Positions 1 to 64,000 of a DNA stretch of 64,000 nucleotides are shown here, piece by piece. The position numbers were made by a program, and so were the translations under genes. The notes beneath the pieces were generated by a model. That model searched no databases, had not been told where the DNA came from, and worked only from the letters and a program-made list of their open reading frames with translations. Origin of the DNA: Arthrobacter globiformis (GTDB taxonomy: Bacteria > Actinomycetota > Actinomycetes > Actinomycetales > Micrococcaceae). Position 1 is the stretch's first letter. Each line of letters starts with the position of its first letter. The stretch lies in the NCBI RefSeq assembly GCF_030818015.1, contig NZ_JAUSZX010000001.1:2790001-2854000 (forward strand), read 5' to 3'.

Positions 1-354
1 CTCCATGCCGCCGTCGCCCAGGGCGGGGCCGGGCTGTCGGGCGGGCAGCGGCAGCGCCTCTGCATTGCCCGCGCCATGCTCCGTACCGCGGACCTCTACC
101 TCTTTGATGACAGTTTTTCCGCCCTGGACTATGCCACCGAGGCCGCGGTCAGACGGGCGCTGGAGCCCGTGCTGGCAGCATCAACCGTGCTCATGGTGGC
201 TGAACGCATCCCGACCATCATGGGCGCGGATCGGATCCTGGTGCTCGAGGATGGCCGGCTGGTGGCCCAGGGAACCCACGCGGAACTGCTGGGATCGTCG
301 GCCACCTACCGGGAGATCGCCGAGTCTCAGCTGGCCCTTGATGAGCAGCCTTGA
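1..354 (+). CDS. ABC exporter ATP-binding/permease subunit, C-terminal fragment (5' end outside window)
   Basis: The frame is open from base 1 and ends at the TGA at 352-354, so only about the last 117 residues are visible. They hold the ABC signature (LSGGQRQRL), a Walker B strand (LYLFDD) and the D-loop SALD, followed by a switch region and the usual C-terminal end (LEDGRLVAQGTHAEL). This is the nucleotide-binding domain of an ABC exporter. In the switch region VAERI stands where exporters usually have a conserved His (AHR), and the Walker B strand ends in DD instead of DE. Both changes are typical of the degenerate half of heterodimeric exporters. The next gene starts inside this one, so the two subunits are probably translationally coupled and form one transporter. 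The substrate cannot be told. Confidence 0.9.
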   Translation, partial: LHAAVAQGGAGLSGGQRQRLCIARAMLRTADLYLFDDSFSALDYATEAAVRRALEPVLAASTVLMVAERIPTIMGADRILVLEDGRLVAQGTHAELLGSSATYREIAESQLALDEQP

Positions 355-2227
355 GAATCGGGCAGCCATGAGGGGCACGCACGCCGCCGAACGCAAAACC
401 GGCAGCTTCCTGCCGGCGGCCACACGCCTGCTGGGCCTGCTGCGCCCGTTCAAGGGCAAGATGGCCCTGGCCGTCGCGGCGACCTGTGGCTTCGCGGCCC
501 TCAATGTGGCAGCTCCAAAGCTCCTCGGTGACGCCACCGACGTCATCGTCAACGGCTTCACGCATGGCACGTTCGACGCCGGCAGGCTGGCCGCGCTGCT
601 CGCCGCGGTGTCCCTGATGTACGTCGGCACGTCCATCTTCAACTGGGTCCAGGGCGCCCTGACCGCCCAGACGGTGCAGCGGCTTGTTTTCGGCCTTCGC
701 GCCGCGGTCGAGGACAAACTGCACCGGCTGCCGTCCGCGCACTTCCACGAGCAGGCCAGGGGCGATGTACTCAGCAGGGCCACCAACGACGTCGACAACA
801 TCTCGCAGGCGCTCAACCAGTTGCTCACGCAGCTGATCATGTCTGTTCTGATGCTGTGCGGTTCGCTGGCCATGATGCTCTGGATCTCCCCGCTGCTGGC
901 GGCCATCGCCCTGGTGTCCGTACCTCTGTCCACGCTGATAACGGTGTTCATGGCGCGCCAGTCCCAGGCCTATTTCGCCGCCCAATGGGCATCTACCGGG
1001 GAGCTGAACGCACACATTGAGGAATTCATCACCGGTCACGAGGTGATCAAGGCATTTGGGCAGCAAGGCACGGTGTCGGCCATCTTCGGCCGCGGCAACG
1101 ACCGGCTGGCCCGCAGCAGCGCGCGCGCCCAATTCGTCTCCGGAGCCGTGCAGCCGCTCATGGTCTTCGTCGCCAACCTCAACTACGTGGCGGTGGCCGT
1201 CGTGGGCGCCCTGCAGGTGGCAGCCGGCGCCATGACGATCGGCGGCATCCAGGCGTTCATCCAGTTCAGCCGCCTCTTCACCCAGCCGATGGGCCAGATC
1301 GGCGGCATGCTTACCCTCATGCAGTCCTGTGCGGCCTCGGCGGAACGGGTCTTCGCCCTGCTTGACGAGCCTGAGATACCCCGCGAGGACGACGTTCCGA
1401 CCCGCGAGGAAAACCTGCGCGGCCGGATTGATTTCGAGGACGTCACCTTCGGGTACACCCCGGGGGCGCCAACCGTCAGCGGGCTGTCCTTCTCCGTCCT
1501 CCCGGGTCAAACCGTGGCCATCGTGGGCCACACCGGTGCAGGCAAGACCACCGTGGTGAACCTCCTGATGCGATTCTATGAACTCGATTCAGGCCGTATC
1601 ACGATCGACGGCACAGACATCGCCACGGTGCCTGTGGACTCGCTGCGGTCCAATTTCGCCGTGGTCATGCAGGACGTCTGGCTGTTCAATGGCACCATCC
1701 GCGAAAACATCGAATACGGTTCCCCGGGAGCGGATGATGCCCGGGTCCTGGCAGCGGCCGAAGCCAGCCACGTGGACCACTTCGTGCGGTCGCTGCCCGC
1801 CGGCTACGCCACGGTCCTTGGCGACCACGGCGATTCGCTTAGCCAGGGCCAAAGGCAACTGATCACTATCGCCCGGGCCCGGCTCGCGGACCGCAGCGTT
1901 CTGATCCTGGACGAGGCAACAAGCTCCGTGGACACCCGGACCGAGGTGCAGATCAAGCTCGCGATGAACAGGCTGAGGCAGGGCAAGACGAGCTTCATCA
2001 TTGCCCACAGGTTGTCCACCGTGCGCGACGCTGATCTAATTCTCGTCATGGATCACGGACGCATTGTTGAACAGGGGACGCACAGCAGCCTGCTGTCCGT
2101 GGACGGCCATTACAGGAACCTGTACGAGGCCCAGTTCCGCGGGGTGGACCGCGAACTCGGCGCCATCCGCCGCCAGCAAGGCAGGCACGCCGCGGGCCAG
2201 CAGCGCTACCGGGGGTCCGGCCTGTGA
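341..2227 (+). CDS. ABC transporter ATP-binding protein/permease (second half of heterodimeric exporter)
   Basis: A full-length exporter half of 628 residues: a six-helix transmembrane domain (about residues 40-330) followed by a nucleotide-binding domain. Visible motifs are Walker A GHTGAGKTT (396-404, Lys about 402), signature LSQGQRQ (from about 500), Walker B VLILDEATS (about 520) and a switch His in IIAHRLS. The canonical DE and His suggest this half carries the consensus ATPase site, complementing the degenerate upstream partner. The ATG at 341 was chosen because it overlaps the upstream stop by 14 bases and places the protein at normal family length; the same frame is open further upstream but is antiphase to the preceding gene. 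Likely a multidrug, lipid or peptide exporter; the substrate is unknown. Confidence 0.93.
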   Translation: MSSLENRAAMRGTHAAERKTGSFLPAATRLLGLLRPFKGKMALAVAATCGFAALNVAAPKLLGDATDVIVNGFTHGTFDAGRLAALLAAVSLMYVGTSIFNWVQGALTAQTVQRLVFGLRAAVEDKLHRLPSAHFHEQARGDVLSRATNDVDNISQALNQLLTQLIMSVLMLCGSLAMMLWISPLLAAIALVSVPLSTLITVFMARQSQAYFAAQWASTGELNAHIEEFITGHEVIKAFGQQGTVSAIFGRGNDRLARSSARAQFVSGAVQPLMVFVANLNYVAVAVVGALQVAAGAMTIGGIQAFIQFSRLFTQPMGQIGGMLTLMQSCAASAERVFALLDEPEIPREDDVPTREENLRGRIDFEDVTFGYTPGAPTVSGLSFSVLPGQTVAIVGHTGAGKTTVVNLLMRFYELDSGRITIDGTDIATVPVDSLRSNFAVVMQDVWLFNGTIRENIEYGSPGADDARVLAAAEASHVDHFVRSLPAGYATVLGDHGDSLSQGQRQLITIARARLADRSVLILDEATSSVDTRTEVQIKLAMNRLRQGKTSFIIAHRLSTVRDADLILVMDHGRIVEQGTHSSLLSVDGHYRNLYEAQFRGVDRELGAIRRQQGRHAAGQQRYRGSGL

Positions 2228-2604
2228 CCGCCGGCGATACCTTCCCGGGGCAGTGGAAGCCGAACACCGGCAGCTCCGTGGCCCTCTTTGAGCAGCTGCG
2301 GCTGCACGTGATCGAACAGGCGGACCAGGGAAAGCTTGCCCCCGGCACGCGGCTGCCGGCAGTGCGGACCCTCGCCGGAACCCTCGGCGTGGCACCCCAC
2401 ACGGTGGCACGGGCGTACAAGGAACTCGAAGCTGCGGGCGTCGTCGCCACCAAGGGCCGCAATGGGACGGTGGTCTGCGCCCGCGACGAGCGTTGGGGGG
2501 CTTTGTCCGAGGCCGCAGCCGAGTATGCCGCAGCCGCCAAATCGCAGGGCGCAACTTTCGCCCAGGCGGTCCACCTGCTGGCGGCTGCCTACGACGCTGA
2601 GTAG
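2224..2604 (+). CDS. GntR family transcriptional regulator, YtrA-like
   Basis: A short regulator of 126 residues with an N-terminal winged helix-turn-helix of GntR type (LFEQLRLHVIEQ ... LPAVRTLAGTLGVAPHTVARAYKELEAAGVV) and only a small C-terminal tail. That is the layout of the YtrA subfamily, which has no large effector domain and usually controls ABC transporters encoded beside it. The GTG start overlaps the exporter's TGA by four bases (GTGA), so it belongs to the same operon and probably regulates it. No operator could be checked because the operon promoter lies upstream of the window. Confidence 0.9.
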   Translation: MTAGDTFPGQWKPNTGSSVALFEQLRLHVIEQADQGKLAPGTRLPAVRTLAGTLGVAPHTVARAYKELEAAGVVATKGRNGTVVCARDERWGALSEAAAEYAAAAKSQGATFAQAVHLLAAAYDAE

Positions 2605-2664
2605 CGAAGGTGGCACAGGACACCCGCGTGGATATTCGAAGAAGTTTTCGACTAGCATTAGTGG

Positions 2665-5589
2665 GTGCCTAAAGCCGTAGCTGAAGAAACCGCTGTTGCC
2701 TCCTCCGCCGTCGTCCCCCTGAGCCCCGCCAATCCGGCACGCCCGGACCTGTCCCGGCTGGTGGTCAAGGGCGCCCGCGAGCACAACCTCCGCAACGTCG
2801 ACCTCGACCTGCCGCGTGACGCCATGATCGTCTTCACGGGCCTGTCCGGCTCCGGAAAGTCGTCCCTGGCCTTCGACACCATCTTCGCGGAGGGCCAGCG
2901 CCGCTACGTCGAATCGCTCTCTGCCTACGCCCGGCAGTTTCTGGGCCAGGTGGACAAGCCCGACGTCGATTTCATCGAGGGCCTGTCGCCGGCGGTCTCG
3001 ATCGACCAGAAGTCCACGAGCAAGAATCCGCGCTCCACCGTGGGCACCATCACCGAAATCTACGACTACATGCGTCTCCTGTGGGCGCGCGTGGGCCGTC
3101 CGCACTGCCCCGTATGCGGTGAACCCGTCATCAAGCAGACGCCGCAGCAGATTGTGGACCAGCTGCTCGAACTGGAGGACGGCACCCGTTTCCAGATCCT
3201 CGCTCCGGTGGTGCGCGGGCGCAAGGGTGAGTTCGTCGACCTCTTCAAGGAATTGACGGCGAAGGGCTATTCCCGTGCCCGGGTCGACGGCGACCTCGTC
3301 CAGCTGAGCGATCCGCCCAAGCTTGGCAAGCAGTTCAAGCACACCATTGAGGTGGTGGTGGACCGGCTCGTGGTCAAGGAAGGCATCCGACAGCGGCTGA
3401 CGGACTCCATCGAGACGGCGCTCGGACTCGCCGAGGGGCGCGTCCTGGCCGACTTCGTTGACCTCGACGCCGACGACCCCCACCGCACGCGTGCCTTCTC
3501 GGAAAACCTGGCCTGCCCCAACGAGCACCCCTTGGCTATCGATGAGATCGAACCCCGGTCCTTCTCGTTCAACAACCCGTTCGGTGCCTGCTCGGCCTGC
3601 AGCGGCATCGGCACGCGGCTGGAAGTCGATGAGGACCTGATCATTCCCAATCCGGAGCTTGCGCTCGAGGACGGAGCCATCGCGCCGTGGTCCCTGGGCA
3701 CCGCCACCACCGAGTACTGGAACCGGCTGCTCGGTGGACTCGCCAAGGAACTCGGGTTCTCCATGACCACGCCGTGGCAGGACCTTCCGTCCGAGGTCCG
3801 GCAGACTGTCCTGCATGGCAAGGACCACAAGGTTGTGGTGCAGTACCGGAACCGGTTCGGCAGGGAGCGCAAGTACAGCACCGGCTTCGAAGGCGTGGTG
3901 CAGTACGTTCACCGCAAGCACACCGAAACCGAGTCTGACTATGCCAGGGACCGCTACGAGGAATACATGCGGCAGATCCCCTGCCCGGCCTGCGACGGCG
4001 CACGGCTAAACCCGGCGTCGCTCTCGGTTCTCATCAACGGCAAGTCCATTGCCGACGTCGCGAGGCTGCCCATGCGCGAATGCGCAGCATTCCTGGACAA
4101 CCTCGTGTTGACCGGCCGCGAGGCGCAGATCGCGCACCAGGTCCTCAAGGAGATCCAGGCCCGCCTGACCTTCCTACTGGACGTGGGCCTGGAATACCTG
4201 AACCTGGAGCGTCCTTCCGGCACCCTCTCCGGCGGCGAGGCCCAGCGCATCAGGCTGGCCACCCAGATCGGCTCCGGCCTTGTGGGCGTCCTGTACGTCC
4301 TGGACGAGCCCTCCATCGGACTGCACCAGCGGGACAACCGGCGCCTGATTGAGACCCTGACGCGGTTGCGGGACTTGGGCAACACCCTCATTGTGGTCGA
4401 GCACGACGAGGACACCATCCACGAGGCCGACTGGATCGTGGACATCGGCCCGGGAGCCGGCGAGCACGGCGGACAGGTGGTCCACTCGGGGTCCTACACG
4501 GCACTCCTGGAGAACACGAAGTCCCTGACCGGCGACTACCTCTCCGGCCGGAAGAGCATCGACGTCCCCAAGAAGCGGCGCAAGTACGACAAGAAGCGCG
4601 AGCTGAAGGTGGTCGGCGCCCGCGAGAACAACCTCGTCAACGTTGATGCCGCCTTCCCCCTGGGCCTGTTCACGGCCGTGACCGGCGTCAGCGGCTCCGG
4701 CAAGTCCACCCTGGTCAACGAGATCCTGTACAAGGTGCTGGCCAACAAGCTCAACGGCGCCAAGCAGGTGGCCGGGCGCCACCGCACAGTCCAGGGCCTC
4801 GAGCACCTGGACAAGGTGGTGCACGTGGACCAGAGCCCTATCGGCCGTACCCCGCGCTCCAACCCAGCCACATACACCGGAGTGTTCGACCACATCCGGA
4901 AGCTCTTCGCCGAAACCACCGAAGCAAAGGTCCGCGGCTACATGCCCGGACGGTTCTCCTTCAATGTCAAGGGCGGCCGCTGCGAGGCCTGCTCGGGTGA
5001 CGGCACGCTCAAGATCGAGATGAACTTCCTGCCGGACGTCTACGTTCCGTGCGAGGTCTGCCACGGTGCGCGGTACAACCGTGAGACGCTCGAGGTGCAT
5101 TACAAGGGCAAGACCATCGCCGACGTCCTGAACATGCCCATCGAGGAGGGAGCCGAGTTCTTCGCCGCTTTCTCCCCGATTGCACGCCATCTCAAGACAC
5201 TCGTGGACGTAGGCCTCGGGTATGTCCGGCTGGGCCAGCCCGCCACCACGTTGTCCGGCGGCGAGGCGCAGCGCGTCAAGCTGGCGGCCGAACTCCAGAA
5301 GCGGTCCAACGGCCGCAGCGTCTATGTCCTGGACGAGCCCACCACCGGGCTTCACTTCGAGGACATCCGGAAGCTGCTCATGGTGCTGCAGGGCCTCGTG
5401 GAGAAGGGCAACACGGTCATCACCATCGAGCACAACCTAGACGTCATCAAGAGCGCCGACTGGGTCGTGGACCTGGGCCCTGACGGAGGTTCCGGCGGCG
5501 GCCGGATCGTGGCGTCCGGTACCCCGGAGCAGGTCTCCAAGTCCTCGGAGAGCCATACCGCAAAGTTTTTGGCCGAAATCCTCGGCTAG
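2665..5589 (+). CDS. uvrA: Excinuclease ABC subunit A
   Basis: UvrA is the damage-recognition ATPase of nucleotide excision repair; it loads UvrB at lesions. The 974-residue protein has two ABC modules with Walker A motifs GLSGSGKSS (59-67) and GVSGSGKST (674-682), two signature motifs ([12 protein letters not shown] and [12 protein letters not shown]) and two zinc-binding cysteine clusters. One cluster includes CPVC at about 148-151 and CSACSG further on; the other is C773/C776 with C796/C799. Start is GTG 2665, giving MPKAVAEE. It is transcribed alone and followed by a hairpin terminator. uvrC is encoded about 1.6 kb downstream in a separate operon. Confidence 0.98.
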
Positions 5590-5615
5590 CGGGCCTAGCC
5601 CAACGCGAAACCAGC

Positions 5616-5650
5616 ACGTCGGCCCGCCAGATCAACTGGCGGGCCGACGT
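5616..5650 (+). terminator. Hairpin terminator after uvrA
   Basis: A perfect 15-bp inverted repeat (ACGTCGGCCCGCCAG and its complement) with a 5-nt loop lies 27 bases after the uvrA stop. There is no run of T after it, as is common for actinobacterial terminators. Confidence 0.7.
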
Positions 5651-5719
5651 CGTCCTCCGAAGTATTCCTCGGAAGGCATACGAGTTTGAGCAGGCGTGTC
5701 ATCGTGAGAAACTAAGCCG

Positions 5720-6436
5720 GTGACTTCAACAACAGTGCCCGTGATCTTCGACCTGGACGGCACTCTTGTCGATCCGGCCGGCGGGATAACAGACGGAATT
5801 GCCGCGGCCCTCACGGAACATGGCCTTGCCGTCCCAAGCCAGGACCTTCTCGACGCGATGGTGGGTCCCAAGCTGAGCGACTCCCTGCTGAACGTAGCGG
5901 CTGTTCCTCCGGCCATGCTCAAGGCGGTCATCCAGACCTACCGGACGCATTACCTGGACTCCGGCATTTCCCAGAGCCGCCTGTACCCGGGCATCGTCGA
6001 CCTGCTGGACGGCTATGTGGCGGCGGGACGGCCCGTGGCAGTGGCGACGCAAAAGCCGGAAAACCTTGCGAATATCGTGCTTGAACACCACAAGATCGCT
6101 GGCCGGTTCCTCACCATCAGAGGGTCAGCCGCGGACGAGACCGAGGCTGCAGCGGGTCCGGTCGGCAAAACCGGCATCATCGCCGCCGCCATGACCGACC
6201 TCCGCACGCAGCACGCCGTGATGGTGGGCGACCGCGCGCAGGACGTGGCCGGAGCATTGGCCAACGGACTCGACTGCATCGGCGTCAGCTGGGGTTTTGC
6301 GCCCGACGGCGAACTGGAGGCAGCGGGAGCTGTGGCCGTCGTGCACGACACCGCCAGCCTGCGTGCCAAAGTCGAGGAGCTGGAGAACGTCCGTGCCGCA
6401 GCCCTGAGCGAGGTGCGCAACGATGGAGCTGTTTGA
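5720..6436 (+). CDS. HAD-superfamily hydrolase, phosphoglycolate phosphatase-like
   Basis: Haloacid-dehalogenase fold phosphatase of 238 residues. Motif I is FDLDGTL, with nucleophile Asp11 and acid/base Asp13. A helical cap follows (LTEHGLAVPSQDLLDAMVG...), then a motif III Lys in ATQKPENL and motif IV VGDRAQDV. The pattern resembles Gph/PpaX-type phosphatases that act on small phosphorylated metabolites; the substrate cannot be assigned. Start is GTG 5720, just before the core strand. Its 3' end overlaps the acyltransferase gene by 14 bases, so the two are co-transcribed. Confidence 0.9.
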   Translation: MTSTTVPVIFDLDGTLVDPAGGITDGIAAALTEHGLAVPSQDLLDAMVGPKLSDSLLNVAAVPPAMLKAVIQTYRTHYLDSGISQSRLYPGIVDLLDGYVAAGRPVAVATQKPENLANIVLEHHKIAGRFLTIRGSAADETEAAAGPVGKTGIIAAAMTDLRTQHAVMVGDRAQDVAGALANGLDCIGVSWGFAPDGELEAAGAVAVVHDTASLRAKVEELENVRAAALSEVRNDGAV

Positions 6437-7091
6437 CGGCGTCCGCTGGACTACGCGGACCCTTATCTCCGGTACCTGCCGGCCCACCGTCATCGGGCTG
6501 GAGAACGTCCCCAAGGACGGTCCCTTCATCGTGGCGCCTAACCACCTCTCCTTTCTGGACAGCGTGATTGTCCAGGCGCTCATGCCCCGCCCCGTGGCTT
6601 TCTTTGCCAAGGCGGAGTACTTCACCACCAAGGGCATCAAGGGTCGCGTGATGAAGTCCTTCTTCGAGGCTGTTGGCTCCATTCCGGTCGAGCGCGGTGA
6701 GCAGGCCGCCAGCGTGCAGGCCCTCAAGACACTCCTTGACATCCTCGAGGACGGCCGGGGCATCGGCATCTACCCCGAGGGCACCCGGTCCCGGGACGGA
6801 ATCCTGTACCGCGGCCGGACCGGTGTCGGATGGCTGGCCCTCACCACCGGCGCGCCGGTGATCCCGGTGGGGCTCATCGGCACGGAGAAGCTGCAGCCCG
6901 CTGGCCGCAATGCGGTGAAGCCCCAGCACTTCACCATGAAGGTGGGGGAGCCCATCTACTTCGACAAGACCGGGCCGGACCATTCCCTCCCCGCCCGGCG
7001 CCAGGTGACCGACCGGATCATGGACGCCATCGCCGAGCTCAGCGGCCAGGAGCGCTCCACCAGCTACAACCAGAGCAAGGTCATCGAATAG
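6423..7091 (+). CDS. 1-acyl-sn-glycerol-3-phosphate acyltransferase (PlsC-like)
   Basis: Membrane-associated acyltransferase of 222 residues that would transfer an acyl chain to lysophosphatidic acid in phospholipid synthesis. The catalytic HX4D motif is NHLSFLD (His41, Asp46). The glycerol-phosphate binding block is YPEGTRS (117-123), followed by the PVIPVGL strand. The ATG at 6423 has GAGGTG about 7 bases upstream and lies inside the end of the HAD gene. Actinobacteria carry several PlsC paralogues, so the exact acceptor is uncertain. Confidence 0.92.
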   Translation: MELFDGVRWTTRTLISGTCRPTVIGLENVPKDGPFIVAPNHLSFLDSVIVQALMPRPVAFFAKAEYFTTKGIKGRVMKSFFEAVGSIPVERGEQAASVQALKTLLDILEDGRGIGIYPEGTRSRDGILYRGRTGVGWLALTTGAPVIPVGLIGTEKLQPAGRNAVKPQHFTMKVGEPIYFDKTGPDHSLPARRQVTDRIMDAIAELSGQERSTSYNQSKVIE

Positions 7092-7175
7092 CCGGCGGTT
7101 CCCTCGCATCGGCCGGCCGTTCCTTCAAGATGGCCTGCGGCAATCCGCAGCCCCTCAGCTCAGTAGACTGGAAAC

Positions 7176-9257
7176 GTGGCAGATCCATCGAGTTATAGGC
7201 CCCAGACGGGTGAGATTCCGACCAATCCGGGTGTTTACAGGTTCAGGGATCCCCATGGGCGGGTTATCTACGTCGGCAAGGCCAAGAACCTCCGGTCGCG
7301 GCTGAACTCGTACTTCGCGAACCCGGCCGGGCTGCTGCCCAAGACGCACGCCATGGTGTACGCAGCCAGCAGCGTCGAGTGGACCGTGGTGGGCAGCGAG
7401 CTGGAATCCCTGCAGCTGGAATACACCTGGATCAAGGAATTCAAGCCGCGCTTCAACGTGGTCTTCCGGGACGACAAGACGTATCCCTACCTCGCCGTCA
7501 CCATGGGCGAGAAGCTGCCCCGCGTGCAGGTCATGCGCGGCGAGCGGCGGAAGGGCACGCGGTACTTCGGGCCCTACACGGCCGGTGCCATCCGGGAGAC
7601 CATGGACACCCTGCTGCGGGTCTTTCCGGTGCGTAGCTGCAGCGCGGGCGTGCTGAAGCGTGCCCAGGCCAGCGGCCGGCCGTGCCTGCTGGGCTACATC
7701 GACAAATGTTCGGCCCCCTGCGTCGGCCGGGTCACCCCTGAGGAACACCGCGCCCTGGCCGAGGACTTCTGCGCCTTCATGGGAGGCGAGGCGAAGCGGT
7801 TCATCGCCCGGCTCGAAAAGGAGATGGGGGCCGCCGTCGCCATCCTTGACTACGAACGCGCCGCCCGGCTGCGCGACGACATCACCGCCCTCCGGAAGGT
7901 CTTCGAGCGGAACGCCGTGGTGCTCGCTGAAGACACTGACGCCGACGTTTTCGCCCTCCACGAGGACGAGCTCGAAGCGGCCGTCCAGGTGTTCCATGTC
8001 CGGGGCGGACGGGTCCGCGGCCAGCGCGGCTGGGTGGTCGAAAAGGTGGAGGACTTCACCACCCCCGACCTCGTCGAACACCTCCTCCAGCAGGTCTACG
8101 GCGAGGACGCCGAGGTCCAGGGCAGGCTTCCCCGCGAGGTGCTGGTGCCTGTTGAGCCGAGCAATGCGCAGGATCTGGCCGTGTGGCTGGCGGGCATCCG
8201 CGGAGCCAAGGTGGATATCCGCGTTCCGCAGCGCGGGGACAAGGCCGCCCTGATGTCCACGGTCCGCGAAAACGCCGAGCACGCGCTCCGGCTCCACAAG
8301 ACCCGCCGGGCCGGCGACCTTACCGTCCGGTCGCAGGCGCTGCAGGAGCTCCAGGAGGCACTGGAGCTCCCCGTCCCGCTGCTGCGCATCGAGTGCTACG
8401 ACGTCTCCCACGTCCAGGGCACCAACGTGGTGGCCTCCATGGTGGTGGTGGAGGACGGACTGCCCAAGAAGTCCGACTACCGCAAGTTCTCCATCACCGG
8501 GGCCGCTGCCTCGGATGACACCGCTGCGATGCACGACGTCCTGACGCGGCGCTTCCGGCACTACCTCATGGACAAAACGGCCCAGGTTGAGGAAGCCGAA
8601 CTGGTCGCCACGCCGGCAGTCGCGACTGCCGGCGCCACCGGGGCGGCGCTGGCCAACGGGGCGGCACTGGCCAACGGGGGCACACCAGGAGCCACCGCGC
8701 CGGACGCCGCGCTGTCCGACACCACCACCCCGGCGCCCCGCGCGAAGTTCGCCTACCCGCCCAACCTCGTGGTGGTAGACGGCGGCAAGCCCCAGGTCAA
8801 CGCGGCCGCCCGTGCCCTCGAATCGCTGGGCATCGAGGACGTTTATGTGGTCGGGCTCGCCAAGCGGCTCGAGGAGGTCTGGCTGCCGGACAGCGACTTT
8901 CCGGTCATCCTGCCCCGCTCCTCGCAGGGCCTCTACATGCTGCAGCGCATCCGCGACGAGGCCCACCGGTTCGCCATCTCGTTCCATCGGCAAAAACGCG
9001 GCAAGGCGATGACCGTCTCAGCCCTCGACGGCGTACCCGGGCTGGGCGATTCCAAGCGGAAGGCCCTGCTCGCCCACTTTGGCTCCGTTAAGAGGATCAA
9101 GGCGGCGTCCGCCGAGGAACTGACCGCGGCCAAGGGTGTTGGGCCGGCGCTGGCCGCGGCCATCGTCACGCACTTCAGTCCGGGCGGAGCCGGAGGCGAC
9201 TCGGGTGACACCGTTCCCGGGATCAACATGACCACCGGGGAAGTGCTGGAAACTTAG
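7176..9257 (+). CDS. uvrC: Excinuclease ABC subunit C
   Basis: UvrC makes both incisions during nucleotide excision repair. The 693-residue protein starts with a GIY-YIG nuclease domain (GVY at 19-21, [13 protein letters not shown] from 31). It continues with a Cys-rich stretch ([28 protein letters not shown]), a UVR motif ([14 protein letters not shown]), an RNase H-like endonuclease domain (ECYDVSH ... [10 protein letters not shown]) and a C-terminal helix-hairpin-helix ([20 protein letters not shown]). About 50 Ala/Gly/Thr-rich residues (about 474-525) are inserted inside the endonuclease domain. GTG 7176 is the start that gives the family N-terminus. First gene of the uvrC-rapZ-yvcK-whiA operon. 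Confidence 0.98.
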
Positions 9258-9368
9258 CCCGCGCCCCGAAACTTGGTTAGGGTAAGTACGGGAAATCGGC
9301 GTGTGCCGCAAACAGCAACCGCGCAGAGACTGCGCGCGGAAGCAACAGCAGGAATGAGGCTGGAATCA

Positions 9369-10292
9369 ATGGCAGAGTCGACGGCGGAGTCCAGCACGGA
9401 AGAGGACGGCCTGACACCGGTCAAGCCCGCCGAAGCGGAACTGCTCATCGTGACCGGCATGTCCGGCGCAGGCCGCAGCACTGCCTCCGATGCGCTGGAG
9501 GACCACGGCTGGTACGTCGTCGAAAACCTGCCGCCACAGATGCTGGGGACGCTTGCCGAACTCGTGTCCCACGCACCGCAGTCCATCCCCAAGCTTGCCG
9601 TGGTGATGGACGTGCGCAGCAAGGCGCTGTTCGCCGATATCCGCGCGGCGCTGCGGGCCCTCGAAGCCAGCGGTGTCACCTTCCGGGTGCTGTTCCTCGA
9701 TGCCAGCGACGACGTCCTGGTCCGCCGCTTCGAGCAGGGACGGCGTCCGCACCCGCTGCAGGGCGGCGGAAGGATCCTGGACGGCATCGCCGCCGAGCGT
9801 GAACTCCTCAAGGAGCTGCGCGACTCCTCCGATCTCGTCCTGGACACCTCGTCCCTGAACGTGCACGGGCTCGCCACCGCGATCACCGAACTGTTCACCG
9901 AGACCGGCCCCATTGCGATCCGCCTCAACATCATGAGCTTCGGCTTCAAGTACGGCCTGCCTATGGACGCGAACTACGTCGCTGACGTCAGGTTCATCCC
10001 GAACCCGCATTGGGTACCCGCGCTGCGGCCGCACACGGGCCTGGACCAGGACGTCAGCGAGTACGTCCTCGGAGCCGAGGGCGTGCCCGACTTCGTGGAA
10101 CGGTACGTCCTCGCCCTGGAACCTGTCATGGAGGGCTACCGCCGGGAGAACAAGCACTACGCCACCATCGCCGTCGGATGCACAGGTGGAAAGCACCGCT
10201 CGGTGGCAGTCGCCATGGAGCTCTCCAAACGCCTCGCACAATATCCCCGCGTAACTGTGACCACGACGCACCGGGACCTGGGGCGCGAGTAG
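9369..10292 (+). CDS. rapZ: RNase adapter RapZ (YvcJ) family nucleotide-binding protein
   Basis: P-loop protein of 307 residues, homologous to RapZ/YvcJ, which in E. coli controls glucosamine-6-phosphate synthesis through small RNAs and in other bacteria binds nucleotides. The P-loop reads GMSGAGRST at about residues 30-38, and the C-terminal signature is [11 protein letters not shown]. Residue 36 is Arg where many homologues have Lys, as in other actinobacteria. ATG 9369 was chosen because GAGG sits 9 bases upstream; ATG 9354 and TTG 9273 are in frame but have poorer sites. It ends by overlapping the yvcK start by one base. Confidence 0.93.
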
Positions 10293-11305
10293 TGGGCGTT
10301 CTTACCGGCCCGCTGCCCCTGATTCCGCCGGCCGGCCTGACCGGTTCCCAACAGGACAAGGGGCCCACCGTCGTCGCACTCGGCGGCGGCCACGGCCTTT
10401 CGGCCTCCCTCTCGGCATTGCGGCTGCTTACTTCCGAACTCACGGCGGTGGTCACCGTGGCGGACGACGGCGGGTCCTCCGGCCGCCTCCGCGAGGAGTA
10501 CGGCGTCCTTCCGCCCGGTGATCTCCGAATGGCCCTGTCGGCCCTGTGCGACGACACCGACTGGGGCCGCACCTGGCGCGACGTCATGCAGCATCGGTTC
10601 CGCTCCGCCCGCGGCGGTGCCTCACTGGATGAACACGCCATGGGCAACCTGCTGATCGTCACCCTCTGGGAACTGCTCGGGGATGCAGTGGCCGGCCTGA
10701 AATGGGCCGGTGCACTGCTTGGCGCCCGCGGACAGGTCCTGCCCATGTCCACCGTTCCGCTCACCATCGAGGGCGACGTGCGCGTGACCGCCCCCGACGG
10801 CAGCAGCACGGTCACCACCATCAGGGGCCAGGCGCGCTGCGCCGTGGCGGGCTCGCTGGAAAGCGTCCGCCTGCTGCCCGAAGAGGCGCCCGCCTGCGTT
10901 GACGCCCTGACCGCGATTGAGCTTGCCGACTGGGTAGTGCTGGGCCCCGGCTCCTGGTACACCTCCGTGCTCCCTCACCTGTTGCTGCCGGAGATGCGGC
11001 AGGCGCTCTGCGACACCCCGGCCAAGCGCTGCCTCACGATGAACCTCGCCATGGACACCAAGGAAACGTCCGGCATGTCCGCCGCGGACCATCTTCACGT
11101 CCTGCGCGACTACGCGCCGGAGTTCAGCGCGGACGTGGTGCTCGCGGACCCGGCTTCGGTTTCGGACCTGACCGAGTTTAAGCGGGCCGCGGGGATGATC
11201 GGCGCCGAGGTTGTCTTGGGTAGAGTAGGGGCTTCGGGCCAGCGTCCGGTCCACGACCCCTTGCGGCTGGCTACGGCCTACCAGGATATTTTCGGGAATA
11301 GTTAG
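10292..11305 (+). CDS. yvcK: Gluconeogenesis factor YvcK/CofD-like protein (UPF0052)
   Basis: A protein of about 337 residues with a Rossmann-like fold, related to the F420 enzyme CofD. It opens with the dinucleotide-binding signature [16 protein letters not shown], then [18 protein letters not shown] and [10 protein letters not shown]. In Bacillus, YvcK is needed for growth on gluconeogenic substrates and for cell shape; in mycobacteria the homologue CuvA affects cell-wall synthesis. Start GTG 10292 overlaps the rapZ stop (TAGTG). The frame is open further upstream but that stretch overlaps rapZ and was excluded. Confidence 0.93.
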
Positions 11306-11315
11306 GAAAGGTGCC

Positions 11316-12296
11316 ATGGCACTGACAGCATCAGTCAAGGAAGAACTCTCCCGCCTGGACATCAAGAAGTCATCAGTCCGCAAGGCCGAGGTCTCGGCCA
11401 TGCTCCGCTTCGCCGGGGGACTGCATATCATCTCGGGCCGGATCGTCATCGAGGCCGAGGTGGATCTGGCCTCCACTGCCCGGCGCCTGCGCGCCGCGAT
11501 CGCCGAGGTCTACGGGCACCAGAGCGAGATCATCGTCGTCTCCGGCAGCGGCCTGCGCCGCGGAAGCCGTTACGTTGTCCGCGTCGTCCGCGACGGCGAG
11601 GCGCTGGCCCGGCAGACAGGTCTCCTCGACGGCCGGGGACGGCCCGTACGGGGGCTGCCGTCCGTCGTCGTCAACGGCTCCGCCGCCGACGCCGAAGCGG
11701 TGTGGCGCGGCGCCTTCCTGGCCCACGGCTCACTCACTGAACCCGGCCGGTCATCGTCCATGGAGGTCACCTGCCCCGGCCCCGAATCCGCTCTCGCACT
11801 CGTTGGCGCGGCGCGGCGGCTGGGGATCCAGGCCAAGGCCCGGGAAGTCAGGGGAGTGGACCGCGTGGTCATCCGCGACGGCGACACCATCGCCGCGCTA
11901 CTCACCCGGATGGGCGCCCACGACGCCCTCATGGTCTGGGAGGAGCGGCGGATGCGCAAGGAAGTGCGGGCGACGGCGAACCGGCTCGCCAACTTTGATG
12001 ACGCCAACCTCCGCCGTTCCGCGCAGGCCGCCGTGGCAGCCGGCGCCCGGGTGGACCGGGCCCTGGAGATCCTCGGCGACGACGTCCCTGACCACCTCAA
12101 GTACGCCGGTGAACTCCGGGTGGCCCACAAGCAGGCCAGCCTCGACGAACTTGGCCGGCTTGCCGATCCGCCCATGACGAAGGACGCCATCGCCGGCCGC
12201 ATCCGCCGGCTGCTGGCCATGGCGGACAAACGCGCCTCGGATCTTGGCATCCCGGGCACGGATGCCAATGTGACGCCGGAAATGCTGGACGAGTAA
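11316..12296 (+). CDS. whiA: DNA-binding protein WhiA
   Basis: WhiA (326 residues) combines an N-terminal LAGLIDADG-homing-endonuclease-like domain ([15 protein letters not shown] ... [19 protein letters not shown]) with a C-terminal helix-turn-helix ([27 protein letters not shown]). In Streptomyces it works with WhiB to control sporulation and division; in non-sporulating relatives it is linked to division and chromosome segregation. ATG 11316 follows a GGAAAGG site, 10 bases after yvcK, and closes the uvrC operon. Confidence 0.96.
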
Positions 12297-12322
12297 ACGG
12301 CGCCCATAGAATCAAGACCAGG

Positions 12323-12370
12323 TGGCGGCTGTTGCCGCCATCGGAGTTTTCCGGATGACCCGTCATCCGG
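12323..12370 (+). promoter_or_regulatory. Two hairpins between whiA and sodA
   Basis: Hairpin 1 is a 7-bp stem (TGGCGGC/GCCGCCA, 12323-12340) with a 4-base loop, followed by a short T run. Hairpin 2 is a perfect 8-bp stem (CCGGATGA/TCATCCGG, 12351-12370) with a 4-base loop. The first could end whiA transcription; the second lies 59 bases before the sodA start and would be in its leader. Confidence 0.5.
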
Positions 12371-12429
12371 GATGCACAATCCGCAAGTTAGCAAAACCGG
12401 ACAAACTGTCCACGACATTGGAGGATTTT

Positions 12430-13053
12430 GTGACCGAGTACGTTCTGCCCGAACTCAGCTACGACTACGCAGCGCTCGAGCCCCACATCTCTGCACGGAT
12501 CATGGAGCTGCACCACAGCAAGCACCACGCCGCGTACGTGACGGGCGCCAACAACGCGCTGGCCCAGCTGGCAGAGGCACGCGAAAAGGGCGACTTCGCC
12601 AACATCAACCGGCTTTCCAAGGACCTGGCCTTCCACACCGGCGGCCACGTCAACCACTCCGTGTTCTGGAACAACCTCTCCCCGGACGGGGGGGATAAGC
12701 CTGAAGGTGAGCTCGCCGCCGCCATCGACGACGCCTTCGGCTCGTTCGATGCCTTCCGCGCCCAGTTCTCCGCAGCCGCCCTCGGCCTGCAGGGGTCGGG
12801 CTGGGGCTTCCTGGCCTACGAGCCCATCGGTGGCAACCTCGTCATCGAACAGCTCTACGACCAGCAGGGCAACGTCGCGCTGGGCACCACCCCGCTGCTG
12901 ATGCTGGACATGTGGGAGCACGCCTTCTACCTGGACTACGTCAACGTCAAGGCCGACTACGTCAAGGCGTTCTGGAACATCGTCAACTGGGCTGACGTGT
13001 CCGCCCGCTTCGCCGCGGCCCGCGCCAACGCGACGGGTCTCATTACCCTCTAA
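12430..13053 (+). CDS. sodA: Superoxide dismutase, Fe/Mn family
   Basis: Cytosolic Fe/Mn superoxide dismutase of 207 residues that converts superoxide to oxygen and peroxide. The metal ligands are visible in the usual context: His in [14 protein letters not shown], His in [13 protein letters not shown], and the [12 protein letters not shown] block that supplies Asp and His. The extra frame upstream is not used: GTG 12430 begins the typical [18 protein letters not shown]-terminus and has GGAGG five bases before it. Sequence alone does not decide between Fe and Mn. Transcribed as a single gene with its own terminator. Confidence 0.97.
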
Positions 13054-13121
13054 GTGTGACCCGGCGTACACAAAGCAGTAATAAACTTCACATTCGGCGA
13101 CTTTAGGGCCGAATTATGGAC

Positions 13122-13151
13122 GGTCCGCCCCCGCACTTGCGGGGGCGGACC
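13122..13151 (+). terminator. Strong hairpin terminator after sodA
   Basis: A perfect 13-bp GC-rich stem (GGTCCGCCCCCGC and complement) with loop ACTT, 68 bases after the sodA stop. No T tract follows. Confidence 0.75.
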
Positions 13152-13312
13152 TACTTAAACGTAAGATGGATCACGGAAGGCGGTTAGCCTTCAGCAATGA
13201 GGCTGGTCGCCCTCCGATCTGAAAAATATCTCTGCCCAATGGCGTGCGGGATCTGTTAGTTGGCTTGAACGCCCGCTTACTAGTTGTGCTTCCAAGGCAC
13301 AAAGGAGACTAA

Positions 13313-14326
<1,014 letters not shown>

Positions 14327-14336
14327 GGTTAGCTAC

Positions 14337-15563
14337 ATGACATCTCACACCCTCAACGAACTGATCGCTGAAGGTGTCCGCGGGCGGTACATTCTGGTTC
14401 GAAGTGACCTGAATGTGCCGCTCGACGGCTCTACAGTGACTGACGACGGCCGCATCAGGGCCTCACTGCCAGTGCTGGGAAAGCTCACGGACGCCGGTGC
14501 CCGCGTGCTGGTAACAGCCCACCTCGGCCGCCCCAAGGGCGCCCCTGAAGACAAGTACTCGCTCAAGCCGGCGGTTGCCCGCCTGGCCGAGCTCGCTTCC
14601 TTCCCTGTCTCCCTCGCGGAGGACACGGTGGGCCCCTCGGCCAAGGAGAAGGCGGCTGCGCTGCAGGACGGCCAGGTCCTGGTCCTCGAGAACGTGCGTT
14701 TCGACGCCCGCGAGACCAGCAAGGACGAGGCCGAGCGTGGTTCATTTGCCGACGAGCTGGTGGGACTCACCGGCGAAAACGGGTCCTTCGTGAACGACGC
14801 CTTCGGGGCCGTGCACCGCAAGCACGCCAGCGTTTACGACGTCGCCACCCGGCTCCCGTCTTACCTCGGCGACCTTGTGGCCACCGAGGTGGAAGTCCTC
14901 CGCAAGCTCACCGCAGACACCCAGCGTCCCTACGTTGTGGTGCTGGGCGGGTCGAAGGTTTCGGACAAGCTCGCGGTCATCGACAACCTGCTCGGCAAGG
15001 CAGACACCATCCTCGTGGGCGGCGGCATGCTGTTTACGTTCCTGGCAGCCGAGGGTCACAAGGTGGCCGGCAGCCTGCTGGAAGAGGACCAGATCCCGGT
15101 CGTCCAGGACTACCTCAAGCGTGCAGCCGACGCCGGCACGGAATTCGTGATCCCCACTGACGTCGTCGTTGCGGCCAAGTTCGCAGCCGACGCCGACCAC
15201 GAGACGGTCAGCGCAGACGCCATCGAAGGCAGCAGCTTCGGGGCGCAGGGCATCGGCCTGGACATCGGACCGGAGTCCGCCCGGGCGTTCGCGGAGCAGA
15301 TCAAGAGCGCCAAGACGGTGTTCTGGAACGGACCGATGGGCGTCTTCGAGTTCGAGGCGTTCTCCGCAGGGACCCGGGCCATCGCCCAGGCGCTGACGGA
15401 GACGGACGCGTTCACGGTGGTCGGCGGCGGCGACTCCGCGGCTGCGGTCCGCACGCTCGGCTTCGCCGATGACCAGTTCGGACACATTTCCACCGGCGGC
15501 GGCGCCAGCCTGGAATACCTTGAAGGCAAGGAACTTCCCGGCCTGAGCGTTCTGGACCGCTAA
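14337..15563 (+). CDS. pgk: Phosphoglycerate kinase
   Basis: PGK (408 residues) makes ATP from 1,3-bisphosphoglycerate in glycolysis. The N-terminal substrate domain has [11 protein letters not shown] and LGRPKG; the nucleotide domain has [10 protein letters not shown] and the C-terminal GGGDSAAAV loop. ATG 14337 lies 10 bases after gapA. A large hairpin separates it from tpiA. Confidence 0.98.
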
Positions 15564-15572
15564 AGACACACC

Positions 15573-15616
15573 AGCCGGCAGGGCACCTTCCGCACCGTGA
15601 AGGCGCCCTGCCGGCT
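15573..15616 (+). terminator. Hairpin between pgk and tpiA (terminator or processing site)
   Basis: A 12-bp perfect outer stem (AGCCGGCAGGGC and complement), one mismatch, then a 5-bp inner stem (CCTTC/GAAGG) with an 8-base loop. It starts 9 bases after the pgk stop and ends 42 bases before the tpiA start. Lacking a T tract, it may attenuate or stabilise the glycolytic transcript instead of ending it fully. Confidence 0.6.
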
Positions 15617-15658
15617 GTTCACATGATCAGCAGATTGACCGGCATTTTTGGAGAACAC

Positions 15659-16474
15659 GTGACCACGTCAACCAACGGCACCTTTGACCGCACGCCTTTG
15701 ATTGCAGGCAACTGGAAGATGAACATGGACCACGTCCAGGGCATCACCCTCCTGCAGAAGCTGGCCTGGACGCTGTCCGACGCCAAGCACGACTACAGCC
15801 GCGTGGAGGCCGCTGTCTTCCCTCCCTTCACCGACCTCCGCGGTGTGCAGACCCTCGTCCAGGGCGACGAACTCGACGTCGCGTACGGCGCCCAGGACCT
15901 GTCCCAGTTTGACTCCGGCGCCTACACCGGGGACATCTCCGGCCAGTTCCTGAACAAGCTCGGCTGCAAGTACGTCCTCGTCGGCCACAGCGAACGCCGG
16001 ACCATCCACGCTGAGTCGGACGAAGTCCTGAATGCCAAGGTCAAGGCGGCCTACCGCCACAACGTCATCCCCGTCCTCTGCGTCGGGGAAGGCCTGGAGA
16101 TCCGCCAGGCAGGCACCCACGTCCAGCACACGCTGAACCAGCTCCGCGCCGACGTCGAAGGCCTCACCGGCGAGCAGGCGGCCCAGCTCGTCGTCGCCTA
16201 TGAGCCCGTCTGGGCCATTGGCACCGGTGAGGTTGCAGGCCCGGAGGATGCCCAGGAAATGTGTGCCGCGATCCGTGCCGAACTCACCGAACTCTTCGAT
16301 GCCGATGTGGCCGCAAAGGTCCGCCTGCTGTACGGCGGTTCGGTCAAGGCCAGCAACGCTGCCGCCATTCTTAAGGAACGCGACGTCGACGGCGTGCTGG
16401 TGGGCGGTGCCAGCCTTGATCCCGCTGAGTTTGCTAATATTGTCAGGTTCGAGAGCCACCTCGTAACGGACTAG
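15659..16474 (+). CDS. tpiA: Triosephosphate isomerase
   Basis: TIM-barrel enzyme of 271 residues interconverting dihydroxyacetone phosphate and glyceraldehyde-3-phosphate. Active-site residues are visible: GNWKMN (Lys), VGHSERR (His) and [12 protein letters not shown] (Glu), plus the phosphate loop [12 protein letters not shown] 15659 was preferred because TTGGAGAA precedes it; ATG 15623 would add 12 residues but overlaps the region right after the hairpin and has no ribosome binding site. Confidence 0.97.
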
Positions 16475-16523
16475 TCCGTTCATCTGGCACGCTCCCGCAT
16501 CCACCAACTTTGGAAAGGCCGTC

Positions 16524-16781
16524 GTGGACGTTCTTCATGTGATTCTGCAGATCCTGCTGGGCATTACCAGCCTTCTGCTGACCCTGCTCATCCTGCTCCA
16601 CAAGGGACGCGGCGGCGGCCTGTCAGACATGTTCGGCGGCGGAATGAGCTCGGGGTTGGCCTCCTCCGGTGTTGCTGAGCGCAACCTGAACAGGTTCACC
16701 ATCATCCTCGGCGTCACCTGGGGCGTCGTGATCATCGCCCTCGGCCTCCTCATGCGCTTCACAGGTGTGGCTGACTCCTAA
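16524..16781 (+). CDS. secG: Preprotein translocase subunit SecG
   Basis: Small membrane protein of 85 residues with two hydrophobic segments (about 4-24 and 52-75) separated by the glycine-rich loop LLHKGRGGGLSDMFGGGMSS, which is the SecG hallmark. It assists SecYE in protein export. GTG 16524 follows GGAAAGG. It is the last gene of the glycolytic operon, as in many actinobacteria, and a strong terminator follows. Confidence 0.95.
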   Translation: MDVLHVILQILLGITSLLLTLLILLHKGRGGGLSDMFGGGMSSGLASSGVAERNLNRFTIILGVTWGVVIIALGLLMRFTGVADS

Positions 16782-16804
16782 CGCTGTCGCAGCCATTCAA
16801 CACC

Positions 16805-16852
16805 AAAAGCCCGGCCCAATCAGGAGCTGTTCCTGATTGGGCCGGGCTTTTT
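16805..16852 (+). terminator. Intrinsic terminator after secG
   Basis: A 21-bp perfect stem with loop GCTGT (arms 16805-16825 and 16831-16851) followed by a short T run. It is the clearest rho-independent terminator in the window and closes the gap operon. Confidence 0.95.
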
Positions 16853-16933
16853 CTGCCGCCAGGAGGAACTGCGGTCTAAACTGTCGCTATCGGATCTAAC
16901 GGCAGCGCCGCCATTAGCAGCGAGGGAGTTCCC

Positions 16934-17311
16934 ATGGTGCATTCCTCTTCAGGATTTCACGGCACCCGCGTAGGTGTCATTCAAGGAGCCGGATTGAAGA
17001 ACCAGGGGGATGGTCCTCCCGGGGAGCCCCTGCCGCGTATTTGTGTGTCCTATTGGTGCGCCATGGGACATGAGACGCGGCCTGTTTTCCTTAAGTTGCC
17101 GGACGACCAGATACCGGATGCCTGGGACTGCCGCCAGTGCGGCCGGCCGGCGTCGCGCAACCCCGGTGCCGGGGTGCCGAGCGAAGCCCCGGAAGAGGGC
17201 TTCAAGACCCATCTGGAATACGTTAAAGAAAGACGCTCCAGCCAGGACGCCGAAGACGTTCTGGCTGGAGCGCTGCAGCGGCTAAGAGCCGGCCGGCGCC
17301 TTCCGGACTAG
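16934..17311 (+). CDS. rbpA: RNA polymerase-binding protein RbpA
   Basis: Actinobacterial RbpA binds RNA polymerase and the principal sigma factor and stabilises the open complex. The 125-residue protein shows the family pattern: an N-terminal GTRVGV segment, a zinc-type core with WCAMGH and WDCRQCG, and the C-terminal sigma-interaction helix (THLEYVKERRSSQDAEDVLAGALQRLR). ATG 16934 has GAGGGAG upstream. The last 30 bases overlap the 3' end of the convergent pgl gene. Confidence 0.9.
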   Translation: MVHSSSGFHGTRVGVIQGAGLKNQGDGPPGEPLPRICVSYWCAMGHETRPVFLKLPDDQIPDAWDCRQCGRPASRNPGAGVPSEAPEEGFKTHLEYVKERRSSQDAEDVLAGALQRLRAGRRLPD

Positions 17312-18112
17312 CTGTTCAGGAACGCGCGAGGCCGCGTTTTCGTCGATCAGCCACAGCGTCCGGGATCGGCCTGCAGGGCCGGCCGCGGGCACCTGCACGG
17401 GATTGGCCCCGGCCAGGGCCAGGCCAACCGCACCGGCCTTGTCCTCGCCTGCGACCACCATCCACACCTCTGCGGAGGTGTTGATCGCCGGCAGGGTCAA
17501 GGAAATACGCTCGGGCGGCGGCTTGGGGGAGTTGCGGACCCCCACCACCGTCAGCTGCTTCTCGCGGATGCCGCCCTGCTCCGGGAACAGGGATGCCACG
17601 TGCGCGTCAGGGCCCACACCGAGCAGGACGACGTCGAAGCGGGGAAGCCTGCCTGCTTCCTCTGGACGGTCGTCCGAAGCGTCCGCGGCGTGCTCTGCCG
17701 CTGCCGCCTCGCTGAGGCGGCGCGCGTAGTCCTCTGCGGCCTGTTCCGGTGATTCAAAGTCATCAGTTGACCCGGGCACGTGGACGCGCGCAGGATCAAC
17801 ATCGATGTGCTTCAGAAGCGCCTCCTGGGCCTGGACCGCATTGCGGTCCGGGTCCTGGGAGCCGACGAAGCGTTCGTCACCCCACCAGAAGTTCACCTTG
17901 GCCCAGTCCACGGCGGGCGCGGCCGGCGAATCGGCCACGGCCTTCAGCGTTCCGATGCCCACCGTGCCTCCCGTAAGCACCACCGTGGCTTCACCGAATC
18001 GGTCCTGCACATCCACGAGCTTGGTGATCAGGCGGGCCGCGATGGCGGCCATGAGTACGGAAGAGTCAGGATGGATGCTTACTCTGGGCTCAGCGCTCAC
18101 TGGGACGGACAC
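17282..18112 (-). CDS. pgl: 6-phosphogluconolactonase
   Basis: Hydrolyses 6-phosphogluconolactone in the oxidative pentose phosphate pathway. The 276-residue NagB/DevB-type protein has VVLTGGTVGI near the N-terminus, the VNFWWGDERFV motif and the VLLGVGPDAHVASLFPE active-site block. GTG start at 18112, overlapping the end of opcA by 23 bases. Last gene of the minus-strand opcA-pgl end of the pentose phosphate block. Confidence 0.95.
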   Translation of the reverse strand: MSVPVSAEPRVSIHPDSSVLMAAIAARLITKLVDVQDRFGEATVVLTGGTVGIGTLKAVADSPAAPAVDWAKVNFWWGDERFVGSQDPDRNAVQAQEALLKHIDVDPARVHVPGSTDDFESPEQAAEDYARRLSEAAAAEHAADASDDRPEEAGRLPRFDVVLLGVGPDAHVASLFPEQGGIREKQLTVVGVRNSPKPPPERISLTLPAINTSAEVWMVVAGEDKAGAVGLALAGANPVQVPAAGPAGRSRTLWLIDENAASRVPEQLVRKAPAGS

Positions 18113-19031
18113 TCCTTAGGTTGGTACGTGGCAGTCCAATAGTAATCACTTCGCCGAATACTTCGTCGGGGTCGAGGCGGCGGAGTTCTTCGGCGAGGCA
18201 GTCGCGGAGGCTGCGCCGCGGGAGGGAGATCCGTTGTGCGGGTTGGCCTGGCTGGGTGAGTTCGGCGATGGAAAGTCCGGGGCGGAAAAGCTGGACGTCG
18301 CCGCTGGAGCGGGTCAGCCGGACCCGGCGGATGCCGGTGCCGGCAGGGTCGGCGACGATCGTCACCGGGGCGTCCAGGGACAGGGTCAGCCAGGCCGCCA
18401 GCAGGATGGTGCTGGGCGAGTCCGACGCGCCTTCGACCGCGACGGCGGTGACGGGCGAGGAGTCGGCCTGGTCCAGGACCGCGGCGAGCTGGATGCGCCA
18501 GTTGGTCAGCCGGGTCCAGGCGAGGTCGGTGTCGCCTGCCTTGTAGGTGTTCCGGATGTTTTCCAGGGCCACCTGAGGCTCGGCCTCGTTCGCCGAGTCC
18601 GTGATCCTGCGGTGCGCGATTCGGCCGATAGAGGTTTCGCTGGCATTCTTCGGTGCCCCGTGCGGCCACCAGGCCACGATCGGGGCGTCGGGCAGCAGCA
18701 GCGCGGCGACGAGGGACTCGCTTTCCTCGGCGAGTTCACCGAAGCCGCGCAGCACGATGACCTCGGACGCGCCGGCATCCCCGCCGACCCGGATCTGCGC
18801 GTCGAGGCGGTTCGGCGCGGAGGAGCCGGCGTCGGCCAGCACGATGATCCGGCAGGGGTGTTCGCGGCTGGCCTCATTGGCCGCCTCGATCGCCTCTTCC
18901 TCGAGCCCTGACTTGGTGACCACCACGAGGGTGAGGACCCGGCCAAGGGCGATCACGCCGCCCTGCTCGCGCAGGGACTGGATCTTCTTGGAAACGTTCG
19001 AGGTGGTGGTGTTCGGCAGGTCTACGATCAT
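18090..19031 (-). CDS. opcA: Glucose-6-phosphate dehydrogenase assembly protein OpcA
   Basis: OpcA (313 residues) is an actinobacterial and cyanobacterial protein needed for activity or assembly of glucose-6-phosphate dehydrogenase. It begins MIVDLPNTTTSNVSKKIQSLREQGG, a typical OpcA start, and contains VVAWWPHGAPKNAS and the C-terminal LPRRSLRDCLAEELRRLDPDEVFGEV. Its ATG overlaps the zwf stop by four bases, so the pair is translationally coupled. Confidence 0.95.
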   Translation of the reverse strand: MIVDLPNTTTSNVSKKIQSLREQGGVIALGRVLTLVVVTKSGLEEEAIEAANEASREHPCRIIVLADAGSSAPNRLDAQIRVGGDAGASEVIVLRGFGELAEESESLVAALLLPDAPIVAWWPHGAPKNASETSIGRIAHRRITDSANEAEPQVALENIRNTYKAGDTDLAWTRLTNWRIQLAAVLDQADSSPVTAVAVEGASDSPSTILLAAWLTLSLDAPVTIVADPAGTGIRRVRLTRSSGDVQLFRPGLSIAELTQPGQPAQRISLPRRSLRDCLAEELRRLDPDEVFGEVITIGLPRTNLRSVRPSER

Positions 19032-20587
19032 GGCCTTCTCCAGGTGCGTCCGTCGCGGGCTAGCAGCTCGTCAGCCGAGGCCGGGCCCCAGCTGCCGGGC
19101 GCGTACGGCTCGGGCTGTTCACCCAGGCCGGCCCAGTACTCTTCGAAGGGGTCCAGGATCTTCCAGGACAGCTCCACTTCCTCGTGCCGCGGGAACAGCG
19201 GCGGCTCGCCAAGGAGCACGTCCAGGATCAGCCGCTCGTAGGCTTCGGGGCTGGACTCGGTGAACGAGTGCCCGTAGCCGAAGTCCATGGTCACGTCCCG
19301 GACTTCCATCTGGGTGCCAGGGACCTTGGACCCGAACCGGATCGTGGCGCCCTCGTCGGGCTGGACCCGGATCACCACGGCGTTCTGGCCGAAATCGTCG
19401 TCGCCGTGGTCCCGGAACAGCAGGTTCGGTGCCCGCTTGAAGACCACCGCGATCTCCGTCACGCGGCGGCCCAGCCGCTTGCCCGCGCGCAGGTAGAACG
19501 GCACCCCGTTCCAGCGCCGGGTGTTGATGTCCACCCGGATCGCGGCATAGGTTTCAGTGGTGGAGTCGGCCGGGATGCCCTCTTCGTCCAGGTACCCCTG
19601 GACCTGCTCCCCGCCCTGCCAACCGCCGGCGAACTGCCCGCGGGCCGAATGCGTGGACAGGTCCTCCGGGAGCCTCACCGCAGCGAGAACCTTTTCCTTC
19701 TCCGCCCGCAGGTCATCGGCGTTGAAGGAAATCGGCTCCTCCATCGCCGTCAGGGCCAGCAGCTGCAGCAGGTGGTTCTGGATCACGTCGCGGGCCGCCC
19801 CCACGCCGTCGTAATACCCTGCCCGGCCGCCGGTGCCGATGTCCTCGGCCATGGTGATCTGCACATGGTCCACGTAATTCGCGTTCCACAACGGCTCGAA
19901 CAGCTGGTTCGCAAAACGCAGCGCCAGGATGTTCTGCACCGTTTCCTTGCCCAGGTAATGGTCGATGCGGAACACCGCGTCCTGCGGGAACACCGATTCC
20001 ACGATGTCGTTCAGCTGCCGGGCCGATTCGAGGTCGTGCCCGAACGGCTTCTCGATGACCACCCGCCGCCACTTCTCGCCCTCGGCCTGCGCCAGGCCGT
20101 GCTTGGACAGCTGCCGGCAGACCTGTTCGAAGGCCTTCGGCGGGATAGACAGGTAAAACGCGTGGTTGCCGCGGGTGCCGCGGTTCTCGTCGAGTTCCTT
20201 GATCGTCTCGCCGAGCCGCTCAAACGCCGAATCGTCGTCGAACGCGCCCTGCACGAACCGGATGCCCTCCGAGAGCTGGTTCCAGACCGCCTCATCAAAC
20301 GGTGTCCGTGCGTAGGACTTCACGGCGTCCTTCACCTCCGCGGCGAAGTCCTCGTTATCCCAGTCCCGCCGGCCGAAGCCGACCAGCGCGAAGCTGGGCG
20401 GCAGCAGGCCACGGTTGGCCAGGTCATACACGGCGGGCATGAGTTTCTTACGAGCGAGGTCCCCCGTGACTCCGAAGAGCACAAGCGAGGACGGTCCGGC
20501 AATCCGGTTCAGCCGCCGGTCCCGCGGATCCCGCAAGGGATTCCCGGACCGGGCCGCTGACCTCTTGCCGTTCAAAGTATCTGGCAT
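19028..20587 (-). CDS. zwf: Glucose-6-phosphate 1-dehydrogenase
   Basis: First enzyme of the oxidative pentose phosphate pathway; produces NADPH. The 519-residue protein has the nucleotide fingerprint GVTGDLARKKLMPA and the substrate-binding active-site motif RIDHYLGKE, with PFYLRAGKRL later on. Order on the minus strand is tkt, tal, pgi, zwf, opcA, pgl, close to the order known from mycobacteria and corynebacteria apart from pgi. Confidence 0.98.
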   Translation of the reverse strand: MPDTLNGKRSAARSGNPLRDPRDRRLNRIAGPSSLVLFGVTGDLARKKLMPAVYDLANRGLLPPSFALVGFGRRDWDNEDFAAEVKDAVKSYARTPFDEAVWNQLSEGIRFVQGAFDDDSAFERLGETIKELDENRGTRGNHAFYLSIPPKAFEQVCRQLSKHGLAQAEGEKWRRVVIEKPFGHDLESARQLNDIVESVFPQDAVFRIDHYLGKETVQNILALRFANQLFEPLWNANYVDHVQITMAEDIGTGGRAGYYDGVGAARDVIQNHLLQLLALTAMEEPISFNADDLRAEKEKVLAAVRLPEDLSTHSARGQFAGGWQGGEQVQGYLDEEGIPADSTTETYAAIRVDINTRRWNGVPFYLRAGKRLGRRVTEIAVVFKRAPNLLFRDHGDDDFGQNAVVIRVQPDEGATIRFGSKVPGTQMEVRDVTMDFGYGHSFTESSPEAYERLILDVLLGEPPLFPRHEEVELSWKILDPFEEYWAGLGEQPEPYAPGSWGPASADELLARDGRTWRRP

Positions 20588-20602
20588 GGTTTATTCGGTG
20601 CC

Positions 20603-22249
20603 TTAGCTCTCAGTGGCGGATGCTGCCTTGCTGGCCAGCGACGAAACGATCTCCTGCAGCTGGGCAACGCCCGCTGCGCGGTCGGTGAGGTGCAGGCGCA
20701 GGACAGGCCGGCCGTGCTCGCTGAGTACCTGGGCGTCGCCGGCGGCCTGGGCCGCGATCAGCTCGCCGAAGGTGAACGGACGCTCCGGAATTGCGAGGTC
20801 CTGTGCAGACGCCGCCGTGACCTGCAGGAAAACACCGATGGCGGGGCCGCCCTTGTGGAACTGGCCCGTGGAGTGGAGGAAGCGGGGTCCCCAGCCGAAG
20901 GTGACCGGACGGCCGCTCACTGCGGCGAGCTCGTCCCGCACGCCCTCGAGCTGCGCGTAAGCCAGGCGGTCGAAGTAGGCCTGGACGCTCAGGTAGCCGT
21001 CGCCGCCCAACTGCGCGAGCAACTCCGAAACGGCAGCTGTTGCTGTGGCTTCGGCCCTAGCGGCCTCGCCCAGCCACTCGCCGCCGCGGACCTCGATGGC
21101 TCCGTCGACGAAGCTGGCCGGCGTCGGTTCCGGCTGCGCGTCCAGCAGTCCGCGGGCAGCCACCTTGGCGGCTTCGACGTCGGGCTGGTCAAACGGGTTG
21201 ATGCCCAGGAGGCGTCCGGCCACGGCGGTGGCGAATTCCCACACCATCATCTGCGAGGCGAGGCCGCCGGCAATGGCAACTTCATTCTCGCCGAGTTCGA
21301 CGTCGGCATTCGTGCTGACCAGGCGGACCACCAGGACGTCTTCAGCGCCGGAGGTAACTTCCGGAGCGTTTGGCCCTGCTACCACCGGCAGGATGCCGGT
21401 GCCGAGCTTGCCGGTGGATTCAGCGATGAGCTGTTCGGCCCAGTCAGCGAATCCCACGATGCCGGAGCCGTCCTCCGCGATGACGATCTTGTTGCGCAGC
21501 GGGTTGGTGCCGCCCAGGGCGGCACCCAGGACCAGCCCGATGTTCTCGGGGGCGTCCTCGTTCAGGATCTCGGCAGCTTCCTCTGCCTCATCCAGCAGGG
21601 CCGCGATGTCCACGCCGGCCAGGCCGGAGGGGACCAGCCCGAAGGCCGTCAGGGCCGAGTAGCGGCCGCCCACATTCGGGTCCGCGTTGAAGACCGCACG
21701 GTAGCCGGCATCGCGGGACGCCTTGTCCAGCGGGGAACCGGGATCGGTCACAACGATGATCCTGCTCTTGGCATCGAGGCCGGCTTCGGTGAAGGCGTGC
21801 TCGAAGATCCGGCGCTGCGAATCGGTTTCCAGGGTTGAACCGGACTTCGAGGAAACCACGATCGCGGTTTCCGCGAGACGGTCCGCGAGGGCAGCACCGA
21901 CCTGTTCGGGGTCGGTGCTGTCCAGCACAGTCAGCTCGACGCCAGCGGTGCCGGCGATGACTTCGGGAGCAAGGGAGGACCCGCCCATGCCGCACAGGAC
22001 AATCCGGGTCACCCCCTCGGCCTTCAGGGCATCCCGGAGTTCCAGGATCCCGTCCACCAGGGGCCGGGAGACGGTGGCCGCCTCGACCCAGCCAAGGCGG
22101 ATGGCCGATTCGGCTTCCGCGTCGGGACCCCACAGGGTGTGGTCCTCGGCGAAGATGCGGGTGGCAACGCGGTCTTCCACGAGGGCGGGCAGGTGCTGCT
22201 CAAGAGCCTTCCGGGCGGCACCGGTGGCGTCGTAGCTGAGTGTGCTCAT
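20603..22249 (-). CDS. pgi: Glucose-6-phosphate isomerase
   Basis: Interconverts glucose-6-phosphate and fructose-6-phosphate. The 548-residue protein contains two SIS-type sugar isomerase regions: VLCGMGGSSLAPEVI with VVSSKSGSTLET, and GGRYSALTAFGLVPSGLAGVDI. It looks like the actinobacterial long form found in Arthrobacter rather than the classical E. coli type. It lies between zwf and tal, six bases after tal, so it is part of the pentose phosphate operon and links it to glycolysis. Confidence 0.9.
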   Translation of the reverse strand: MSTLSYDATGAARKALEQHLPALVEDRVATRIFAEDHTLWGPDAEAESAIRLGWVEAATVSRPLVDGILELRDALKAEGVTRIVLCGMGGSSLAPEVIAGTAGVELTVLDSTDPEQVGAALADRLAETAIVVSSKSGSTLETDSQRRIFEHAFTEAGLDAKSRIIVVTDPGSPLDKASRDAGYRAVFNADPNVGGRYSALTAFGLVPSGLAGVDIAALLDEAEEAAEILNEDAPENIGLVLGAALGGTNPLRNKIVIAEDGSGIVGFADWAEQLIAESTGKLGTGILPVVAGPNAPEVTSGAEDVLVVRLVSTNADVELGENEVAIAGGLASQMMVWEFATAVAGRLLGINPFDQPDVEAAKVAARGLLDAQPEPTPASFVDGAIEVRGGEWLGEAARAEATATAAVSELLAQLGGDGYLSVQAYFDRLAYAQLEGVRDELAAVSGRPVTFGWGPRFLHSTGQFHKGGPAIGVFLQVTAASAQDLAIPERPFTFGELIAAQAAGDAQVLSEHGRPVLRLHLTDRAAGVAQLQEIVSSLASKAASATES

Positions 22250-22255
22250 TGTGGA

Positions 22256-23374
22256 CTAGGAAGCCTTCCGTGCAGTGGCGAGGGCGCCTTCGACGTCGGC
22301 CAGGAGTTCCTTCCAGCTGGCAACAAACTTGTCCAGGCCTTCGGATTCCAGCAGGGCGACGACCTCGTTGTAGGAGACGCCGAGGGCGTCGAGGGCGTTG
22401 AGGGTGGCGTTCGCTTCATCGTAGCCGTTGGTGACGGTGTCGCCCGTGACCACGCCGTGGTCGAACGTGGCGTCCAGGGTCTTCTCCGGCATGGTGTTCA
22501 CGACGCCGGGGGCAACGAGCTCGGTGACGTAGAGGGTGTCCGGGTAGGCCGGGTCCTTCACGCCGGTGGAAGCCCACAGCGGGCGCTGCGGCAGGGCGCC
22601 GGCCTCGGCCAGCACAGCCCAGCGTTCCGTGGAGAAGAGCTCCTCGTACACCTGGTAGGCGAGGCGGGCGTTGGCAACGCCGGCCTTGCCCTTGAGTGCC
22701 TTGGCTTCTTCCGTGCCGATCGCATCGAGGCGCTTGTCGATTTCGGTGTCCACGCGGGAGACGAAGAACGACGCAACGGAGTGGATCTTGGACAGGTCAT
22801 GGCCGTTGTCCTTGGCCTGCTCCAGGCCGCTCTGGAAGGCGTTAATGACGGCCCGGTAGCGCTCCAGGGAGAAGATCAGGGTCACGTTGACGCTGATGCC
22901 CTCGGCCAGGGTTGCCGTGATGGCTTCCAGGCCCTCAAGCGTGGCAGGGATCTTGATGTGGACGTTGTCGCGGTTGACCTTCTTGTAGAGGTGCTTCGCT
23001 TCGGCGATGGTGCCGGCGGTGTCCCAGGCGAGGCGGGGGTCCACCTCGATGGAGACGCGGCCGTCAACACCCTTGGTTGCCGCGGCGACCGGGGCGAAGA
23101 GGTCGCAGGCGTCGGCGACGTCCGTCGTCGTGATTTCGAAGATGGTCTCTTCGATGGAGGCGCCGGCAGCGGCCTGGGCCGCGATGGTGGCGTCGTAGTC
23201 CGTGCCCGAGGTGATGGCGGCGTGGAAGATGCTGGGGTTCGTGGTGACACCCACAACGTTCTTCTCTTCGATCAGCTTCTGCAGCGTGCCGGTCTTCAGG
23301 CGGCCGCGGGAGAGGTCGTCGAGCCAGATGGAAACGCCGGCGTCGGAAAGCTGCTGGGTGGGAGTGCTAGTCAT
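22256..23374 (-). CDS. tal: Transaldolase
   Basis: Non-oxidative pentose phosphate enzyme of 372 residues, a TIM barrel forming a Schiff base on the Lys of [11 protein letters not shown]. Other family blocks are [25 protein letters not shown] and [17 protein letters not shown]. The frame is open beyond the start, but the ATG at 23374 has AAGGAG 8 bases upstream and gives the normal N-terminus. It lies 31 bases downstream of tkt. Confidence 0.97.
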
Positions 23375-23405
23375 TTCTAATCTCCTTGAACTGTGGGGGA
23401 GTCTG

Positions 23406-25532
23406 TCAGGACTGGAGTCCGGCGAGGGAATCCTTGGCGGCGGCGGCAACTGCTTCTGCCGTGATGCCGAATTCCTGGAACAGGCGCTTGTAGTCGGCGG
23501 ATGCGCCGTAGTGCTCGAGGCTGATGGAGCGGCCGGCGTCGCCGACGAACTCGCGCCAGCCCTGGGACAGGCCGGCTTCGACGGAGACGCGGGCCTTGAC
23601 CGCTGCGGGCAGGACAGCGTCACGGTAGGCGGCGTCCTGCTTGTTGAACCACTCGACACACGGCATGGACACCACGCGGGTGGCGATGCCTTCGGCCTGG
23701 AGTGCTTCGCGGGCCTGGACAGCCAGCTGGACTTCCGAGCCGGTGCCGATCAGGATGACCTGCGCGTCCACGGTCTTGCCGTCCTTGGAGGCCTCGGCCA
23801 GCACGTAGCCGCCCTTGGCAACGCCTGCGGTCGAACCGAAGGTGTCACCCTCGGCCGCGCCCTCGCCACGCTCGTAGGTGGGGATGTTCTGGCGGGTCAG
23901 GACGATGCCTGCCGGGTTCTCGTGATTCTCCAGCATCGTCTTCCACGCTGCCGCAACCTCGTTGGCGTCGCCCGGGCGGACGACGTCGAGACCCGGGATG
24001 GCACGCAGCGAAGCGAGCTGCTCCACCGGCTGGTGCGTCGGGCCGTCTTCGCCGAGGCCGATGGAGTCATGCGTCCATACGTACAGGGAGGGCACGCCCA
24101 TGAGGGCGCCGAGGCGGATTGCGGGACGCTGGTAGTCGCTGAAGATCAGGAACGTGCCGGAGAACGCGCGGGTGTTGCCGTGCAGGCTGATGCCGTTCAC
24201 GATCGAGGCTGCGGCGTGCTCGCGGATACCGAAGTGCAGGACCCGGCCGTACGGGTTGCCGGACCAGGCGTTGGTCTGCTTGCCCGCAGGAACGAACGAC
24301 GGCGAGCCCTCGATCGTGGTGTTGTTGGACTCGGCGAGGTCGGCCGAGCCGCCCCACAGTTCCGGCATGACCGGGCCGATGGCGTTCAGGACCTTGCCGG
24401 ACGCGGCGCGGGTGGAAACGTCCTTGCCTGCCGGGAAGACCGGCAGGACGCCGTCGAGCTCGGCGGGGAGCTGGCGGGCCTCGACGCGCTCCAGCAGGGC
24501 GGCAGCTTCCGGGTTGGCGGACTGCCAGGCCGAGAAGGACTCTTCCCATTCCTTACGTGCGTGGGCGCCGCGGTCGACGACGCCGCGGGCGTGGGCCAGC
24601 ACGTCCTCGTCCACCTCGAAGGACTTCTCGGGGTCGAAGCCGAGGACGTTCTTCAGTGCTGCCACTTCTTCCGAGCCCAGGGCCGAGCCGTGGATCTTGC
24701 CGGTGTTCTGCTTCTTCGGGGCCGGGTAGCCGATGATGGTGCGCAGCGAGATGATGGACGGCTTGGAGGTTTCCGCCTTGGCCGCCAGCAAAGCCGAGTA
24801 CAGCTCCTGGACGTCTTCGACGTAGTCGCCGGTCTTGGTCCAGTCCACGCGCTGGGTGTGCCAGCCGTAGGCTTCGTAGCGCTTCAGGACGTCTTCAGTG
24901 AAGGCGATGTCAGTGTCGTCTTCGATGGAGATGTGGTTCTCGTCGTAGATGACCACGAGGTTGCCCAGTTCCTGGTGTCCGGCGAGGGAGGACGCCTCGG
25001 AGGTCACGCCTTCCTGGAGGTCGCCGTCGGAAGCGATAACCCAGATGGTGTGGTCGAACGGGCTCTCGCCGGCGGGAGCATCGGCGTCGAACAGGCCGCG
25101 CATGCGGCGCTGGGAGTACGCGAAGCCCACCGAGGAGGCCAGGCCCTGGCCCAGCGGGCCGGTGGTGATTTCCACCCCGGCGGTGTGCTTGTATTCCGGG
25201 TGGCCCGGGGTCAGCGAACCCCACGTGCGCAATGCCTCAAGGTCCTTCAGTTCCAGGCCGTAGCCGGAGAGGAACAGCTGGATGTACAGCGTCAAAGACG
25301 TGTGGCCGGGGGAGAGGACGAAGCGGTCGCGGCCGATCCAGTCCGGGTTCTTCGGGTCATGCCGCATCAGCTTCTGGAACAGAAGGTAAGCGGCCGGAGC
25401 CAGGCTCATCGCCGTGCCGGGGTGGCCGTTGCCCACCTTCTCGACGGCGTCGGCGGCCAGGACGCGCACAGTGTCAACGGCGCGCTGGTCGAGGTCGGTC
25501 CAAGTCAGTTCTTGCTCTTTCAAATGTGCCAC
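23406..25532 (-). CDS. tkt: Transketolase
   Basis: Thiamine-diphosphate enzyme of 708 residues moving two-carbon units in the pentose phosphate pathway. Features are [19 protein letters not shown] at the N-terminus, the thiamine-diphosphate motif from [14 protein letters not shown] to NLVVIYDEN, and the pyrimidine-domain block [14 protein letters not shown] with [17 protein letters not shown] start at 25532. It is the promoter-proximal gene of the tkt-tal-pgi-zwf-opcA-pgl block and is divergent from ctaB. Confidence 0.98.
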
Positions 25533-26038
25533 GTAACCGGGCCCCTCTCTGTGTTAACGGCAAGCGGTAATGACACACAGCGGCAGGGCATAATTGGTGC
25601 CCGCTGCATTTGTGCCTACCAGCCGTTCACCATTGAAACGTTGATCTTCATTCAGTCGCCGGACGGTATGGAATGCGGTTTCTTGCCCGTCTTCCAGTGT
25701 GCGCTGATCTGCAGACAGCTTAGCTCCATTCCACACTTCGAGCGGCCAAAATCTCACCAGTTGGACGCAATTTCTCTTTTGTGAATCATTCGTGCGGTGA
25801 GGCTGCGTTAATGTGATTGAAGCAAGCACGAACGAATCATTTTCAGTGATTTCCCGTCACACACTGATGCCAGCGATCCATGCGGGACCGCGGTATGATA
25901 TCGGGAGGCCACCGGCGGACAGGGCGGGCTCAAGTGCGCACATGACAGCCCGCTACCGCCGTTGAGGGATCGGTCCGGGCCGTGTGTCCAGATGGACTGA
26001 TCAGATAAACAGCCAGACAGAAACAGAGTGACTGCCAC
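25533..26038. promoter_or_regulatory. 506-bp divergent intergenic region, tkt / ctaB, with an inverted repeat
   Basis: No supportable gene lies here. It must hold the promoters for tkt (leftward) and ctaB (rightward). An imperfect inverted repeat of about 14 bases is seen: GAATCATTCGTGC at 25783-25795 against GCACGAACGAATCAT at 25826-25840. Both arms lie in the least GC-rich part of the region, which fits an operator or promoter, but no regulator can be named. Confidence 0.4.
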
Positions 26039-26986
26039 GTGAGCACAACAGATACGCCGCTGACCTCTTCCCGGGTCCACGGAAGAGCCGGACTAGCCCG
26101 CAAGGCCAAGGCGTACCTTGCACTCACCAAGCCCAGGGTCATTGAACTCCTGCTGGTCAGCACCCTGCCCACCATGATTTACGCGCAGCGCGGCTTCCCG
26201 TCCCTCGGCCTCATCATGGCCACTCTCGTGGGCGGCGCGTTCGCTGCCGGCAGCGCCGGTGCGTTCAACTGCTATATCGACCGCGACATCGACAAGCTGA
26301 TGCACCGCACGGAGAAGCGTCCCCTGGTGACCGGTGAGGTCACGCCGCGCGAGGCCCTGATCTTTGCGTGGCTGCTGGGCGCCGCAGCAATCGCCATACT
26401 TTGGTTCGGCGCGAACCCGCTCTCCGCCTGGCTCGGACTCGGCGCCATCGTCTTCTACGTCGTCATCTACACGATGATCCTCAAGCGCCGCACTGCCCAA
26501 AATATCGTCTGGGGCGGCGCCGCCGGCTGTTTCCCGGTGCTGATCGCCTGGTCCGCCGTGACCAACACGGTGGAGTGGCCAGCCGTAGTCCTGTTCATGG
26601 TGATCTTCCTCTGGACACCGCCGCACTACTGGCCGCTATCGATGCGCTACGGCGAGGACTACCGGAACGCCAACGTGCCGATGCTCGGAGCCATCGCCGG
26701 TGCCAAGGTCGTGTCCGTCCAGGTGGTCCTGTACGCCTGGGCCATGGTTGCGTGCTCGCTGCTGATGATCCCGGCGGGCAACGCGGGCTGGGTTTACACT
26801 GTGGTAGCCGTGCTGGCCGGTGCCTGGTTCCTGTATGAGTCCCATGCCCTCTACAACCGGGCCCAGGGCGGGGACCTCTCCGACAAGGGCGCCATGAAGG
26901 TCTTCCACGGCTCCATCAGCTACCTGACGCTCCTCTTCATCGCGCTGGCTGTCGACCCGTTCGTCGGCTCGCCGATCATGGGCTAA
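26039..26986 (+). CDS. ctaB: Protohaem IX farnesyltransferase (haem O synthase)
   Basis: Polytopic membrane prenyltransferase (315 residues, about nine hydrophobic segments) that farnesylates haem B to haem O for cytochrome oxidase. The UbiA-family Asp-rich motif is [20 protein letters not shown], and the second conserved block [25 protein letters not shown] is typical of CtaB. GTG 26039 follows ACGTGAGC with a weak ribosome binding site. Its partner ctaA is convergent, across the repeat-rich gap. Confidence 0.96.
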
Positions 26987-27020
26987 CCCACCAGCCAAGA
27001 GCCCTCCAGCAGTCCAGAAG

Positions 27021-27136
27021 CCCCGGACGCCTCCTCAGATCCTGCAGCGTTCCCCCGGACGCTTCCTCAGATCCTTCAGGGTCCCCCTGGACCCTTCCTC
27101 AGATCCTGCGTGTTTCTCGGGACGCTCCCTCTGGTC
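27021..27136 (+). repeat. Left arm: four degenerate 32-nt direct repeats
   Basis: The core CCTCAGATC occurs at 27033, 27065 and 27097, exactly 32 bases apart, within longer similar units (GGACGCYTCCTCAGATCC). A weaker fourth unit (CCTCTGGTC) sits at 27128. No unique spacers of uniform length and no cas genes are present, so this is not CRISPR. The right arm beyond the terminator carries the same motif inverted. Confidence 0.75.
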
Positions 27137-27149
27137 TTGCCGAATGCGG

Positions 27150-27182
27150 AAACGCCCCTTCACTTGATGTGAAGGGGCGTTT
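27150..27182. terminator. Bidirectional terminator between ctaB and ctaA
   Basis: A 14-bp perfect stem (AAACGCCCCTTCAC and complement) with loop TTGAT, flanked by A-rich and T-rich ends so that it would work on both strands. It serves the convergent ctaB and ctaA genes. A second small palindrome, TTGGCCGC-AA-GCGGCCAA, follows at 27186-27203. Confidence 0.9.
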
Positions 27183-27204
27183 TCCTTGGCCGCAAGCGGC
27201 CAAA

Positions 27205-27292
27205 CCTGCGGGAGCGTCCGGGATGAGGCGACGAAATCTGAGAGAGCGTCGGAAATGAAGCGACGGGACCTGAGGAAGCGTTGGTCCTGAGT
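27205..27292 (-). repeat. Right arm: three 32-nt repeats, inverted relative to the left arm
   Basis: CCTGCGGGAGCGT (27205), TCTGAGAGAGCGT (27237) and CCTGAGGAAGCGT (27269) are spaced exactly 32 bases apart. Their complement (ACGCTTCCTCAGG) is the motif of the left arm, so the whole gap is a large symmetric element centred on the terminator and ending 9 bases before the ctaA stop codon. Confidence 0.75.
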
Positions 27293-27300
27293 GAGCGCCG

Positions 27301-28245
27301 CTACCCGACGGGGCTGGAGCGGGCGATGTCGGCGGCGTTGGTTGCCGCGGCCATCAGCAGGGCCGCACCCAGCATGTGCGCGCCCACGAGGAGCGCCGGA
27401 ATGCCGTTGTAGTACTGCGTGAAGCCAATGATGGCCTGGAGCACGGTGACGCCGAGCAGCATCAGCACGGCCGTCCGGAACGTCCCCGAAATGCCGCGCC
27501 GGAACACAAAGTACACGGCGAGCAGCGTCCCGGCGGTGACAAGGTAGGCGGGGACGGCATGGATGTGCGAGAACAGGTCCCAGTCCAGGTCGTTGCGCGG
27601 CGCATTGGCGTCACCCGCGTGCGGCCCGGCGCCGGTAACCACGACGCCCAGCATGACGGCGATCGCGGAGAAGAGCGCGACGGCGGTCATCACCGGCCGC
27701 ACGACCCCCGGCAGTGAGGTGAGCGGCAGCGTCCGGAACTGGCCCGTCCTTCCGTAGGCCCGGTTGACCAGCAGCGTGGCGAAAACCACCAGGGCCATGG
27801 ACACCAGGAAGTGCAGGCCAACCACCCACGGGTTCAGTTGGGTGAGCACGGTGATGCCGCCAATGATTGCCTGCGCCGGGATGCTCGCCAGCAGCCCCAA
27901 GGCCAGCAGGAACAGGTCCTTGCGCTCCTTGCGCAGGTTCCACAGGTAGACCAGCATGAGCGCTGCGACGGCGGCCAGGGCGAACGTCAGGAGACGGTTG
28001 CCGAACTCGATGAAGCCGTGGATGCCCATCTCGGGGGTGTTCACCAGGGAATTGTTCGTGCACCTGGGCCAGGTGGGGCAGCCCAGGCCCGAGGCGGTCA
28101 GCCGGACGGCGCCGCCGGTGACCACCAGGACCGTCTGTCCGATCAGGGACAGCACGGCTAGGCGGCGGACGGTCGAATCGACGGTGACGGGCAGCCTCGA
28201 TGCCAGGCGGCCGACGAACTGGGGGAAGCGCGGAGCCGTGCTCAC
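27301..28245 (-). CDS. ctaA: Haem A synthase (COX15/CtaA family)
   Basis: Membrane enzyme of 314 residues with about eight hydrophobic segments that oxidises haem O to haem A. Recognisable blocks are GGAVRLTASGLGCPTWPRC, the His-containing helices HGFIEFGNRLLTF and GLHFLVSMALVV, then HIHAVPAYLVTAG and GAHMLGAALLM. GTG start at 28245. It is followed upstream on the same strand by an ABC exporter pair, the same arrangement known next to sufR in mycobacteria. Confidence 0.94.
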   Translation of the reverse strand: MSTAPRFPQFVGRLASRLPVTVDSTVRRLAVLSLIGQTVLVVTGGAVRLTASGLGCPTWPRCTNNSLVNTPEMGIHGFIEFGNRLLTFALAAVAALMLVYLWNLRKERKDLFLLALGLLASIPAQAIIGGITVLTQLNPWVVGLHFLVSMALVVFATLLVNRAYGRTGQFRTLPLTSLPGVVRPVMTAVALFSAIAVMLGVVVTGAGPHAGDANAPRNDLDWDLFSHIHAVPAYLVTAGTLLAVYFVFRRGISGTFRTAVLMLLGVTVLQAIIGFTQYYNGIPALLVGAHMLGAALLMAAATNAADIARSSPVG

Positions 28246-28252
28246 TTTATTC

Positions 28253-29011
28253 TCAATTCCATTTGAACCAGCGGATGGCTGCTGCGCCGGCGAGAACCGT
28301 CCACATCAGCAGGACAAGGACAGCGTTGCCGTTCACGGCGCCATGCAGGAACGCGTCGCGCAGGCCTTCGCCGAGGGACCCGGACGGCAGCAGGTGGACG
28401 GTGTTCTGGGCAAGTTCCGGCAGCCGCTGCATGGGGATCACGATGCCGCCCAGGGCGCCGAGGAGGATCCACAGCAGGTTCGTGATGGCCAGCGTGGCCT
28501 CGGGCCGGACGGTGCCGGCCACCAGCAGGCCCAGGGCGGTGAATGCGGCCGCGCCCAGGATAAGCAGGCCCAGACCGGGCAGCACGCCCAGCGGATTTGG
28601 CCGCCATCCGAGGGGGAAAGCGACGGCGGCGACGATGGCCATCTGGATCACCAGGACGGCCAGGACCGCGAGGATCTTCCCAGCGATGAGGCCGGTCCGT
28701 CCCAGCGGTGTGGTGGACAGGAACCGCAGCACGCCGTACCGGCGGTCGAAGCCGGTCGCGATGCCCTGACCGGTGAACGCAGTGGACATGGCGCAGAGCG
28801 CGAGGATGCCGGGGACGGCAACATTGACCCGGCTGTCCCCGATGCCGTCGAGCAGCGGGGTGACTGTCAGTCCGATCAGGGCAAGCAGCGGCAGGACCAC
28901 GGCCAGGATCAGCTGTTCGCCGTTCCGGAGCATTGTGGTGGCCTCATATTTGCCCTGCAGCAGGATCCGGCGGAGCAGGGGAGCAGGTGCGCTGCCCGTG
29001 GCTGTCGTCAT
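28253..29011 (-). CDS. ABC-2 type transporter permease
   Basis: Integral membrane protein of 252 residues with about six hydrophobic segments and the ABC-2 pattern (KYEATTMLRNGEQLILAVVLPLLALIGL ... TGQGIATGFDRRYGVLRFLSTTPLGR). It pairs with the ATPase encoded immediately upstream, whose stop overlaps its ATG by four bases. Homologous genes sit next to ctaA and sufR in mycobacteria, but the substrate is unknown. Confidence 0.92.
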   Translation of the reverse strand: MTTATGSAPAPLLRRILLQGKYEATTMLRNGEQLILAVVLPLLALIGLTVTPLLDGIGDSRVNVAVPGILALCAMSTAFTGQGIATGFDRRYGVLRFLSTTPLGRTGLIAGKILAVLAVLVIQMAIVAAVAFPLGWRPNPLGVLPGLGLLILGAAAFTALGLLVAGTVRPEATLAITNLLWILLGALGGIVIPMQRLPELAQNTVHLLPSGSLGEGLRDAFLHGAVNGNAVLVLLMWTVLAGAAAIRWFKWN

Positions 29012-29976
29012 CGGATTTCCCTTCCGGAAATGTCAAGGAATACATCTTCGAGGCTCCGGGCCTCCATGCTCAGCGAGCCAGGCATGATGCCGTGATGTGC
29101 CCACCAGGCCGTCAGCGCGGCGAGGTCCTCGGGGGTCAGCGCGCCGGTGGCCGTGTAGCTCCCGGAACGCGTCTCGCGGATCTCGACCTCGGCAGGCAAC
29201 ACGCCGGTGAAGTCCAGCCCCGGCAGTGCCTCGAAGTGCAGCGTCCGGACGTGGTCCCTGTGGGGCGTCTCCGGCATGTTGTGCTGGAGCAGCTGGGCCA
29301 CGGTGCCCTCCGCAACATTCCTGCCGGCGTCGATGATGTAAACGTAGTCGGCCAGGCGCTGCGCATCATCCATGAGATGGGTTGTGAGGATGATCCCCAT
29401 CCCGCTGTCCCGGAGTTCGGTGATCAGTTCGAAGACCAGCTGGCGGGATTGCGGGTCCAGCCCGGCGCTCGGTTCGTCCAGGAACAGGACCTCGGGGTTG
29501 CCGATCAGGGCGGCGGCGAGGGCCAGCCGCTGCTTCTGTCCGCCGGACAGCCTGCGGACATTGGTCCGGCTGAAGGTGTCGATGCCCAGCCGCTGCACCA
29601 GCTCATCCAGGGGCCTGGGATTGCGGTACATACCGGCAATGTGGCGGAGCAGGGGAATGGGACGGGCCGACGGCGGGAGGCCGCCGTCCTGAAGCATGAC
29701 GCCGACGCGGGCGCGCAGTTCTGCACCGGCGGTGCCGGGATCGGCGCCGAGCAGCGTAATAGTTCCGCCCGTGCGCTTCTGGAGCCCTTGGGCGCATTCG
29801 ATGGTGGTAGTCTTGCCGGCACCGTTGGCTCCGAGCAGCGCCGTCACCTCGCCGCGGCCGGCGACGAGTGAGACGTCGCTCACCACCCTGAGCATCTTGC
29901 CATCGAGGGTGGAGAGTGGACCGACGTCCTTGATGAGCCCGTCGATGGTCAATACGGGGGATTTGGGGGATCGCAC
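29008..29976 (-). CDS. ABC transporter ATP-binding protein
   Basis: Nucleotide-binding subunit of 322 residues with Walker A GANGAGKTT, signature RRLSGGQKQRLALA, Walker B VLFLDEPSAGLD and switch His in LTTHLMDDA. The C-terminal extension of about 90 residues is typical of drug or antibiotic-type ABC-2 ATPases. GTG start at 29976. Divergent from sufR, it shares a 116-bp promoter region with it. Confidence 0.94.
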   Translation of the reverse strand: MRSPKSPVLTIDGLIKDVGPLSTLDGKMLRVVSDVSLVAGRGEVTALLGANGAGKTTTIECAQGLQKRTGGTITLLGADPGTAGAELRARVGVMLQDGGLPPSARPIPLLRHIAGMYRNPRPLDELVQRLGIDTFSRTNVRRLSGGQKQRLALAAALIGNPEVLFLDEPSAGLDPQSRQLVFELITELRDSGMGIILTTHLMDDAQRLADYVYIIDAGRNVAEGTVAQLLQHNMPETPHRDHVRTLHFEALPGLDFTGVLPAEVEIRETRSGSYTATGALTPEDLAALTAWWAHHGIMPGSLSMEARSLEDVFLDISGREIR

Positions 29977-30058
29977 CCCAGTATTCTACGTGAAGTAGTA
30001 CTGTCACCGGTGAGCGGGGGTGCCGGGCGCAGGTCAGCCTTGCCTTACTGGAACGCCG

Positions 30059-30084
30059 CAACAAATTACGACATGATTGTGTTG
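30059..30084. promoter_or_regulatory. Candidate SufR operator
   Basis: An inverted repeat CAACA-N16-TGTTG lies directly before the sufR start in an AT-rich stretch. Cyanobacterial SufR binds CAAC-N6-GTTG palindromes, so the half sites agree but the spacing does not. Position over the sufR promoter fits autorepression; this remains an inference. Confidence 0.35.
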
Positions 30085-30092
30085 TGTATTCC

Positions 30093-30938
30093 ATGACCAA
30101 CACCACTTCCGCGCCTTTGGCCGGGCAGGGCGCGCCTGCAGGTGCGCTGCGCGGTGGAAAACGTGCTGCCCTGGCATCCGTGCCCGCCGCGGCCGATGCC
30201 GATGAGCGCACGCGTGACCGCGTCCTTAGCGCCGTCCTGGAACACGGGCCGGTCAGCGCCGCGGAATTGGGCGACCTGCTCGGATTCACCCCGGCCGCCG
30301 TCCGCCGCCACCTGGACCACCTGTCCCGTGCTGGCGTCATCGAGGTCAAGCGCGTGGCCCGCGCCGGCGCCGGTGCCGGCCGCCCCGCCCGCCGCTACGT
30401 CCTCAGCTCCCAGGGCCAGTCCTCACTGGGTGACGACTATCTGAACATTGCCAGCCTGGCGCTCAAGCAGCTCGGCGCGGTGGCGGGGGACGAAGCCGTC
30501 CGCCAGTTCGCCGTCGAGCGTTTCGCGGAGATGGAACGCCGCTACGCCCCGGAGGTGGAAGCGGCCGGAACCGACATCACCGCCCGCGCGCAGGCGCTGT
30601 CTGCCGCCCTGTCCCGGGACGGCTTCGTCGCTTCCACTGCCACTATTGAAGCCAAGGCCCCCCTGCCCGCCGCACTCTCCAGCGTCCAGCTGTGCCAGGG
30701 TCACTGCCCCATCCAGCAACTGGCCACCCAGTTTCCCGTGTTCTGCGACGCGGAAACGGAAATGTTTTCGCGCCTCGTTGGTGTCGATGTCCGCAGGCTT
30801 TCCACGCTCGCCCGCGGGGGACACGTCTGCACCACCCACATACCCACAGGCCGTCCGGCCGTCACAGTGGCCTCAGCCACGCATGGCGCCCCGGACAACC
30901 TGGATGAAGTATCCAACCATCTGCAAGAAAGGCCGTGA
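30093..30938 (+). CDS. sufR: Fe-S cluster-sensing repressor SufR (ArsR/DeoR-type HTH)
   Basis: Regulator of 281 residues. Residues about 45-105 form a winged helix-turn-helix ([20 protein letters not shown] with the recognition helix [13 protein letters not shown]). The C-terminal half has four cysteines (201, 205, 218, 246) in the pattern that binds a [4Fe-4S] cluster in Suf[15 protein letters not shown] and GGHVCTTH. It should repress the suf operon when clusters are plentiful. ATG 30093 is chosen; GTG 30084 is also in frame. Neither has a good ribosome binding site, so a leaderless message is possible. It overlaps sufB by one base. Confidence 0.93.
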
Positions 30939-32401
30939 TGACGGACCAACTATCAGAGAAGACGGTTGCCGAGACTGCTGTGATTTCGGAGATTCTGGAA
31001 AAGAATCCCGAGCTCCACGGAATCGGCACCTACGAGTACGGCTGGGCCGACAAGAACGACGTCGGCGCTAACGCACGCCGTGGCCTCAACGAGGACGTCG
31101 TCCGCGACATCTCGGCCAAGAAGAGCGAGCCGGAATGGATGCTGGACCTTCGCCTTAAGGGCCTGAAGTACTTCGACCGTAAGCCCATGCCCACCTGGGG
31201 TGCGGACCTCTCCGGCATCGACTTCGACAACATCAAGTACTTCGTGCGCTCCACCGAGAAGCAGGCCGCTACCTGGGAAGACCTTCCCGAGGACATCCGG
31301 AACACGTACGAGAAGCTCGGCATCCCGGAAGCCGAGCGCAGCCGCCTGGTCTCCGGCGTGGCCGCCCAGTACGAGTCCGAGGTGGTCTACCACCAGATCC
31401 GCGAGGACCTTGAGGCCCAGGGCGTCATCTTCCTGGACACCGACACCGCGCTGCGCGAGCACCCGGAGATCTTCCAGGAATACTTCGGCACCATCATTCC
31501 GGTGGGCGACAACAAGTTCGCCTCGCTGAACACGGCCGTATGGTCCGGCGGCTCCTTCGTGTACGTGCCCAAGGGCGTGCACGTCGACATCCCGCTGCAG
31601 GCCTACTTCCGCATCAACACGGAAAACATGGGCCAGTTCGAGCGCACGCTGATCATCGCGGACGAGGACTCCTACGTCCACTACATCGAGGGCTGCACCG
31701 CCCCGATCTACACCTCGGACTCGCTGCACTCCGCCGTCGTGGAAATCGTGGTCAAGAAGGGCGCCCGCGTCCGTTACACCACCATCCAGAACTGGTCCAA
31801 CAATGTGTATAACCTGGTGACCAAGCGCGCGATCTGCGAAGAAGGCGCCACCATGGAGTGGATCGATGGCAACATCGGTTCCAAGGTCACCATGAAGTAC
31901 CCGGCCGTCTACCTCACGGGCGAGCACGCCAAGGGCGAGACTCTGTCCATCGCGTTCGCCGGCGAAGGCCAGCACCAGGACACCGGCTCCAAGATGGTCC
32001 ACATCGCGCCGAACACCAAGAGCTCCATCATCTCCAAGTCCGTGGCCCGCGGCGGCGGACGCGCGGCCTACCGCGGCCTGGTCCAGATCCGCGAAGGCGC
32101 CAAGCACTCGGCCAACACCGTGCGATGCGACGCCTTGCTGGTGGACACCATCAGCCGCTCGGATACCTACCCTTACATCGACATCCGCGAGGATGACGTC
32201 CAGCTGGGTCACGAGGCTACTGTCTCGCGCGTTTCCGAAGAACAGCTCTTCTACCTTATGTCCCGCGGCATGCGCGAAGACGAAGCCATGGCCATGATCG
32301 TGCGCGGCTTCATCGAGCCGATCGCCCGCGAGCTGCCGATGGAATACGCCCTCGAGCTGAACCGCCTCATTGAACTCCAGATGGAAGGATCCGTCGGTTA
32401 A
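30938..32401 (+). CDS. sufB: Fe-S cluster assembly scaffold SufB
   Basis: SufB (487 residues) forms the SufBC2D complex on which [Fe-S] clusters are built. It has the family blocks [36 protein letters not shown] and [13 protein letters not shown], and the conserved [36 protein letters not shown] region. Unlike several mycobacterial SufB proteins it has no intein. ATG 30938 is preferred over GTG 30935 since AAAGG is six bases upstream of it. Translationally coupled to sufR and sufD. Confidence 0.97.
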
Positions 32402-33642
32402 TGACTGCCGAAATTACTACTGAAAAGGCCCGAATCGGAGCGCCTTCCATCGCAGGCTTCACCGAGGAAGGCGAGGGCCTGGTTTCCGCCAAGGTGGACC
32501 ACAGCCACAACCACGGCCTCACCGTGATGTCCTCCCGCGCCGAGCGCCTCACGAGCTTCGACGTCGCCGACTTCGCGCTGCCCACCGGCCGCGAGGAAGA
32601 GTGGCGCTTCAGCCCGGTCCGCGGGCTGGCCAACCTGCTCTCCGATGCAGCGTCGGACGGCGAAGCGGCCGCGTTCACCGTGGAAGCCCCCGAAGGCTAT
32701 GTCCGCGGCAGCCTGGCACAGGGAGCCGCCCCGCGCGGAACCGTGCTGACCCCGGCCGACCGGGCCGCCGTCGTCGGCTCAGCAAACACCGACGAGGCCC
32801 TGCACGTGGTCATCCCGGCGGAAGCCGAACCGGCTGAGCCGGTGCGGATCCTGGTCCACGGCGCGGGCGCCGGCCGCCGCTCCAACGCACACTACGTGCT
32901 GGAAGCCGGGGCCAACTCGCGCAGCGTGGTGATCCTGGAGCACACCGGTGCCGCTGACCACAACGGCAACCTGGAAGTCATCGTTGGCGAGGGCGCAAAG
33001 CTCACCGTCATCTCGGTGCAGCTCTGGGAAGACGACGCCAAGCACCTCGCACAGCACGACGCGCAGGTGGGCAAGGACGCTGTGTACAAGCACATCGCCG
33101 TGTCCCTTGGCGGATCCATCGTGCGCCTGAACTCAAACGTCCGCTTCGCGGGTGAAGGTGCCGAGGCCGAGCTGCTGGGCCTCTACTTCGCCGACGCCGG
33201 GCAGCACCTGGAGCACCGGTCCTTCGTTGACCACAACGTGGCCAACTGCAAGTCCAACGTGCTGTACAAGGGCGCCCTGCAGGGCAAGAACGCGCACACG
33301 GTATGGGTCGGCGACGTCCTGATCCAGAAGCACGCCCTGGGCACCGACTCCTACGAGAAGAACCAGAACCTCGTGCTGACGGACGGCTGCCGGGCCGACT
33401 CTGTTCCGAACCTCGAGATCGAGACTGGTCTCATCGAGGGCGCCGGACACGCGAGCTCCACCGGGCGTTTTGACGACGAACACCTGTTCTACCTCATGGC
33501 ACGCGGCATTCCGGAAGAGGTTGCGCGGCGGCTCGTCGTGCGCGGCTTCCTCAACGAGATCATCCAGCAGATCAAGGTCCCGGCCCTCGAAGAGCGCCTG
33601 ACCGAGGCTGTTGAGCGTGAACTCGCCGCGACCGAGAACTAA
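32401..33642 (+). CDS. sufD: Fe-S cluster assembly protein SufD
   Basis: Paralogue of SufB (413 residues) with the shared right-handed beta-helix core and C-terminal region (NLEIETGLIEGAGHASSTGRFDDEHLFYLMARGIPEEVARRLVVRGF). A conserved His in DAGQHLEHRSFVDH corresponds to the residue implicated in cluster binding in SufD proteins. ATG overlaps the sufB stop (TAATG). Confidence 0.96.
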   Translation: MTAEITTEKARIGAPSIAGFTEEGEGLVSAKVDHSHNHGLTVMSSRAERLTSFDVADFALPTGREEEWRFSPVRGLANLLSDAASDGEAAAFTVEAPEGYVRGSLAQGAAPRGTVLTPADRAAVVGSANTDEALHVVIPAEAEPAEPVRILVHGAGAGRRSNAHYVLEAGANSRSVVILEHTGAADHNGNLEVIVGEGAKLTVISVQLWEDDAKHLAQHDAQVGKDAVYKHIAVSLGGSIVRLNSNVRFAGEGAEAELLGLYFADAGQHLEHRSFVDHNVANCKSNVLYKGALQGKNAHTVWVGDVLIQKHALGTDSYEKNQNLVLTDGCRADSVPNLEIETGLIEGAGHASSTGRFDDEHLFYLMARGIPEEVARRLVVRGFLNEIIQQIKVPALEERLTEAVERELAATEN

Positions 33643-33669
33643 GCAGCCCCGGAAAGTACAGGACAACGG

Positions 33670-34029
33670 ATGACTGAACAGCCAAAGGGCGAGCTCGTCT
33701 GCAACGTGAACGAGATCCAGCCCAAGCAGGCCCTGCGGATCCTGATCGATGACTTCCCCGTCGCGATCGTCAAGGACTCCATGGGAGAGATCCACGCTAT
33801 CGGCGACACCTGCTCGCACGCGGACATCTCCCTCTCGGAGGGCGAGGTCGAGGGCTGTGCCATCGAATGCTGGGGCCACGGGTCGCAGTTCGACCTGCGC
33901 ACCGGCGAACCTCTCCAGCTGCCGGCCTACGACCCCGTGCCCGTGTTCGCGGTGGAGATCGTCGGGGACGAGGTCTACGTGGACTTCACCAACGTCCTCA
34001 ACGGCGCCGAAACCCCGAACTTCAGCTAG
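33670..34029 (+). CDS. Rieske-type [2Fe-2S] ferredoxin (non-haem iron oxygenase ferredoxin-like)
   Basis: Small soluble protein of 119 residues with an intact Rieske motif, C-S-H ... C-W-G-H (DTCSHADISL to CAIECWGHGSQFDL), which binds a [2Fe-2S] cluster through two Cys and two His. It resembles the stand-alone ferredoxins placed between sufD and sufC in some actinobacteria. It may deliver electrons or act as an acceptor during cluster assembly; no function is proven by sequence. AGGACAACGG precedes ATG 33670. Confidence 0.9.
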   Translation: MTEQPKGELVCNVNEIQPKQALRILIDDFPVAIVKDSMGEIHAIGDTCSHADISLSEGEVEGCAIECWGHGSQFDLRTGEPLQLPAYDPVPVFAVEIVGDEVYVDFTNVLNGAETPNFS

Positions 34030-34115
34030 CCCGGCCTGTACCAGAACTAAACAACTTCCAGACCAAAAGACCGCACCGCCGCCCCAACGGCACGGTGCAG
34101 AGGAGAACAAGACAC

Positions 34116-34907
<792 letters not shown>

Positions 34908-34919
34908 TAAGGACACGCC

Positions 34920-35252
34920 ATGACAGAAATCGACGCAGCCCGGACCGGGCTGGAGGATGTCGAAGAGGCACTCAAGGATGTCATCGACCCCGAGCTCGGG
35001 GTTAACATCGTGGACCTGGGGCTGCTGTACGGCCTGAAGTACTCGGAGGACGACGGCGCACTGCTGATCGACATGACCCTCACCACGGCCGCCTGTCCGC
35101 TGACCGACGTACTCGAGGAGCAGGTCGGCAAGGCGCTTGACGGCGTAGTGGACGAGTGGCGCCTGAACTGGGTATGGATGCCGCCATGGGGTCCGGAGCG
35201 GATCACCGACGACGGCAAGGACCAGATGCGGGCCCTCGGCTTCAACATCTAA
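34920..35252 (+). CDS. sufT: Metal-sulfur cluster assembly factor SufT (MIP18/DUF59 family)
   Basis: MIP18-family protein of 110 residues with the pattern VEEALKDVIDPELGVNIVDLGLLYGL and the conserved cysteine in TLTTAACPLTDVLEEQV. SufT helps mature Fe-S proteins, in particular under high cluster demand. AAGGACACGCC precedes ATG 34920, 12 bases after sufC. It is the last gene of the operon; a 20-bp hairpin follows. Genes for SufS and SufU, which sit between sufC and sufT in mycobacteria, are absent here. Confidence 0.93.
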   Translation: MTEIDAARTGLEDVEEALKDVIDPELGVNIVDLGLLYGLKYSEDDGALLIDMTLTTAACPLTDVLEEQVGKALDGVVDEWRLNWVWMPPWGPERITDDGKDQMRALGFNI

Positions 35253-35283
35253 ATCCCCACCGCCTCCCTCGCCTCGCTTCGCG

Positions 35284-35466
35284 TCGGCCAGGGAACCCTC
35301 CCCGCTACCTCCCCAATCTCGCAAGCTCGATTGGGGCACCTCGGTAGCGTGGGCCCAGGCGGAGGCCCCTGACATGAGACGACGGCCGGTCACCTTCCCA
35401 GCGAAGGTGACCGGCCGTCGTCGTTCCCCACCGGCCCCCTAGCCTCGCAAGCTCGGCCAGGGAACC
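35284..35466. repeat. REP-like intergenic repeat pair
   Basis: Two 14-base sequences TCGGCCAGGGAACC (35284-35297, 35453-35466) and two 12-base sequences CTCGCAAGCTCG (35318-35329, 35444-35455) occur once on each side of the suf terminator. One copy sits inside a small hairpin (CCCCAATC/GATTGGGG, 35311-35336). The arrangement suggests a degenerate repetitive extragenic element. Confidence 0.55.
35378..35422. terminator. Terminator between sufT and the convergent peptidase gene
   Basis: A 20-bp perfect stem (35378-35397 with 35403-35422) and loop CCAGC, followed by GTTCCCC. It can serve both convergent genes. Confidence 0.85.
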
Positions 35467-35485
35467 TTGCCGGCGTGGGCCCACC

Positions 35486-36382
35486 TCAGAGGGTGGGGGC
35501 GCTGAACGTGTCACACTGGTTGATGTCGCCGGTCTTGTAGCCCTGGTAGAACCACTTCTGCCGCTGCGCGCTGGACCCGTGCGTCCAGCCCTCGGGGTTG
35601 ACGCGGCCCGTGGCGGCTTTCTGGATCCGGTCGTCGCCGACGGCGGAGGCAGCAGACAGCGCGTCGTTCAGGTCCTGCTGCTTGAGCGGCTCAAGGAAGG
35701 GCTTGCCGGTCTTCGGGTCCTTCTGCGTGGTGGCATACCGAGTCCAGAGCCCGGCGTAGCAATCGGCCTGAAGTTCCACCCTGACGGCGCCGGAATCCGC
35801 GCCCTGCGGATCCTGCTGCGCCTTGTCCAGATCTCCGAGGATGTTCTGAATGTGGTGGCCGAACTCATGTGCCACCACGTATTCCTGGGCCAGCGGGCCA
35901 CCTGAGGAGCCGAAACGGGTCACGAGGTCCTGGAAGAACCCGGGATCGAAGTAGGCGGTGGTGTCTGGCGGGCAGTAGAACGGGCCCACCTCGGACGTGG
36001 CCGTGCCGCAGCCGGTGCGGGTGGCGCCCTCGAACAGCACAGCCTTCGGCCGCGGGTACTTCACGTTGTAGTCAGCGAGATAGGCCGGCCAGAACACGTT
36101 AAGGCTGTTGACCGTCCCGGCAATCCGGCAGTCGAGGTCCCTGTCGGCGTCGGAACCCAGCTTGCACTGGGTGAGAGGCGTTCCCGTGCTCTGGGCGGGC
36201 TGTTCCCCGCCGGTGCCCAGGAGTCCGCCAAGCAACTGCGGATTGATGCCGAACAGGGCCGCAAGGAGCAGGACGACACCGCCCCCGATGCCTCCGCCGA
36301 TCTTCGTGCCGCGGCCGACTCCACCGCCACGCCGGTCTTCCACCTGGGATGGGTCCAGCTCGACCCCGTCATTGAAGCTCAT
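35486..36382 (-). CDS. Neutral zinc metallopeptidase family protein (YpfJ-like), membrane anchored
   Basis: Protein of 298 residues with a short cytoplasmic N-terminus, one hydrophobic helix (GGGIGGGVVLLLAALFGINPQLLGGLLG, about 30-58) and an extracytoplasmic metallopeptidase domain carrying HEFGHHIQ, the HEXXH zinc site. Later blocks such as ELQADCYAGLWTRYA and the terminal WTHGSSAQRQKWFYQGYKTGDINQCDTF are characteristic of the YpfJ family. The substrate is not known. Start ATG 36382; the open frame beyond it overlaps the divergent ligase gene. Confidence 0.92.
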   Translation of the reverse strand: MSFNDGVELDPSQVEDRRGGGVGRGTKIGGGIGGGVVLLLAALFGINPQLLGGLLGTGGEQPAQSTGTPLTQCKLGSDADRDLDCRIAGTVNSLNVFWPAYLADYNVKYPRPKAVLFEGATRTGCGTATSEVGPFYCPPDTTAYFDPGFFQDLVTRFGSSGGPLAQEYVVAHEFGHHIQNILGDLDKAQQDPQGADSGAVRVELQADCYAGLWTRYATTQKDPKTGKPFLEPLKQQDLNDALSAASAVGDDRIQKAATGRVNPEGWTHGSSAQRQKWFYQGYKTGDINQCDTFSAPTL

Positions 36383-36442
36383 GTTGTCACAATAGTCTTT
36401 GCCACAGGGCTGTGGCAGGCTCAGGCCGGTAAAGTTGGTCCG

Positions 36443-37849
36443 ATGCCTTTTCTCAACAACCTTCAGCGCTGGGCCGATGAACGCCCCGACGACACCGCCG
36501 TCGTCGTGGCCGGAAAACGGCTCAGCTGGGCCGAACTGCGCGATGGTGCGCTGGCCGCGGCGGCCGGCAGCTCGGCTCCCGTCACAGTCCTCGCCCAGCC
36601 CAATTCCACCCGGTTCGCCGTTGATTTCGCTGCTGCCGTTGCCGGCGACCGTGAGTGCGCGGTCCTGGACCCCGCATGGCCTGAAGCGCTGCAGGACGAG
36701 ATTGTCCAGCGCCTCGGCAGCAGGGTTGACCCCGTGCCCGGCAGCGCCGGCACAGAGTTGGCGGACGGGGATCCTGCGGCCTCGTTCCTCATTGGTCTGA
36801 CCTCCGGCACCACCTCCGTACCCAAGGCCTTCACGCGTTCGCGCAGCTCCTGGCAGCAGTCCTTCAAAGCCTCCATGGAGTTTTTCGGGCTCAGCCAGCA
36901 GGACAAAACGCTGGCACCGGGCCCGCTGGCCGCGAGCCTCAACCTCTACGCCCTGGCCGAGTGCCTCTACGCCGGCTCTGAGTTCCACACGCTCGAATCC
37001 TTCGACGTCGGGGACGTCCACGCCGCCATCGCCCACGACGGCATCACCCGGCTGGTGCTGGTACCCACCATGCTGCGGCTGCTCAGCGAACGCGGGCTGC
37101 TGGGCTGCGTGGACGCGTCAGGCGTCCGGACCATCATCTGTGCGGGCTCGAAGCTGGATGCGCGCACGCTGGAGGCGGCCCGCCGGTGGGCACCGCACGC
37201 CACCATCTTCGAGTACTACGGCGCGTCGGAGCTGAGTTTTGTCTCCGGTGCAGGGCTGGCCGCGGGGGAGCCGTTCGCCGCCGGAAGCACCGCTATCGGC
37301 CGGCCGTTCCCGGGCGTCGAGGTGCGGATCCTGGACGACGCCGGGGCGGAGGTTCCCGACGGGGCGGCAGGCAACATCAGTGTACAAAGCGGGATGGTCA
37401 GCAACGGCTACCTCTGGGGCGACGACGGCCAGGCGTTGCGCTGCTTCGACGGCTGGTTCACCGTGGGGGACCAGGGCTACCTGTCCGGCGGGGTGCTGCA
37501 CATCCTCGGCCGCCGCGCCGACATGATCATCACCGCAGGCAAGAACGTTTACCCGCACGAGGTGGAGCTGGCGCTGTCCTCCGTGCCGGGGGTGGCGTCG
37601 GCGATTGCCGCCGGCATGGACGATGACCTCCGCGGCCAGCGCGTGGTGGCCGGCATCGTTCCGTCCCATGGCGGGGTTACGGCGACGCAGCTCAAGACCG
37701 GCCTGGAGGACGTCCTGGCCAAGGACAAGCGGCCGCTGCAGTACTTCGCCCTCGACGAGCTTCCGGTGACGGACCGTGGAAAGGTCAGCCGCCGCCTGCT
37801 GCTCGAGTGGATCGCAGCCCGTGACAGCCGGGTCCGGCACCTTGTCTAG
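36443..37849 (+). CDS. AMP-dependent acyl-CoA synthetase (FadD/VraA-like)
   Basis: Adenylate-forming ligase of 468 residues. Motifs are LTSGTTSVPKAF (P-loop-like), YYGASELSF and VGDQGYLSGGVLHILGRRADMIITAGKNVYPHEVE, with the catalytic Lys in TDRGKVSRRLL near the end. It is shorter than usual FadD proteins (about 520-550 residues). It activates an unknown carboxylic acid to its CoA thioester. The overlapping thiolase gene downstream suggests that both act on the same acyl chain; the pairing resembles vraA-vraB of staphylococci. Confidence 0.88.
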   Translation: MPFLNNLQRWADERPDDTAVVVAGKRLSWAELRDGALAAAAGSSAPVTVLAQPNSTRFAVDFAAAVAGDRECAVLDPAWPEALQDEIVQRLGSRVDPVPGSAGTELADGDPAASFLIGLTSGTTSVPKAFTRSRSSWQQSFKASMEFFGLSQQDKTLAPGPLAASLNLYALAECLYAGSEFHTLESFDVGDVHAAIAHDGITRLVLVPTMLRLLSERGLLGCVDASGVRTIICAGSKLDARTLEAARRWAPHATIFEYYGASELSFVSGAGLAAGEPFAAGSTAIGRPFPGVEVRILDDAGAEVPDGAAGNISVQSGMVSNGYLWGDDGQALRCFDGWFTVGDQGYLSGGVLHILGRRADMIITAGKNVYPHEVELALSSVPGVASAIAAGMDDDLRGQRVVAGIVPSHGGVTATQLKTGLEDVLAKDKRPLQYFALDELPVTDRGKVSRRLLLEWIAARDSRVRHLV

Positions 37850-39122
37850 GAGCACAGAGTCCAGCCTGGGGCACAGCAGCTCGGGGCCGGGCAGCTCCGG
37901 GTTCGAGCGGCCCGGGCTCGGACTGCCGGATGACCGGCAGCCGGTGATCATCGCTGCGCTGCGCACTCCGGTCTGCCGGGCGAACGGGGCGCTGAAGCAC
38001 CTGCGCTCCCACGAGCTCCTGGCCCCTGTCCTCACGGCGCTTCTCGCCGAAACGGGAGTGGACACGGGCGAGGTGGCGGACGTCGTCATCGGCAACGCGG
38101 TGGGCGCGGGCGGCAACGTTGCCCGGCTCGCGGCCCTGGAAGCCGGCCTGCCCGTCACCGTTCCCGGCCTCACCGTCGACCGCCAGTGCGGCTCCGGCTT
38201 GGACGCCATCGTCCTCGCCTCCCGGCTCGTCGCCGCCGGCGGCGGCACGTACCTCGCGGGCGGCGTCGAAAGCATCAGCACCGCGCCGCTGCGCGCACAT
38301 CGGAACGACGACGGCGAACCCGCCTTCTTCAGCCGCGTCCAGTTTGCGCCGCACAGCCACGGCGACCCGGATATGGGCGTCGCGGCAGAGAACGTGGCCC
38401 GGGAGTATGGCATCAGCCGGGCCCGGCAGGACGAGTTTGCGCTGCGCAGCCACCGCAGAGCTGTGGCTGCGCAGGCCGGTGGCACGTTTGCCCGGGAGAC
38501 GGTGGCGCTACCGGCCGTTTCGGGGACAGCGCCGGCGCCGGAAACTGTCCCGGCGAAAGTGACGGCCGACGACGGTCCCCGCCCCAAACTCAGCGAGGCG
38601 CTGATGGCGCGGTTCCCCGCGGCGTTCGTGGAGTCCGGGACTGTTACCGCCGGAAACTCGTGTTTCGACGCGGACGGTGCAGCCGCCGTCGTTATCACCT
38701 CCCTGGCCAGGGCCCGGGAACTGGGCGCTGCCGACGGACTGGCCGTGCTGGGCACGGAGACGGCGGGGGTGGAGCCGCAGCTGCTGGGCATCGGTGCCGC
38801 AGCGGCCGCCTCACGGCTGCTGGCCGCGCAGTCTGTGGAAGCGGCGAACGTGGACTTGGTGGAGTTCAACGAGGCCTTCGCCTCGCAGACCCTCGCGTGC
38901 CTGGACCAGCTGGGGATCGATTCGCTCCGGGCCAACGCCGACGGCGGGGCCCTGGCTTTGGGCCATGCCTACGGCGCGTCCGGGGCGGTACTGGTCACCC
39001 GGCTGCTGGCGCAGGCCCGGCAGGAACCGGCCGCTCCTGCCCAAGGAACGTTAGCCCTGGCGATGATCAGCATCGCCGGCGGCATGGGCACCGCGGCGCT
39101 GTTCCGCCACATCCGGCTGTAG
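37821..39122 (+). CDS. Thiolase family protein with a replaced second cysteine
   Basis: Acetyl-CoA acetyltransferase-fold protein of about 433 residues. The nucleophile is present in DRQCGSGLDAI (Cys123), as is the catalytic His in GGALALGHAYGASGA (His382). The second cysteine of classical thiolases (CIGGGxG) is replaced by Ser in MISIAGGMG (Ser417). This could weaken or change the condensation/cleavage activity. Start is uncertain: GTG 37821 overlaps the ligase gene by 29 bases, TTG 37842 by 8. It ends 25 bases before the convergent CoA ligase gene. Confidence 0.85.
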   Translation: MTAGSGTLSRSTESSLGHSSSGPGSSGFERPGLGLPDDRQPVIIAALRTPVCRANGALKHLRSHELLAPVLTALLAETGVDTGEVADVVIGNAVGAGGNVARLAALEAGLPVTVPGLTVDRQCGSGLDAIVLASRLVAAGGGTYLAGGVESISTAPLRAHRNDDGEPAFFSRVQFAPHSHGDPDMGVAAENVAREYGISRARQDEFALRSHRRAVAAQAGGTFARETVALPAVSGTAPAPETVPAKVTADDGPRPKLSEALMARFPAAFVESGTVTAGNSCFDADGAAAVVITSLARARELGAADGLAVLGTETAGVEPQLLGIGAAAAASRLLAAQSVEAANVDLVEFNEAFASQTLACLDQLGIDSLRANADGGALALGHAYGASGAVLVTRLLAQARQEPAAPAQGTLALAMISIAGGMGTAALFRHIRL

Positions 39123-39147
39123 ACCGGACGGACGCACCAAAGAACCG

Positions 39148-40695
39148 CTACAGGGTTGCCGGGTCCGGGAACAGCTGCTGCCGGAGGTCCTTCTTGCGGA
39201 TCTTCCCACTGGCCGTTCGCGGCATCTCGTCGACGAACACCACCGCCTTGGGGATCTTGTAGCGCGCGAGCCGGCCGTCGAGGTGTGCCCGGACCTGCTG
39301 TTCGGTCAGGGTCGCACCTTCGCGGACCACCACAACGGCCCGTGGCACTTCACCCCACTTGTCGTCCGGAACACCGATCACCGCGACGCTCCCCACCGCG
39401 TCGATCTCGGCGATGGCCTGCTCCACCTCGGCCGGGTAGATGTTCTCGCCGCCGGAAATGATCATGTCCTTGAGCCGGTCGGAAACGAAGACGAACCCGT
39501 CCTGGTCCTGGTAGCCCATGTCGCCGGACTTGAACCAGCCGCCGTCGGAGTAGGACCCGGCGGTGGCGTCCGGCCGGTTCCAGTATTCGCGGATGACGTT
39601 GGGGCCCTTGATCTGGATTTCACCCACGGCGCCCTGCTGGACCGGGCCGCCGGCGGGGTCGGCGATCCTCACGTCGGTGAAGAAGTGCGGCAGCCCGGAG
39701 GAGCCGGCCTTGTCCCGGGACCGGGAAGCGGGCAGGGTGGTTGCCCCCGGGGCCGTTTCCGTCATGCCGTAGCCGTTCGAGAAACGCAGGCCCCGGGCTT
39801 CGTAGGCTTCCAGGACCCGCAGGGGGACGGCGGATCCGCCGCAGGTGAGCTTGTTCAGCGAGCTGATGTCCGACGTCGGCCATTCCGGATGTTCGCAGAG
39901 CATCTGGTAGGTGGTGGGCACCCCGCTGATGGTGGTCACGCGGTGGCGTTCGATGAGCTGCAGCGTCCGCTGCGGATCGAACCTGGGCTCGAGGATCACC
40001 GTGCCGCCCTTGAGCAGGGTGGGCAGGACCCCCATGTCCAGCGACGCCACATGGAACATCGGGGAGATCATCAGAGCCACGTCGGCGAAAGAGAAGTCGA
40101 AATCGGTGATGACGTTGATGCAGTTCCAGGTGATGTTCCCATGCGTGAGCAGGGCGCCCTTGGGGTTGCCGGTGGTTCCGGAGGTGTAGAGGATCATGGC
40201 GCCGTCGTCCAGGGTGACCGGTTCGTCCACGGGCTCGGCGCTGCCCGATGCCACGACGTCCTCATAGTCCTCGGCAGCTGCATCGGCGCCAGCAGCTGCA
40301 GCGTCGCCGACTGCGAGGCGCGTCAGCGCTGTCCCCACGGCAGCCGCACGGGCCACGGTACCCAGGTCCGCGGCGTAGACCAAAGCGGCGGCGGAGCAGT
40401 CGTCCAGCTGGAACCTGATTTCCGGCGGTGCGAGCCGCGTATTGAGGGGAACAAAGATCGCGCCCAGCTGGCCGCAGGCGAAGAGCGTCTCCAGGAAGGC
40501 GGGGTGGTTTTCCCCGAGATAGGCCACCCTGTGGCCCCTGGCCACGCCGCGGTGCCGCAGGGCGTTGGCCAGCCGGCAGCTGCGGTCAGCGAACTGTTCA
40601 TAGCTGAGTTTCCGGTCCCCGGCGATGAGCGCCGTCTTGTCCCCGGATTTCGGGCGGCGCCGTTGCAGCCACGAGCCGATGCCAAAATTTTCCAT
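39148..40695 (-). CDS. couL: p-Hydroxycinnamoyl-CoA synthetase-like acyl-CoA ligase
   Basis: Adenylate-forming CoA ligase of 515 residues with MILYTSGTTGNPKGALLTHGN, NGYGMTETAPG, GWFKSGDMGYQDQDGFVFVSDRLKDMIISGGENIYPAEVE and the catalytic Lys in MPRTASGKIRKKDLR. It is the distal gene of a six-gene minus-strand operon whose composition matches the cou genes of Rhodococcus jostii, where CouL activates p-coumarate and ferulate. The substrate is inferred from this gene context, not from specificity residues. Confidence 0.8.
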   Translation of the reverse strand: MENFGIGSWLQRRRPKSGDKTALIAGDRKLSYEQFADRSCRLANALRHRGVARGHRVAYLGENHPAFLETLFACGQLGAIFVPLNTRLAPPEIRFQLDDCSAAALVYAADLGTVARAAAVGTALTRLAVGDAAAAGADAAAEDYEDVVASGSAEPVDEPVTLDDGAMILYTSGTTGNPKGALLTHGNITWNCINVITDFDFSFADVALMISPMFHVASLDMGVLPTLLKGGTVILEPRFDPQRTLQLIERHRVTTISGVPTTYQMLCEHPEWPTSDISSLNKLTCGGSAVPLRVLEAYEARGLRFSNGYGMTETAPGATTLPASRSRDKAGSSGLPHFFTDVRIADPAGGPVQQGAVGEIQIKGPNVIREYWNRPDATAGSYSDGGWFKSGDMGYQDQDGFVFVSDRLKDMIISGGENIYPAEVEQAIAEIDAVGSVAVIGVPDDKWGEVPRAVVVVREGATLTEQQVRAHLDGRLARYKIPKAVVFVDEMPRTASGKIRKKDLRQQLFPDPATL

Positions 40696-40737
40696 CGAGC
40701 ATCCTTTCTTGTCTCAAAATAGTCCCTGTGCGGCTGA

Positions 40738-42093
40738 TCAGAGCCGTGAGGACTCCAAATCGTTGTTCTTGGGTTCCCTGGTAAGCAGGATGAAGACGAT
40801 GGACACCACGGACATTCCGGCCAGGTACAGGGCCACGGAGCCGGTGTTCTGGCCCGAGTCCTTGAAGATCTGCGCCACGATGCCGGGCGTGAAGCCGGCG
40901 CCCAGGAGCGTCGCGAGCTGGTAGCCCAGGGAGGCGCCGGTGTAGCGGGAGGTGGTGGCGAACTGCTCGGAGACGAACGCCGCAATGGGGCCGAAGAGGG
41001 TGGAGTGGATCATCAGCCCTACGGTGAAGGCCACGAAGATGAGGAAGATGTTGTTGGAGGACAGCAGCTGGAACATCGGCAAGAGGTACAGGATGAAGAG
41101 CCCCAGCCCGCCGATCATCACCGGACGGCGGCCCAGCCGGTCCGAGAGCCTGCCGCCCAGGACCACGAAGGCGATGGAGATGAGGGAGGCGGCGGCGAAG
41201 GCGTACAGAACGCCCTGCCGCTCGGCGCCCTTGGAGACCGCGAAGGTGACCGAGAACGTCGCCATCACCACCTGCAGGGCAAACCCGGCGGCTCCGGCGA
41301 GCATGGTGAAGATCAGTGTCCGGGGGCGGCGCAGGACCTGTACCAGCGGAAAGCGCGGGGCCGTGGTGCCTGTCGCGGCGGAGTCCTGGCTCTTTGCCAG
41401 CGCTTCCTGCTCGATGGCGGCCTTAAAGATGGGGCTCTCGGAGACCTTGAGCCGGACGAACATCCCGACGATCAACAGGACGAAGGAGAGCAGGAACGGC
41501 ACCCGCCAGCCCCAGGAGAGGAACTGCTCGTTGGGCAGGGCAGCGAAGGCGCCCATGATGAGGGTGCCCAGTACTGCACCTGAGGGTGCGCCCGCGTTGA
41601 CGAAGGATGCCGCAAAGCCGCGCCGTCCGGACTCGGAATGCTCCAGTGCCATCAGGGCCGCTCCGCCCCATTCGCCGCCCACGGCAATGCCTTGGAATAC
41701 GCGCAGCAGGACGAGGAGGACGGCGCCCCACGGGCCTGCCACCGAGGCATCGGGGATAACGCCGATCAGCGTGGAGGCCACGCCCATGACTGCCATGGAA
41801 ACGATCAGCATTCCCTTGCGGCCCACCCTGTCGCCGAAGTGGCCGAAGATGATGCCGCCGAGGGGCCGGGCCACATAGCCGGCGGCGAAGGTGCCGTAGG
41901 CGGCCACAACGCCCACCCAGTCGTCGAGCCCGGAGAAGAAGACTTTCGGGAAGACCACTGCGGCGGCGGTGGCGTAGAGCAGGAAGTCGTAGTACTCGAT
42001 GGTGCTGCCCAGGTAGCTGGAGGCGATGACGGTGCGGGCTTCCCTGCGCCTGGCGGTCACATCCATGGTCTGAAGCTGCGAAGTTTGGGACAT
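40738..42093 (-). CDS. couT: MFS transporter, metabolite:H+ symporter family (putative hydroxycinnamate importer)
   Basis: Membrane protein of 451 residues with 12 predicted hydrophobic segments and the MHS signatures SSYLGSTIEYYDFLLYATAAAVVFPK at the N-terminus, GHFGDRVGRKGML between helices 2 and 3, and GGEWGGAALMALEHS. MHS transporters carry organic acids such as shikimate, citrate or aromatic acids. Location inside the CoA-dependent catabolic operon suggests uptake of the same aromatic acid that the ligase activates (CouT role). Confidence 0.82.
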   Translation of the reverse strand: MSQTSQLQTMDVTARRREARTVIASSYLGSTIEYYDFLLYATAAAVVFPKVFFSGLDDWVGVVAAYGTFAAGYVARPLGGIIFGHFGDRVGRKGMLIVSMAVMGVASTLIGVIPDASVAGPWGAVLLVLLRVFQGIAVGGEWGGAALMALEHSESGRRGFAASFVNAGAPSGAVLGTLIMGAFAALPNEQFLSWGWRVPFLLSFVLLIVGMFVRLKVSESPIFKAAIEQEALAKSQDSAATGTTAPRFPLVQVLRRPRTLIFTMLAGAAGFALQVVMATFSVTFAVSKGAERQGVLYAFAAASLISIAFVVLGGRLSDRLGRRPVMIGGLGLFILYLLPMFQLLSSNNIFLIFVAFTVGLMIHSTLFGPIAAFVSEQFATTSRYTGASLGYQLATLLGAGFTPGIVAQIFKDSGQNTGSVALYLAGMSVVSIVFILLTREPKNNDLESSRL

Positions 42094-42138
42094 CGTTGTT
42101 CCTTACTGCACGTGCGGGTGGGGGAGGGTTGGAAGCGG

Positions 42139-42594
42139 CTACTTATAGAAGCGGGCGAGGAATTCGGCCACGACGGCGGGGCGTTCCTGGCCTTCGATTT
42201 CGATGGTGTTGGAGACCTTGATCTGGGCGCCGCCCTTGACCTCGGTGACCTCGGTGATGGTGGCCTGCATCCGGATCCGTGAGCCCACCTTGACCGGGGA
42301 GGTGAAGCGGACCTTGTCCAGACCGTAGTTGACCTTCGTAGTGACGCCGTCGACGTCGAACAGCTCTCCCCAGAACGGGATGATGAGCGAGAGCGTGAGG
42401 AAGCCGTGCGCGATCGGGGCGCCGAACGGGCCGTCCTTGGCGCGCTCGGGGTCCACGTGGATCCACTGGTCGTCGCCCGTAGCGTCGGCGAATTTGTTGA
42501 TCTGTTCCTGGGTGATTTCGCGGTATTCCGTGACGCCAAGGTCGGTGCCGGCGAGGGTGAGCAGTTTGTCGAAGTCGACGACGAGATTGGGCAT
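42139..42594 (-). CDS. couM: MaoC-family enoyl-CoA hydratase
   Basis: Hot-dog fold (R)-specific hydratase of 151 residues. The hydratase-2 catalytic block is clear: FADATGDDQWIHVDPERAKDGPFGAPIAHGFLTLSL, including the catalytic Asp and His. In the cou pathway it would add water to the double bond of p-hydroxycinnamoyl-CoA. It is followed by about 100 bases without a gene before the acyl-CoA dehydrogenase. Confidence 0.85.
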   Translation of the reverse strand: MPNLVVDFDKLLTLAGTDLGVTEYREITQEQINKFADATGDDQWIHVDPERAKDGPFGAPIAHGFLTLSLIIPFWGELFDVDGVTTKVNYGLDKVRFTSPVKVGSRIRMQATITEVTEVKGGAQIKVSNTIEIEGQERPAVVAEFLARFYK

Positions 42595-42700
42595 GTGGTG
42601 CCTCCTGATGTGGTGGTTCTAGTTGCGGAAGTTTGGCGTTGCGGACGTACGACGGCGGTCCGGTGCTGCCGGCGTCGGGCTTGGGTTGGTGGTGCTTCAG

Positions 42701-43972
42701 TTAGCGGGTGAAGGCGCTTTCGCCGGTGAGGGCCCGGCCCACGATGAGCGCGTTGATTTCGTGCGTGCCCTCGTAGGAGTAGACGGCCTCGGCGTCAGCA
42801 TGGAAGCGAGCGACGTCCGCTTCGAGCGTGATGCCGTTGCCGCCCACCACTTCGCGGGCCAGCGCGACGGTATCGCGCATGAACAGGCTGGTCTGCATCT
42901 TGGCCAGGGCTGAGTCCTGGTCGCGGTAGATGCCCTTGGCCTGCTGTTCGGTCAGCCGGACCACCAGGGACAGGCTGGCCGTGACGTTGCCGAGTATGCG
43001 GGCGAGCTTTTCCTGGACCAGCTGGAAGGAGCCGACCGGGCGGCCGAACTGGTTGCGTCCGGTGACGTACCGGAGGGCCGCTTCGAATGCCCCGGCCTGG
43101 ATGCCGGTGGCAATCCAGGCCACATCTGAGCGCATGGCCCGCAGCATCGCCGCGACGTCCCTGAAGGAGTTCACGTTGTGTAGCCGCATGGACTCCGGAA
43201 CACGGACGCCTTCCAGCGTGATGTGGGCGTTCTGCATCATCCGCAATGACGTCTTGCCACGGATCTTCTCCAGCGTCACGCCGTCCGCCTGCCGGTCAAC
43301 CAGGAAGGCCTTGACCTGCCCGTCGGCCACGTCACGGGCGAACACCGCAAGGACGTCCGCCGTCGCAGCGCCCCCGATCCAGCGCTTGGCGCCGTCCAGG
43401 ACCCAGGAATCCCTCTCGCGGCGTGCCGTTGTTGAGAGCCCGCCGGCAATGTCAGAGCCGGATTCAGGTTCGGTGAGCGAGAAGACGCCCTTGAGTGAAA
43501 AATCAATCACCTTGGGCATCCACTCAGCCTGCTGCTCCGCCGAGGCACCCACCCGGATGGCTGTACGGAACAGTCCGGCCTGCGCGGTGTACCAGGTGGC
43601 CAGCGAGGCATCGGTGCGGCCGAGTTCAAAAATCCGGAAGCCCTGGTAGATCCCGCGAGCGGGGATTCGTTCTGCATCCCGGGCACCCGTGAGCCCGGCG
43701 GGTTCCATCAGGTCTAGGTCGATCAGCGGGCGGGCCAGCTGTTCCGGGAACTCGCCGCGCTCCCAGTAGTCGGCCAGCAGCGGCTTGGCCTCTCGGTCCA
43801 GGAAGTCCCGGAGCCGGCAGAGGACGTGGCGCTCCTCGACTGTGAGGAGGGCTTCGGCGTCGTACCAGTCCGCCAAGGCGTAAAGCCGGTCCTGCGCTGC
43901 AGTGCCGCCGTCTTGCGCCATGCCCTCCTGGAGTCGGGCACCCACGGCGGGTTCCGCCGTCGTCGTGTCCAT
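42701..43972 (-). CDS. Acyl-CoA dehydrogenase, glutaryl-CoA dehydrogenase-like
   Basis: FAD flavoprotein of 423 residues. FAD and substrate motifs are FSLTEPESGSDIAGG and WVLDGAKRWIGG; the catalytic base is the Glu in VYSYEGTHEINALIVGRALTG, the arrangement of the glutaryl-CoA dehydrogenase branch. In this operon it could desaturate a saturated phenylpropanoyl-CoA (for example a dihydro-hydroxycinnamate) so that it enters the hydratase step, widening the substrate range. Its ATG is 1 base from the end of the amidohydrolase gene, so it is co-translated. The lack of RHxxTGxR-type decarboxylation evidence leaves the substrate open. Confidence 0.88.
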   Translation of the reverse strand: MDTTTAEPAVGARLQEGMAQDGGTAAQDRLYALADWYDAEALLTVEERHVLCRLRDFLDREAKPLLADYWERGEFPEQLARPLIDLDLMEPAGLTGARDAERIPARGIYQGFRIFELGRTDASLATWYTAQAGLFRTAIRVGASAEQQAEWMPKVIDFSLKGVFSLTEPESGSDIAGGLSTTARRERDSWVLDGAKRWIGGAATADVLAVFARDVADGQVKAFLVDRQADGVTLEKIRGKTSLRMMQNAHITLEGVRVPESMRLHNVNSFRDVAAMLRAMRSDVAWIATGIQAGAFEAALRYVTGRNQFGRPVGSFQLVQEKLARILGNVTASLSLVVRLTEQQAKGIYRDQDSALAKMQTSLFMRDTVALAREVVGGNGITLEADVARFHADAEAVYSYEGTHEINALIVGRALTGESAFTR

Positions 43973-43973
43973 G

Positions 43974-44867
43974 TCATGCCCCCAGGCCGAGCAGGCGGAC
44001 GGCGTTGTGCTTGAGGATCTTCGGCCGCACCTCGTCCTTCAGCGGCAGGTCCCCGAAGGCACCCAGCCACTTCTGCGGCGTGATGAGCGGGAAGTCGGTG
44101 CCGAAGAGCACCTTGTCCTGCAGGTAGGAGCTGGACGCCTTAACCAGGGACTCCGGGAAGTACTTGGGCGACCAGCCGGAGAGGTCGATGAACACGTTGG
44201 CCTTGTGCGTGGCAATGGAGTTGGCCTCGTCCTGCCACGGCACCGAGGGGTGGGCCATGATGATCTGCAGCTCCGGGAAATCCGCGGCCACCGCGTCCAG
44301 GAGCAGCGGGTTCGAGTAGGCCAGCTTGATGCCGTACCCGCCGGGCATCCCCGCGCCCATGCCGTTCTGGCCGGTGTGGAAAATGGCGGGCAGGCCCAGT
44401 TCCTGGAGGGTTTCCCAGAGCGGGTAGAAGCGTTCGTTGGAGGGGTCGAAGCCCTGCAGGCTGGGGTGGAACTTGAATCCCCGGGCGCCCAGTTCCACGG
44501 CCTGGTGCTTGGCGCCGGCGATGGCGTCCTCGCCGGTGCGGGGATCGACACTGCCGAACGGGATCAGGACGTCGTTGTTCCGCGCGGCACCGGCGATGAG
44601 TTCTGGGATGCTGTTGGGCTCGTGCTTGAGCTGGGTCCGGGCGTCCACGGTGAAGACGACGGCGGCCATGTTCAGTTCCCGGTAGACCTCGGCGATGCGG
44701 TCCAGGGACGGCGTGCGGTCCTCGGCCTTGAAGTACTTGGCAGAAGCCTCGGTCAGGGCCTCAGGCAAGGAGCCGTGGCCGCAGCTGTCCACTTCGAGGT
44801 GGACGTGCATGTCGATCGCGGCGATCTTTCCGGCATCGATGCCCAGTTCATAGCGGGTGGTGGTCAT
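43974..44867 (-). CDS. couO: Amidohydrolase (CouO-like beta-ketoacyl-CoA cleavage enzyme)
   Basis: TIM-barrel amidohydrolase-2 protein of 297 residues. Metal-site motifs are IDMHVHLE at the N-terminus, RGFKFHPSLQG, IFHTGQNG, IIMAHPSVPW and the terminal FGTDFPLITPQKW. Family members include decarboxylases such as ACMSD; in the cou pathway CouO hydrolytically cleaves the beta-keto thioester to release the hydroxybenzoate. ATG 44867 was chosen because it begins MTTTRYELGIDAGKI and the upstream frame overlaps the SDR gene. Confidence 0.85.
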   Translation of the reverse strand: MTTTRYELGIDAGKIAAIDMHVHLEVDSCGHGSLPEALTEASAKYFKAEDRTPSLDRIAEVYRELNMAAVVFTVDARTQLKHEPNSIPELIAGAARNNDVLIPFGSVDPRTGEDAIAGAKHQAVELGARGFKFHPSLQGFDPSNERFYPLWETLQELGLPAIFHTGQNGMGAGMPGGYGIKLAYSNPLLLDAVAADFPELQIIMAHPSVPWQDEANSIATHKANVFIDLSGWSPKYFPESLVKASSSYLQDKVLFGTDFPLITPQKWLGAFGDLPLKDEVRPKILKHNAVRLLGLGA

Positions 44868-44868
44868 A

Positions 44869-45828
44869 TCAGGGCACCTGCGCCGGCTCGGGCTGTACCG
44901 GCCGGGATTCGGGCTGCAGCTCTGCCGGCAGCGGGAGGAACTCCTCGCCGTAGCCCTGCAGCGTGTCTTGGGTGAAGAGGGTGCCGGCGTTCGCGTGCAG
45001 GGCCTCATAGCTCCAGCCGCCGTCGCGGTATTCGGTGGTGGCCGCAGTCGGGTGTGTCCAGACCTGCAGGCGGTCCCCGCCGGCGCCGATGGCCTGGCCG
45101 GTGATGCCAGCGGCTTCATCGGAGGCGAGGAAGGCAATCAGTCCGGCGACGTCGTCGGACGTGCCGAAGCCGAGGTCGTGACGGAAGAAGGACGGCATGG
45201 CCTCGCCGCGTTCGTCCGCCTCGACAGCCTTCTGGAAGTAGGGGACCGTCTTGGTCATGGCGGTGGCGGCCACCGGGATGACGGCGTTGGCGGTGACGCC
45301 GGCCTTCTTCATCTCCAGGGCCCAGGTGCGGACCATGCCAACGATGCCGGCTTTCGCGGCCGCGTAGTTGGTCTGGCCGAAGTTGCCCCGCTGGCCGGTG
45401 GGGGAGCCGATGGTGATGATGCGGCCCTGAACGTTGTTGGCCTTGAAGTAGGCGAAGGCTTCGCGGACACAGGTAAAGGTGCCGCGGAGGTGGACGTTGA
45501 TGACGGCGTCGAAATCCTCGTCCGTCATCTTCAGCAGGCTCTTGTCCCGCAGGATGCCGGCGTTGGTGACCAGGATATCGAGGCGGCCGAATGCATTGAC
45601 CGCCGCCTGGATGAGTTGCTGCGCAACTTCCGTGCTGCCGACCGGAGCGACGACGGCGGCCGCCTTCCCGCCGTCGGCCTCGATGGTCCGGACTGCTTCC
45701 GAGGCGACGTCGGCGTCAACGTCATTGATGACGACGGCAGCGCCCTGGCGGGCGAGTTCGCGGGCGTAGGCCAGGCCCAGACCGCGGCCGCTGCCCGTGA
45801 CGATTGCTACTTTGCCTGACAGGCTCAT
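44869..45828 (-). CDS. couN: SDR-family 3-hydroxyacyl-CoA dehydrogenase
   Basis: Short-chain dehydrogenase of 319 residues. Cofactor motif VTGSGRGLGLAYARELARQGAAVVIND, then NAGILRDKSLLKM, Ser in ITIGSPTGQRGNFGQTNY and the YAAAK catalytic pair. The sequence resembles the (3R)-hydroxyacyl-CoA dehydrogenase domain of type-2 multifunctional enzymes, which suits oxidation of the product of the MaoC hydratase. First gene of the operon, with AAAGGAG before ATG 45828, divergent from the MarR gene. Confidence 0.87.
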   Translation of the reverse strand: MSLSGKVAIVTGSGRGLGLAYARELARQGAAVVINDVDADVASEAVRTIEADGGKAAAVVAPVGSTEVAQQLIQAAVNAFGRLDILVTNAGILRDKSLLKMTDEDFDAVINVHLRGTFTCVREAFAYFKANNVQGRIITIGSPTGQRGNFGQTNYAAAKAGIVGMVRTWALEMKKAGVTANAVIPVAATAMTKTVPYFQKAVEADERGEAMPSFFRHDLGFGTSDDVAGLIAFLASDEAAGITGQAIGAGGDRLQVWTHPTAATTEYRDGGWSYEALHANAGTLFTQDTLQGYGEEFLPLPAELQPESRPVQPEPAQVP

Positions 45829-45886
45829 TGCTGCTCCTTTGCTAGCGGATCGTGCATCCTGCGCTCCGGCATGGGATGCTGTTCTG

Positions 45887-45921
45887 TATCCATGAAAATC
45901 TGGATAGTTGAAAAAGTCAAT
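45887..45921. promoter_or_regulatory. Candidate CouR (MarR) operator region for the cou operon and couR
   Basis: Two adjacent inverted repeats lie in the divergent promoter region: TATCCA-N8-TGGATA (45887-45906) and GTTGA-AAAAG-TCAAT (45907-45921, TTGA/TCAA half sites). The second, with its flanks, reads TAGTTGAA-N3-GTCAA-TGATT and recurs almost unchanged before the secreted esterase gene at 47938. Confidence 0.65.
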
Positions 45922-45949
45922 GATTATTTTTGATCACTATTGGAGGGTC

Positions 45950-46429
45950 ATGACTGAGACCGGGACGGGGCAGCTTGCCCCCGCGGCGGACAAGCTGGTT
46001 CCTGCCTCCATCAGCAGCGATGCCGGCTTCCTCCTGGCCAAGCTGCATGCCGCGGGGTCGGTGGTTAATAACCGGGCGCTGGAGGAGTTCGATCTGAAGG
46101 AGCGCTCGTATTCAGTGCTGGCCCTGGCCGCGAGCGGCCTTGAACCGAGCCAGCGCGAGATGGCTGATTTCCTCAGCCTGGACCCGAGCCAGATCGTCTC
46201 CCTGGTGGATGACCTGGAGAAGCGGGAACTGGTGCTGAGGGCACCCGGCCGGCAGGACCGGCGGGCCAAGATCGTCACGGCCACCGCAGAGGGGCAGCGG
46301 CTGTTTACGGAAGCCAGCAAGGCGACCCGCCGGGCGGAGTCGGAGGCGCTGGACCGGCTGAACCGGGACGAAGTAGCGGAGCTGAAACGCCTGCTCCGCA
46401 AGGCGCTGTGGCCCGGCTTGGACGGGTAG
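45950..46429 (+). CDS. couR: MarR family transcriptional regulator (CouR-like)
   Basis: Winged-helix regulator of 159 residues. The MarR core is visible: LKERSYSVLALAASGLEPSQREMADFLSLDPSQIVSLVDDLEKRELVLRAPGRQDRRAKIVTATAEGQRLF, with the wing motif GRQDRRAK. It is transcribed away from the catabolic operon; CouR of Rhodococcus represses such an operon and is released by p-hydroxycinnamoyl-CoA. ATG 45950 has GGAGG close by; ATG 45920 and TTG 45908 are alternatives but fall in the operator. Confidence 0.87.
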   Translation: MTETGTGQLAPAADKLVPASISSDAGFLLAKLHAAGSVVNNRALEEFDLKERSYSVLALAASGLEPSQREMADFLSLDPSQIVSLVDDLEKRELVLRAPGRQDRRAKIVTATAEGQRLFTEASKATRRAESEALDRLNRDEVAELKRLLRKALWPGLDG

Positions 46430-46452
46430 CGGAGCAGGCGTGTCGCTGCGGC

Positions 46453-47880
46453 CTAGCGGGTGGGCGTCCAGACCCGGTCGTTGATAAATTCGTCCGGACG
46501 GAACTCGACGTAGTTGGCGCCGTCCAGGTCCAGTGATGTTGCGGCGTGCTGCAGGTTGGCGGTTGTGGCAATGGAGCCCCAGTGACCGGTTTGGAGCCGC
46601 TGGTCCATGGCCTCGATGGCGGCGATATTCTCCGCCACCGTGAAGTTGCAGTGTCCTGCCCGGTTGACGAACGCCTGGCGGAACAGGGAGTTCCTGCCCG
46701 CCTGGCGAACTGTTTCTGCGTACTCCTCCTGATATTCGACGGGGGCCAGGAGGTCCACCGTGGTGTGGGTGGCCAGCAGCGGCACCTGGAGCTCGCCGGT
46801 GGGGGTGGAGGTCCGCAGCATCCACCGGAGGCCCTGATTGCTGGGCTCGATGTCGGCGTTGGCCGTGAGCGTGGAAAGGTCGCGGTTCAGGTTCAGCCCG
46901 GCCGTGGCGTACATGTGCCCCACCAGCTGGCGCTGGGCTGAGGACTGCAGGACTTTTGCGTAGTCGACGCCGGTGGTCCAGCCGCTGTCACCGCCGGCGG
47001 CGTTGACAATGGTGTGGCGCCGTTCGATTACCGTGGGGAGCGTCTCGAGGACCAGCTTCGCCTGGGCCGCCGCCAAGGCCTCCGGGTTGTTCGCGTCAAC
47101 GCCGTCGAGTTCGGTCGGAGTGTTCAGCAGCGCGGCCACCAGAGCCAGGCGAGCGCGGCCATCGGCGGATGCGGTGGCCTGCTGCAGGGCTGCCTTCAGC
47201 GCGGCGATGGTCTCGGCGGACTCTGCCGGTGTGGTGAAGCCGGCAAGTCGGATGTCCTGCCCGGGAAGGAGCAGTTCCGCTGCCGCGTAGGCAGCATCGA
47301 GCTGGTAGTTGTTCAGGGAAACGCCGCCGCCCACCAGGCCGCAGGTGCTGACGGCGCCGTCGATGCCGGAGTCCGGGATTTCCGCCATCATGCTCGTCAC
47401 GAGGCCTCCCATGGACCGTCCGACGGCGATAACCCGATTTGCCTTCCCAAAGCGTTGCTCGAAGGCGGCCAGGGTGTCGAGCTGATCCTGGGCTGCGGTT
47501 CCGAGCGCCCAGCCGGCGGTGGCGTAGGAAGAGGAGGCGACGGCGTAGCCACGGGCCACAAGCGCGCTGGCGGTGGGTGTGAATCCTGTGTCCCAGGCGG
47601 GGTTCGCCGGTCCCGGGCGGAAGCCGTGGGCAAAGAGGACCAGCTTCCCGTTCCAGTTCGCCGGCACCTCGGCACGCCAGGCCGCTCCGTCGGCGAGGGT
47701 GCCGGTGGCGGCCGTCGGCGGTGCTGCTGATGCTGTTGTTGGCGCGGGAGCCGGCGTCGAAGCATCTGCGGAGGGCTGGGCGGCGAGGGCCGCTGGGGAC
47801 GCCGCGGCCGTGACGAGCAGGGCGGCAAGGGCCGATGTGGAAGCGATGGTGCGGCAGCTTTGGCGCAGATTACGAGTCAT
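46453..47880 (-). CDS. Secreted alpha/beta-hydrolase, putative esterase
   Basis: Exported protein of 475 residues. A Sec signal peptide (basic start MTRNLRQSCR, hydrophobic core, cleavage near AALAAQP at 33-35) is followed by a low-complexity Ala/Pro/Thr linker and an alpha/beta-hydrolase domain with oxyanion region FAHGF and nucleophile elbow GRSMGG (Ser156). It lies convergent to couR and its promoter carries the same palindrome as the cou operon. Release of ester-linked hydroxycinnamates outside the cell is a reasonable hypothesis; substrate is not shown by sequence. Confidence 0.85.
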   Translation of the reverse strand: MTRNLRQSCRTIASTSALAALLVTAAASPAALAAQPSADASTPAPAPTTASAAPPTAATGTLADGAAWRAEVPANWNGKLVLFAHGFRPGPANPAWDTGFTPTASALVARGYAVASSSYATAGWALGTAAQDQLDTLAAFEQRFGKANRVIAVGRSMGGLVTSMMAEIPDSGIDGAVSTCGLVGGGVSLNNYQLDAAYAAAELLLPGQDIRLAGFTTPAESAETIAALKAALQQATASADGRARLALVAALLNTPTELDGVDANNPEALAAAQAKLVLETLPTVIERRHTIVNAAGGDSGWTTGVDYAKVLQSSAQRQLVGHMYATAGLNLNRDLSTLTANADIEPSNQGLRWMLRTSTPTGELQVPLLATHTTVDLLAPVEYQEEYAETVRQAGRNSLFRQAFVNRAGHCNFTVAENIAAIEAMDQRLQTGHWGSIATTANLQHAATSLDLDGANYVEFRPDEFINDRVWTPTR

Positions 47881-47918
47881 TCGGGCAACCTCAGTCAGTC
47901 GAAGAAAGTTGAAGGGGA

Positions 47919-47954
47919 CAACTAATGGTTATTTAACTAGTTGAATTTGTCAAC
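47919..47954 (-). promoter_or_regulatory. Candidate MarR operator of the secreted esterase
   Basis: GTTGA-ATTTG-TCAAC (47940-47954) is a perfect 5-bp inverted repeat. With its flanks (TAGTTGAA-N3-GTCAA-CGATT) it matches the cou/couR motif at 45905-45925 at 17 of about 21 positions. A further repeat CAACTA-N13-TAGTTG (47919-47924/47938-47943) overlaps it. It lies 60-75 bases upstream of the esterase ATG, over the likely promoter. Confidence 0.65.
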
Positions 47955-48613
47955 GATTTCCCTGCATTGCCTGACTGGCCTCTTGGGGGAGGTGATGCGC
48001 TATCCTCGCCGGCGGTCCGAACTGCGATTATTGCTGCGTGCGGGCGATTTCCCGGTTCGGTGCGGACGTGGACTTCTTGGACTTCAAAGCCTGCGGCGAC
48101 GAGGTGCTGACTCATGGCGTCCTCGGACCAGTAGTACGCGCTCGTGACCGCGTGCGGGAATGATTCCCCGGCCGGCCCATTGAAGAAGCCGAGAAGAATG
48201 GTGCCCCCTGGGCCGATGCAACGGGCAAATTCGCCAAGAACGAGAGGCACTTCGGCCGGCTCGAAATGGATCAACGAATACCAGGCGAGGATGCCGCCCA
48301 AATGACCATCCGGGACCTCCAATGCGCGGAGTGTGGCAACTCGAAAGCGTATGGCCGGAAACCGCCGTCGAGCTTTTTCGATGAAGACAGGAACCAGGTC
48401 GATGCCCTCAGCGTCCACGCCGTGGTCGGCGAGAAATGCGGTCCAGTGCCCTGGACCGCAGCCTGCATCGATGGCCGGACCACGAAGCGACTGTGCCCAG
48501 CGCACCATAAGCCGCTGATCCTGCTCATGGGCTCTGTCAGTCGATCCGAACAGCGCTGTGTATTCTGCCGCACGATCAGCGTAGGCGTCCTGAACCCGTT
48601 TGTCCGTCACCAT
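47933..48613 (-). CDS. Class I SAM-dependent methyltransferase
   Basis: Rossmann-fold methyltransferase of 226 residues with SAM motif I AIDAGCGPGHWTAFLA, motif II acidic residue in GIDLVPVFI, and LLGEFARCIGPGGTILLGFF-type post-motif. Substrate is unknown. The last 20 bases run into the esterase promoter/operator, and the C-terminal tail is low complexity. Divergent from the S33 peptidase gene, about 98 bases away. Confidence 0.85.
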   Translation of the reverse strand: MVTDKRVQDAYADRAAEYTALFGSTDRAHEQDQRLMVRWAQSLRGPAIDAGCGPGHWTAFLADHGVDAEGIDLVPVFIEKARRRFPAIRFRVATLRALEVPDGHLGGILAWYSLIHFEPAEVPLVLGEFARCIGPGGTILLGFFNGPAGESFPHAVTSAYYWSEDAMSQHLVAAGFEVQEVHVRTEPGNRPHAAIIAVRTAGEDSASPPPRGQSGNAGKSLTNSTS

Positions 48614-48711
48614 GCGAGCCTACCGATCGACGTAGGCTTACCAGGACATTCCCCATCTGACGTTTGCACCGACACTACCCCTGCCGGAGTACTTCTCGTA
48701 GCGTTTGTTGC

Positions 48712-49647
48712 ATGACGGGGGAGAATGCCGGCTGGGTGAAGGCCGGCCGGGCTGAAATCTATTGGGAGACGACGGGGAACCCCTCGGGGATTCCCGTGCT
48801 CTTCCTCCACGGCGGCCCCGGTGCTTCTCTGGGCCAGGGCTACCGGACCCGCCATGACACTGCAAAATTCTGGGTCGTCGGCCTGGATCAGCGCGGCTGC
48901 GGGAGGAGCACTCCGGCGGTCCAGGATGATCTGGGCTCCCTATCGGCGAACACCACCCAGGCCCTGATCGAGGACATCGAGGAAGTGCGTAAGAATCTTG
49001 GAATCGGGAAGTGGATCGTCACAGGGGTGTCCTGGGGAAGCACCCTTGCCTTGGCCTATGCCCTCAAGCATCCGACTCGCGTGCATGGAATCGCCCTGGT
49101 GGCTGTGACAACCACAAGCCGCGAAGAGGTTCAGTGGATCACGGAAGGCGTGCGAGGGATCTTCCCGGAAGCTTGGGCAGAGTTCGCGAAGGCAGCCAAA
49201 CGCAGACCCGGGGAGCGGGTCGTGGAAGCGTACGCCCGCCGCCTCGCAGGCGAAGACAGGGACGACGCAGAGGCGGCATCTCTGGCTTGGGACCGGTGGG
49301 AATCGACGCACATTTCCTTGGATCCCCTGTGGCAACCCGGCCCTATGTTTGACGACGACCACGAGCGCATGGCCTTCGCTATCCTGGTCACCCACTACTG
49401 GTCCCATGATGCTTTTCTCAGGAACGGACAAGGCATCATGGAGCGGATCCACGAGCTTAACGGGGTTCCCGGCTACCTCATTCACGGCCGGCGGGACGTG
49501 AGCGGCCCCGTCGTCACGGCCTGGAAGCTCCATCAACGATGGGAAGGTAGCCGTCTCATCGTCATCGAGAACGAAGGGCACGGTGGCCCGGAATCGATGG
49601 CCGCGCTTGTCGACGCCGTCGAAGAAATCGCGGCTTGTCTGTCCTAA
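48712..49647 (+). CDS. pip: Proline iminopeptidase-like alpha/beta-hydrolase (S33)
   Basis: Cytosolic hydrolase of 311 residues with the S33 oxyanion motif HGGPGASLG (from 33), LDQRGCGRSTP and nucleophile elbow GVSWGSTLALAYA. The C-terminal part has HGRRDVSGPV and the catalytic His in ENEGHGG. Prolyl iminopeptidases release N-terminal proline, but related enzymes act on other amides and esters. ATG 48712 was chosen at the normal family start; the frame is open 16 codons further upstream. Confidence 0.85.
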   Translation: MTGENAGWVKAGRAEIYWETTGNPSGIPVLFLHGGPGASLGQGYRTRHDTAKFWVVGLDQRGCGRSTPAVQDDLGSLSANTTQALIEDIEEVRKNLGIGKWIVTGVSWGSTLALAYALKHPTRVHGIALVAVTTTSREEVQWITEGVRGIFPEAWAEFAKAAKRRPGERVVEAYARRLAGEDRDDAEAASLAWDRWESTHISLDPLWQPGPMFDDDHERMAFAILVTHYWSHDAFLRNGQGIMERIHELNGVPGYLIHGRRDVSGPVVTAWKLHQRWEGSRLIVIENEGHGGPESMAALVDAVEEIAACLS

Positions 49648-49749
49648 GCAGACAGACAAGAGGGCATAACAGAACCGCACATCGTGTTTTAGGCTTACTC
49701 CACATCTCGCGTTAGCCCGTCGCGAGCTGAATGAAGAGAGGCAGAGCCA

Positions 49750-50055
49750 TTGCAGCCCGACCTTGGCCAGCGCGCCGCGAACGAGCACGCCGACATCGCA
49801 CAGTCCCTTCTCTCCGCCGCCGAGCAGGCCCTCTCAGGTGCCGATGTCGACGCCGAACTGCAGATCAGGCTGGCCCAGGCGCATGCCACTCTTGCCCTGG
49901 CGCTCGAAACGCGCGCCGCGGCCTATGACACTCGGACTGCCGCGTACGTTGCATATCTTGCGACGCTCAAATCAGAAGCTCGCTCGGACAAGAATCAGCA
50001 CGCCGCCGTCGTCGCGAAGCTCGTCCGCGACCGCCTGGGCTTCGAAGCCGAGTAG
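49750..50055 (+). CDS. Small Ala-rich helical protein, unknown function
   Basis: A 101-residue ORF with TTG start and AGAGGCAG upstream. The translation is Ala-, Glu- and Gln-rich with a regular pattern of hydrophobic residues (ADIAQSLLSAAEQALSGADVDAELQIRLAQAHATLALALETRAAAYDTRTAAYVAYLATL), suggesting a long amphipathic helix or helical hairpin. No family recognised. It lies 102 bases after the peptidase and could be co-transcribed. Confidence 0.55.
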   Translation: MQPDLGQRAANEHADIAQSLLSAAEQALSGADVDAELQIRLAQAHATLALALETRAAAYDTRTAAYVAYLATLKSEARSDKNQHAAVVAKLVRDRLGFEAE

Positions 50056-50100
50056 AACCGCAACGCCCAGAAGCCCGGCACCGCCGTGCCGTACCGGTTG

Positions 50101-50931
50101 TTATTCGTCGATGCCCGTGCTGAGGCTCAGCTCGCGCCATTGGTCCAGCTCCGCGCGCTGGGCGTCGGCGACGGCGGCAAACGCACCAAAGGCGTCCTGG
50201 CCGAGCACCAGCAGCGACGGCGGGTTGGCGCTTTCGACGACGGCGATGATCGCCTCCGCGGCCTTGCCGGGGTCCCCGGGCTGCGTGCCGTGGACGGTGT
50301 CATTCTCCTTGCGGCGCTTGCCGGCCGTCTCCGCGTAGTCCGGAATCGCCGTCGCCGACTGCGTTAGCGAGCGGCCGGCGAAGTCAGTGCGGAACGCGCC
50401 GGGTTCGATGGCTGTGACACTGATGCCGAGCGGTTGGAGTTCCTTGTGCAGCGAACCCGACAGGCCCTCCAGGGCCGCCTTGGTGGCGGAGTAGTAGCCG
50501 GACCCGGCCGGCGAGATGCGCGCGCCGATGGAGGAGATGTTCAGGATCGCACCCGACCGCTTCGCGCGCATGTCCGGCAGGACTGCTTTGATCATGTCGA
50601 CGGCGCCGAAAAGGTTCGTGTCGAACAGCTGGCGGATGTCGGCGTCGTCCGCTTCTTCCACGGCGGCACGGTAGCCGTAACCGGCATTGTTGACGAGGAC
50701 GTCAATGCCGCCGAACCGGGCCTGCGCCTGCTGCACCGCAGAGCTGATCTGCTCCTTGTCAGTGACATCGAGGGGGAGGGGCAGCGCGGTGTCGGGGAAA
50801 TCAGCCGCGATGTCCTTCACCGCGTTGACGTTCCGTGCGGTGACGACGGCGTTGTGGCCGTGCGCGAGCACCGTCTGGGCGAGGGCCCGGCCGAGTCCGG
50901 TGGAGCAGCCTGTGATGAGCCAGGTGGTCAT
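50101..50931 (-). CDS. SDR-family oxidoreductase
   Basis: Classical short-chain dehydrogenase of 276 residues: cofactor motif ITGCSTGLGRALAQTVLAHGH, NNAGYGYR, catalytic Ser in ILNISSIGA and the YSATK pair. Arg in TARN after strand 2 suggests NADP preference. It belongs to the large group annotated as oxidoreductases of unknown substrate. No partner genes; both neighbours are on unrelated units. Confidence 0.9.
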   Translation of the reverse strand: MTTWLITGCSTGLGRALAQTVLAHGHNAVVTARNVNAVKDIAADFPDTALPLPLDVTDKEQISSAVQQAQARFGGIDVLVNNAGYGYRAAVEEADDADIRQLFDTNLFGAVDMIKAVLPDMRAKRSGAILNISSIGARISPAGSGYYSATKAALEGLSGSLHKELQPLGISVTAIEPGAFRTDFAGRSLTQSATAIPDYAETAGKRRKENDTVHGTQPGDPGKAAEAIIAVVESANPPSLLVLGQDAFGAFAAVADAQRAELDQWRELSLSTGIDE

Positions 50932-51179
50932 TGGATTTCCTTCTGTTGGTTAAGCGCTGCACTGCACGAAGCGGGCACCGATGAGCGTTGCCACGAATCC
51001 AGAAAACCGCACTCCCGGCGGGCGTGGGAGTTGCTGCTAATACAGGTAACGGCAGTGCCTCCCATGGCCGGGCGGTGCTAAAAGTGCTGGAGCGCCGAAC
51101 CAGGCTCCGCAGGAAGCGCCCGCCTCACCGGCGTCTGGCTATTCCACCTCGGGAGGACTGATCGGTCTGGGCAGGCCCG

Positions 51180-52433
51180 TCAGGACACTCCGAGTGCGGT
51201 CAGGACGATCAGCACGCAGTTCAGGCCGACGATGAGCGTGGCGCTGGTCCAGCCCGCGATCTTCAATGGGGTCGAATCAGTGTGGATGCCCATGACCTCG
51301 CGCTTCCCGGTGAGCCGGATCAGCGGAATCAGCGCGAACGGGATGCCGAAGCTGAGGAGCACCTGGCTCAGGACCAGCGCCAGCGTCGGCTCGATGCCCG
51401 CACCGAGGATCACCAGCGCCGGAATCAGCGTGATCACCCTCCGGGTAAGCAGCGGCACTCGCACCTTCAGCAGACCGCCCATGATGGTGGCGCCGGCGTA
51501 GCAACCGACGGAGGTGGAGGCCAGGCCCGAGGCAAGCAGCCCGATGGCGAACACGACGCCGATCACCGGCCCCAGTGCCGACGTCACGGCCGCGTGCGCG
51601 CCGGCGATGGTGTCGGTGCCTTCCACGCCGCGCAGGCTGGACGCTGCCAGCAGCAGCATGGCGATGTTGACGACGCCGGCCAGCAACAGGGCTCCGGCCA
51701 CGTCAAACCGGGTGGCCCGGATCAGGCGGGTCCTCACGGCAGGGTTCTCGGAGAAGCCGTGCCGGTCCCGGGCGAGGGCGGAATGCAGGTAGATGGCGTG
51801 CGGCATCACCGTGGCGCCGAGCATGCTCGCGGCGAGCAGGATGGTGTCGGTTCCCTCGAAGCGCGGCACCAGACCCGTCAGGGCGTTCCCGGCGTCCGGC
51901 GGATTGACAAACAGGCCGGACACAAACCCGACAGCAATCACGCCTAGCAGCGTCAGAATGGCCACTTCAAACGACTTCTGGCTCCGGTTCGACTGCAGCG
52001 AGAGCAGCGCCATCGACGCGAGGCCGATGATGATCCCGCCGGCAAGCAGCGGAAGTCCGAACAGAAGGTTCAGCGCGACGGCACCGCCGATCACTTCGGC
52101 CATGTCGGTGGCTCCAGCCACGATCTCCGCCTGCGCCCAGTACGCCCGCCGGCGGCGGGTTCCCAGGCGCTTGCCCAGAATCTCGGGAAGGCTCATGCCG
52201 GTGGCCAGGCCGAGCTTGGCGGACTGGTACTGCACCAGCACGGCCATGGCATTGGCTGCCACGAGCACCCAGACCAGCAGATAGCCGTAGCTTGCCCCGG
52301 CCGTCAGGTTTGCCGCAACGTTGCCCGGGTCGACGTAGGCGATGGCCGCCACGAACGCTGGACCCAGCAACAGCAGGCGCGACCAGACCCGTGCCGGCGC
52401 GGTGCGTTCTGTAAGGGTCGAAACAGCCATCAT
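51180..52433 (-). CDS. mntH: Nramp-family divalent metal transporter (Mn(II) uptake)
   Basis: Proton-coupled metal importer of 417 residues with 11 hydrophobic segments. The metal-binding motifs are intact: DPGN in TM1 (YVDPGNVAANL, Asp35-Asn38) and MPH in TM6 (VMPHAIYLHSALA). Two ATG codons are adjacent (52433, 52430), so either could be the start. The ribosome binding site GAGGA lies in the 3' arm of a leader hairpin, and a MntR-like palindrome lies just upstream of that hairpin. The next gene on the other side is the RTX haem peroxidase. Confidence 0.95.
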   Translation of the reverse strand: MMAVSTLTERTAPARVWSRLLLLGPAFVAAIAYVDPGNVAANLTAGASYGYLLVWVLVAANAMAVLVQYQSAKLGLATGMSLPEILGKRLGTRRRRAYWAQAEIVAGATDMAEVIGGAVALNLLFGLPLLAGGIIIGLASMALLSLQSNRSQKSFEVAILTLLGVIAVGFVSGLFVNPPDAGNALTGLVPRFEGTDTILLAASMLGATVMPHAIYLHSALARDRHGFSENPAVRTRLIRATRFDVAGALLLAGVVNIAMLLLAASSLRGVEGTDTIAGAHAAVTSALGPVIGVVFAIGLLASGLASTSVGCYAGATIMGGLLKVRVPLLTRRVITLIPALVILGAGIEPTLALVLSQVLLSFGIPFALIPLIRLTGKREVMGIHTDSTPLKIAGWTSATLIVGLNCVLIVLTALGVS

Positions 52434-52435
52434 TC

Positions 52436-52470
52436 ATCCTCGTCTTTGGGGGTACTGATAAGACGAGGAT
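52436..52470 (-). promoter_or_regulatory. Leader hairpin covering the mntH ribosome binding site
   Basis: An 11-bp perfect inverted repeat (ATCCTCGTCTT/AAGACGAGGAT, 13-base loop) lies 2 bases before the mntH ATG. In the message the 3' arm contains the ribosome binding site GAGGAU, so folding would block translation. With the promoter near the MntR-like site, the hairpin would be at or near the 5' end of the mRNA. Confidence 0.6.
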
Positions 52471-52478
52471 AACCGAAA

Positions 52479-52494
52479 TTTAGGTATACCGAAA
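52479..52494. promoter_or_regulatory. Candidate MntR operator upstream of mntH
   Basis: TTTAGGTATACCGAAA is a near-perfect palindrome (perfect GGTATACC core, TTT/AAA ends, one mismatched pair). It resembles DtxR/MntR-type sites. It lies 46-61 bases before the mntH start, over the likely promoter, as expected for Mn-dependent repression. Confidence 0.6.
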
Positions 52495-52569
52495 AGTAGG
52501 GATTAGGGGCACAGCCGGATGCTGGCTTTAATCAGTAGGCATCACTTCCTTTGCCCTCAAGAGGAGAGT

Positions 52570-52605
52570 GCCCCGCACGCCTCAGTTAGAGGTGGTGTGC
52601 GGGGC
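52570..52605. terminator. GC-rich hairpin between mntH and the peroxidase promoter
   Basis: A 9-bp perfect stem (GCCCCGCAC/GTGCGGGGC) extended by further pairs toward a small loop. It may insulate the divergent units. No T tract. Confidence 0.4.
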
Positions 52606-52677
52606 CTTCCTAGCGGCAGTCCCACAAATCTGTGTGGCAACTGGGGACAAGGTACTGGAGCAATCCTTCGGACAGGC

Positions 52678-52706
52678 TTGTCAACAACTGGGAGTTCCCT
52701 GAGAAT
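52678..52706 (+). promoter_or_regulatory. Candidate promoter for the RTX peroxidase gene
   Basis: TTGTCA, a 17-base spacer, then GAGAAT: 5 of 6 and 4 of 6 matches to the housekeeping -35 and -10 boxes at ideal spacing. Transcription from here would give a leader of about 315 bases. Confidence 0.45.
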
Positions 52707-53030
52707 CACGGACGATTTCGCATCAGGTCAGGCCCACCGCCGGGCGGGCGAGCTCCGTAGGACGGGCGAGCCTAGTAAGCGCGTCCTGAGGAATCCTCCG
52801 ACCAGGCGGGCCGTCTGACGTGGGTGCACCCCCTGATCTGGGGGAGGACGTTGCCGCCTCGCGGTTGAAACGCCCTAGTAAGCGCCGGGCGCAGTCCTTG
52901 CCGCCGGTGCAACCGGCGTCATCACCGGCAAAAACGGCCCAAGGTTTCCGCAAGGCACCGTCCGCAATCTTGCACCGTCCGATGCAACGTTCAATCAGAG
53001 CGTTCAACCAACAAAACAGGCAGGTGCGTC
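52707..53030 (+). promoter_or_regulatory. Long untranslated leader with duplicated motif
   Basis: No coding frame is supportable here. The 12-base sequence CCTAGTAAGCGC occurs twice, 103 bases apart (52771-52782, 52874-52885), each copy in the loop of a GC stem (GGACG/CGTCC; CGCCC/GGGCG). GCACCGTCCG also occurs twice (near 52960 and 52973). No known riboswitch class was recognised. Confidence 0.45.
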
Positions 53031-56000
53031 ATGAAAGCGTTCCACCCAATCAGAACCGTTGGAGGTGATCGGACGGCGTCCCGTGGAGCGCCACGGCGCC
53101 CGAAGCACCCGAAAGGGAGCTGGCGGCGCCTGTTCGGCGTCCCTAACCGCGTCGTCGCGGCCGGCGTGGCCATGTCCCTGGTGGCGGCCATCGGCCAGTC
53201 AGCAAGCATCGCGGCCCAGGCCGTGACCGCGCCGGTGGGCGAGGGCTTCACCGTCACGGCATCAGACCTTGCCTTCATCCTCAAACAGATCAAGATCGCT
53301 GAAGCCCATGTGGCCAACACGACGTCGGCCACCGGCCCCTGTGGCGCCCTGATCGGTACGGGCCCCAACCAGATCCCCGACGCGCTGACCTCGTACGGTC
53401 TCCGTACGGTCGACGGATCCTGCAACAACCTCCTGGCCGGGCGCGAAACCTACGGCGCCGCTGATCAGAAGTTCCCCCGCTACACCACGCCGGTCTTCAA
53501 CGATGCAGACCCCGTGCCCGCCGGCTTTGGTCCCGCTGGCCCTACCTCTTACAAGCAGAAGAGCGGGAACGTCTTCGACAGCAAGCCGCGCGACATCAGC
53601 AACCTCATCGTGGACCAGACCTCCACCAACCCCGCAGCCGTGGCTGCCGCCGGCTTCCCGGTCCGCACCCAGGGCAACGTAGGCGTTCACCCCTGCACCA
53701 CCGACCCGGATCCACTGGCCACCCCGCCGGTGGAGGGTGTCCCCGCCGGTTGCGTGCCGTCACACAACACGCTCTTCATCCCGAACGTCACCACCGACGT
53801 CGGCCTCTCGCCACCATACAACTCAATGTTCACGCTGTTCGGACAGTTCTTCGACCACGGCGTGGACCAGACCGTCAAGAGCGGCGGCAACGTGTTCGTG
53901 CCGCTCCGCGCTGACGACCCGCTGGTAGCCGGCAAGGACCACATCTTCGGCAACGCCGATGACCTGCCCGCCAACCAGCGCTTCATGGTGCTGACTCGCG
54001 CACAGAACCAGCCCGGCCCCGACGGCGTCCCGGGCACCGCGGACGACGTCCGGGAGGCCTCCAACACTGACTCCCCGTACGTGGACCAGTCCCAGACCTA
54101 CACCTCGCACCCGTCCCACCAGGTGTTCTTGCGGGAGTACGTTAGGAACGCCGACGGCAAGCCGGTCGCCACGGGCAAGCTGCTCGGCGGGAAACCTGGC
54201 ACCAACGCCGCCAACGGCATGGCCACGTGGGCCACCGTCAAGGACCAGGCTGCTTCGCTGCTGGGGCTCCAGCTCGCCGATGCGGACGTCCTGAACGTCC
54301 CCCAACTCGCGGTGGACCCCTACGGCAAGTTCATCCCGGGGCCGGAGCGAGGGCTGCCACAGTACGTCACCACGACCGGCCTGGTCGAAGGCGATCTTGC
54401 CAACCCCGTCCCGGTGCCGGCGAATGTCCGTTACTTCGACACCCCGTTCCTGACGGACATCGCGCACAACGCAGACCCGTCCCGGCAGGACACGGACCAC
54501 AATCCGGGAACCCCTCCGGTCACGCCGGCGCCCGACGCCGACACCGTTGCCTCTGCTGATTTCGCCAGCCAGGCCCCCGGCACCTACGACGATGAAATGC
54601 TGAATGCACACTTCGTCGCCGGCGACGGCCGCGTCAATGAGAACATCGGCCTCACTACCATCCACCAGATTTTCCACTCCGAACACGACCGGCTCGTGGA
54701 TGACTTCAAGAACACCCTGACCAACGACACCTCAGTCACCGGCATCGCTGCACTCGCCGAATGGAAGCTGGCCGGCGGCGCAGACGGCTGGAACGGCGAA
54801 CGCCTCTTCCAGGCCGCCCGCTTCGTCACCGAGATGGAATACCAGCACCTCGTCTTCGAGGAATTCGCCCGCAAGGTGCAGCCGGCAATCCAGCCGTTCC
54901 ACGTCTACCACACGGACGTCAACGCCGCGATCCACGCCGAGTTCGCGCATGCGGTGTACCGGTTCGGCCACTCGATGCTGACCGAGACCATCGCCCGCAC
55001 CAACCCGGACGGGACGGACAACTCGATCCCGCTGCTGAACGGCTTCCTGAATCCGCCGTCGTACACCGATGACGGCCACGGACACCAACTCAACTCCGAG
55101 CAGGCCGCAGGCGCCGTCGTCATGGGCATGAGCGACCAGGCGGGCAACGAGCTCGATGAGTTCGTCACCGACACCCTCCGCAACAACCTGCTGGGCCTGC
55201 CCCTGGACCTCGCGACCATCAACATGACCCGTGCCCGCGAAGCCGGCGTCCCGCCGCTGAACGAGGTGCGCCGCCAGATCCACGACTCCACCGGTGACGG
55301 GCAGCTTGCCCCGTACACAAGCTGGGCTGACTTCGGCCAGAACATCAAGCACCCCGAGTCGCTGATCAACTTCGTGGCCGCATACGGCACCTACCCGAGT
55401 ATCGTGAACGCCACCACCCTGGCGGACAAGCGCGCAGCCGCAAAGGCCATCGTGGATCCGGGCCCCGGTGTCACGCCCCCCACGGCGGACATGATCGACT
55501 TCATGAACAGCTCCGGAGCGTGGGCCAACCAGGAGACCGGGCTGAACAAGGTGGACCTGTGGGTCGGCGGCCTCGCCGAGAAGACCAACCTATTCGGCGG
55601 CCTCCTCGGCAGCACATTCAACTATGTGTTCGAGAACCAGCTGACGGACCTCCAGAACGGCGACCGGCTGTACTACCTGGCCCGCACGCCCGGCATGAAC
55701 CTGCGCACCCAGCTGGAGGGCAACAGCTTCGCCGAGATGATCATGCGCAACACCGACGGCGTGAACACACTGAAGGCCGATGTGTTTGCGACGGCGGACT
55801 GCAAGTTCCAGCTGGGCAACCTCGCCGGCACGCCGGAAGGCTTCACCACGTCAGGTCTCACGGTCGCGGACGACAGCACGACCACCGACTGCAACGAGAA
55901 CGCGCTGCTCCTGCGCAAGCCTGACGGCACCATCCAGTATCTGGAGAAGAACACCGTCGACCCGTCCGGCATCAACGGCCAGTCCGTGTACAACGGCACT

Positions 56001-58562
56001 GCCGCCGTGGACCGGGTCACCGGCGGCAACGACAACGACACCTTCTGGGGCAACGCCGGCAACGACGTCATTGAAGGCAACGGCGGCGATGACGTGGCGC
56101 TTGGCGGCGACGGCAACGACAGGATCACAGACCTGTCCGGAGCCGACGTGCTCAAGGGCGGCCCGGGCAACGACTACACCAATGCCGGTATCGGCGACGA
56201 CATCATGATGGGCGGCGACGGCCAGGACTTCATGAACGGCGGCGCCAACGACAACGAGACGTTCGCCGGGCCCGGAGACGACTTCATCCGGGCCGGCGAC
56301 GGTGCGGACGCGGTGTTCGGCGACGGCGGGGACGACTGGATCCAGGGCGGCTCCGGCCAGGACCTGCTCCAAGGCGACCACGGTGCTCCGTTCTTCGATG
56401 ACCCGGCGCAGACCAAGCCGGGCAACGACATCATGGTTGGCCAGGTCGGTGAGAACGACTACGACGCCGAAGGCGGCGATGACCTCATGGCGTCCAACGC
56501 GGCGATCGACCGGTTCGCCGGTGCGGCCGGGTTCGACTGGGCCATCCACCAGTACGACACGGTGGGCGCCAACGATGACATGAAGATCAACCAGAACCTT
56601 GGCGGCCTGCCGCTGCAGATTGTGGTCAACCGAGACCGCTGGCAGGAGACGGAAGCCAACTCCGGATCCGCGTTCGACGACGTGATCAAGGGTGACGACC
56701 GGGCGCCGAGCACCGTGGGCGGCGCCGGCTTCAGCGGCTGCGACGTTCTCGACCAGGCAGGCATCGACAGGATCGCCGGCCTGGCGGCCATCCTTCCCGC
56801 GCCCAGCACCCCGCTGGAACCGATCGCGGCGGCTTCGGCCATGGGAGCCTGCCCGCTTGAGGGCCCGGTCTGGGGCGACGGCAACATCCTGCTCGGCGGC
56901 CTCGGCAGCGACAGGCTTGAAGGTCGCGGGGCGAACGACGTCCTCGACGGCGACCGGTACGTCCGGGTCTGGATCAGCGTACGCACCAACCCGAGCGACC
57001 CGGCCACCGAGATCGGCAGGACCGACCTCATGGAGCACACTTACCAGGCGGGCAACCCCCACACCCTGGAGGCCGACGTCGCCGCCGGTGTCATCGACCC
57101 CGGCAACCTGGCGGCAGTCCGTGAAGTCATCACGCCGACGGCCGCGCAGACCGCGGGCAACGTCGACACCGCAGTGTTCTCCGGCCCCGCGGCCAACTAC
57201 ACCGTCAGCACCACCGGCGGCGACGGCACCCTCGGCTCACCCGGTTCGACGACGACGGTGACGGACAACGTCGGTGCCGACGGAACCGACACACTGCGGA
57301 ACATCGAGACCCTGGCCTTCGCCGACACGGTGGTCACCAACGCTCCGGTAATCGGCGTCGCGACCGCAGGCAACGCCCGGGCAACAGTTACCTGGACCGC
57401 GCCGACCATCGGCATCGCCAGCAGCTTCAACGTGAAGACGCTCGATGTGACGACGAACCCGGCCGGCGTCCAGGTGGGCGGACTGCTCACCGCGGCAGGC
57501 ACGGACACAAGCTTGGTGGTGCCGGGGCTGACCAACGGGAACAAGTACGTGTTCCGGGTCTCGGCAACGAACGCCCAGGGCACCAGCCCGTTCTCGGTAG
57601 CGTCCAACGTGGTGATTCCGGCGGCAACCGTCGAGGTTCCCCCGCCGCCCGCGGCCACCGCACCCGGCGCTCCCACCGGAGTGACGGCAGTGGCGGGCAA
57701 CGCAGCGGCCACGCTGGCCTGGACTGTTCCGGCCTCCGACGGCGGTGCACAGATCAGCGGCTACGAGGTCCGCACCTTCATCGGCGCCGCAACCATCCCG
57801 GCAAGGACCCTGACGGTCGGAACCGGCACGGGCGCCGTCGTGGACGGGCTGATCAACGCCACTGGCTACACCTTCGACGTGGCGGCGATCAACTCGGCCG
57901 GCACCGGTGCCAGGTCGGCCCGGACGGCAGTCACCACGCCGCGGACGGAATTTGTCGCCCCGACGATCACCGCACGCACCCCGGCAGCTGGCGCAAAGTC
58001 GGTCAGCCAGACCAACAACCTGACTATCACCTTCAGTGAGCCGGTGGCGAACGTCAACAGCGGAACGGTGGTGCTGCGGCTCGGAACCAGCGTGGTCCCG
58101 GCAACGGTGAGCTACAACAACCTGACCCGGACGGCAACGCTGAACCCGAACGCGAACCTGCTGGCGGACCGGAACTACAGCGTGGCTGTATCCTCCGTCC
58201 GCGACTCGGCCGGAAACGCGATGGCGTTCACCTCATGGCAGTTCACCACAGGGCCCGCCCCCACCCTGGTCTCGGTGAGTCCCGGGATCTCGGCACGGGG
58301 CGTGTCCCGGACGGCCAACGTGACGGCCCGCTTCAGCGAACCGATCACCGGCGCGAGCGCCGGAACGGTGGTGCTGCGGCTCGGCACAACGGTCATTCGC
58401 GCCGTCGTGAGCTACAACAACGTCACCCGCACAGTGACGCTGAACCCGTCGGCAACCCTGGCGCCGAACCGGACCTACACCATGTCGATCTCGTCCGTAC
58501 GTGACATGGCCGGCAACCCGTTCGTCCCGCGGAGCTGGACCTTCACCACCGGAACGCGGTGA
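53031..58562 (+). CDS. Secreted animal-type haem peroxidase with RTX, fibronectin-III-like and Ig-like domains
   Basis: A 1843-residue exported protein. A long signal region (basic to about residue 42, hydrophobic 43-60) is followed by an animal haem peroxidase domain (about 255-870) with distal His in LFGQFFDHGVDQ (His276) and proximal His in YRFGHSM (His647). RTX-type Ca-binding nonapeptides (GGNDNDTFWGNAGNDVIEG and on) span about 997-1140, with a last group near 1290. Two fibronectin-III-like domains (about 1437-1640) and two similar 100-residue Ig-like domains (about 1643-1843) end the protein. No sortase motif. Peroxidases with RTX repeats include Mn(II)-oxidising MopA; mntH is the neighbouring gene. 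Confidence 0.92.
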   Translation: MKAFHPIRTVGGDRTASRGAPRRPKHPKGSWRRLFGVPNRVVAAGVAMSLVAAIGQSASIAAQAVTAPVGEGFTVTASDLAFILKQIKIAEAHVANTTSATGPCGALIGTGPNQIPDALTSYGLRTVDGSCNNLLAGRETYGAADQKFPRYTTPVFNDADPVPAGFGPAGPTSYKQKSGNVFDSKPRDISNLIVDQTSTNPAAVAAAGFPVRTQGNVGVHPCTTDPDPLATPPVEGVPAGCVPSHNTLFIPNVTTDVGLSPPYNSMFTLFGQFFDHGVDQTVKSGGNVFVPLRADDPLVAGKDHIFGNADDLPANQRFMVLTRAQNQPGPDGVPGTADDVREASNTDSPYVDQSQTYTSHPSHQVFLREYVRNADGKPVATGKLLGGKPGTNAANGMATWATVKDQAASLLGLQLADADVLNVPQLAVDPYGKFIPGPERGLPQYVTTTGLVEGDLANPVPVPANVRYFDTPFLTDIAHNADPSRQDTDHNPGTPPVTPAPDADTVASADFASQAPGTYDDEMLNAHFVAGDGRVNENIGLTTIHQIFHSEHDRLVDDFKNTLTNDTSVTGIAALAEWKLAGGADGWNGERLFQAARFVTEMEYQHLVFEEFARKVQPAIQPFHVYHTDVNAAIHAEFAHAVYRFGHSMLTETIARTNPDGTDNSIPLLNGFLNPPSYTDDGHGHQLNSEQAAGAVVMGMSDQAGNELDEFVTDTLRNNLLGLPLDLATINMTRAREAGVPPLNEVRRQIHDSTGDGQLAPYTSWADFGQNIKHPESLINFVAAYGTYPSIVNATTLADKRAAAKAIVDPGPGVTPPTADMIDFMNSSGAWANQETGLNKVDLWVGGLAEKTNLFGGLLGSTFNYVFENQLTDLQNGDRLYYLARTPGMNLRTQLEGNSFAEMIMRNTDGVNTLKADVFATADCKFQLGNLAGTPEGFTTSGLTVADDSTTTDCNENALLLRKPDGTIQYLEKNTVDPSGINGQSVYNGTAAVDRVTGGNDNDTFWGNAGNDVIEGNGGDDVALGGDGNDRITDLSGADVLKGGPGNDYTNAGIGDDIMMGGDGQDFMNGGANDNETFAGPGDDFIRAGDGADAVFGDGGDDWIQGGSGQDLLQGDHGAPFFDDPAQTKPGNDIMVGQVGENDYDAEGGDDLMASNAAIDRFAGAAGFDWAIHQYDTVGANDDMKINQNLGGLPLQIVVNRDRWQETEANSGSAFDDVIKGDDRAPSTVGGAGFSGCDVLDQAGIDRIAGLAAILPAPSTPLEPIAAASAMGACPLEGPVWGDGNILLGGLGSDRLEGRGANDVLDGDRYVRVWISVRTNPSDPATEIGRTDLMEHTYQAGNPHTLEADVAAGVIDPGNLAAVREVITPTAAQTAGNVDTAVFSGPAANYTVSTTGGDGTLGSPGSTTTVTDNVGADGTDTLRNIETLAFADTVVTNAPVIGVATAGNARATVTWTAPTIGIASSFNVKTLDVTTNPAGVQVGGLLTAAGTDTSLVVPGLTNGNKYVFRVSATNAQGTSPFSVASNVVIPAATVEVPPPPAATAPGAPTGVTAVAGNAAATLAWTVPASDGGAQISGYEVRTFIGAATIPARTLTVGTGTGAVVDGLINATGYTFDVAAINSAGTGARSARTAVTTPRTEFVAPTITARTPAAGAKSVSQTNNLTITFSEPVANVNSGTVVLRLGTSVVPATVSYNNLTRTATLNPNANLLADRNYSVAVSSVRDSAGNAMAFTSWQFTTGPAPTLVSVSPGISARGVSRTANVTARFSEPITGASAGTVVLRLGTTVIRAVVSYNNVTRTVTLNPSATLAPNRTYTMSISSVRDMAGNPFVPRSWTFTTGTR

Positions 58563-58595
58563 CCGGGTGCAACTGCTGATCTGAAACCAAGGGTG

Positions 58596-58624
58596 CGGGG
58601 ACCGTCTGCTGCAGACGGTCCCCG
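58596..58624 (+). terminator. Terminator after the peroxidase gene
   Basis: A 13-bp perfect stem (CGGGGACCGTCTG and complement) with loop CTG, 33 bases after the stop, followed by TTCCGTTGTGCTCTT. Confidence 0.85.
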
Positions 58625-58744
58625 TTCCGTTGTGCTCTTGGGGGCCATAATGGCGTGTTTACGGCGCGAACAACCGCGTGGCGGGGGCCGCCGTCGTTCT
58701 CCTGCAGCGGGCATCGTGTGTATTGGCGGTGAAGCCGTTGACCA

Positions 58745-58996
58745 TCAGCCGGTAAGGTTCCGTTTTCTGCCGGTCGCTGCCCCGGCCGCTTTGCACTTGG
58801 CCCTGAGAAAGGACTGCTCTGCTTGTGACAGCTGGTGTTCGCCGTGCTGGTCCTGGGCGACGTGGCCGCCTGAGGCCTGGTACACCACGTTTGCCACGGT
58901 CCGCGGAAGAACCACGCAACCGGGATTTTCGATGAGCCACTTCTTCGTGGGCTCATCAAGCTCATTCCACCACTCATCAATCGGCCGTTGGCCCAT
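58745..58996 (-). CDS. Small protein of unknown function, 83 residues
   Basis: ATG 58996 has GAGGAG 7 bases upstream, a good actinobacterial site. The translation (GQRPIDEWWNELDEPTKKWLIENPGC... then a Lys/Arg/Ala-rich tail) is hydrophilic, Trp-rich near the N-terminus and has no membrane segment. Family not recognised. It is isolated, convergent with the peroxidase and divergent from the PEP-utilising enzyme. Confidence 0.65.
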   Translation of the reverse strand: MGQRPIDEWWNELDEPTKKWLIENPGCVVLPRTVANVVYQASGGHVAQDQHGEHQLSQAEQSFLRAKCKAAGAATGRKRNLTG

Positions 58997-59396
58997 GACG
59001 TGCTCCTCGGATTTGAGACCCTACATAAATTGACTGCGGCCGTCGGGGCTTGCGCTTCAGGGCGCCGCATGACGTGCAGAAATCGCCAAAAGACACATCG
59101 CCTAGGTACTCATGCCCACCTGCCCCCGTCGCGGCGCCGGACCGTCAACGCTGCTGCCTTTGAGGTGCCGAGAAGAATTCACGAATCTGTAAATTGGTAA
59201 TCAGTAACGAGTGTGGTCCCGATGCAGGGAGGGGTCAAGAGGCACCTGTAATGTCGCGCAACCCGGCGGCGAAAGCCATTCTTAGTGGTCAAACACTATG
59301 CGAGCAAGTGACGGCGGAGTAGCTTTTACACGTCCGGATGGCCGTGCGGCGTCCGCCAGCGAAGACCCTGCTGCCAACCGCCACGAGGAGCCCCGG
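58997..59396. other. 400-bp intergenic region, no gene seen
   Basis: No convincing coding frame. It contains an AT-richer patch at about 59178-59212 (AATCTGTAAATTGGTAATC) that could hold the promoter for the downstream enzyme. No palindromic operator was found. Confidence 0.5.
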
Positions 59397-61886
59397 ATGA
59401 CACGTAAGACAACCGGCCCCCTCGCTGAATTCGGCCGGACGGACCTCGCCGCCGCTGGCGGGAAGGGTGCCGCCTTGGGCGAACTGGTGCGGCAAGGGTT
59501 TCCGGTGCCTGAGGGATTCATCGTCACGACGGACGCCTACCGCTTGCTCCTCGCAGCGACGGGGCTCGGGGCGGCCCTGGACGGCATGGATCAAAACATG
59601 CCCGACGGCGGGGCCCTCCGTGCGCTGTTCGCGCGCTTCGGCATGCCGGCGGCTTTGCGGGCGGAGATTGGCCAGGCATATGCGGCCCTGGGAGGGGGCG
59701 CCGTGGCAGTGCGTTCCAGCGCCACTGCCGAAGACCTGCCCGGGGCGGCGTTCGCCGGCCAGCAGGACACATTCCTGAATGTCGTCGGCGAGGAGGCAGT
59801 GGCCAAGGCGGTCGGTGACTGCTGGGCTTCCCTTTGGACTGACCGGGCCATTGCCTACCGGCGGCGGCAGGGGATCGACCCGCGGGAGGTGGCGATCGCC
59901 GTCGTCGTCCAAAAGATGGCGCTGGCGGACGTCGCAGGCGTCATGTTCACGGCGAACCCGGTCACGGGTGAGCGCGGTGAGATCGTTGTGGACGCGAGTC
60001 CGGGCCTGGGGGAGGCGGTGGTCTCGGGAAGAGTGACGCCGGAACACTACGTGCTGGACCGCACGGGCAGGATCCGCAGCTTCCGTCCCGGCGGCGGGGA
60101 GGTGGTGATCAGCCCGGACGCAGGCGGCGGCACGCGGGAACAGCCCGGCAGCCGCAGCTCGGTCCCCTCCCTGACCGCGGAACAGCTGCGGGAGTTGGCC
60201 GGCCTGGGCCGCAGGGCGCAGGAGCACTTCGGCCGGCCGCAGGATATCGAGTGGGCGCTGGCCGGCGGCCAAATCCATGTCCTGCAATCGAGGCCCATGA
60301 CAGCACTGCCGCCGCAGCCGCTGCGGCTCAACGCGATCCAGCGGCGGGTCGGTCCGTTCTTCATCGAAATGTTCCAGGAACGGCCCTACCCGTTGGATGT
60401 GTCCGGCTGGATGGAGCAGGGGATCCTGGCCATGCTGCACCGGATGGCCGGCAGCGTTGGAGTACAGTTTCCCGGGGTCGAGGAGCTGCTGCCCGAGGAA
60501 GATGGCGTGGTGGTCCAGCTCGTGCCCCCGTCCCCGCGGCTAACGCCCCGCGTTCTGGCCGCACCGCTGACCCTGGCCCGCCGCGCGAGGCAGTTCAAAA
60601 TGGCCGACTGGAAGAACGATTCCCGGTTCATCACCTTCCTGGAGGAGGTGGATCGGCTGAACGCACGGGACCCCGAACCCTTGCCCTGGTCCGAGGTCGT
60701 GGGCGTTGCGCGGGAGTCCTTCGCCACGATGCGGGGCATCACCGACCTGCGCAGCTCCTACATGCCCGGCATATTCCTGCCCATGCTTCGGCTGCGCCTG
60801 ATGCTCGTCCTGCTGGGCAGGACGAGGCTGGCCTCCGCCCTGGTCGCGGGTGCGGAAACCATGACGAGCCAGGCGAACCGGTCCCTGGAGCAGCTGGCCG
60901 GGGTGGTCCGTGCGGATCCGCGGCTGGCCGGCGCCTTTGCGTCATCCGACGGGCCGGCCTTGCTGCAGCTCGTGGAGCGGGACCCGACGCACGCCGCCTT
61001 CCGCGAGGCGTTCGCTCGGTTCCTGCGCGAATACGGGAACCGCGAAACGGTCAGCGTTGTGCTGAGCAGTTCACCCACCTGGTCCGAGGCCCCCGGGGTT
61101 GTGCTGGGGCTCGTCAAGGCGCTCCTGGGCCAGCGGCCCCGCACGGCCGACCAGACCGGCGCGGCGCTGGCGGAGCTGAAGCGCCATCCGCTCCTTCGAT
61201 TCAGGCGTATCCGGCGGCACGTGCTGGCCGCCGTCGACGACGCCCGGGCTGGCATGGCGTTCCGCGAGGACAGCCACTTCTACGCCACCAAAGTCATCCC
61301 GCCCATGCGCCGCGCGTACCGGGAGCTCGGCCGGCGTCTCGTTGCCGTCGGTGTCATTGATGACGTCAGGGACATCTACCACCTGCGGTTTGAGGAACTG
61401 GAGGCGATAACGGACGACGGCGGCGCGCTGCCGGCTTCCGTTCGGCAGCATTACCGGCCGCTCCTGCAGGCCAGGGCGGCCAAGCGCCGTGAATTCGAAG
61501 GGATTCCGCTGCTGGATGCGGCGCTGCTATTCAGGAACCGCCGCAGTGCTGCCGGTGTCCTGGTCTCCGGTACGCCGGCCAGCCGCGGCCACGCGGAAGG
61601 GCCCGTGAGGATCATCAGGGGACCGGACCAGTTCGGCCGGCTGCGCAGCGGCGACATCCTGGTGTGCCCGTACACGAATCCTTCCTGGACGCCGCTGTTC
61701 CAGCGCGCTGCCGCCGTCGTCGTCGACATGGGAGGGCTGGGCTCCCACGCGGCGATCGTGGCGAGGGAGTACGGAATCCCCGCCGTCATGGGGACCGGCA
61801 CGGGCACGCGCATCCTGGCCGAGGGGCAGCGCGTCATTGTGGACGGCAGTTCTGGTACGGTCCTGGCGTCCGGTGCTGACGGTTAG
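59397..61886 (+). CDS. PEP-utilising enzyme, rifampicin phosphotransferase (Rph)-like
   Basis: An 829-residue protein with three parts, in the order found in rifampicin phosphotransferases and PEP synthases. The N-terminal ATP-grasp domain has GGKGAALGELVRQGFPVPEGF, AVRSSATAEDLPGAAFAGQQDT and MFTANPVTGERGEIVV. A long middle domain (about 315-735) contains FLREYGNRE and the Rph-type stretch FYATKVIPPMRRAYRELGRRLVAVGVIDDVRDIYHLRFEEL. The C-terminal swivelling domain carries the catalytic His in GGLGSHAAIVAREYGIPAVMGTG. ATG 59397 has GAGGAG upstream. Substrate could be a rifamycin or another molecule; the conserved His of the Rph middle domain (GHR) is Asn here (GNR). Confidence 0.8.
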   Translation: MTRKTTGPLAEFGRTDLAAAGGKGAALGELVRQGFPVPEGFIVTTDAYRLLLAATGLGAALDGMDQNMPDGGALRALFARFGMPAALRAEIGQAYAALGGGAVAVRSSATAEDLPGAAFAGQQDTFLNVVGEEAVAKAVGDCWASLWTDRAIAYRRRQGIDPREVAIAVVVQKMALADVAGVMFTANPVTGERGEIVVDASPGLGEAVVSGRVTPEHYVLDRTGRIRSFRPGGGEVVISPDAGGGTREQPGSRSSVPSLTAEQLRELAGLGRRAQEHFGRPQDIEWALAGGQIHVLQSRPMTALPPQPLRLNAIQRRVGPFFIEMFQERPYPLDVSGWMEQGILAMLHRMAGSVGVQFPGVEELLPEEDGVVVQLVPPSPRLTPRVLAAPLTLARRARQFKMADWKNDSRFITFLEEVDRLNARDPEPLPWSEVVGVARESFATMRGITDLRSSYMPGIFLPMLRLRLMLVLLGRTRLASALVAGAETMTSQANRSLEQLAGVVRADPRLAGAFASSDGPALLQLVERDPTHAAFREAFARFLREYGNRETVSVVLSSSPTWSEAPGVVLGLVKALLGQRPRTADQTGAALAELKRHPLLRFRRIRRHVLAAVDDARAGMAFREDSHFYATKVIPPMRRAYRELGRRLVAVGVIDDVRDIYHLRFEELEAITDDGGALPASVRQHYRPLLQARAAKRREFEGIPLLDAALLFRNRRSAAGVLVSGTPASRGHAEGPVRIIRGPDQFGRLRSGDILVCPYTNPSWTPLFQRAAAVVVDMGGLGSHAAIVAREYGIPAVMGTGTGTRILAEGQRVIVDGSSGTVLASGADG

Positions 61887-61912
61887 GGGCCAGAATCGCT
61901 GTAGACAAGACC

Positions 61913-61953
61913 TTCGCCTATCTTGCCCGAAACTTTCGCCTATCTTGCCCGAA
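61913..61953. repeat. Tandem 19-nt exact direct repeat
   Basis: TTCGCCTATCTTGCCCGAA occurs twice (61913-61931, 61935-61953), separated by 3 bases, period 22. Each copy has TTCG/CGAA ends, so it may be a pair of operator half-sites on the same face of the helix. It lies 40 bases before the 45-residue ORF. Confidence 0.85.
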
Positions 61954-61993
61954 CGGGGTGAGCATAAATACGAGGGTGAAAGGGGTGAACACA

Positions 61994-62131
61994 ATGGCTG
62001 ACGACAAAGAAATGCTGGACTGGATCTCTCCCCGCAAGCAGCGGGAAATCGACAACCAGGCCGCGTTCCTGCGCTTCCTCCTGGAGCGTGAAGAAGCGAT
62101 CGCTCAAAGGGGTGAGAAATTGTATGGGTGA
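61994..62131 (+). CDS. Small protein of 45 residues
   Basis: ATG 61994 follows AAAGGGG at a good distance. The peptide (MADDKEMLDWISPRKQ then EIDNQAAFLRFLLEREEAIAQRGEKLYG) is charged and helical, without membrane segment. The strong ribosome binding site and codon pattern support translation. Family not recognised. It lies upstream of dinB behind the tandem repeat. Confidence 0.6.
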   Translation: MADDKEMLDWISPRKQREIDNQAAFLRFLLEREEAIAQRGEKLYG

Positions 62132-62265
62132 TTGACGGCCCCAATCGCGATCGCCCGAGTTGAAACAGACGAAAGGGCGCAATTGCCAAGGGCATATTAG
62201 GCGGCCTCGTCGTCGTGCTTACTGGAGCCGGTGCCTGCCCGGGAACTTTAGGGCAGACTGGTGGC

Positions 62266-63339
62266 GTGAGCGGAATCCGGTGGGTGCTGCACGTCGATCT
62301 CGACCAGTTCATCGCGGCGGTCGAAGTGCTCCGGCGGCCGGAGCTTGCGGGCAAGCCGCTCATTGTCGGGGGCCGGGGCGACCCCACGGAACGGGCTGTG
62401 GTGTCCACCGCATCCTACGAAGCCAGGGCGTTCGGCGTGGGTTCCGGCATGCCCCTACGCATTGCGGCCCGGAAAGTGCCCGACGCTGTGATCCTGCCCG
62501 TCGACCAGGAGGCCTACCTCGCGGCGTCTGAAACGGTGATGGCTACCCTGCGCGCGCAACCCGGCGCCATCGTGCAGGTGCTGGGTTGGGATGAAGCCTT
62601 TGTAGGCACTGAGACAGAGAATCCGGAAGCCTACGCCCGGCAGCTGCAGGCCGCCGTCCTGAAGCGGACGCAGCTGCATTGCAGCGTGGGCATCGGCGAC
62701 ACCCTGGTCCGAGCCAAGGTCGCCACCGGTTTCGGCAAGCCGGCCGGCGTCTTCCGTCTCACCGCCGGGAACTGGCTAGAGGTCATGGGCAGTCGGCCCA
62801 CCAAGGACCTGTGGGGCGTCGGAACCAAAGTGTCGGGTCGGCTGGCCAAACTCGGCATCAACACAGTCGCCGAGCTCGCCGCGTCCGACCCCCAAGACCT
62901 GGTCCCGGAGTTTGGCCCCAAGATGGGTCCCTGGTACGCGGAGCTCGGACGCGGCGACGGCGCCAGCGTTGTGGACGACACCCCGTGGGTTGCCCGCGGG
63001 CATAGCCGGGAGACCACCTTCCAGCGCGACCTGACCGAGCCTGTCCAGGTGGACGACGCCGTGCGGGAGCTGACAGCGCGTGTCCTGGAGGACGTTGTGG
63101 CCGAAGGACGGCCCGTGGTCGGGCTGACCCTCAAGGTTCGGTACGCGCCGTTCTTCACCAAGACCCACGCGAGGAAGATGCCCGAGACATTCGACCGGAA
63201 CGAAATCCTCGCCCGGGCCTTGGATCTCGCAGCCGGAATCGAAGCGGGCCGTCCGATCCGGCTCCTGGGCCTGCGGGCCGAAATGGCCATGCCCGACGAT
63301 GCCCGAAAGGGACACACGCCGACGCGCGGTGGTTGGTGA
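62266..63339 (+). CDS. dinB2: DNA polymerase IV, DinB2-type, with Ile at the steric-gate position
   Basis: Y-family polymerase of 357 residues. Active-site carboxylates are Asp11 in HVDLDQFIAAVE and the DE of GWDEAFVG. The fingers motif is STASYEARAFGVGSGMPL, and a helix-hairpin-helix follows (LWGVGTKVSGRLAKLGINTVAELA). The residue matching E. coli DinB Phe13 is Ile16. Mycobacterium smegmatis DinB2 has Leu14 there and shares the HVDLDQFLASVE and GWDEAYLG contexts, and it is known to use ribonucleotides. GTG 62266 was chosen; the frame is open 17 codons upstream. Possibly in one unit with the 45-residue ORF. Confidence 0.9.
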   Translation: MSGIRWVLHVDLDQFIAAVEVLRRPELAGKPLIVGGRGDPTERAVVSTASYEARAFGVGSGMPLRIAARKVPDAVILPVDQEAYLAASETVMATLRAQPGAIVQVLGWDEAFVGTETENPEAYARQLQAAVLKRTQLHCSVGIGDTLVRAKVATGFGKPAGVFRLTAGNWLEVMGSRPTKDLWGVGTKVSGRLAKLGINTVAELAASDPQDLVPEFGPKMGPWYAELGRGDGASVVDDTPWVARGHSRETTFQRDLTEPVQVDDAVRELTARVLEDVVAEGRPVVGLTLKVRYAPFFTKTHARKMPETFDRNEILARALDLAAGIEAGRPIRLLGLRAEMAMPDDARKGHTPTRGGW

Positions 63340-63444
63340 CGGCGTCGCTCCCTTTTTTGAGCCGTCCGGCCTGTTCGCGTGCGGAAGCTGGGCCTCGACA
63401 GTACCGTTCTCAGTCGGGGTAGGTTGTGAAAAAAGGAGAGTTCA

Positions 63445-64000
63445 ATGCGCGAAAAATTGCGTTGGGGCGTCCTGGGCAGTGCCCGCATCGTCCGCAAGAC
63501 GATTCCGGCATTACAGGAAACGAAAAACGGTGAAGTCGTAGGCATCGCTTCCCGCACTGAGGAAAAGGCTAGGGAATACGCCGACAAGCACGGCATCCCG
63601 CAGGCGTTTGGCTCTTATGAGGCGCTCCTCGCCTCCCCAGACATCGACGCTGTCTACATTCCGCTGCCGAACGCACTGCACCTCGAGTGGATCCTAAAAT
63701 CCCTGGACGCAGGCAAGCACGTCCTCTGTGAAAAACCCTTGGCGATGAGTGCCGCCGAGTGCGAGGAGATTGCGCGCAAGGCCGACGAGACCGGGCTCAG
63801 AGTCATGGAAGGCTTCATGTACCGTTTTCACCCGCGTTTCGAGAAGCTGCAAGAGCTGCTCGCGGCCCATGCGGTGGGCAAGCTGACATTTGTCCACGTC
63901 GGACACTCCTTCGACGCGGGCGGGGACGACAACATCCGCTGGTATTCCGGGCTTGGCGGCGGCGCACTTTTCGACACGGGGTGCTACTGCGTCAACGTGA
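63445..64000 (+). CDS. Gfo/Idh/MocA family oxidoreductase, N-terminal fragment (runs off window)
   Basis: At least 185 residues of a sugar or polyol dehydrogenase. N-terminal Rossmann motif WGVLGSARIVRKTI, then YIPLPNALHLEW, the EKPLAMS signature Lys and MEGFMYRFHPRF with catalytic-region residues. AAAAGGAGAG precedes ATG 63445. The C-terminus is outside the window, so substrate class cannot be refined. Confidence 0.93.
   Translation, partial: MREKLRWGVLGSARIVRKTIPALQETKNGEVVGIASRTEEKAREYADKHGIPQAFGSYEALLASPDIDAVYIPLPNALHLEWILKSLDAGKHVLCEKPLAMSAAECEEIARKADETGLRVMEGFMYRFHPRFEKLQELLAAHAVGKLTFVHVGHSFDAGGDDNIRWYSGLGGGALFDTGCYCVNV

Follow-up and report, generated by a model that had tools for sequence, protein, structure and literature searches.

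The window analysed here is a stretch of 64,000 nucleotides from Arthrobacter globiformis. It contains a gene for a MarR-family regulator (Table 1), which is divergent to a run of genes for an SDR oxidoreductase, an amidohydrolase, an acyl-CoA dehydrogenase, a MaoC hydratase, an MFS symporter and a CoA ligase. The linked cou genes (ligase, hydratase, SDR, amidohydrolase and transporter) known from Rhodococcus jostii RHA1 are present as judged by protein family. We take the amidohydrolase to be of CouO type by family and position. On the far side of the regulator gene is a gene for an alpha/beta-hydrolase with a predicted signal peptide, referred to below as the esterase.

The best solved relatives of the regulator are 3fm5 and 5cyv (RHA1 CouR; E 8e-20). 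A protein of the RHA1 CouR type is expected to have Arg36 and Arg38, one or both, together with D65, S67 and Q68. When aligned to RHA1 CouR, the window protein keeps D65, S67 and Q68 (DPSQ, in the reading helix) and, at the positions that contact DNA and ligand, has R38 and a K for R36; a K at position 36 is reported for the CouR of Arthrobacter FB24 (PMC4737184). By the sequence features tested it is a CouR-type regulator. A second cluster of cou-like genes elsewhere in the genome encodes a further CouR-type regulator (C1:2172525-2172962); it was not visible to the preliminary description of this DNA.

Table 1. Positions of genes and predicted regulatory elements in the window.
Feature	Position	Strand	Basis or remark
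AMP-binding CoA ligase	39148..40695	-	family search; would make the CoA thioester sensed by CouR
MFS metabolite/H+ symporter, uptake (predicted)	40738..42093	-	family search
MaoC-like hydratase	42139..42594	-	family search
Acyl-CoA dehydrogenase	42701..43972	-	family search
Amidohydrolase-2, putative CouO type	43974..44855	-	family and position
SDR oxidoreductase (couN position)	44869..45828	-	family search
CouR box 1 (predicted)	45904..45924, motif 45905-45925, core 45908-45920	.	TAGTTGAAAAAGTCAATGATT; divergent promoter of couN-type SDR and couR
MarR-family regulator, CouR type, 159 aa	45950..46429	+	winged-helix protein; family search, structure relatives
Alpha/beta-hydrolase (esterase), 475 aa	46453..47880	-	Sec-type signal peptide by eye (predicted secreted)
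Second, weaker box-like element	47909..47921	-	TTGTCCCCTTCAA; 32 bp downstream of box 2
Possible -10, AACCAT	47925..47930	-	17 nt after TTGACA; suggested by the conserved block in aligned esterase promoters
CouR box 2 (predicted)	47937..47957, motif 47938-47958, core 47941-47953	.	TAGTTGAATTTGTCAACGATT; ~60 bp before esterase ATG
Plausible -35, TTGACA, part of box 2	47953-47948	minus	read from sequence

Predicted operator sites and their specificity

The preliminary description had placed a shared motif, TAGTTGAA-N3-GTCAA-YGATT, in the couN/couR promoter and before the secreted hydrolase. The motif is found at both places, and a genome-wide search returned 2 forward matches in 5,085,937 bases, none besides this pair, and 0 in the reversed control. 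The TTGA/TCAA palindromic core that had been described also holds; the split into TTGAA-N3-GTCAA does not, as it hides the true arms and the 5-bp spacer. The working unit of both sites is the palindrome TTGA-N5-TCAA. The published box of RHA1 CouR is cATTGA..TCAATg with a 5-bp spacer, lying over the -35 (PMC4737184).

Box 1 lies ~30 bp before the couR ATG and ~80 bp before the SDR ATG, and as judged from the sequence its TTGA-N5-TCAA covers the -35 of the divergent couN/couR promoter. At box 2, the possible -10 is absent from the output of a promoter consensus scan. The left part of the weaker element, AGTTGT, is identical in 10 aligned promoters and the right part is variable, and because the right arm varies the element is doubtful as a true second operator. 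Control of a methyltransferase ORF (47933-48613) by box 2 was considered and rejected, as the box sits at the 3' end of that ORF.

The 25 of 27 loci (L041-L067) with the exact core, each from another genome, supplied couR promoters for a scoring matrix. Box 1 scores 35.3 bits and box 2 35.4 bits, the next best place in the 64 kb scores 1.9, and a bare third core in the window, at 35682, is without the flanks. RTTGA-N5-TCAAY has 25 distinct sites in the genome, so that ~0.01 would be expected in a 2-kb stretch and the pair around the MarR gene is unexpected. When the flanks of other couR promoters are added (ATNRTTGAN5TCAAYNAT), box 1 fits with 0 mismatches and box 2 with one. At most one mismatch is found at 3 genomic sites, namely box 1, box 2 and C1:2653039, and no cou gene was seen in the 3 kb surrounding the last. 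A relaxed pattern with 3 mismatches gave 318 forward matches against 38 in the control and is not used as support. A candidate box at C1:2181418 (ATTGACAGTCTCAAT), before a hydrolase (CocE-like by eye) by the second cou cluster, was rejected on its negative full-matrix score.

Across the genus, a stringent form of the box occurs at 83 sites in 75 of 150 genomes, and once in the reversed control. Among the 75 of these sites that are listed, 69 are no more than 250 bp from a couR gene, while 3 further ones precede cou-type operons apart from the couR gene (G049, G018, G109). In G077 the site stands before the gene of an NMT1-type ABC binding protein, and the last 2 (G021, G031) are unexplained. 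Of the 30 best CouR loci (own locus included), 28 have the exact core next to couR.

The esterase and its relatives

Neither Pfam nor NCBIfam has a specific family for the esterase, and no tannase Pfam match was found at E 0.001. Residues S156, D376, H410, C180 and C411 are invariant among 63 aligned homologues. The structure model (mean pLDDT 89.8) has a helical insertion, residues 186-358, between two strands. The best Foldseek matches by E-value are MHETase (6qg9), the tannase-family AoFaeB (3wmt) and FoFaeC (8bhh), with TM-scores of only 0.32-0.41. VIA-align gave similar ranks to many hydrolases, including known cinnamoyl esterases and feruloyl esterases. A fold match to Xanthomonas oryzae LipA was tied with many generic hydrolases and was set aside.

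A search of named genomes for the esterase gave 17 loci, 12 of them actinobacterial. The exact core lies within ~70 bp of the esterase start codon in seven of these 12 (L021 to L026 and L032). No cou-operon gene was found in six of the seven boxed loci, all but L021, and in L032 the only candidate is a 33% MFS relative; the 123,130 bases of these six loci (L022 to L026, L032) contain exactly 6 cores. In all seven genomes this core also lies between a CouR gene and a neighbouring couN-type SDR gene. L023 and L024 are not independent because the promoter block is common to both. Genes in the fetched loci were called by a simple script (codon-position GC) and by tblastn with window and locus proteins, not taken from annotation.

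Ten promoters (the window, L021 to L026, L032, G129 and G138) were aligned, anchored on the exact core. The spacer varies (0.86 bits), a block is conserved down to the start region, and the upstream DNA is unrelated (0.34 bits). The identical arms of this alignment give no independent support because the promoters were selected by the exact core.

Loci were also collected by two draws, the own genome being in both. Of the 150 genus genomes, 7 have the esterase (E 1e-20), a rarity that counts against the regulon proposed below. Of 245 family genomes, 16 have it (E 1e-100), giving 22 esterase-bearing genomes altogether. The exact core is directly upstream of the esterase in half of them (11/22): the own genome, G129, G138, G082 and seven of genus g8. 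The g8 loci, four of which are L022, L023, L024 and L026, were not chosen for the box. In all seven the core lies 68-69 bp upstream of the esterase, and spacer and flanks differ. The boxed esterase is often a solitary gene, away from the cou operon.

The link takes other forms in four of the 22 genomes. In G049 and G062 a box separates the CouR gene from divergent ABC-transporter genes, behind which the esterase follows. G098 offers no more than a degenerate box with a TCCA arm (17.4 bits), which counts against the link. In Sinomonas a CouR-like gene precedes the esterase. The reading helix of its protein is LPSR where others have DPSQ, and AGTTCA-N5-TGAACT replaces the TTGA-N5-TCAA box between the two genes. 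The sequences of this single case suggest that protein and operator changed as a pair. Among 15 genomes of the genus group no further changed operator was found; two of them have the esterase, the known one and a distant homologue.

Other relatives count against a general link. In genus g32, which accounts for the remaining seven of the 22 genomes, there is no core in the 400 bp upstream of any of the seven esterases, which are 58-62% identical; for one of these (L031/L178) there is none in 21 kb, though a CouR is encoded in that genome and a box is present at the SDR beside it. Three Nocardioides loci are also without the box, and two of those genomes are without a CouR at E 1e-10. Given this mixed presence in the 22 genomes, the link is not a universal one and has been acquired or lost within the family.

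The neighbourhoods of more distant homologues are informative about the substrate. In five of five sphingomonad loci a full-length homologue of 38-40% identity is divergent to a gene run that includes FerB, an aldehyde dehydrogenase and a CoA ligase; a gene judged by eye to be PrpD-like separates the homologue from the fer-type genes. The CoA ligase is of the NDP-forming kind and presumably of FerA type. FerB, the p-hydroxycinnamoyl-CoA hydratase/lyase, was identified in L033 at 460 bits against a cut-off of 276 bits, and by tblastn in the other four. No TTGA-N5-TCAA core was found just before the esterase homologue in the sphingomonad loci. In Nocardioides insulae a cou-type ligase and amidohydrolase are encoded no more than 10 kb from the esterase and from two paralogues of 33% identity. 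A DUF3237 gene adjoins the esterase or lies within a few kb of it in several Arthrobacter-type and Nocardioides loci and in one sphingomonad locus; a literature search on DUF3237 turned up no informative work. In G174 a 37-38% homologue lies beside a P450 and other hydrolases, and a search of 12 kb there yielded neither cou nor fer genes, so specificity for hydroxycinnamates need not extend to the wider family. L031 and L028-L029 also show neither kind of gene nearby.

A proposed CouR regulon and its alternatives

The preliminary description had suggested one MarR regulon for the cou operon and the hydrolase. This suggestion is strongly supported by the uniqueness of the motif, the published CouR box and the box before non-adjacent esterases in relatives, and control of the putatively exported hydrolase by CouR is very likely on these grounds. 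A chance motif is ruled out by the counts in the genome (~0.01 expected in 2 kb) and in relatives and by the box at the same place in another genus (g8); nothing was found in its favour, and the probability left to it is negligible. It is also highly improbable that the conserved block is a strong core promoter only, with no CouR binding. The box does include TTGACA/T, and conservation extends to the -10 region, but a -35 needs no second arm, and in g8 the second arm TCAA is kept in 7/7 while spacer and flanks differ. Such boxes, moreover, hardly occur outside CouR loci.

As there is a second cou-like cluster in the genome, two regulators could share the esterase site. That the second CouR-type regulator is the main or an additional reader of the box, so that the esterase answers to the vanillate-demethylase-linked cou cluster, is conceivable and rather unlikely. 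The second cluster has its own box of 23.8 bits with one arm base changed, and G151, G152, G153 and G155 have only a CouR of 46-50% identity at E 1e-10, yet their esterases are boxed. The CouR proteins of these four genomes keep D65, however, where the second regulator has V, and box 2 scores 35.4 bits with a matrix trained on the first type and is 1.5 kb from the first couR gene. A further alternative, to which we give a low probability, accepts CouR control of the esterase and takes the substrate to be another aromatic ester (dihydro-cinnamoyl, chlorogenate-like, suberin or P450-processed), hydroxycinnamoyl-CoA being only the signal. The acyl-CoA dehydrogenase of the operon could serve saturated side chains, distant homologues are found near cytochrome P450 genes in Nocardioides insulae, four sphingomonad loci and G174, and the DUF3237 partner recurs. 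Enzymes resembling those that degrade hydroxycinnamates serve piperic acid in another soil actinomycete (PMC12753220). Against this, FerB, CoA ligase and aldehyde dehydrogenase in 5/5 sphingomonad loci, and the cou-type ligase and amidohydrolase in L030, point to C6-C3 acids.

A hydroxycinnamoyl ester is the likely, putative substrate, consistent with the invariant catalytic residues, the model and the neighbourhoods. The switch of the cou operon also stands before the esterase, and several relatives keep it although the two sets of genes are separated there; the enzyme therefore probably releases hydroxycinnamic acids from plant material. We consider it probable, with room for doubt, that both sites are operators of one CouR-type repressor and that the exported hydrolase cuts hydroxycinnamoyl esters in a feed-forward loop. 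CouR binding, the ligand, secretion and the substrate are here drawn from family and context. In the absence of substrate, a CouR dimer on TTGA-N5-TCAA would cover the -35 of the couN-type operon, of couR and of the esterase, and all would be shut. Free hydroxycinnamate would enter through the MFS symporter and be converted by the ligase to its CoA thioester. This would displace CouR, as reported for RHA1 CouR (PMC4737184), and the three promoters would open together. The exported alpha/beta-hydrolase would then cut coumaroyl or feruloyl esters outside the cell, and the freed acids would be imported and shortened by the operon. Traces of free acid would in this way induce an enzyme that yields more of it.

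More broadly, the homologues may form an unrecognised family of secreted hydroxycinnamoyl-ester hydrolases, ranging from Arthrobacter and Nocardioides to sphingomonads and repeatedly wired to hydroxycinnamoyl-CoA catabolism. The wiring would comprise CouR boxes in trans, a CouR-controlled ABC-transporter operon, fer/cou linkage and a private CouR copy in Sinomonas with helix and operator apparently changed together. We put this forward tentatively, as a proposal just short of an even chance. If so, an esterase family unnamed by Pfam and NCBIfam would gain a function and new feruloyl-esterase candidates would become available, and Sinomonas may be a natural example of a MarR reading helix and its operator changing as a pair. 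Published work on the CouR regulon concerns the import and degradation of hydroxycinnamates that are already free. With an exported ester hydrolase the regulon would also cover their release from plant polymers or esters, and the signal would be a CoA thioester inside the cell. Among the open-access papers listed in our searches, none links CouR, an esterase and hydroxycinnamic acids for Arthrobacter.

Comparison with known systems

The esterase resembles the tannase-family feruloyl esterases and MHETase in being an alpha/beta-hydrolase with, in the model, a helical lid between the catalytic Ser and the acid, and in having a Cys right after the catalytic His (H410-C411). The rule for the tannase family (ESTHER block X) is a Cys directly before the Ser and a Cys after the His, joined by a disulfide. 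Here the Ser lies in GRSMGG and is preceded by R155 where that family has Cys-Ser. The Cys after the His is present and the Cys before the Ser is absent, and membership of the family was not assigned. C180 is an invariant candidate partner for C411.

The window locus can also be compared with the fer-type clusters of sphingomonads, which comprise CoA ligase, FerB, aldehyde dehydrogenase and MarR genes and have a homologue of the esterase beside them. These clusters differ from the window locus in ligase type and in using a CoA hydratase/lyase route; the two MarR proteins of L037 resemble Saro_0803, below the cut-off of that model.

Among the closest known systems is the CouR regulon of RHA1, and the locus described here is a new branch of it, with an uncharacterised esterase family. 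An acyl-CoA dehydrogenase gene is present here, whereas to our knowledge the RHA1 cou set is without one. In both the repressor is a MarR protein of the same branch, the same TTGA-N5-TCAA box lies over the -35, a single box serves the divergent couN and couR genes, and a CoA ligase and an amidohydrolase (CouO) step are found. The boxes reported for RHA1 are at couN, couR, couT and couH (PMC4737184). Unlike in that account, the MFS gene here follows in the gene run headed by the SDR, and one of the two boxes stands before a hydrolase that has a predicted signal peptide.

DNA around the probable esterase operator

The operator of the predicted secreted esterase is overlapped by the end of a methyltransferase ORF; in a relative (L080) the methyltransferase gene ends about 16 codons earlier than in the window. 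A conserved AGTTGT element follows the esterase box on its downstream side, 32 bp away (about three turns of the helix); it may be a start-site element or serve CouR as a weak second site.

Positions of features (window coordinates unless a locus or genome is named)
Feature	Position	Locus
Second cou-like cluster	G000:C1:2172492-2181000	L068
Acyl-CoA dehydrogenase, first cou cluster	42701-43972	
Acyl-CoA dehydrogenase, second cluster	L068:12057-13208	L068
Methyltransferase ORF (minus)	47933-48613	
Its overlap with the esterase operator	47933-47960	
AGTTGT element	47909-47921	
CouR box, genome G077	L165:5424	L165
TTGA-N5-TCAA box, sphingomonad fer locus	L037:1880	L037

Boxes and neighbours in other genomes

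In G077 a CouR box (30.7 bits) precedes the gene of an NMT1-type substrate-binding protein that is 63% identical to its counterpart in the transporter-esterase gene run of G049. On one side of the sphingomonad box (23 bits) is a gene judged by eye to be TonB-receptor-like, on the other a MarR gene resembling Saro_0803.

A gene for a small DUF3237 protein recurs beside or near esterase homologues (L022, L026, L028, L030, L035, L170-L173 and L175); by eye, the protein start is signal-like in L022, L028 and L030. One kind of cytochrome P450 is repeatedly found near more distant homologues (L030, L033, L035-L037 and L169).

The second cou-like cluster

The enzymes of the second cluster share 65-77% identity with their window counterparts and the CouR-type regulator 46%. 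The cou-like genes are followed by a PadR-like gene, a VanA_C/Rieske oxygenase gene and a reductase-like gene, the first and last assigned by eye. Perhaps the two clusters divide their substrates into methoxylated and non-methoxylated compounds. Both include an acyl-CoA dehydrogenase, which might provide a route to saturated (dihydro) hydroxycinnamates.
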